Virus record (IMG/VR): IMGVR_UViG_3300008517_000005 | Coordinates: 1 to 26,669 of that record | Strand: one strand, 5' to 3' | Origin: a virus | Length of the DNA stretch: 26,669 nt | Part shown: positions 1 through 26,669 of the stretch, in pieces | How positions within the stretch are numbered: the stretch's first letter is position 1 | Layout of the letters: each line of letters begins with the position of its first letter | The notes under the pieces: model-generated | Database searches by the model: none | What the model saw: only the letters and a program-made list of their open reading frames with translations | What the model was told of the DNA's origin: nothing | Translations under genes and position numbers: made by a program

Positions 1-173
1 TTGCTGATAAGTTAGGTATCCTCAATATATTAAACTCACCGCTTGTTATCTTACTTGCCGGTAAGTTCGGTATTCTGGCGGCAGAAAAATAACCGCTTGT
101 TATCTGACTTGCCGGTAAGTTCGGTATTCTTGCCGTAGAAAATTGATCACTTGTTATCTTTAATGCCGACATA
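1..173 (-). repeat. 54-nt tandem repeats coding 18-residue fibre repeats
   Basis: Units start at about 38, 92 and 146 with a 54-nt period, and a partial unit lies at 1-37. The units at 38 and 92 share about 40 nt with a single mismatch (T/G), including the run around ACTTGCCGGTAAGTTCGG. The third unit and the partial one are more diverged. The period equals 18 codons, so the repeats keep the frame of the fibre gene. Confidence 0.85.
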
Positions 174-613
174 GACGGTATCTGTGCAATATCCAAGATA
201 CCCGAAGTAATATTCTCTGCTGAATGAGAATGACTTTTTGGTGGATTTTCAGCCGTAACGTCAGCCCCTGACTCAATCGATGCAAGTTTTGCAAATTGGT
301 TGGGACTCATAAAACCATGCGATCCTGATGTTGCTAATGCATGACTGGCGCCGCCTGCTCCTTTATGACCTATTAATTCTGAAACATCAAGACCATCAAC
401 TGTTTCACCGGCTGAAAGAGTAATACTGCCATCTGTTATAGCAACATTTACACCAATAGAAACGCCTGTTAATACGCCTTCTCCATCCCTTGTATTCACA
501 AAGTTATAAACACTTACAAGAAAATCCCTTATATCCTGTGCTGAGATATTCCCCGTTGTATTGTCGGCAAGAAGTGCCTGTAATTGCTCAAGTGTGCGTA
601 TTGTATCTGACAT
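1..613 (-). CDS. Tail fibre / fibre-like virion protein, N-terminal part, cut by window edge
   Basis: The ATG at 613-611 follows a GGAGAT Shine-Dalgarno, and the frame stays open for 204 codons to the left edge, so the C-terminus is missing. The N-terminus (MSDTIRTLEQLQALLADN) is followed by a Gly/Ser-rich region with ASHALATSGSHGFMSPNQF. After about residue 145 an 18-residue repeat begins, of the type ITSGYFSAARIPNLPASK. Repeats of the ITSG...ARIPNL kind are known from tail fibres of many phages, where they form trimeric shafts; the receptor-binding end would lie outside the window. This is the last virion gene seen, downstream of the nozzle and the small virion protein, which fits a fibre attached to the tail. 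Family assignment rests on repeat style and position only. Confidence 0.7.
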   Translation of the reverse strand, partial: MSDTIRTLEQLQALLADNTTGNISAQDIRDFLVSVYNFVNTRDGEGVLTGVSIGVNVAITDGSITLSAGETVDGLDVSELIGHKGAGGASHALATSGSHGFMSPNQFAKLASIESGADVTAENPPKSHSHSAENITSGILDIAQIPSMSALKITSDQFSTARIPNLPASQITSGYFSAARIPNLPASKITSGEFNILRIPNLSA

Positions 614-626
614 TTTTTATATCTCC

Positions 627-1055
627 TCAACTAAGGGCAAAAATACCATCATCATCATTTATATTTATCTTAAAAGTTCCTTCAACAACAATTTTATTTT
701 CTTCAAAATCAAAAACGCAAACAAGTGGGTCTACAACAGGAGATGTAACAGTATCATCATAAATAACAAGATATCGTGCGGTTATTGTAGCATTTGTCCA
801 TATAATATCACTTGCACCGAATATCATTGTTGATAATTCTCCGCTTTTATGATTCCATGTTTTGCTCAATGTTGCCCCGCCAGCTGAGTACCCGTCTCCC
901 GATATTTCATCGCCATCAATATCAGCTTTAACTTTGTGGGTAGATACTGGACTGTAATCACTTGTTAAAAGCATAGCTTTAAAAATATCGTTATCTAAAT
1001 CAATTGTACCATCTGCCATGTACTCTTTAAAATAGTCATAAACTAAATTAGCCAT
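627..1055 (-). CDS. Small virion protein, paralogue A
   Basis: This 142-residue protein starts MANLVYDYFKEYMADG, behind AAGGAGAATAAT. It matches the protein at 4349-4762 along its whole length: shared blocks include FKEYMADGT, DLDND, EISG-GY-AGGATL, TARY-VIYDDT and DPLVC. Small proteins of this build (a Ser/Thr-rich beta domain ending in GTF and GIF-L) are common in tail regions of phages and are usually annotated only as hypothetical or structural. The gene lies between the nozzle and the fibre gene, so a role in the tail tip or fibre base is plausible. The exact function is unknown. Confidence 0.8.
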   Translation of the reverse strand: MANLVYDYFKEYMADGTIDLDNDIFKAMLLTSDYSPVSTHKVKADIDGDEISGDGYSAGGATLSKTWNHKSGELSTMIFGASDIIWTNATITARYLVIYDDTVTSPVVDPLVCVFDFEENKIVVEGTFKININDDDGIFALS

Positions 1056-1066
1056 TATTATTCTCC

Positions 1067-3277
1067 TTAGTATTGTAAATGAGGAAAAGCATTGCCAAAT
1101 GATTGATCAAATTCCGTTTTTCCCCCCAACCAAACATATATGTTAAATAGTGTTATTGATATCGACTGACTTTCTAAAGTTTCTATGGTTAAAAAATTCA
1201 TTGTGATTGGAAACAATTCTATTTCTAAATTTTGTGAATCCAGATTTATTTCTACATTCTCGGGTATGTAAAAAAGTATCTCATGTTTTTCTTGGTCGTA
1301 TTCTGTTTTTATAGACTTTTTCTGTTCCAGACTAAGTGAATTGTAAAGGTTATTAATCGGCTCACTTATCCTTAGTTTCTCCGTCGGTGTCATATCAGAT
1401 TCAGCGAGATTGTTCGGAGATAACCTATAAATACCGTCAAAATCACACACATATAAGTTATCGAGAACTTCTATGAGTCCTTCTTCCGCTATATTCCCGA
1501 TGTTATGAACAGATTCGTAAATTGTGTATGGAGTTGTTTTTGTATTTATACAGATAATTGCCTGTTCTTTTGTAAATACGGGTTTACCGAATATTTCCGC
1601 TAATCCTGTTATCGAACCACCCTCACGATCGGCAATGTATCTAACATTAGAAACCGGAGTAACATCAAGTTGTCCATATTCCGAATAGCTTATCCAATCC
1701 CAGTGTATTTCACCCTTGCCTCCAGGATCGAGAACGATATATCCTTGCCAAAGCCGACCATTTATAACTTTTGCATATTTACCATTAACTTTTATGGATT
1801 GTGGTATGCCTTCAACATAAAGAGGATGTTCTATCCCTTCGAGGAGTCCGGTATCGTAGAATGTGTAATCAACATCATTACCGTTTTCTTCAACGATATA
1901 GTTACCGATGGCTGGACATAAAGCTTTCCAAGGTCTGGGATCATCGTAATCCCCTGTTTCACCTATAGTTTCACCATAAAATCCTATTGCTTTACCGCGA
2001 TTCATGGTAATTATTCTTAAATATGAATTAAGTTCATCATCTTTGAAATAGAGTACACCGCCAACAAGGCTGCTAATACCCAAATCATCATCAACTATTA
2101 CACAACCACTTTTTATAGAACCGCCATATCCTGCGAATGCGCCCGATTCACCGCTCTTTAAAGGCGTTTCCGGATAACCGCCACCGCTATCGTGGAACAG
2201 TTCCCATTTTGCATCCCAATAATAAAACAAAACACTGGGAGACGATATTTTGAAAATACCGGGTACTATATCAGAATATATTGTATGATCAACCCAATTA
2301 GGAGGATCAACAGTAGTATAGTGTAATCTTAATTTATATGTTCCTGTTACTCCTAAACTGTAATCTTCAAGTCCTGGTATATAAATGGCTTTTTTCCCAT
2401 TGTAAGCGCAATTTTGATCATTTTCGTATACTTTCCCCGATTCCCTCAGAAAGTCAATTGAATGTATTTTCCTGTAAATACCATCTTGCGTTGCATCAAC
2501 GTCATATCCATCAGCCCTGTATACATTCATCGAGGTAATACGTTTATTATGACTTGCCTTTGTTATTGAAAAATCGAGTTTTAAGAACTTATCCGTGCCG
2601 AAATAAACGGAGAATACGTCTGAAAGAAGCGATTCCTGAATACCATCGTAGACATAGGAAAATCTATAGTATTTCACTTCGTCTGTAAACGGTGCTTTAT
2701 TATAACCACCGTCAATTTGTGTGGGTGAAAAAGTGATCTCAGGTTTAACAATCTCTGTGGGATAATCATAGAATTTTGTTGTGGGATCATAGATACCATC
2801 AAAAAACTCACGGTCAATATGCCCAAGCCAGACACCTTTTGCTTCTACTGAACCAAATTTACTTGCATTTCCAGGTAACATTCTTGCAATTCTATCGTGA
2901 TGTATTACCGGATTACGCCTATAGCAGTGATAATAATTAACGTCATTAAAACAATCTGTAAATTCCGTAATATTATTAATCACAACCCATGAACTACCAT
3001 TGTAACCATATACTGTAATTTGCCTTGAACTCGGATTAACTTTAATAATGATATAAAGTTTTTCATCGGCGATTTCATCATGGCTATAAGTAAAAAGATT
3101 CTTCACATAAGGTCTAATAGCATCCGATATTTTTTCACCATATCCGAAAGTCTTAACTAATTTACCATGCAACGACCGTAAGTTTTCCTGTTTTGTTGAA
3201 TAAGCTTGGTCGATATCTTCCAAATCAGCGTTGGTAAATAAGCTTTTAAATTCTCTTATGTCAATAATTTTAGGCAA
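1067..3277 (-). CDS. Tail nozzle / head-completion stabilisation-like protein
   Basis: This is a 736-residue, beta-rich protein without signal peptide or membrane segment. It begins MPKIIDIREFKSLF and contains many aromatic, propeller-like strands, among them YVYDGIQESLLSD, FGKPVFTKEQAIICIN and DNLYVCDFDGIYRLSPN. The last resembles phrases seen in P22 gp10-like stabilisation/nozzle proteins, which plug and extend the portal in short-tailed phages. It follows directly on the head-tail adaptor (16-nt gap), the order expected in podovirus-like operons. Near the C-terminus (about residues 681-719) are two units resembling the 22-residue repeat of the 767-residue protein at 4896-7199. The large family is diverse, so the call rests on composition, length and position rather than on an unambiguous motif. 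Confidence 0.6.
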   Translation of the reverse strand: MPKIIDIREFKSLFTNADLEDIDQAYSTKQENLRSLHGKLVKTFGYGEKISDAIRPYVKNLFTYSHDEIADEKLYIIIKVNPSSRQITVYGYNGSSWVVINNITEFTDCFNDVNYYHCYRRNPVIHHDRIARMLPGNASKFGSVEAKGVWLGHIDREFFDGIYDPTTKFYDYPTEIVKPEITFSPTQIDGGYNKAPFTDEVKYYRFSYVYDGIQESLLSDVFSVYFGTDKFLKLDFSITKASHNKRITSMNVYRADGYDVDATQDGIYRKIHSIDFLRESGKVYENDQNCAYNGKKAIYIPGLEDYSLGVTGTYKLRLHYTTVDPPNWVDHTIYSDIVPGIFKISSPSVLFYYWDAKWELFHDSGGGYPETPLKSGESGAFAGYGGSIKSGCVIVDDDLGISSLVGGVLYFKDDELNSYLRIITMNRGKAIGFYGETIGETGDYDDPRPWKALCPAIGNYIVEENGNDVDYTFYDTGLLEGIEHPLYVEGIPQSIKVNGKYAKVINGRLWQGYIVLDPGGKGEIHWDWISYSEYGQLDVTPVSNVRYIADREGGSITGLAEIFGKPVFTKEQAIICINTKTTPYTIYESVHNIGNIAEEGLIEVLDNLYVCDFDGIYRLSPNNLAESDMTPTEKLRISEPINNLYNSLSLEQKKSIKTEYDQEKHEILFYIPENVEINLDSQNLEIELFPITMNFLTIETLESQSISITLFNIYVWLGGKTEFDQSFGNAFPHLQY

Positions 3278-3292
3278 TATTATTATCCTTTA

Positions 3293-4336
3293 TTACGTGT
3301 TAAGATACTGTGTAGTGTTTATCGGAAATTCATCTTCAGTATCTTCTCTAAAGTGTTCAACATCATATTCAATCGAATCAGAAGGAGCGCTCACTAAGTT
3401 TAAAGTTTCGATGGCTTTCAAGGCGCTTTCATACGCTCTTGCTGCCTCTTTTGTTTTGTCAACATAGTTTTCACAAGAAATACCGATTATTATTGTTTTT
3501 ACTGACTCATCAAGTTCACAGTCAACGTTATTGATAGAATTGGCGTACAATTCCATCTTGACCGGCTCCCGCATATAATAAAGGTCTATAGTTTGACCCT
3601 CATAAGGCTCAACATAGATTTTATTACCCCTGAGATAATAAACAGGTTTTTCGGCTGTGAATACCTTGTTTAAATCAATGTATTTTCTGTATTCATGGAA
3701 CGATATTCTGCTGCAGAATTTACCACCGGTTAATCTTACACCATCAATGCCCTTATTCTTATGAAATACAGGATTGGCGAGTAGCGATAAATCGAAAGCA
3801 CCGCTTGAATCAAGTGTTTGTGCTAATAACGGTACATCGAGTTCCTCTAAAACATGACGGTTCAGTATTGTAAGAGCTTTATCCTGAGCGTCATTGAGCA
3901 TTAATACTTTTTCGGATAGTCCGAGTATTTTGTGTTTAACATCGTCAAGATATATTCCAAGTAATGATAACATTTCTTCAATGGTTTTTGTAACCATTGC
4001 CGTTGTTACTATCGGCTTGATATTGAATAATACACTTTCCCGAATAGGTAAACCGGAACCGAGAGAAGAATCATAAGTGCCGTCGAAAATAAATACTCTC
4101 TGGCTTGAGAAATAACTGCCGTTGATTTCGAGATCATCACCGGACAGCACAACATCCTCTGTACTATCCGGTGATAAAATGACGACATCTTCTCTGCTAT
4201 TAACAATGTTGCCGGATAAATCCTTTAGGCCCCATTTTAATGTTACCGGAATGACGGCAGCACTATTTTCATCAGTGAAATTACCGGTAATTACATACGT
4301 CCCCTGTTCGACAGCATCGGGTTTGAGTCCGTTCAT
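3293..4336 (-). CDS. Head-to-tail adaptor (P22 gp4-like) with N-terminal Ig-like domain
   Basis: 347 residues. Residues 1 to about 105 look like an immunoglobulin-like beta domain (repeated strands, EDVVLSGDDLEINGSYFSS). Residues from about 110 onward are helical and end with the adaptor-like signature YYLRGNKIYVEPYEG followed by DLYYMREP and the helix AARAYESALKAIE. The pattern of a short strand reading 'native/needed for printing coordinates' and then a YY-RxP motif is typical of phage head-tail connector subunits that bind the portal ring. The gene stands just before the nozzle-like gene, in keeping with this. The fused Ig-like domain could decorate the connector surface. Assignment is by motif and position. 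Confidence 0.6.
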   Translation of the reverse strand: MNGLKPDAVEQGTYVITGNFTDENSAAVIPVTLKWGLKDLSGNIVNSREDVVILSPDSTEDVVLSGDDLEINGSYFSSQRVFIFDGTYDSSLGSGLPIRESVLFNIKPIVTTAMVTKTIEEMLSLLGIYLDDVKHKILGLSEKVLMLNDAQDKALTILNRHVLEELDVPLLAQTLDSSGAFDLSLLANPVFHKNKGIDGVRLTGGKFCSRISFHEYRKYIDLNKVFTAEKPVYYLRGNKIYVEPYEGQTIDLYYMREPVKMELYANSINNVDCELDESVKTIIIGISCENYVDKTKEAARAYESALKAIETLNLVSAPSDSIEYDVEHFREDTEDEFPINTTQYLNT

Positions 4337-4348
4337 ATTTAAACCTCA

Positions 4349-4762
4349 TCAAGTGAGCGTAAAAATTCCATTTGCATGAAACTGAATTGTAAAAGTTCCT
4401 GCTGTAACCGATTTGTCAGTGCCAAAATCAATAAGACAAACGAGCGGATCTAACGGAGAGGTTGGAGTATCATCATAAATAACCGCATACCGTGCCGTGA
4501 AAGTAGCGCTTGTCCAGGATACATCAGTTGCATCGAGTGTTACTGTCCCCGAAGATTCTGTCCATGTAACATTCTGTAACGTCGCCCCGCCGGCTGTATA
4601 ACCAGTTCCCGAAATCTCATTTGTAACATCAGCTTTTACGCTGTGTGTTGCTGCCGGTGTATATGTACTTGTCGTCAGCATGATCTTGAAAGTATCATTA
4701 TCCAAGTCCATCGTACCATCAGCCATGTACTCTTTAAACTTATTGTAGATCAGATCAGCCAT
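4349..4762 (-). CDS. Small virion protein, paralogue B
   Basis: The 137-residue product starts MADLIYNKFKEYMADG at 4762. A longer frame reaches back to 4795, but it runs through the terminator-like hairpin, while the ATG at 4762 has a strong TTTGGAGG Shine-Dalgarno 7 nt upstream, so I chose it. More than half of the residues are identical to the protein at 627-1055; the main differences are small indels in the middle. The beta-rich, Thr-rich C-terminal half is typical of tail-associated proteins. The two copies flank the adaptor and nozzle genes, which suggests a duplication within the tail module followed by divergence. Function unknown. Confidence 0.8.
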   Translation of the reverse strand: MADLIYNKFKEYMADGTMDLDNDTFKIMLTTSTYTPAATHSVKADVTNEISGTGYTAGGATLQNVTWTESSGTVTLDATDVSWTSATFTARYAVIYDDTPTSPLDPLVCLIDFGTDKSVTAGTFTIQFHANGIFTLT

Positions 4763-4771
4763 TGTGAACCT

Positions 4772-4823
4772 CCAAAAAGAAAGCCCGAACCGCACTCCGT
4801 CATGGAGTAACTGATTCGGGCTT
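4772..4823 (-). terminator. Rho-independent-type hairpin abutting the next ribosome binding site
   Basis: A perfect 9-bp outer stem is formed by AAGCCCGAA (4781-4789) and TTCGGGCTT (4815-4823). An inner ACTCC/GGAGT stem (4794-4798 with 4804-4808) closes a GTCAT loop. On the minus strand it is followed by CTTTCTTTTT. The T-run touches the GGAGG of the gene at 4349-4762, so termination here or an effect on translation of that gene are both possible. Upstream, 4824-4895 holds no gene, only a weaker CCTGC/GCAGG hairpin and an AT-rich stretch with TATAAT (minus strand, 4870-4865). Confidence 0.75.
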
Positions 4824-4895
4824 CAAATGATCCTGCGAATTGCAGGTATTTTAAGTAACCGTGAATTATATATTAAAAGCTATTTATATTCCCAT

Positions 4896-7199
4896 TTAAC
4901 CTCCTGTAAATACAATATTTGGTTTCCTTGCCGTTATAATTATATCAGGTTTCCTTGTTACAAACGTGCATTTTAGCAATCTATATGCGGGTAGCAGAAT
5001 CGGTAATTGCGTTAATATTATTTCCTGAGTTTCTGATGAAAGTATCTGATCCGCTGATAATGATGGACTGTGCTGAGTTAAACTAAGAGACTGTGTATTG
5101 ACAGGATATTTAACCTCTATGATTGAAGCGTTTTGGGTAAGGCTTATACTCTGCCCTGATACCTCTAATACAGGCGAAATAACAAGTGATATTTCATTTA
5201 AAGTGAGTGTTAAAGTCTGCGTATTCGGAGTTACTTCTTGATAAAGTACAAATGATGGGCTGTGTTGCGTAAGTGATATAGACTGTGCATTTACAGAGTA
5301 TTTAACCTCTGTAATTGGGGCATTTTGGGTAATGGAAATAGAAAATGTTTCAGGTTGTAGAGTAAAGTCTATGACTACTGACGGAGCGTACTGTGTTATT
5401 GACAGAGTCTGCTCATCCGCTTCATGAGTGAACGAAATCTTAATTGAAGGAGTTTTTTGAGTAAGCGCAATAGAAAGAGTATCGGTTTGTAAAACAAAAT
5501 CACTTTTTACTGTTGAAGCGTACTGTGTTATTGACAGAGTTTGACAATTAGCTGATACGGGCTGAATAGTTGAAACTGCTGGACTATTCTGTGTCAATGA
5601 TACAGTTTGTACCGAAGCAGAAAGAGTAAAGTCCACTTTTTGAGTTGAGTCATTCTGCGTTAAATTTATTTCTTGAGTATTCGGACTGAAAACACCCTCA
5701 GCGTAAATAGTAGGTGAATACTGAGTTAAGCTAATATTCTGCAAATTTGCCTGAAACAGTAATCCAGCATATATATTTGGACTGTATTGTGTCAATGAAA
5801 GAGTTTGGGTACTTGGAGTATGAGTATAATCAGCCTTTACAGCTGAGGCGTTTTGAGTTAATCCAATGGATTGCACTGAAGCAGAATGTGTAAAATCTAT
5901 GACTAATATTGAGGCGTTTTGCGTTGATGATATTGATTGAACATTTGCATCATGTGTACAATCAGCTTTTGCAGTTGAAGCGTTTTGTGTTAATGAAACT
6001 GTCTGAGCTTCAGGTTTTATAGTTTGTAAAGTTATCTTTGGCGTGGATTCGTTCTGCGTAATTGTTATTGACTGTACATTTGCAGAATAAGAACAGTCAA
6101 TTTGCAAACCGGGTGAATTCTGAGTTACTGAAATTGTCTGTGCATTTGCTTGATGTGAATAATCCGCTTTTACAGTAGAAGCATTAATTATTGAGCTTAA
6201 TGTCAACAGCGTAGCAACGACCGTAGCGGAAATCGTGAGTGCAACTGAATTTATGGCTGAGGTAATAGTTTGGGAATTCGCTTCAACAATTACTGGTGGT
6301 GAAATATATTCACACGCCCCAATTGTCCAATTATCTCTTGTTACCCCGAAAAAATCATCTGTGAAACTTCCACTTAAATCTTTTCCAGCAGTGCCAACAT
6401 CGCCCTCCGCCGTTATTGTATAATCATCAGCAGCAAGATTGTTAAATGGGTCTGCATCTAAATAAACATTATTAGCTCCTCCACCACTCCAATCGGCATC
6501 ATCCCCTGTATGGTCAGAATTGGCATTGTTATTCCCAATTGTGAGCGACTGTATATCTTCATAATCAAGTGTTGCAGCACCATAACTGAGATTATTTTCA
6601 AGTGTAATTTCCTCATCACCACAGTTAATATTAACATCGCAATTATTAACTGTATTATTCGCAATTACCGCATCAGGAATATCATTATTCAGCGAAATAC
6701 CTCTGCCCGATGTGTCATAAATAATGTTATTGTAGATTTTTGTTCCAGCATTCATAGTAGCATCAGTATGCTGCACACCTCTACTACATCCCTTTATAAT
6801 ATTTCGTCTATATGTAAAATTAAACTCTGTGTCAATTTGATAAATTACAATTGCATAATCCGGTTCTGATGTTCCCTCGATAAAAACCATGCCTTCTATT
6901 ATTACATCGCCAGCTCCCTCCATTGCGTTATAGCAAATTGTTCCGACATAATTACAGGTAAATCTTGCTCCTGTTGAAGCATCCGTTGTGGTTGGGAAAG
7001 AAGCAGGTAAAACATGAAGTGTATGACCATTAAGAGACTCAGTAATATTAGCCGAAGCAGTATTCTCAGTAAATTCACTGGCATCAACAGTACAGGTAAT
7101 ATCACCTGTGAGGTTACCCAAGTCGTCCCAAAAGGCAGCCCATGTGGAATACGTTCCACCAGCAAGTTTTATTGTTACATTTCCAGAAGTTAGTGCCAT
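4896..7199 (-). CDS. Beta-helix virion protein with about 18 tandem 22-residue repeats
   Basis: This is a 767-residue protein. Residues 1 to about 300 look like a right-handed parallel beta-helix of the pectin-lyase type: repeated Asn-rich turns such as IYNNIIYDTSGRGISLNND and VIANNTVNNC, and the frequent family phrase LDADPFNN. Residues about 309-739 are an array of roughly 20 units (about 18 clear) of 20-23 residues with core Q-(S/T)-(I/L)-S-(L/I)-T-Q-(N/Y/H)-(A/S)-(S/P), each followed by a second, variable strand. The C-terminus repeats RKPDIIITARKPNIVF. Beta-helix plus repeat stalk suggests a tailspike or a surface/adhesion protein that binds or trims host polysaccharide. No catalytic residues can be identified by eye. 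The start overlaps the previous stop (TAATG). Confidence 0.75.
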   Translation of the reverse strand: MALTSGNVTIKLAGGTYSTWAAFWDDLGNLTGDITCTVDASEFTENTASANITESLNGHTLHVLPASFPTTTDASTGARFTCNYVGTICYNAMEGAGDVIIEGMVFIEGTSEPDYAIVIYQIDTEFNFTYRRNIIKGCSRGVQHTDATMNAGTKIYNNIIYDTSGRGISLNNDIPDAVIANNTVNNCDVNINCGDEEITLENNLSYGAATLDYEDIQSLTIGNNNANSDHTGDDADWSGGGANNVYLDADPFNNLAADDYTITAEGDVGTAGKDLSGSFTDDFFGVTRDNWTIGACEYISPPVIVEANSQTITSAINSVALTISATVVATLLTLSSIINASTVKADYSHQANAQTISVTQNSPGLQIDCSYSANVQSITITQNESTPKITLQTIKPEAQTVSLTQNASTAKADCTHDANVQSISSTQNASILVIDFTHSASVQSIGLTQNASAVKADYTHTPSTQTLSLTQYSPNIYAGLLFQANLQNISLTQYSPTIYAEGVFSPNTQEINLTQNDSTQKVDFTLSASVQTVSLTQNSPAVSTIQPVSANCQTLSITQYASTVKSDFVLQTDTLSIALTQKTPSIKISFTHEADEQTLSITQYAPSVVIDFTLQPETFSISITQNAPITEVKYSVNAQSISLTQHSPSFVLYQEVTPNTQTLTLTLNEISLVISPVLEVSGQSISLTQNASIIEVKYPVNTQSLSLTQHSPSLSADQILSSETQEIILTQLPILLPAYRLLKCTFVTRKPDIIITARKPNIVFTGG
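4983..6275 (-). repeat. Protein-level tandem repeat array (QTISLTQNSP type)
   Basis: The array covers residues 309-739 of the 767-residue protein. The unit is 20-23 codons. The heptad core around SLTQN is conserved, while the DNA is diverged between units, so the array is old or under protein-level selection. Two edge units (first and last) are degenerate. Each unit likely forms two short strands. Confidence 0.85.
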
Positions 7200-7852
7200 T
7201 ATTCACAAGCCTTCATAGTAATAGTTTCCTGAGTTACTATTTTGCTGTATTCTCTTTTATCATTCCAGTTCCTTAACTCGTCCACAGATAAGACTTTCTC
7301 AAAATCAAATGTCAGTTTACGAGGACGGTAATCAATCTGTGCCCTGTTTTCGGCTTGACGTTTGCTCCATGTCAACATTAAGTACATTGCATCAGATTCG
7401 AGAGCTTCTTTGATTGCAGTTTTCAGGACATCCAATTCCGCTTCAGAAACTGGAACAGACATAGTTTTCTTTACATTTTCGATAACTATCTTTCTCTGGA
7501 CAGCCGCTTGTTCCCTGAAATCCTTAGCTTCTGCCTCTTTTTGTTCATTCCTGATGCCCTCACACCATTCTTTTGCCTGTTCGTAGGTGCAGTCTATCCT
7601 CACAATACCATAATGCTTTCTCTCATTTCTACCCCAGCTCCATCCATCAGGTTTGAACGTAATAAAATGACCCTTCTTAGAAATAGCATTATTCTTTCGG
7701 TAGAGCCACTCATCACTTCCACATTCAGGACAGGGCGCTTCAAAAGTATCATCCTCATATATCACCCTATCCATGTGATTACCCTTGTGAATAGGATTGA
7801 AACAGAATACCTGCGTATTAACCTTATCTTCGAGCCCTACAAGAAATTCCAT
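7199..7852 (-). CDS. Zinc-ribbon-containing phage protein of unknown function
   Basis: 217 residues from the ATG at 7852 (MEFLVGLEDKVNTQ), preceded by AAGGATTTTGGTT; an in-frame TTG two codons earlier is less likely. Near residue 41 it has CPECGSDEW, one half of a possible zinc ribbon. The other pair is not obvious (a lone Cys lies in VFCFNP). The middle (EAKDFREQAAVQRKIVIENVKK) is predicted helical and charged. It sits between capsid-side genes and the repeat-rich surface protein, so it may be virion-associated or a chaperone. I do not recognise the family. Confidence 0.75.
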   Translation of the reverse strand: MEFLVGLEDKVNTQVFCFNPIHKGNHMDRVIYEDDTFEAPCPECGSDEWLYRKNNAISKKGHFITFKPDGWSWGRNERKHYGIVRIDCTYEQAKEWCEGIRNEQKEAEAKDFREQAAVQRKIVIENVKKTMSVPVSEAELDVLKTAIKEALESDAMYLMLTWSKRQAENRAQIDYRPRKLTFDFEKVLSVDELRNWNDKREYSKIVTQETITMKACE

Positions 7853-7864
7853 AACCAAAATCCT

Positions 7865-8179
7865 TTATACCAAACTCCGTCTAAGTTCCCCTTTTATCGG
7901 TGCGACAGTAGGAACAAAAAATACTCCTGAGCTGATTACATTTCCCATCTTCCAATGTATAAACCTTACCAAGCAACCCACTGCCGGAATATCCTTTACA
8001 TAAAGAGTTTCGATAATTTGACCTTCTATTAATTCTTGAGAAAGTAATTCAAACTCATGCTTTTTAATAGGCTTCTCCGCCTCATGTATGATATTAGTCT
8101 CATTTGAAATTTTAAGCGGTTTTTGAGGCTGTTTTACTGCCTTTTTGCGATTATATTTTCTCTTTTTCCTTTGTTGCAT
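7865..8179 (-). CDS. Small basic protein, unknown function
   Basis: 104 residues starting MQQRKKRKYNRKKAVKQ. The frame extends five codons further to 8194, but the inner ATG has AAAGG six bases upstream, so it is the better start. The first 25 residues carry a dense Lys/Arg patch that could bind DNA or RNA; the rest (VKDIPAVGCLVRFIHWK) looks like a small beta domain. It lies 12 nt upstream of the zinc-ribbon gene in the virion module. No known family recognised. Confidence 0.7.
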   Translation of the reverse strand: MQQRKKRKYNRKKAVKQPQKPLKISNETNIIHEAEKPIKKHEFELLSQELIEGQIIETLYVKDIPAVGCLVRFIHWKMGNVISSGVFFVPTVAPIKGELRRSLV

Positions 8180-8229
8180 AACATAACCTTTCATTATCAG
8201 GGGCAGAAATTAATCCACCCCTGAATAAA

Positions 8230-9006
8230 TTAACGCTCCTGCCTGAACCACGTATAGTCCACATAAAGTGATTCTACGGCAGCAGCACCGTTCAGAAATG
8301 CAATTGTGGGTGTTAATTCTGCGTCTGTTGGAATACTGTCAATGGAAGCATACGCATGAGTAGCAACGAGCGCCCCATCGATGTAGAACTTCAAGTCGAT
8401 TTTATTCCATACAAAACCCAACGTGATCCACGTATTGTCAACGAATTCAATCCCTGTAGAAGTAGTTTTTGAGTCAGAATCTTTTGTACTCATAGCATCA
8501 ATAACGGAATCTCCATCTGCTTTCATAAAATATATACCGTCAACGGTAGCAGCCATTGGAGTTTCATCTTCGGTTATGAGACCGATACAAAAATCAGATT
8601 GAATGTATTCGCTTATGTTGACTCTTGCCTCGAAAAGCAAATCTTTATCAGTCGCCGGCATGAACATTTCAGTGTGCCATTGTATATTTACACCATCATT
8701 TTCATTTGCCGCTGATTCAAAAAATAGCATACCGCCCAGAGAGTCAGGTAAAGTAATTGTAGAAGTTCCTGTGCCAGCTGAAACATCTGTTAATATCCAA
8801 GAGGAATCTGAAATACAGTTTACTTTGAAATCGAAAAAGTCATCGAAGAATACAAAGTAATCGGCAGGCTCAGGATACAGTATGCCCTCACGCAATACTT
8901 TACTTGCTGTTTTACTCCACGACAACGGTCCATACTGTGCAAATACCGGTATTGTGAAAGCAAATATCAATAGAATTGACAAAAAGATAAATATAAATTT
9001 TCTCAT
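8230..9006 (-). CDS. Signal-peptide-bearing LamG/concanavalin-like protein
   Basis: 258 residues starting at 9006 behind GAGGTTAAAC. A longer frame to 9105 would overlap the previous gene's coding sequence and hide the signal, so it is rejected. Residues 1-23 form a classical signal peptide: MRK, then a hydrophobic stretch (FIFIFLSILLIFAF), then a VFAQ cleavage site. The mature part is beta-rich, with WITLGFVWNKIDLKFYIDG and ARVNISEYIQ, the style of LamG/concanavalin-A-like jelly-rolls that bind carbohydrate. It follows the small head protein and precedes two unknown genes. A secreted or surface product encoded among capsid genes is unusual; it may be exported or inserted in the host envelope, or the leader may act in virion assembly. 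Confidence 0.75.
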   Translation of the reverse strand: MRKFIFIFLSILLIFAFTIPVFAQYGPLSWSKTASKVLREGILYPEPADYFVFFDDFFDFKVNCISDSSWILTDVSAGTGTSTITLPDSLGGMLFFESAANENDGVNIQWHTEMFMPATDKDLLFEARVNISEYIQSDFCIGLITEDETPMAATVDGIYFMKADGDSVIDAMSTKDSDSKTTSTGIEFVDNTWITLGFVWNKIDLKFYIDGALVATHAYASIDSIPTDAELTPTIAFLNGAAAVESLYVDYTWFRQER

Positions 9007-9064
9007 GTTTAACCTCATGATTTTGAAAATTGAATTACAGGGGAGCTTTGGACTCCCCCGCAAA

Positions 9065-9304
9065 TTAGGTCTGTCCGCCGACAAGCTCCCAAGTGGTACT
9101 GGCATCTGTATTCATATACAGATCGGGGCCGCTGAGTTCAATAAACAGCGAACCTTTCGGCGCGGTGACAGTTGCATTTGGAGTTCCGGTCCCAACGATG
9201 ATTCTGATACCGCCCAACGTATTGTAAACAATACCATCTGAGTCAGTACCAAGTATTGGAGAAACTCCAGCTTTATTTGCTTCTGTTTGTGTAGGTAGTG
9301 CCAT
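9065..9304 (-). CDS. Small head/decoration-type protein
   Basis: 79 residues, MALPTQTEANKAGVSP at the start. The phrase TAPKGSLFIELSG followed by LYMNTDASTTWELVG is characteristic of small beta proteins encoded directly after the major capsid gene in many phages and archived as head-fibre or decoration proteins. The gene lies 63 nt after the capsid gene. Between them is an AT-rich stretch with a short weak hairpin (TGAGA/TCTCA) and no clear terminator. Role inferred from phrase and position. Confidence 0.6.
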   Translation of the reverse strand: MALPTQTEANKAGVSPILGTDSDGIVYNTLGGIRIIVGTGTPNATVTAPKGSLFIELSGPDLYMNTDASTTWELVGGQT

Positions 9305-9367
9305 GAGTAACCTCGCTTAAAAAAATGTTAATATTTCAAATATCAAACAACTTGAGAAAAATTACTC

Positions 9368-10438
9368 TCAGGTTGCATAAGCTTGCGGTGATTTGAGTCC
9401 GGTAAGAACCGCCTGCGCTGCCCTGTTACTTATGGCGATATTACCATACGCATTAACAAGACAGCTTCTTGCGTTCTGGTTTGCCGGTCTGGCGAAATCT
9501 GTTGCTTTGAATTTAGCTCCTGAATTGAAATACATATACATGTAATTATCATTCAGGAAGTAAATCCTGCCGTCAGTATCGCCGGTTTGCGCTACGACCA
9601 TATCGTCGTCAGCAACAATGGGGATTCTTTTTCTGAATTGAAGAGTATTAAACCCAATATTACCGACCATTTCTACCATCGTACTACCGAGTTTACGTGA
9701 ATCATAAACTCTTTCAAGCAGATCCCATAGATACTGGGGAAGAACTATCATGTTCGGAACTTCACCAGTAAGATATTTAGCCTTTGCAACACCTCTTTGC
9801 AGAAGCGTAGGAAGATAAACATCTTTTGAAGGATCGATAAGGTCAGCTTCTAAAGTCGCATCGTCCGAAAATCCACCGGCAACATCAACGGAAAGCATTT
9901 TGGACTGCCACCAGGCATTCGTGGTATCTTCAACAACCGCAATACCGCCTACGGTTGCGGAAACCTTATTGACCAGATAGTCGATAGTATTCCAATTCTT
10001 CGCCGTGGCTGCTGCGGATGCACCACCAGGATACGTATCGCCTCTTGTCCAGATGTGAGTAGCAAGAGATTCCTGGATGGAGCGTTGAAGATTTTTCATC
10101 TTCGTTGTCAGAATGTTTTTAATAGACTGATCGCTCTTGTTGTCAAGTTCATCTTCTATACAAACTGTTAATGAACCGGTGAGCATTTTGGGTTCATACT
10201 CGGCAGCAGTAGCGATTTCCTCCGGACGGAGTCCGATAGTATCGTATCGAGCCATGAACGCTATAACAGTTGATTTCGCATATTCAAGCGGCACAACTAT
10301 TTTACGTTCATTGTATGTTTTTGCTTTCTGTTTCAGTTTCGCCAGCATGTAATGATTTGCTGTGAAAATCTGATTGTACAGAATTGGCAGATATTTTTTA
10401 TTAATAAGTGCCGTCAGGGTTGTATAGTCTAATGCCAT
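9368..10438 (-). CDS. Major capsid protein (HK97-fold type)
   Basis: 356 residues, beginning MALDYTTLTALINKKYLP, with a GAGAGGAATAAGCA ribosome site. Position directly after the acidic scaffold, length, and sequence style all fit: long helix-rich N-terminal arm, the P-domain-like KNILTTKMKNLQRSIQESLA, Trp-rich centre, then VPNMIVLPQYLWDLLERVYD and RIPIVADDDMV near the A-domain. Phages of the P22-like and related short-tailed groups have capsid proteins of similar plan. It should form the icosahedral shell around the scaffold. No N-terminal cleavable domain is evident. Copy-number expression is suggested by the good ribosome site. Confidence 0.8.
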   Translation of the reverse strand: MALDYTTLTALINKKYLPILYNQIFTANHYMLAKLKQKAKTYNERKIVVPLEYAKSTVIAFMARYDTIGLRPEEIATAAEYEPKMLTGSLTVCIEDELDNKSDQSIKNILTTKMKNLQRSIQESLATHIWTRGDTYPGGASAAATAKNWNTIDYLVNKVSATVGGIAVVEDTTNAWWQSKMLSVDVAGGFSDDATLEADLIDPSKDVYLPTLLQRGVAKAKYLTGEVPNMIVLPQYLWDLLERVYDSRKLGSTMVEMVGNIGFNTLQFRKRIPIVADDDMVVAQTGDTDGRIYFLNDNYMYMYFNSGAKFKATDFARPANQNARSCLVNAYGNIAISNRAAQAVLTGLKSPQAYAT

Positions 10439-10451
10439 TGCTTATTCCTCT

Positions 10452-11357
10452 CTATTCAACAGAGAGTGCCTCTGATATATCTATGTCCTCATAAGATTCA
10501 GGCGGTTTCGATTCTATGGTCTTCGCCCCGGCTTTCTTCTCCGGGACCTTCGGTGGTACAGGAGGTTTTTTCTCCTCCGCCTTTTTCTTCTGATATTCAT
10601 AGTCCATCAGTTTATAGGCATCCTCAAATTCAAGTATTTCTCCGGTTTCTTCGAACTTCTTCAACCAGAAGTCATTTACTTCTTTCTTCTTGGTATCAGA
10701 GAGTTTGTGTTTCGTAGCAAGCTCATTAAGAGCATTGTTTACGGCTTTTTCGCCTTTCAATTCAGCGTTTTCATCAAGTGCTTCATTCAATTCTTTCTTA
10801 AAAGGGTTTAAATGCTCATTTGAGTCAAAATTGAATGCAGAATCAATGATTGATTTAGCTTCTTCGCCCAAAACTTCACTCAGTATTTCTTTTATCTCCT
10901 GGACTGTTTCAGCATTACCTTTAAGCTTATCAATCAACTGAACGACAGGCTCAACCGCTTTTCGCATAGCAGCCGTTTCCTGAGCTTTTTCAGTATTGGT
11001 TTTTTGCCATTCTTCTTTATTCGCCGAGTCCTCTATAAATTTATTCATCTCAGCTTCGGTATAGACTTTTTCACCAATCTTGAAAATAGGCTCAGTAGGT
11101 TCTTCTTTTTCTTCACCGGTTTCTTCATCTTTTTTACCTTCTGGCTGCTCATCAGATTTTTCCTCAACCTTTTCCGTCTTATCATCTGCGGGAGTCTCTG
11201 TGGACTCGGGTTCAGGTTTATCTGGCTTAACCTCTGATTTCTTCTCTGTAGATTCAGGTTGCTCCGGCTCGAATATTTTGGAGTCGCTGATATCTACATC
11301 ATCAAAGGTTTCTACTGTTGTTTTCTCGACTTTTGTTACAGCTGCTTCTTCTGACAT
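10452..11357 (-). CDS. Scaffold protein
   Basis: A 301-residue, very acidic, Pro/Glu/Lys-rich protein without Cys. Residues 1-90 are low complexity (EEKSDEQPEGKKDEETGEEK). Residues 90-270 are helical, coiled-coil-like (KAVEPVVQLIDKLKGNAETV, LNEALDENAELKGEKAV). The C-terminus has a basic proline segment (KKPPVPPKVPEKKAG) that could contact the capsid protein. It lies between portal cluster and capsid gene, the standard place for a scaffold. Oddly, the acidic motif FDDVDISDS near the N-terminus is echoed by YEDIDISEAL at the C-terminus. Protein-level match to a named scaffold family cannot be checked here. Confidence 0.75.
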   Translation of the reverse strand: MSEEAAVTKVEKTTVETFDDVDISDSKIFEPEQPESTEKKSEVKPDKPEPESTETPADDKTEKVEEKSDEQPEGKKDEETGEEKEEPTEPIFKIGEKVYTEAEMNKFIEDSANKEEWQKTNTEKAQETAAMRKAVEPVVQLIDKLKGNAETVQEIKEILSEVLGEEAKSIIDSAFNFDSNEHLNPFKKELNEALDENAELKGEKAVNNALNELATKHKLSDTKKKEVNDFWLKKFEETGEILEFEDAYKLMDYEYQKKKAEEKKPPVPPKVPEKKAGAKTIESKPPESYEDIDISEALSVE

Positions 11358-11402
11358 TGTATTTTCCTTTCAGTTGGTCTTGCGACACTGTGGAATGGTT
11401 AA

Positions 11403-11445
11403 TAAAAAAGCCCGAATATCAGTCCCACAATGGAACGTCAATATT
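11403..11445 (-). terminator. Possible terminator between the portal cluster and the scaffold gene
   Basis: Minus-strand stem AATAT/ATATT (11441-11445 with 11415-11419), then an inner stem GTTCC/GGGAC with an ATTGT loop, then CGGGC and CTTTTTTATT. Five bases separate the stem from the T-run, so efficiency is doubtful. The tail TTCGGGCTTTTTT is nearly the same as that of the hairpin at 4772-4823. Confidence 0.45.
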
Positions 11446-11452
11446 TCTTTTC

Positions 11453-11512
11453 TTAGTAAGAGCCTTTTTTGGGGCCGTCCCCGGTTCTTTTACCTCTCGT
11501 TGTTTTACCCAT
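11453..11512 (-). CDS. Tiny basic protein (19 residues)
   Basis: The ATG (11512-11510) overlaps the stop of the upstream 52-residue gene as TAATG, and the frame codes for MGKTTRGKRTGDGPKKGSY. Lys/Arg/Gly content is high. The GKRTGDGPKKGS style is seen in tiny phage proteins encoded near portal genes, but function is unknown. Translational coupling is likely. Below, 11358-11452 has only the possible terminator and the scaffold's AAAGG site. Confidence 0.5.
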   Translation of the reverse strand: MGKTTRGKRTGDGPKKGSY

Positions 11513-11670
11513 TATTTGCCTTTCTTTTTAAAATCTTTGCATGAAATAACAGAAAGCATTATCCCAAGTGTTTTTTCATTGTGCATTATTCTTACTATTT
11601 TATCACAAGGATTTGTTTTTACATTTCTTACGCAATCTTTACAAATATCAGTATTTACAAGCTTTGCCAT
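11512..11670 (-). CDS. Small cysteine-containing protein (52 residues)
   Basis: The start overlaps the previous stop (TGATG), with GAGGAGATTG upstream. The sequence starts MAKLVNTDICKDCVRNVKT. Cysteines at positions 10, 13, 22 and 44 (CKDC, PCDK, SCKDF) could bind one metal ion. The charged C-terminus ends KKKGK. It lies in a run of tiny genes between portal and scaffold; no family recognised. Gene status is supported by ribosome site, coupling and lack of overlap with other genes. Confidence 0.7.
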   Translation of the reverse strand: MAKLVNTDICKDCVRNVKTNPCDKIVRIMHNEKTLGIMLSVISCKDFKKKGK

Positions 11671-11816
11671 CACAATCTCCTCTTTATTTGAATTTCACAG
11701 TTAGAAAATCCACCTTGATTCAAGTTTATAGTAAATGTTAATTGACAGGTCTCTTTTGCAGTTACCTTATCGTCAATTATTCTCTTAATTGCTCCGCTAA
11801 TCTCCGTTGCTTTCAT
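11670..11816 (-). CDS. Small protein overlapping the portal 3' end (48 residues)
   Basis: The ATG at 11816 gives MKATEISGAIKRIIDDKV and the frame overlaps the last 20 bases of the portal gene. A longer frame starts at 11861 inside the portal gene but lacks a better site. The C-terminal part (CQLTFTINLNQGGFSNCEI) alternates in a beta-strand way. It is followed without gap by the 52-residue cysteine protein. Function unknown. Confidence 0.65.
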   Translation of the reverse strand: MKATEISGAIKRIIDDKVTAKETCQLTFTINLNQGGFSNCEIQIKRRL

Positions 11817-13689
11817 CAACAGATTGCATGAATCCGGAGAGGATTCTTTCTTTGTGTTCATCAGTTAATACCTCGAATTCCTGCGTTTGTAAGAAATCAG
11901 GGAATTGTAAAACTATTTTTTGCATTTGTCTTTCTTCAAGAGAGCCTTCCCATTCTTCATCATTTATAGCTTTATCAACAAGTTTTTCGAATTCTTTAAA
12001 TGCTTCATTCCTTTCTTCCTGATATTTTACTAACTGTTCTAAGCCCTGACGTTTATAGTAATCCTCAATAATATCCTTTTTATTAGACTCCGCCAATGCT
12101 CTTACAACAGCTTCTATACCATAAACACCCTCTTTAAACAGCGTAATAGCCCTTTCCTCAGAAGCTACTCTACCGGAAGGCAATCTCGTCCCTGTGACCA
12201 CTTCAATGTCCAATCTGCTGTCTTTAAGGCTCATTCCTTCCTCATCATTTTCGAGCTTCTTTACTTCATCCAGACTATACGTATTTGTATAGTTACCGAC
12301 AGGATCGTAATCAGTAAACTTGAATTCACCACTTGCTTCTTTCTCGCGTATAGAGACAATATCTTCATCATACTGTTGGATTAACCAAACAATGAATTGA
12401 CCCATATCATAAACATAATCAGTAATTTCATTCGATATCTTGAAGCGCACTCTTGCCTGTGCAGACTCTTTAAGTTCCTGAATTGCTGAAGCAGCTGTTA
12501 TGCCGGTCGGTTTTTTCCCCTCAATGATATCGTGGATGCCGGTAACAACATCGGTCAGCTTTAACAAAACTTCTATAAAAGTAAATGTATAGGCTGGGAT
12601 ATTCGGAGGAATGTCCCAACTGATTTCATTCGGATTCCGGACAATAACATTTTCACCGGCATAGCCTATGACTTTCTTTTTTGTCCATTTCCACCAGGAG
12701 TCCAAGATCTTACGAATCGGATTACCGGATTTCTTGATATTCTCAGCAATACTACTCATTACCTCATTTAAGCATTTTACCATTGTCCACGTTAATTCAG
12801 GCTCTCCGATCCCGATTATACTATGTGCTGACCGGTAATTCCCCATCATGAAATACGGTATCGGTGGCAAATAATCGTCGTCATCTTCCGGTTTGTAATC
12901 ACCCCAGAGTGGATCGTCGGCAAGAAGCTCATTATTAGCCCATATAGTGAGCCTTCCATTAGGATATTTCTCCTCATCAGCATCCATAGTGTAACATTCT
13001 TTGACAAGCACCATATCAGCTTTATCCTTCTCGGAATCGTCTGCTATCTTGAAAGACTGATATTCATCGAGATATCCCTCTGGTGTTACGTCTTTGCCGT
13101 ATTCTTTTTTGACCTCTTCAGGATGCTTAGGAGTGGCAAATATCTGGTATCTGCAATCTTTCCTTATGTCAAGGCTTATTGAGTTGGGAGCCGGAAACCA
13201 TGTGAAGATATCAACAACGCTGATATCGAGACCACAAAGCTTATCGCCTTTCAATCTTGGCAATATTGAGGTCAACCCGTTTGATAATTTAAGCGAATCT
13301 TTCGTCGTTTCAATTATCTTTCTTTTCAATTTAGCTTTTGAAGTTAGTTGATTTTTCCGTTTCTGCATCATATCAGCAAAGAAAATATCGTTTTCTCCGT
13401 CTGGCATCACATCGAAAGTAGGGAGATAGTCCGAAATGATTGGCAATTCAGTCTCTATAACGGCAAGGGGAAGATTGAATTTAAGCTTCGTATTCAGTTT
13501 TGGCGTATCTACATCAACTTCATTGTTGTAACGTTTTTCATTCTGTCGCCACTTTTTACGCTGGCTGTCCCAGTATTTTTTAGCTTCCTCAAACCACTTC
13601 TCCCGGGAAGCCACGAGAGCTGATTCATCAGTTTTCATATCAGATTCTACAGTCACTTGATCATCAAGTAATTTGATTTCGTCAACCAT
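11797..13689 (-). CDS. Portal protein (short-tailed-phage type)
   Basis: 630 residues from the ATG at 13689, which overlaps the TerL stop (TAATG); a GTG at 13701 is less likely. The domain arrangement fits a portal: N-terminal helical stem (EKWFEEAKKYWDSQRKKW), a central clip/wing, and the portal signature near the long helix (GIHDIIEGKKPTGITAASA, then QELKESAQARVRFK). The C-terminus is a helical barrel rich in Glu/Gln (EERNEAFKEFEKLVDKA). The ring of 12 subunits would form the DNA entry vertex, dock TerL during packaging, and bind the adaptor at 3293-4336. Length is close to the P22 group. Confidence 0.85.
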   Translation of the reverse strand: MVDEIKLLDDQVTVESDMKTDESALVASREKWFEEAKKYWDSQRKKWRQNEKRYNNEVDVDTPKLNTKLKFNLPLAVIETELPIISDYLPTFDVMPDGENDIFFADMMQKRKNQLTSKAKLKRKIIETTKDSLKLSNGLTSILPRLKGDKLCGLDISVVDIFTWFPAPNSISLDIRKDCRYQIFATPKHPEEVKKEYGKDVTPEGYLDEYQSFKIADDSEKDKADMVLVKECYTMDADEEKYPNGRLTIWANNELLADDPLWGDYKPEDDDDYLPPIPYFMMGNYRSAHSIIGIGEPELTWTMVKCLNEVMSSIAENIKKSGNPIRKILDSWWKWTKKKVIGYAGENVIVRNPNEISWDIPPNIPAYTFTFIEVLLKLTDVVTGIHDIIEGKKPTGITAASAIQELKESAQARVRFKISNEITDYVYDMGQFIVWLIQQYDEDIVSIREKEASGEFKFTDYDPVGNYTNTYSLDEVKKLENDEEGMSLKDSRLDIEVVTGTRLPSGRVASEERAITLFKEGVYGIEAVVRALAESNKKDIIEDYYKRQGLEQLVKYQEERNEAFKEFEKLVDKAINDEEWEGSLEERQMQKIVLQFPDFLQTQEFEVLTDEHKERILSGFMQSVDESNGD

Positions 13690-15056
13690 TAATCCGTCCA
13701 CTCTTTCATATCTTCTTCTGAGCCAGGCAAACTGTCAATAAATTTGGCAATCTCTGTTTTTGGTGCTTCTGGTTTACCAGTTTCCGCGGTGTGCATTAAA
13801 ACGTATCGTATAAGGTCAGCAAGATGATCCTCGCCGTCAGTATCAACATCTTCAACTCTTGTGTCATCATGAACAAGCCCTGGGATCGTCCGAATTGTAT
13901 TCACGCAATTCTCAAATATGAATAGTTTAGGTTTCAGATTGCTGTCCCAGTAGAGCATATCCCTCATTTTAGCCCAACCACTTACTCGATTGTTATTAGC
14001 TCTTGTGCAATAAAGCCCTTCACGGATGAATATATCCGCTATGGACTCGGTTGTATCATCCTCTTTAAAGTCCTTAACATACTGGCTACGTGTCCAAATA
14101 GAAGGGTCGGCAAGCGTTGTGATGATATTTTCTTTCGGGTCAGTCATACTGAGAACCTTACGAGCCATTATTGTCGGTGTGTTCTGCTGCTCATAAAATT
14201 CTCGATATATATAATGATTGCCTTCGTAGTCAATAGCGAACCATCCAACAGATCCGAAACCTGGGAAATATCCCCAATCAAGCCCTCGAAATCTATTCCA
14301 CTGCTCAGGTATCAAGAAAGGCTTGACAATGTGAATCTCATTACTCCACATCTCAAAGAATTGCCCTGAGAATGTGTCCCAATCACCATAACGCCAAGCT
14401 CTCCTGAGTTTATCGTCTTTGATTGATTCAAGAAAATATACATACCCAGGATCATTGTCCGTAATCTGCGGGCAGTCATCAACTTTAGCAGGAATGAATA
14501 CCCGTGACCTTTTCCCACCGGCATAATAATAAGTTTTTAATCTTGCAACATCTACGAACCTTGATTTTACCCAAACATGACCTACACCACCTGGATTGGT
14601 CGTATTAAACACTTGAGCTGGTAGTTCAGGAACTGTTGAGCGTGCAGAGGATATTAACATCTCATAATCTTTTTCACGAGGTATCTGTGTCAATTCCTCA
14701 ACAAGTATTTTCTGATACTCATGACCTTGATATTTTGTGTAAGCGTGTTCGTCTTTGAGATGTCCGGTGCGTATGAAAGCTCCTGAGGGGAATTTAATTA
14801 TAGGGGGTTTACCGGTTAATCTTGCCCCTGTATGTGCATAAAATACTTCTGCGCGGGCACTCCAGTCTGAGAGATCGTCAGCGTTTCTTCTAATAACGAG
14901 ACCTCGATAGAGTTTATTTGATATATATTCCGGCTCTATCATCCAGGCAAGACCTCCCTCGGTTTTACCACCACCACGAGCACCACCGTACAGTATTTCG
15001 AATTCATCTCGTTCTAATGCTGCCGTCTGCGGTCCCGGATTCGGTTTCCATGCCAT
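13689..15056 (-). CDS. terL: Terminase large subunit
   Basis: ATPase-nuclease motor that packages phage DNA into the prohead through the portal. I chose the ATG at 15056 (MAWKPNPGPQTAALERD; 455 residues), because the Walker-A-bearing ATPase domain starts right after it and GAGGGCG precedes it. Motifs seen: Walker A GGARGGGKT (24-32), Walker B ILVEE (117-121), motif III-like NTTNPGG (151-157), and nuclease acidic residues in GLDWGY (D260), LADPS (D317) and EDHLAD (D410/D414). The same frame reaches back to 15185 over 43 codons including a hydrophobic stretch; an initiator ATG there overlaps the TerS stop. That would add a membrane segment never expected in a motor, so it is either untranslated or a fusion oddity. 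Confidence 0.93.
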   Translation of the reverse strand: MAWKPNPGPQTAALERDEFEILYGGARGGGKTEGGLAWMIEPEYISNKLYRGLVIRRNADDLSDWSARAEVFYAHTGARLTGKPPIIKFPSGAFIRTGHLKDEHAYTKYQGHEYQKILVEELTQIPREKDYEMLISSARSTVPELPAQVFNTTNPGGVGHVWVKSRFVDVARLKTYYYAGGKRSRVFIPAKVDDCPQITDNDPGYVYFLESIKDDKLRRAWRYGDWDTFSGQFFEMWSNEIHIVKPFLIPEQWNRFRGLDWGYFPGFGSVGWFAIDYEGNHYIYREFYEQQNTPTIMARKVLSMTDPKENIITTLADPSIWTRSQYVKDFKEDDTTESIADIFIREGLYCTRANNNRVSGWAKMRDMLYWDSNLKPKLFIFENCVNTIRTIPGLVHDDTRVEDVDTDGEDHLADLIRYVLMHTAETGKPEAPKTEIAKFIDSLPGSEEDMKEWTD

Positions 15057-15181
15057 ATTATCGCCCTCAATTATCACAGAGTATATATTTGAAAGTGTAA
15101 ACAGTACGGACGCCATTAACAGTGAATTCAAAATCAATAATAAATACAAAATAGGGGCTTTTCTGCTCTTTTTTCTTGACA

Positions 15182-15766
15182 TCATTCAACATTATCCTCT
15201 TTTTCATCAAGTCCATGACCAATAGTAGAGCCAACCGCTTTTTTCTTTGGGAGATGCACAAGATTATCTTCCTCCCCGTTTTCAATATCACGGACTGCTC
15301 CACAATTACCAAGATTAACGTCAACTACTTCTTTGAAAATGCCGAGATGTTTCCCAAGAAGTTCAAGTGAGCCCTTTTTATCGTGAAGTTTAAACTTTAT
15401 ACTACCACCGTCTTTGGTTTCGGTTTGGGATACCTCTGAAACTACGGCGGACTGGTCCTTTGTAAGCTCACCAGAATTTTTTAAAGTCACTGATGAATTA
15501 TTCCAAGTGGCATAATCACACATGTTTGAAAATCCAAGTTTAGCCAACTCCTTGACAACCATATCTTGAGTAATCTGAGTTCTTTCTGACCTTTCTTTCT
15601 TTAATTCTGCGATTCTCTCTTGAACCTTAACATTTGATAACAACCTTGAACTTTGTTCTTGAGCAGTTTTTGGACTGTATTCAGCCCTTTCCGCAGCTCT
15701 TTTCCCATTCAAATCTATAATATATTCTTGGCAGAACCTTTCCTTTTTATCTGTGAGTCCAGTCAT
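15182..15766 (-). CDS. terS: Terminase small subunit
   Basis: 194 residues. The N-terminus MTGLTDKKERFCQEYIIDLNG-KRAAERA-YSPKTA-EQSSRLL-KVQERI is the Terminase_2-type helix-turn-helix that binds the packaging site. A coiled-coil-like stretch (AELKKERSERTQITQ) follows, then the oligomerisation part (HDKKGSLELLGKHLGIF). The C-terminus is charged and probably binds TerL. It forms a ring that recruits TerL to DNA. It precedes terL with ATGA overlap, and the operon order TerS-TerL-portal is conserved in many phages. Confidence 0.92.
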   Translation of the reverse strand: MTGLTDKKERFCQEYIIDLNGKRAAERAEYSPKTAQEQSSRLLSNVKVQERIAELKKERSERTQITQDMVVKELAKLGFSNMCDYATWNNSSVTLKNSGELTKDQSAVVSEVSQTETKDGGSIKFKLHDKKGSLELLGKHLGIFKEVVDVNLGNCGAVRDIENGEEDNLVHLPKKKAVGSTIGHGLDEKEDNVE

Positions 15767-15768
15767 CC

Positions 15769-15963
15769 TTAATCAGTCCAATCCTTTTTAGGCTCTGATT
15801 CTTTTTCTTCTTCTACGTTTTTCTGTGATTTTGTTTCTGGTGTAGGATAATATCCTTTGAGAATAAAGAAGCCGTATTTAATACCAGCTCTAAAAGATAA
15901 AGCTCCTAAAGTAAAGGCTATTAATAGTAAGATATTAGTTATTATTATATAATATATGGACAT
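15769..15963 (-). CDS. Small single-span membrane protein
   Basis: 64 residues from the ATG at 15963 (MSIYYIIITNILLLIAF), with AAAGGGAAAAGAG upstream. The frame extends 19 codons to 16020 through a region lacking a good site; the inner ATG is preferred. One hydrophobic helix spans about residues 3-23, then an acidic, disordered tail. The tail's last five residues (KDWTD) resemble TerL's (KEWTD). It is the first gene downstream of the regulatory strip. It could be a host-membrane-active late protein, but it is not a typical holin. Confidence 0.65.
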   Translation of the reverse strand: MSIYYIIITNILLLIAFTLGALSFRAGIKYGFFILKGYYPTPETKSQKNVEEEKESEPKKDWTD

Positions 15964-16057
15964 TCTCTTTTCCCTTTCTTTATGAGGAGGTACAGCCCGG
16001 TTTGCCCGGAACCGAGCCATACCTTATTCGAAAGGAGATGTATCTATGAATAACCTT

Positions 16058-16073
16058 TGTGACAGGTATCACG
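16058..16073. promoter_or_regulatory. Crp-like palindrome
   Basis: TGTGA-CAGGTA-TCACG matches the Crp consensus (TGTGA-N6-TCACA) at 9 of 10 half-site bases. It lies between the Mor-like gene and the first late gene. On the plus strand GTGACA (16059-16064) and TATAAT (16081-16086), 16 bp apart, also look like an outward promoter, which would read antisense to the early operon. Confidence 0.4.
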
Positions 16074-16090
16074 TGCGGAATATAATACTT

Positions 16091-16127
16091 TGTCAAGCGT
16101 AAATGTTCTCGAAAAACAGAGAACATT
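16091..16127 (-). promoter_or_regulatory. Inverted repeat next to a consensus -35 of the presumed late promoter
   Basis: AATGTTCTC (16102-16110) and GAGAACATT (16119-16127) form a perfect 9-bp dyad with 8-nt spacer. Five bases downstream on the minus strand is a perfect TTGACA (16096-16091). No good -10 appears 16-18 nt later, as in activator-dependent promoters. The dyad touches the stop of the Mor-like gene. No T-run follows, so it is better read as an operator than as a terminator. 16021-16090 contains no gene. Confidence 0.45.
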
Positions 16128-16398
16128 AAGAAGAAGTATTTATAATATTAAAAATCGTTTTGTAATTGAGTTGATATTTCTTGGAAATAACCTTATACAA
16201 TTCTTCTGCTTTCTCGCCTTTTTTCCGGCGGTCACGAAACTCCTGCTGTATGAGAATATTGCGTATTGGAACTGAGGGAATTATTGATTCGGGGTTAATA
16301 AATTGGGGAGAGATACCCATATCAGTAAGTTCATCAGAAATTACTTTTTTTAAACGTGACATTATAAGAAATAAAGAACTATTTATATGTGTTTCCAT
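16126..16398 (-). CDS. Mor-like transcription activator
   Basis: 90 residues from METHINSSLFLIMSRLKK; a start at the inner Met 13 is possible. The C-terminal part (about 48-88) has EFRDRRKKGEKAEELYKV then ISKKYQLNYKTIFNII, matching the helix-turn-helix layout of Mor/C activators (positively charged helix, xAxxYxLSxKTVxxII). In phage Mu, Mor and C turn on middle and late promoters by dimer binding to a dyad. Here the gene is the last of the early half, directly upstream of the dyad at 16102-16127, so it may activate the morphogenesis operon. It overlaps the HNH gene by 16 nt. Confidence 0.6.
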   Translation of the reverse strand: METHINSSLFLIMSRLKKVISDELTDMGISPQFINPESIIPSVPIRNILIQQEFRDRRKKGEKAEELYKVISKKYQLNYKTIFNIINTSS

Positions 16399-16919
16399 CT
16401 TTTTCGTTTTATTATATATTCCGTATGACGACTTGTTATATTAAAATCTTTAGCAATATTTATTGTTTTTTCACCATTTGAAGAACGTAATCTAATTTCT
16501 TTTACATCATTTTCAGTTAATCTTGCTTGTGAATGTTTTTCACCTTCATGGCAACTTAACCCTATTTTAAATGAATGTTCAATGTTTTCCGGATGATTTA
16601 CCAATTCCAAGTTATCAGGTCTGTTACATGCCCTGATACCATTGATATGATTGATTTCAAAACCATCAAGGATTTCACCATTGAAATAAATCCACACAAC
16701 CCTGTGACCAAGACAATGATATTTTTTCCCATTTTTACTAAAATCAATACGAATATAGCCGTCTTGATTCTTACTATTTAGTTCTCTTGGAGTAATTTTT
16801 TGATATTTGGTTTTCCCATATCTTGTGGCAATTCTCCAAATTCTACCTTCATTGTCAATCCTGAAATATCCTTCTTCAATGGCTTCGATGAATAAATACT
16901 CTTGGTGTGCTGGTTTCAT
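16383..16919 (-). CDS. HNH homing endonuclease
   Basis: 178 residues with AGAGGAG upstream. Central HNH_3 motif: GHRVVW (H72), EINHINGIRACNRPDNLELV (H91, N93, N103). A C-terminal helix-turn-helix (about 130-178; ARLTENDVKEIRLRSSNGE to NIAKDFNITS) supplies DNA binding. Typical free-standing homing endonucleases spread between phages by cutting sites in an occupied locus. Here it stands between rusA and the Mor-like gene without splitting either. Target unknown. Confidence 0.9.
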   Translation of the reverse strand: MKPAHQEYLFIEAIEEGYFRIDNEGRIWRIATRYGKTKYQKITPRELNSKNQDGYIRIDFSKNGKKYHCLGHRVVWIYFNGEILDGFEINHINGIRACNRPDNLELVNHPENIEHSFKIGLSCHEGEKHSQARLTENDVKEIRLRSSNGEKTINIAKDFNITSRHTEYIIKRKRWKHI

Positions 16920-16927
16920 AAACTCCT

Positions 16928-17365
16928 CTATATTTCTTTAACTTTTACTTCCCACCGGGGAGAAACAGAATAACTTTTTGTAGCCATTATCTTTACAACT
17001 TGCGAATCGTCACGCCAGAAAGATAAAACTGTCATACAGTCAAGTATATTTTTTATTAAATTATCTAAATCCGGGTTTACTGCAGGCAATATTTTAAAAT
17101 CGGCTGCAGCATGTTGTTTTTTCCCCGACCATGACCGCGGTATAGGTAAATAGGCATTGATAACCACTTCGACAGGGAATAAAAACGGTTCTCTGGGTCG
17201 GTATCGTGTCAACAAACCCATTATTTGCTCCTCATTACGCTCCTGTTGTGATGCTTTGTGAATAGAAACATGAGGACCCATTTTACGTGCTCTCGGCCGC
17301 ATCTGTGCTTTTGGTATTATTGGAATCGTAAATTCAATTTGCTTTCTTGGATAATCCATTTTCAT
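16928..17365 (-). CDS. rusA: RusA-type Holliday junction resolvase
   Basis: 145 residues from the ATG at 17365 (MKMDYPRKQIEF), which overlaps the stop of the 20-residue frame upstream (ATGA); 17380 is an alternative. RusA landmarks: Pro-rich N-terminal strand (IPIIPKAQMRPRAR), the acidic motif NPDLDNLIKNILD (D99, D101, D109) and FWRDDSQVV (D119/D120). It cuts four-way junctions from recombination or replication, before packaging. Neighbours with recombination roles (annealing protein and nuclease) lie upstream in the same operon. Confidence 0.92.
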   Translation of the reverse strand: MKMDYPRKQIEFTIPIIPKAQMRPRARKMGPHVSIHKASQQERNEEQIMGLLTRYRPREPFLFPVEVVINAYLPIPRSWSGKKQHAAADFKILPAVNPDLDNLIKNILDCMTVLSFWRDDSQVVKIMATKSYSVSPRWEVKVKEI

Positions 17366-17424
17366 TTGACTTGGTAACATATTACACCGCTATTCCTAAC
17401 GCTTGAATTTGTTTTTACTGACAT
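17362..17424 (-). CDS. Possible 20-residue leader peptide of rusA
   Basis: The ATG follows a strong GGGGGAG site and codes for MSVKTNSSVRNSGVICYQVK. Its TGA overlaps the rusA ATG at 17365, so it could couple rusA translation to upstream ribosomes. No homologue recognised. Confidence 0.35.
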   Translation of the reverse strand: MSVKTNSSVRNSGVICYQVK

Positions 17425-17427
17425 CGA

Positions 17428-17649
17428 TTACTCCCCCGCTTTAATAAACTCAATAAGAGTTTCCCATTCATGCCAAGCCGCATTATGTAATTTTCCATCT
17501 TTTGTTTCAACAACAGCATAAGTATCTTGGAAAAAGGTTTCGTGAGGTTCACAATCAGAGTTCATACATTCCATAAACCCGTGAAACATAGCTTGTTCCC
17601 ACTCATCATTTTTACTTTGTCTGAATTTACACTTACGTTTTTTCACCAT
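17428..17649 (-). CDS. Small hypothetical protein (73 residues)
   Basis: The ATG has AAGGAG upstream, located in the end of the 36-residue gene. It begins MVKKRKCKFRQSKNDEWEQA. Four cysteines (C7, C28, C33, with HGFMECMNSDCEPHE) plus His residues could bind metal. It belongs to the cluster of tiny genes between initiator and resolvase. Function unknown. Confidence 0.7.
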   Translation of the reverse strand: MVKKRKCKFRQSKNDEWEQAMFHGFMECMNSDCEPHETFFQDTYAVVETKDGKLHNAAWHEWETLIEFIKAGE

Positions 17650-17760
17650 TCACTCCTTCTTTACGCAGGGCTGGCAGGATGGCTTTTTAATGAGTTTATT
17701 AAACTCGGCTAACCACGTGTCCTGAACACCATTGTCACATTCCGAGCCACAGCCCTGCAT
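17650..17760 (-). CDS. 36-residue protein with two Cys pairs (possible tRNA-derived element)
   Basis: The frame starts at ATG 17760 and codes for MQGCGSECDNGVQDTWLAEF and then NKLIKKPSCQPCVKKE. Cys pairs at 4/8 and 29/32 could make a small zinc finger. The stop is immediately followed by the next gene's start. The start has no clear Shine-Dalgarno. The DNA ends of this gene form a 9-bp inverted repeat (GCAGGGCTG/CAGCCCTGC) nearly equal to the acceptor of the tRNA at 24252-24325, and the middle holds a perfect GAGTTT/AAACTC hairpin. It could thus be a tRNA-derived relic rather than, or as well as, a gene. Confidence 0.5.
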   Translation of the reverse strand: MQGCGSECDNGVQDTWLAEFNKLIKKPSCQPCVKKE

Positions 17761-17773
17761 TATAATTTATCAT

Positions 17774-18589
17774 TCACACTTTTTTTATCAATACTCCACA
17801 CCATTGGCAATGATAACCATCTTTATATAAATTCATTTCTTCTTGGCTTAATTCCATTTTACATCCTGGACATTTAATTTTTATTGGTTTTTGCTTGTTA
17901 GATGTTTGTATTTTTTCGATCCCGTCTTTCCTTAACCATTTTCTAATCATCTTATTATGGTCTGTATAATTCTTTCTTCTATTACCTTGACTTAACCATT
18001 CATCAGCATCTTCAATTTTTCTCTCTATTAATCGCTTCCCATAATCTTCAATGAGTCTATCATGTTCTTTTTGAGTTAGAAAAACTTCATCGAGAAATTT
18101 TATTTTTTGAGTGAGTGGTTTTTCTTTTTCTTTACTCACTTTCTTTTTAGTATTTGGAGTAGGAGATGGAGAAGGAGAAGAAGAAGGGGGCGTTACATTT
18201 CCGTTACTTTCTTTTTTTTGTGATTTATTATAACGATGTTTTTGTACCCTAACTTTAGTATTAATACGCTGTTGTTCTTCTCTATACATACGCCTATTAA
18301 TAAGCGTTACATTGGTGTTACAATTTGTTACATTTCCGTTACATGTAACATTTTCGGTATCACAAATATTATTTTCTATGAGTTCTAAAATAACTCTTTT
18401 TGCTTCTTCTTCTGTAACACCCAAAATTCTACTATATTCAATAAAAGTCTTGGATAATTTCCCTTTTGTTTTAGAAAACCACATATAACACAAAATATCC
18501 ATCCACGCACCTTTAGCCTCTAATGATAAACAACCCGTGTCTATTATCCAATCTTTCCAATAAAATTGGTCTGCTGGCGCTTTGCCCAT
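17774..18589 (-). CDS. Replication initiator-like protein (DUF1376-type N-terminus, zinc ribbon)
   Basis: 271 residues. The N-terminus (FYWKDWIIDTGCLSLEAKGA, then WMDILCYMWF) is the winged-helix pattern shared with phage replisome organisers/DUF1376 proteins. A repeated NVT segment (ENVTCNGNVTNCNTNVT), a Ser-Pro linker (SSSPSPSPTP), a helical domain ending in HNKMIRKWLRKDG (similar to DnaA/DnaD-like accessory proteins) and a C-terminal zinc ribbon (CPGC...CQWC) follow. It probably binds the phage origin and loads the helicase; the helicase itself lies outside the window. DNA coding for the NVT segment holds phased GTTACA repeats. Confidence 0.7.
   Translation of the reverse strand: MGKAPADQFYWKDWIIDTGCLSLEAKGAWMDILCYMWFSKTKGKLSKTFIEYSRILGVTEEEAKRVILELIENNICDTENVTCNGNVTNCNTNVTLINRRMYREEQQRINTKVRVQKHRYNKSQKKESNGNVTPPSSSPSPSPTPNTKKKVSKEKEKPLTQKIKFLDEVFLTQKEHDRLIEDYGKRLIERKIEDADEWLSQGNRRKNYTDHNKMIRKWLRKDGIEKIQTSNKQKPIKIKCPGCKMELSQEEMNLYKDGYHCQWCGVLIKKV
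18192..18349. repeat. Phased GTTACA repeats inside the initiator gene (candidate iterons)
   Basis: GTTACA lies at 18306, 18317, 18327 and 18338 (spacing 11, 10, 11), and the last copy begins a perfect palindrome GTTACATGTAAC (18338-18349). Two further copies, GTTACA at 18192 and GTTACT at 18203, are also 11 bp apart. GTTACATTTCCGTTAC occurs twice, at 18192 and 18327. Iterons within an initiator gene are known for lambda (O gene). Asn-Val-Thr codons contribute to the pattern. Confidence 0.4.
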
Positions 18590-18608
18590 TAAATTTTCAC
18601 CCTATATT

Positions 18609-18659
18609 TTTAAATTGAACATTTCTAATTAAAATAGTTTTAATTGAATGCTTCTAATT
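18609..18659. repeat. Two 22-bp direct repeats upstream of the initiator gene
   Basis: TTTAAATTGAACATTTCTAATT (18609-18630, written in two ten-plus parts in effect) and TTTTAATTGAATG followed by CTTCTAATT (18638-18659) match at 18 of 22 bases, 29 bp apart. Each unit is itself a near-dyad (AATTAGAA, 3 nt, TTCAATT). They sit between the end of the methyltransferase and the initiator start, a place for an operator or iterons. The surrounding DNA is strongly AT-rich. Confidence 0.45.
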
Positions 18660-20011
18660 GTACATCATCTGTACGTTTCTTACTCATACCCCCGTAACCT
18701 AAATCAAAGCCGATATAGTTACGCCCGTATGCAAGTGCTACTTTACCGGTTGTACCCGAACCTATGAATGGGTCGAGTACTACTCCAGGATGGAAACCTG
18801 CGTTACAGCCACAGTCGGTGTAGCCTATAAATTTTCTACCTTCTCCGACATGAGATATACCTTCTTGATAGTTATCGATTTCTGATTCACTTGCTACTCG
18901 ATCAGTATGTTTAATGCGACCTTCTTTAACATCTCGTACCCGAATATTAAATGCTTCTTGACTTGTGCCTTTATATATCTTCTCCCGTGCTTTCCCGCAT
19001 TTATTACATATCTCTTTCGGACAGCCGGCAAGTATCGGTGTCTCTATGAGTTTTTCGGGAAATACGGCAAAATGACTGTCAGGGAACGGTTGTGTTGGTA
19101 TGTCCCAAACTGCCCTTTTATTACGACCCTGTGGGTCTGGTCGCATACTTCTGTCTCTATATGTAGTCTGTCCTGTACCTTCATCCCATGTACTTTTACC
19201 ATCAGCCTTGAGATTATCTCCTCCCCATCTATCAAGTGGTGCAGTATATGGTTCAAACTGTTGCTCAAAGTAATATTTCTTGCTCTTCGTAAAGAAGAAC
19301 AGCTTCTCAAAATCTACCGTAAACCTGTCTTTAGCACTCGATGGCATACAGTTACGTTTCCACCATACTATCGTATTACGTTTAATAAATCCAAGTTCAT
19401 CTGTCATCATGAGCGTGAAGCGTTCGGGTATCTGGCAGAGAGACTTAGATTGGGCATTTTTCTTTCCTTCTTGACTTACACCAGCATAACCATCGGTATA
19501 TGGAACAGCGCCGTATTGTGGGGTATTCTTACTCATTCTTCTAAGTTGCTCCATACCACCGCTTTTTGTACCATAGGTATCTCCAATATTTACAAAACAT
19601 GTTCCGGTTTTCTTCAACACCCGCTTTACTTCTGCAAATATCTGTTTCAAATGCTGAATGTAGAGTTGGAATGTGGGTTCAAGTCCTAACGACCCACGCC
19701 ATGCGTCACAGTGGATGCAGAAATTAGAATAAGTGCCTTTGCCTCTTAAATCAGAATCCTGTAAATATCTATTACTCCCGACATTAGCTGGTCTATCGGG
19801 ATGATTCTTGCCCCCCATCGGAGGTTTAAACACCGTATTCCACTCATGCTTACAGTTCTCATCTCCATCCCATATCTGCGGTGGCAATCCATATTCACGC
19901 AAGCCCCAGTTAATAAGGTGGAGAAGTTATTATACAATCCACATATTCATCTGTTAATTGTTTTAGTAAATCTAACGAATGACCTATGTGTGTTTTATTT
20001 AACCAATCCAC
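18640..20011 (-). pseudogene. DNA methyltransferase (beta-class) interrupted by a 4-bp frameshift
   Basis: A 33-codon frame (GTG 20011, MDWLNKTHIGHSLDLLKQLT, then DEYVDCIITSPPY) ends at a TAA at 19912-19910. The remaining 420 codons run 19902-18640 in another frame starting L-REYGLPPQIWDG. Removing four bases near 19909-19912 restores SPPY-WGLREYG and a 455-residue protein. So the catalytic SPPY motif is cut off from the body. The body has a zinc-like CNKCGK, and the C-terminal DPFIGSGTTGKVALAYGRNY SAM-binding motif; this order defines beta-class N6-adenine/N4-cytosine methyltransferases. Downstream part alone lacks the catalytic motif. AGGAGG lies 12 nt before the GTG. A tiny upstream frame (20055-19999) overlaps the start. 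A true inactivation, assembly error or recoding are all possible. Confidence 0.8.
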
Positions 20012-20054
20012 CTGCTGACATCACCTCCTCTATGTGTCTTATTTATCTCAAGCA

Positions 20055-20270
20055 TTAATACCCTCTATAAAAACCAAAAATACCCAATCCAATAGATATA
20101 TATGGGCCCCTCCCTTTATGCCATACCGGAGTCCATAAACATATCCAGAAAGCGACAGGTTTATTGTAAGCTGGTCTGTATTCAAAATCATAGTTCACAT
20201 GTTCATGTTTCCAAGTCATAGCTTTTATACCGCGAAAGAAACTCTTTATATCAACGTGAAATGTCATCAT
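20055..20270 (-). CDS. Small hypothetical protein (71 residues)
   Basis: Begins MMTFHVDIKSFFRGIKAMTW; rich in aromatic residues (nine Trp/Tyr in the second half; FWICLWTPVW). No membrane helix of full length is certain. Its TAA overlaps the ATG of a tiny downstream frame. No family recognised. It lies between two methyltransferase genes. Confidence 0.55.
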   Translation of the reverse strand: MMTFHVDIKSFFRGIKAMTWKHEHVNYDFEYRPAYNKPVAFWICLWTPVWHKGRGPYISIGLGIFGFYRGY

Positions 20271-20306
20271 GTAAGATTTCCTGTGCCTTGCAGCACTTAT
20301 TAAGCA

Positions 20307-20879
20307 TTATCTATTAGCCTCAAAGAAAGCTTTTGCGAATCCTGGTGGTGTTATTGCTCTTAAATCTTTTCTATTTAAAGAAGGCGGATATTTATGTATT
20401 TTGCTACCCTCAATCGGTTCGACTCTATTTTTAATAGGCATATTAAAATTACCCCAGAGACACGTTTTTTTAGTATATGGATCTCCATAATCACAAGGAT
20501 TGAATATTAATTGTGGGTCTCCAAGAAAATCTCTGAGCTTTCCAACAGGGTTTTCGATAGTCCAGAATTTTAATTCATACTGGTGTGCCATGATTATGCG
20601 ATAACCCCTGAAGAATATTCTCATATTTTCCCATACTTCGGCGGTAATTCTTTGCCAAAACCATCTTGCTCCTGAATTAGCCCAGCATGTGCAATCGGTT
20701 GCAAATAATGCTCCATAAACATTTTTAAGCGCACAAAGTAACCTAATTGTCTCCTCATCCAGTAAATCATATTTTGGTAATGTAATATTTCTGACATCAT
20801 AGCCTGCTTCCATGTATGGTTTACTCCAAGCACCTGTACCACCGCAAAGGTCAAGGATGATTTTATCTTTATTAAGCAT
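20307..20879 (-). CDS. C5-cytosine-methyltransferase-like protein
   Basis: 190 residues. Motif I DLCGGTGAWS (10-19) is the SAM-binding loop; TDCTCWANSG (61-70) occupies the place of the catalytic PC motif, with Cys63 and Cys65 instead of a Pro-Cys; IENPVGKL (108-115) resembles motif VI (ENV); DYGDPYTKKTCLWG and PPGFAKAFFEAN complete the pattern seen in short phage cytosine methyltransferase-like proteins. It is about half the length of typical C5 enzymes and lacks a clear target recognition domain. It might modify cytosine or be a nucleotide-modifying relative. Neighbours include two further methyltransferases. Confidence 0.6.
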   Translation of the reverse strand: MLNKDKIILDLCGGTGAWSKPYMEAGYDVRNITLPKYDLLDEETIRLLCALKNVYGALFATDCTCWANSGARWFWQRITAEVWENMRIFFRGYRIIMAHQYELKFWTIENPVGKLRDFLGDPQLIFNPCDYGDPYTKKTCLWGNFNMPIKNRVEPIEGSKIHKYPPSLNRKDLRAITPPGFAKAFFEANR

Positions 20880-20915
20880 TATTAATTAGCTATCCCGTTT
20901 ATCGTAGCCTTTTTA

Positions 20916-20943
20916 ACCGGCAGGAGAAGGGTAGCCCGCCGGT
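20916..20943. other. GC-rich hairpin in the gap before the C5-type gene
   Basis: ACCGGC (20916-20921) pairs with GCCGGT (20938-20943), and GGG with CCC inside, in an otherwise AT-rich gap (20880-20996). No T-run follows on the minus strand. The gap contains no start codon with an open frame. Confidence 0.45.
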
Positions 20944-20996
20944 AACGTATGTTAGGTTAAGGTTAATGTTTACTTCTTCCCTTCGTTTCTTCCAGG

Positions 20997-21260
20997 TTAT
21001 AGTCGGCTGACTGCATTTTCAATTGCAGTAGAATATCTACGTATTCTACTATCAATAGTTTTTAATTTGCTTAAAACATTTGAACCGAGTGCTTCTGGTT
21101 TTTGGGACTCATCCTGTTGTTTTACTTCAGCACCGACTAAGGAATTACATTGCAATTCAGTTACTCTTGATACATTGTCGAGTCTTTCTACAGCATCCAT
21201 TATTTCTTCTGTAGCATTCTCAAGATCCATTTCTTTTTTTTCTACAATTTTTTTACACAT
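20997..21260 (-). CDS. Small coiled-coil protein (87 residues)
   Basis: Begins MCKKIVEKKEMDLENATEEI. Charged helix-rich sequence (EEIMDAVERLDNVSRV, then LKTIDSRIRRYSTAIENAV). No metal or catalytic motif. An AGGAGGT site precedes the ATG. It stands between the ASCH-domain gene and the C5-like gene. No family recognised. Confidence 0.65.
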   Translation of the reverse strand: MCKKIVEKKEMDLENATEEIMDAVERLDNVSRVTELQCNSLVGAEVKQQDESQKPEALGSNVLSKLKTIDSRIRRYSTAIENAVSRL

Positions 21261-21274
21261 TTTGTTACCTCCTG

Positions 21275-21616
21275 TTAAATTTTCTCAAACGTGATCACGC
21301 TTACCCAATCCTCTGGCGATTTACCAATGAATTTACAGAACTCATCAACTGTTTTGCACATACCACCCTCAGCAATCAAATTCTCAGGAGTCATATTCTT
21401 TAACTGCTGACGATATGGTACATGTGTCAATATAAATTGACCTATACATTTTCCTTTAGCATACGGTAATTTGTCATAAGCAGTATGTATCAATCTGTGA
21501 GTACGCCAAAAATTTCTCCACATAAGAAAGTGTTCTACAGACCAGTCACGTCTTGTCTCGGTTTTCTGGCCGCTCAGATATTCATCAACTGTCTGTGCAA
21601 AACTTATGATTGCCAT
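21275..21616 (-). CDS. ASCH/PUA-like domain protein
   Basis: 113 residues starting MAIISFAQTVDEYLSGQKTE. The ISFA..V...L.G.KTETRR phrase (4-23) is the characteristic beginning of ASCH domains, PUA-related RNA-binding or nucleotide-processing modules that are common in phages. The rest (GKCIGQFILTHVPYRQQLKN) fits the barrel strands. ATG overlaps the stop of the 47-residue gene. Substrate unknown. Confidence 0.65.
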   Translation of the reverse strand: MAIISFAQTVDEYLSGQKTETRRDWSVEHFLMWRNFWRTHRLIHTAYDKLPYAKGKCIGQFILTHVPYRQQLKNMTPENLIAEGGMCKTVDEFCKFIGKSPEDWVSVITFEKI

Positions 21617-21759
21617 TATTCAAAATCCTTTTTTCTATCATTTAAGCGTTCTATAAGAGCATTTAAAATTCTATAAGCAGTAACCTTGTTATACATTATG
21701 TGAAGCCACTCTATAAGAGCATCAGCCATCATAATGCCAGTTTTCTTGCCACGATTCAT
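21616..21759 (-). CDS. 47-residue protein with repeated ALIE motif
   Basis: ATG 21759 with AGGATAAATT upstream; codes for MNRGKKTGIMMADALIEWLH then IMYNKVTAYRILNALIERLN. The frame ends as TAATG on the ASCH gene. The ALIE block occurs twice (DALIEW and NALIER), also in the DNA (CTATAAGAGCAT), in an amphipathic helix. Too short for recognition; operon position and coupling support it as a gene. Confidence 0.6.
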   Translation of the reverse strand: MNRGKKTGIMMADALIEWLHIMYNKVTAYRILNALIERLNDRKKDFE

Positions 21760-21767
21760 AATTTATC

Positions 21768-22775
21768 CTACTTTGGAAATTCTGAATATATTCTTCCGTC
21801 AAGTTCAGGCATGTGAATTACTTTGCCGTTTATTTCCATCTGTTTTAAAAAGAAAGGAACATTCCATTCGATACACTGGTCTCTTAAATTCCTTATACTA
21901 TTAATATTTACTTGTCTTCGGTTTTGTCCTGATTCGCAACCGCAGAGTATCCAATCAATCTCTTCGCTTGGAAGTGCTGTTACATATTCACGAGGAATAC
22001 CAAGATTGTGGCTATAATATGTAACATATTCAGTCGTCATTAAATATGGTTCTAAATTAATACTTTCCAATTGAGGCTCAACACTCACAATCCTTTTGCT
22101 TGCCTGTATCGGTAAGAGAATATGACCTTGTTTACCAACATCTGGAGACATAGGGCTTATATTTGAAGTCTCTTTTTTGCGAATACCCTTTTTTCTTTCT
22201 CTAAAAGCACGTAAATTACATTTATGGCTACAATACTTTTTTAATGCAGAACCTTCAATATCTACACCACAAACTTCACATTTTCTACTACCCTTTGCGG
22301 TATAAACAACACCATAATTAGAAATGAAATATCCAGGATAATTAGGAATTGGCTTTATTTCTTCTTTTATGTTATGCATTAATAGTTGTACACTTATTTT
22401 ATCAATTTCTCTTGCTATAAAAAATGGTCTTTTATAATAACTTAAATATTCCAACATTCTTTTAGGTCGTTTAGTAAGAACTATAAAGGTATGCAGGGGA
22501 TTTAATGCCATCAGTGCAAAAACCTTATCTATAAAATTCTCTGGCACATCTTCATGAAACAAATCACTCATGCTACATACGAATATCTTGCGAGGTTTTT
22601 TCCAGTGTAAAGGTTTTTTAAGTCGATCGGGATGGCACTGCACATCAGTAAAATTCCTATCTCCCCAGAATCGTTTTGCTATACGCTCTGCATAACAGTT
22701 TTTACATCCCTCTCGTATTTTTGTGCAACCTGTTACCGGATTCCAAACCTCATCGCACCATTCGATTTTTGTCAT
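21768..22775 (-). CDS. Gp37/Gp68-family protein (DUF5131-like) with a NUMOD4/zinc-knuckle insertion
   Basis: 335 residues. Residues 1-110 and 225-335 are typical of phage Gp37/Gp68 proteins: TKIEWCDEVWNPVTGC..I..GCKNCYAERIAKR (Cys17, 24, 27), FVCSMSDLFHEDVP, FIVLTKRP, RIVSVEPQLESI, WILCGCESG and VPFFLKQ. These three-Cys proteins of unknown function are thought to bind a metal or Fe-S centre. In place of the usual LGVSVENQ segment, residues about 139-222 hold PIPNYPGYFISNYGVVYT, which is NUMOD4-like (the DNA-recognition module of HNH endonucleases), then a zinc knuckle (Cys166, 169, 182, 186). No HNH catalytic residues. The join is in frame and the flanks look intact. Confidence 0.75.
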   Translation of the reverse strand: MTKIEWCDEVWNPVTGCTKIREGCKNCYAERIAKRFWGDRNFTDVQCHPDRLKKPLHWKKPRKIFVCSMSDLFHEDVPENFIDKVFALMALNPLHTFIVLTKRPKRMLEYLSYYKRPFFIAREIDKISVQLLMHNIKEEIKPIPNYPGYFISNYGVVYTAKGSRKCEVCGVDIEGSALKKYCSHKCNLRAFRERKKGIRKKETSNISPMSPDVGKQGHILLPIQASKRIVSVEPQLESINLEPYLMTTEYVTYYSHNLGIPREYVTALPSEEIDWILCGCESGQNRRQVNINSIRNLRDQCIEWNVPFFLKQMEINGKVIHMPELDGRIYSEFPK

Positions 22776-22953
22776 TTAATTTCCCCCTGTATCCTTTCAC
22801 TGCTTTATATGTGCAGAATACCATACCTAATAATAAAATAACCAAAAAGGCAGTTTTACATTTTACTGATATTAAATACAGCATTAATGAACAGTTAAGA
22901 AGCATTACATCAATAATAATTGCGATTAGAATACATTTAAAACGTTCTTTCAT
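22750..22953 (-). CDS. Small two-helix membrane protein (67 residues)
   Basis: Two hydrophobic spans: CILIAIIIDVMLLNCSLMLY (7-26) and TAFLVILLLGMVFCTY (about 34-49), with a basic C-terminus. The start overlaps the previous stop (ATGA), and the end overlaps the Gp37/Gp68-like start by 26 nt. A holin-like or membrane-modifying role is possible, but no lysis enzyme lies near it. Confidence 0.6.
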   Translation of the reverse strand: MKERFKCILIAIIIDVMLLNCSLMLYLISVKCKTAFLVILLLGMVFCTYKAVKGYRGKLNDKNRMVR

Positions 22954-23132
22954 TTGATTATCCTGTCCTTTGCTTTTATGCGAACTGCCATATTTAATTG
23001 CATATACGTCCCACCCATTACTACATTTTGCCGAGTAGTTATATATATATTTTTATTTTCAGCGAAATATTTAACCGCCTGTTTTGCCGCTTCCAACTGA
23101 ACCTCCGATAATTTCACCATAAAATGTTTCAT
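22950..23132 (-). CDS. Small hypothetical protein (60 residues)
   Basis: Begins MKHFMVKLSEVQLEAAKQAV, with GAGGTAAAGGAA upstream. One amphipathic helix then beta-like strands (NIYITTRQNVV). No family recognised. It sits in the tight operon between methyltransferase and membrane protein. Confidence 0.65.
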   Translation of the reverse strand: MKHFMVKLSEVQLEAAKQAVKYFAENKNIYITTRQNVVMGGTYMQLNMAVRIKAKDRIIK

Positions 23133-23157
23133 TTCCTTTACCTCTTCATTTGGGTTG

Positions 23158-23826
23158 TCATGTGATTTGTAAGTCCAGTTTTAATTGTTGCCGTTCATAT
23201 CCTATTCTCTTGTTTGCTATCTCGCAATACTCGGGTGATATTTCCATGCCTATAAAATTACGGTTAGTTCTGATACAGGCGACTGCCGTTGTGCCTGAAC
23301 CGATAAATGGGTCGCAGATAAGGTCATTTTCGTTTGAATAATTATATATAATCCAATTAAATAACTGCAGAGGTTTCATAGATGGGTGCAGTCTCTTTTC
23401 TTTATGTTTCATATCTTCTTGTAACATACCAGACCATTGCCATGTAAATTTTCTTGTGGCTGTTTTGAAACTTGTCCAGGCTAATTCACAATCAGAAAAA
23501 TCTGTATCGCCATTTACCTTGTCCCATATTATCCAGCAAGATGCTTCTGGGAGTTCATAATCAGTATAATAATTACCCCCGAATATTATTTGGTTTTTAC
23601 TAATTCTGAATATTTCCTTAAAATAAATTTCATTTATTCGTGTTATATCCCAATCAAAAGTACCATAATCTATACAATGAGTTAAATTTCCACGAGATAG
23701 TCTTTTCTCTCTATTTTCATTTATTCCATACGGCGGGTCAGTCAGCACTAAATCAACACTCTTATCTGGCAACTCTTTCATCAGCTCCAGACAATCACCG
23801 CATACTATTTTATCTTTCTCAAACAT
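23158..23826 (-). CDS. Beta-class DNA methyltransferase (N6-adenine or N4-cytosine)
   Basis: 222 residues. Catalytic motif DPPYGI at 30-35 lies N-terminal to the SAM-binding DPFIGSGTT at 172-180, with HPSMKP (147-152) between; this order marks the beta class. Target recognition must use the short middle part (about 40-140). Its length is at the low end for solitary methyltransferases. No restriction gene is nearby, so it is probably an orphan enzyme protecting phage DNA or affecting regulation. Starts inside the preceding 60-residue gene. Confidence 0.9.
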   Translation of the reverse strand: MFEKDKIVCGDCLELMKELPDKSVDLVLTDPPYGINENREKRLSRGNLTHCIDYGTFDWDITRINEIYFKEIFRISKNQIIFGGNYYTDYELPEASCWIIWDKVNGDTDFSDCELAWTSFKTATRKFTWQWSGMLQEDMKHKEKRLHPSMKPLQLFNWIIYNYSNENDLICDPFIGSGTTAVACIRTNRNFIGMEISPEYCEIANKRIGYERQQLKLDLQIT

Positions 23827-23987
23827 TTACTTTCCAATTCCCTCAATCTGTCAATAACCGCACCAAGATCGCACAACTTGATTAACACTTCTGATTCGTG
23901 ACCTCTGTGATCACACCCGCAAATCTGAATGTATATCTGAGAATTATTTACTTTTAATAGATTTATGATAGGCTGTAGGTATTTCAT
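23805..23987 (-). CDS. Small hypothetical protein (60 residues)
   Basis: Starts MKYLQPIINLLKVNNSQIYI; contains CGCDHRGHESE, a possible metal site, then a helix ending ESKCLRKIK. ATGA overlap with the previous gene and 22-nt overlap with the methyltransferase show tight coupling. Unknown function. Confidence 0.65.
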   Translation of the reverse strand: MKYLQPIINLLKVNNSQIYIQICGCDHRGHESEVLIKLCDLGAVIDRLRELESKCLRKIK

Positions 23988-24235
23988 CTTATCCAGCCCA
24001 ATTCTTTGGCTTTCTTTTGAGCTTTCTCAAACCAGCCACTTTCGTGACTGAATTTAAAGTAACAGTTGGCTTCGTCTGGAAATACTACTTTAAGTTTTGC
24101 GAGGTTTATGTCATCGGCCCGACAAATAGCTTCCATGAGAGCTATTCTAAAATCCCCCATCATACCATATTTCCACTTAATGACAGTTTCCTCTTCAGCA
24201 CTCATAACAATTTCTTTTTCTTTTATTTCTGACAT
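23984..24235 (-). CDS. Small hypothetical protein (83 residues)
   Basis: The start at 24235 (MSEIKEKEIVMSAEEETVIK) has AAGGAAAATAAG upstream. A longer frame to 24310 runs through the tRNA and is rejected. Predicted helical; ends GWFEKAQKKAKELGWIR. Similar proteins of about this size occur among phage early genes, but I recognise no function. Confidence 0.7.
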   Translation of the reverse strand: MSEIKEKEIVMSAEEETVIKWKYGMMGDFRIALMEAICRADDINLAKLKVVFPDEANCYFKFSHESGWFEKAQKKAKELGWIR

Positions 24236-24251
24236 CTTATTTTCCTTTCTG

Positions 24252-24325
24252 CGGGACTGGCAGGATTCGAACCTGCACCTCTGATTCATCAATGTCAGTG
24301 TGTCCACCAATTACACCACAGCCCC
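24252..24325 (-). tRNA. tRNA with a one-base-long anticodon arm, identity uncertain
   Basis: Read on the minus strand from 24325: acceptor GGGGCTG pairs with CAGTCCC (one G-U), D arm GTGT/ACAC with a GG-containing loop, T arm GCAGG-TTCGAAT-CCTGC, discriminator G at 24252, no encoded CCA. The total is 74 nt. The anticodon arm has stem CTGA/TCAG but 18 nt in all, against the usual 17, leaving a bulge, an 8-base loop (ATTGATGA) or a C-A closing mismatch. If UU is 32-33 the anticodon is GAU (Ile). Quadruplet reading (UGAU) is the other option. The variable loop is one base short. Confidence 0.75.
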
Positions 24326-24332
24326 GCATTTT

Positions 24333-24362
24333 CCTTCCCAACATTTTCAGGAGATGGGAAAG
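24333..24362. other. Hairpin between annealing-protein gene and tRNA
   Basis: On the minus strand CTTTCCCA (24362-24355) pairs with TGGGAAGG (24340-24333), 8 bp with one G-U, enclosing a 14-nt loop. No T-run follows. It may mark a processing or stop point before the tRNA. Confidence 0.45.
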
Positions 24363-24370
24363 GGTTAATT

Positions 24371-25318
24371 TTAATCGTTTAATAGAGAAGATTGTCCATT
24401 ATTTATATCAGCGTCCAGAGCTTCCTTGCTCATGTCTCCAGGCTTGTCTTTCTCTTCTTTCTTCGGCCGGCCTGGTTTCTTTTTCTCCGGTTCTACAGCC
24501 TTATCGCTACCGGTATATTTCTTTTTTTCTTTAAGCGGTGGAAATGTTGCATCGACAGATGTATCGCCGTCTTTGATTGCAGTTTTCAACCCGGTAAGTA
24601 TTTCAAGATCCTCGAGTCCAACATCTTCAACACCTTCTTTGCCAAGAGCTGAAAGGATTCTTTCCTCTGTAACACCCATTTTCATGAAATAAATAAAAGC
24701 CTTTGACCGGCGTTCTACGAGCGTTGTTGCGTTTCCTATAGCCGTTTCTTTGGCTTTTAAATAAATTTCATTGACAAATGTTTTGGGAATGACTTTGAAG
24801 ATTGCATTTCTGAGAGCTATTGAACAGGCAGCATTTGCTGTTACACCGATCATATCAGCATTGTACCGCTTACCATTTTTTTTAGTAATTCTTCTGCGAA
24901 CTTCAATTGTAGAGGACACGTTCTTTTCGAGATCGTGAGCAACACCTTGAGCAACAATAAATCCGTTATCTTCGCCGATAATTCTTGCGCCGTAACGCAT
25001 GTTACCCCAGGACGAGCCGACAATTTCAGCAAGTCGCACGCCAGGACCCTCGATAATTCCTTCAGCTCGTGATAATTTATAGAAACAAGAAGCAGCAGTT
25101 TCTTCATCAATTGTTGCCATCGATAAGGCTTCCTGTTTAAAGTTACTGATGCTACGGGGAAATCTGTGTGCTGTAGCAACCTGGATGTCAATCTCTGCAC
25201 GGGTAATGCGATCGATCTGGTTTACGCTAATATCTACCACCTCTTCATCTTCTTTGGAAGCAACATCATCCTGAGTAAATACTTTTGCATCTTCAAAATC
25301 AACATTTTCGGGTTTCAT
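24371..25318 (-). CDS. Probable single-strand annealing protein (recombinase)
   Basis: 315 residues with AAAAGGAG upstream. Core features: EIDIQVATAHRFPRSI, then SMATIDEETAASCFYKL, GPGVRLAEI, SSWGNMRYGARI, VAQGVAHDLEKN and IALRNAIFKVIPK. This set is widespread in phages next to a PD-(D/E)XK nuclease and is generally held to be an ssDNA-annealing recombinase of RecT/Rad52-like class, though the family is poorly characterised. The C-terminus is low complexity with an AT-hook-like KKPGRPKKE. The nuclease at 25607-26440, transcribed just upstream, would supply the exonuclease partner. Confidence 0.6.
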   Translation of the reverse strand: MKPENVDFEDAKVFTQDDVASKEDEEVVDISVNQIDRITRAEIDIQVATAHRFPRSISNFKQEALSMATIDEETAASCFYKLSRAEGIIEGPGVRLAEIVGSSWGNMRYGARIIGEDNGFIVAQGVAHDLEKNVSSTIEVRRRITKKNGKRYNADMIGVTANAACSIALRNAIFKVIPKTFVNEIYLKAKETAIGNATTLVERRSKAFIYFMKMGVTEERILSALGKEGVEDVGLEDLEILTGLKTAIKDGDTSVDATFPPLKEKKKYTGSDKAVEPEKKKPGRPKKEEKDKPGDMSKEALDADINNGQSSLLND

Positions 25319-25331
25319 GGTTTTTCTCCTT

Positions 25332-25595
25332 TTATTGTTTATTGTACCATTTTATCATTGCCTTTGCCCCTCCGCTGAATGTTTTACCTCTTGCTCTCCA
25401 TCTACCCGTACTTGGGAAAAAATCAACCTGAGGCTTTCCTAATCTTGCTCTAATGATAACGGTCTCGCCTCGATTCTTTATTTCCTTTTCAAGCCTACTT
25501 CTTTCAAGTATTGCCATATTTTGTTTATACCAATCGGCATGTTGCTTTCTTTTTTGTTCTCGCATGAATTTGAAATCTTCTGCCATATCACCCAT
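25332..25595 (-). CDS. Small basic protein (87 residues)
   Basis: Begins MGDMAEDFKFMREQKRKQHA. An N-terminal charged helix, then RARLGKPQVDFFPSTGRWRA and a C-terminal GGAKAMIKWYNKQ. Proteins of this layout occur in phage recombination operons. It lies between nuclease and annealing protein, so a role there is plausible. No function known. Confidence 0.7.
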   Translation of the reverse strand: MGDMAEDFKFMREQKRKQHADWYKQNMAILERSRLEKEIKNRGETVIIRARLGKPQVDFFPSTGRWRARGKTFSGGAKAMIKWYNKQ

Positions 25596-25606
25596 TATTG
25601 ATTACC

Positions 25607-26440
25607 TTATGTAAATATTTTTCTTCCCTTAACGTATGGACACATACCAAACCAACCACACCACGAAGGGCTGCACCACCAACTCCCTGGGTACGATGGG
25701 GGGAAATCACCTTGCTTTATCAATTTTGAAACTATTTTAATACGTAGCAAAACCGACTGTTCATATTCAGGAGTATCATTTCCCTTTCTTATTTCTCCGC
25801 ATACTTTAAGCTCATTATCCCATAAAGTATTTTCATCTTTGGGGCCGTTCTTCATATTGGAAAGTATGACGAAATCAGCCGGTAAATCACCGAATCCGTT
25901 TTCCCTTAAAAGTATTCTATATATTGAAACTTGAATCTCCTCATTTTCTCTACCTTTCGGCCATCTTTTTTTACTGGTTTTAATATCTTTAAGACTGCGG
26001 TCTACTGCCACGTCCGGTTTACCGCTTATAGGCATTCCAACACCTACATCTGCGTATAAACGTTCTTCAACAAGAGCTATTTCTTTTTCGCTTGGAGCAA
26101 TGTGTGTATGGTGAAAAGTAGAGGAACAGAGAGATTCATTTAATGATTCATTCAAGATTTCATTTTTTTGTGGGATGTCTTTTTTATTAAACCAAACACC
26201 CTCATCTTTAATAAGTGTTGTGAATTTATCCCGGGTAGCATCCTGGACTTCATCGATGGACGCCGGTTCCCCCTTTTCGATCTTATGCCGGTAATTATGT
26301 TCTATGCCGGAATGTACGCTTGATCCTTTACGTGCGGCAACGCCAGGCGGTATAATTATATTTTTGACATATCTAAGATACACTTGGTAGGGACAGCGAG
26401 CATACATATTGAGAATTGATTGTGTAAGAGCCTCAATCAT
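25607..26440 (-). CDS. PD-(D/E)XK nuclease with Cas4/AddB-like Fe-S cysteines
   Basis: 277 residues. Cys16 (YARCPYQ), then H43, GKPDVAVDRSLKDIKTSKK (D143, D152, K154 as catalytic PD-DxK), then the helix EEIQVSIYRILL (Q170, Y174), and C-terminal Cys256, 261 and 267 (WWCSPSWCGWFGMC). One N-terminal and three C-terminal cysteines is the Fe-S pattern of Cas4, AddB and many phage exonucleases. It probably resects DNA ends for the annealing protein. The ATG overlaps the previous stop (ATGA). No Cas1/Cas2 or arrays are seen, so a CRISPR link is unlikely. Confidence 0.85.
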   Translation of the reverse strand: MIEALTQSILNMYARCPYQVYLRYVKNIIIPPGVAARKGSSVHSGIEHNYRHKIEKGEPASIDEVQDATRDKFTTLIKDEGVWFNKKDIPQKNEILNESLNESLCSSTFHHTHIAPSEKEIALVEERLYADVGVGMPISGKPDVAVDRSLKDIKTSKKRWPKGRENEEIQVSIYRILLRENGFGDLPADFVILSNMKNGPKDENTLWDNELKVCGEIRKGNDTPEYEQSVLLRIKIVSKLIKQGDFPPSYPGSWWCSPSWCGWFGMCPYVKGRKIFT

Positions 26441-26669
26441 GCTAATACCTTTTCCTTAGGTACAAATTTAAAATGGCATTTTGGACATTCAACTTGACTG
26501 TCGAGTTTTTTCTGAATGATTTCACGCTCTTTGCGTTCAGCTTCGAGTTTTGCTTCGTTTTCGAGCCGTAACTTTTCCGCTTTTTCATGTTCTTGCCGAG
26601 CAATCTCCTCACGTTCTTCACGATGCTTTTTCTCAGTAGCCAACCGTTCTTTCTCACGCTCTTTACGTG
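26437..26669 (-). CDS. Coiled-coil protein with C-terminal zinc half-ribbon, cut by window edge
   Basis: The frame is open to the right edge (RKEREKER- and onward), so the true start is outside the window; a TTG at 26643 is only the first possible internal start. The whole visible part is an Arg/Glu/Lys coiled coil, ending in CPKCHFKFVPKEKVLA, one half of a zinc ribbon. It is translationally coupled to the nuclease. A structural or DNA-tethering role is possible; unknown. Confidence 0.65.
   Translation of the reverse strand, partial: RKEREKERLATEKKHREEREEIARQEHEKAEKLRLENEAKLEAERKEREIIQKKLDSQVECPKCHFKFVPKEKVLA

Follow-up and report, generated by a model that had tools for sequence, protein, structure and literature searches.

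A phage DUF5131 gene with an in-frame homing endonuclease remnant, probably left by deletion of the nuclease

The window, i.e. the whole 26,669-nucleotide stretch of viral DNA analysed here, carries a gene of the DUF5131 (Gp37/Gp68) family interrupted in its middle by a NUMOD4 motif and a zinc knuckle, both read in frame with the host protein. With a probability of about 80%, this gene is an in-frame DUF5131-endonuclease fusion which has since lost the nuclease domain, the HTH, and the adjacent strand of the enzyme by an in-frame deletion. Complete fusions of this kind, with the endonuclease at the same site, are found in DUF5131 genes of at least four other viral contigs. The features of the gene are collected in Table 1.

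Table 1. Features of the DUF5131 gene of the window (positions refer to the window)
Feature	Position	Strand	Basis
Radical-SAM-like DUF5131 (Gp37/Gp68) gene containing a homing endonuclease remnant	21768..22775	(-)	Pfam PF07505, phrog_2045, 17 family-invariant columns
DUF5131 N-terminal part, residues 1-138	22362..22775	(-)	Profile alignment, A1 and A7 alignments
CX6CX2C cysteines C17, C24, C27, probable iron-sulphur site	22695..22727	(-)	Invariant in 91 relatives; superposition of the modelled region with spore photoproduct lyase
Homing endonuclease remnant, residues 139-218	about 22122..22361	(-)	BLASTP and shuffle test against L238
NUMOD4 motif KPIPNYPGYFISNYGVVYTAKGS, residues 141-163	22287..22355	(-)	Pfam E 0.001; phrog_59; 57% identity with L229 over 28 aa
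Zinc knuckle CX2CX12CX3C, residues 166-186	22218..22280	(-)	Sequence; PHROG matches; same place in L238 endonuclease
MSPDVGKQGH, residues 209-218, endonuclease strand before HNH domain	22122..22151	(-)	Matches MSPDTGEQGH (L238) and MQPDVAKDGY (L229)
DUF5131 C-terminal part from I219, without beta strand WLGVSVEN and start of next helix	21771..22121	(-)	ILLPIQASKRIVSVEP against ILLDILASKRIVSVEP in L013; strand scoring

Results

The product of the gene is 335 amino acids long and matches Pfam PF07505 (DUF5131) with an E value of 3.2e-62 (210.6 bits against a gathering score of 28.9), while the gene matches phrog_2045 of the PHROGs database at 2e-71; both flanks of the insert match strongly, in agreement with the family assignment made in the preliminary description. 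A profile made from 90 relatives, excluding the window sequence, scores the protein at 287.9 bits; the alignment covers residues 2-335 and is interrupted in its central part by a long gap, where nothing aligns credibly. The family motifs in the flanks and the three N-terminal cysteines (C17, C24, and C27), also described previously, are indeed kept, as are all 17 columns invariant among 91 relatives. The closest insert-free relative, L013, is 54% identical to the window protein in the alignment. Similarity to the NCBI family "radical SAM mobile pair protein A" is also seen, far below the cut-off of that family, and PADLOC lists the family of the gene among candidate defence proteins (PDC-M41B/M30B). 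The model of L013 superposes on spore photoproduct lyase with a Z score of 13.7 (3.3 A over 201 residues), and the radical SAM barrel fold with the three-cysteine site is found also in the model of the window protein (Z 12.6), where the insert is of low confidence. On the basis of these models the window protein is probably a radical-SAM-like enzyme, with C17, C24, and C27 forming a probable iron-sulphur site. No paper on DUF5131 was found among the open-licence papers searched.

The conserved segment WLGVSVENQ..ADERIP, comprising the otherwise conserved WLGVSVEN strand of DUF5131 proteins, is gone from the window protein. The best 13-mer scores 3.8 bits for the family segment PNVWLGVSVENQK, whereas the minimum among relatives is 18.2 bits and the median 27.2; the value lies within shuffle noise (7.0 bits at 95%), and the segment was not found in the other reading frames either. 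The replacement of LGVSVENQ proposed earlier is thus confirmed, with the limits of the replacing piece refined from residues 139-222 to 139-218. In the L013 model (pLDDT 90) the PNVWLGVSVENQK element forms a well-defined strand with a helix after it, the barrel strand at residues 146-152 being modelled at high confidence, while in the AlphaFold model of the window protein the replacing stretch is mostly below pLDDT 60, and below 50 for most of its length. Two candidates for the old strand or its substitute were rejected because their scores are within shuffle noise: NYPGYFISNYG as a drifted strand, and CGVDIEG as its replacement, even though the latter is favoured by both the aligner and AlphaFold. 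Behind H218 the DUF5131 sequence resumes at I219 as ILLPIQASKRIVSVEP, comparable to ILLDILASKRIVSVEP of L013. Outside the insert the gene shows no decay, with 5 of 60 conserved columns broken against 6 in L013; this fits a recent deletion but also a working protein or a retained role.

The insert matches NUMOD4 (PF07463) with E values of 0.001-0.002, and the knuckle cysteines are found at residues 166, 169, 182, and 186, as expected from the in-frame NUMOD4-like motif and four-cysteine knuckle noted before. The profile search proposed at that time therefore does give a match, but one of 18.8-19.7 bits, below the Pfam gathering score of 23.4. Real phage NUMOD4-HNH proteins (L230, L231, and L233) likewise miss this cut-off, scoring 15.5-18.9 bits, and hand-scrambled peptides of similar composition give no NUMOD4 match. 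The insert also matches the phrog_59 HNH family (4e-4) and the PADLOC HEase profile (0.005); no match to an HNH nuclease domain was found in the gene with Pfam. Third codon positions contain 15.5% G+C within the insert and about 27% within the flanks, a difference that is no more than suggestive.

Complete homing endonucleases lie in frame in DUF5131 open reading frames of four other viral contigs, L229, L237, L238, and L326, at the insertion place of the window gene. These endonucleases span 156 to 201 residues, and the WLGVSVED (or WCGVSVED) strand is kept in all four proteins. Their general domain order is NUMOD4-(zinc knuckle)-HNH-HTH, the knuckle being missing from L237 and L326. In L229 a whole NUMOD4-HNH-HTH endonuclease is placed between LTKRPERM... 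and WPLNNVWCGVSVED; in L238 the order is NUMOD4, knuckle, MSPDTGEQGH, HNH, HTH. HNH_3 is matched in L229 at 1.9e-9 and more weakly, below the cut-off, in the other three, while the phrog_59 HNH family is matched at 1e-28 in L238 and 8.8e-31 in L326. The window insert and the N-terminal part of the L238 endonuclease align unbroken from end to end (BLASTP, 43% identity over 77 residues, 69.7 bits), with a local score of 165 against a shuffle maximum of 47, and the NUMOD4 motif of the insert is 57% identical to that of L229 over 28 amino acids. In the same shuffle test L237 and L326, which have no knuckle, do not rise above the shuffles, so direct homology is carried by L238 and, for NUMOD4 alone, by L229. 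In the window gene the endonuclease sequence ends with MSPDVGKQGH (H218), and the L238 stretch equivalent to the missing part is 146 residues long, comprising HNH, HTH, a linker, the strand, and the start of the helix. The origin of the insert as a piece of a homing endonuclease stripped of its nuclease, suggested earlier from the window alone, is thereby strongly supported.

The fusions were found in steps: a NUMOD4-plus-knuckle probe of viral contigs gave L229, L237 and L238 came from a query combining L229 with the window, and L326 from an endonuclease-only query. Both probe alignments contained hand-made rows to steer the scan, which are themselves no evidence; the first alignment gave only weak, unrelated matches, and it was the second that led to L229. 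A DNA pattern of the knuckle plus SVEP gave 50 chance matches in viral contigs, none of them in frame or in a DUF5131 gene. It is worth mentioning that in L238 and L326 in-frame GTG codons, with GGAG or GAGGAG closely upstream, lie just before the endonuclease, which, judging from these signals, could also be made on its own.

No group I or group II intron was found with Rfam at E values up to 1 in the window or at the four fusion loci, and no intein family in Pfam scans of the window gene and the four fusion genes. An out-of-frame HNH reading frame was not found: the other frames hold stops, and the endonuclease is read in the frame of the host. Selfish DNA thus appears to enter this DUF5131 site without splicing.

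Ranked by the endonuclease-only scan, the top four relatives each sit within a DUF5131 gene, and the remaining 16 reading frames lie elsewhere; this endonuclease lineage therefore seems to be tied to the DUF5131 gene. An empty-site relative of the L238 gene, 65% identical to it, is present on a Saccharopolyspora pogona plasmid. A quick tree of the flanks alone, calculated after removal of the endonuclease, has many long branches; on it the five carriers lie dispersed, each beside empty relatives, and require five changes, a number that well supported branches enforce. Scans with the window protein or the insert alone retrieved no close relative having the insert, and no further fusion was found among 396 genomes of one phylum and 395 of another. 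The remnant state of the window gene is shared by none of roughly 240 DUF5131 proteins surveyed. The search for other family members with the same insertion, recommended in the preliminary description, was accordingly successful for the full endonuclease and unsuccessful for the truncated one.

Several other arrangements were noted around genes of this kind. On a Streptomyces californicus plasmid the DUF5131 gene has a related free-standing HNH gene immediately upstream, and in L002 (2547-2858) a small zinc-finger reading frame with the same type of knuckle as in the window gene lies directly downstream of DUF5131; an association of DUF5131 with adjacent zinc-finger reading frames was considered and rejected, only isolated cases being found. 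At about 1480-1640 of L011 and L012 a knuckle reading frame overlaps, in another frame, the starts of two different HNH genes having about 45 N-terminal residues in common. L055 and L056 share an identical stop at about codon 57 of the DUF5131 gene, in frame, L055 being open thereafter. The terminase large subunit of L174 (MT835790.1) has an intein-like insert with NUMOD4 and HNH. In the window itself, a free-standing HNH_3 gene (3.6e-15), matching a PADLOC homing endonuclease, is located at 16383-16919; one or more separate endonuclease genes are therefore present in the phage. A DNA methyltransferase gene lies near DUF5131, at 23158-23826 (a similar pair in the same order is present in the Bacteroidetes locus L133), and a tRNA gene on the minus strand at 24252-24325 (Rfam, 53.4 bits).

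Discussion

The window gene may be explained as follows. A homing endonuclease of the NUMOD4-zinc knuckle-HNH-HTH type would have invaded a phage DUF5131 gene in frame, in a variable loop right before the conserved LPNVWLGVSVED strand. Since inserts are tolerated in this loop, the host protein would still be made in one piece, with no need for an intron or intein. Empty DUF5131 alleles would be cut by the endonuclease near the conserved LPNVWLGVSVED stretch, and repair would then copy the endonuclease into them. In the lineage of the window a later single in-frame deletion, of about 146 residues if the ancestor resembled L238, would have taken both the nuclease and the HTH, together with the neighbouring strand of the enzyme, a part of the barrel. 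What was left would be NUMOD4 and the knuckle in a non-homing protein, probably an inactive or altered enzyme; in view of the loss of the barrel strand from the modelled fold, inactivity is the more likely state. We infer the deletion from distant relatives, since no close allele of the window gene with a full endonuclease was found.

The preliminary description went further and saw in the remnant a captured domain conferring DNA or RNA specificity, i.e. a working nucleic-acid-binding domain directing a living DUF5131 enzyme. The open frame, the intact four zinc ligands and NUMOD4 consensus, and the preservation of all family-invariant residues of the flanks speak for such a domestication, and AlphaFold weakly places CGVDIE at the position of the lost strand. 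Against it stand the loss of a conserved barrel strand and of the first part of the helix, the low modelling confidence of the insert, and the fact that not a single surveyed relative is in the same state, which makes domestication unlikely. The same judgement applies to a chimera, one deletion away from a selfish in-frame insertion, in which the DNA-binding half of the endonuclease would replace the barrel strand and give a radical-SAM enzyme a nucleic-acid target.

A misjoining of fusion-bearing and fusion-free phage sequences in the metagenome assembly would be compatible with the state being known from one contig, of which scans gave no second copy, but it is quite improbable, as the reading frame is kept on either side of the joint and one deletion from a fusion of known type suffices. 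Least probable is a chance likeness, with an ordinary zinc-finger insert, unrelated to homing endonucleases, occupying the variable loop: such knuckles are frequent in unrelated phage and bacterial proteins and NUMOD4 stays under the Pfam cut-off, yet the match to the L238 endonuclease runs from end to end at the same site of the same family, and the shuffle test also contradicts this explanation. The deleted in-frame fusion hence remains the preferred reading.

The closest published parallel in phages is the ShiLan domain, inserted out of frame in phage DNA methylases (PMC11855218). Common to both are insertion into a phage gene without splicing, a host frame that stays open across the insert, an HNH endonuclease with zinc fingers, a patchy distribution, and a nature of neither intron nor intein. 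The ShiLan endonuclease is out of frame with its host, unlike the in-frame NUMOD4-HNH-HTH endonucleases of DUF5131, of which the window copy is without the nuclease; neither the window gene nor the fusions contain an HNH in a non-host frame. An in-frame fusion of a LAGLIDADG endonuclease coding sequence to the host protein gene is given for fungal mitochondrial rps3 (Gibb and Hausner 2005, as cited in PMC7902536), which differs, as described there, in the endonuclease family, the organelle setting, and the location of the host gene itself within an intron. A phage ribonucleotide reductase gene also has a homing endonuclease within its coding region without a splicing element (Friedrich 2007, as cited in PMC10448857), but according to that account it is split into two proteins, while DUF5131 stays one reading frame. 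Phage NUMOD4-HNH homing endonucleases (PF07463, PF13392; phrog_59) have the same motifs in the same order and many free-standing copies; the window copy, devoid of HNH and HTH, cannot home by itself. The fold of the insert-free DUF5131 model is common to spore photoproduct lyase and other radical SAM enzymes, from which DUF5131 differs in its about 11% identity and its CX6CX2C spacing. In the open-licence papers searched no precedent was found for an unspliced NUMOD4-HNH insertion that recurs in frame at a single site of a radical-SAM-like phage enzyme and has a deleted derivative.

The fusions indicate that the same site of a conserved phage enzyme can be occupied more than once by a homing endonuclease, in frame and without splicing, and in-frame unspliced insertion is thereby added to introns, inteins, split genes, and out-of-frame reading frames as a way of residing in a gene. 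The deleted copy in the window would represent an intermediate on the path of a selfish element to either gene death or domain capture, and with empty, full, and truncated alleles at hand the domestication of DNA-binding modules becomes testable on real alleles.
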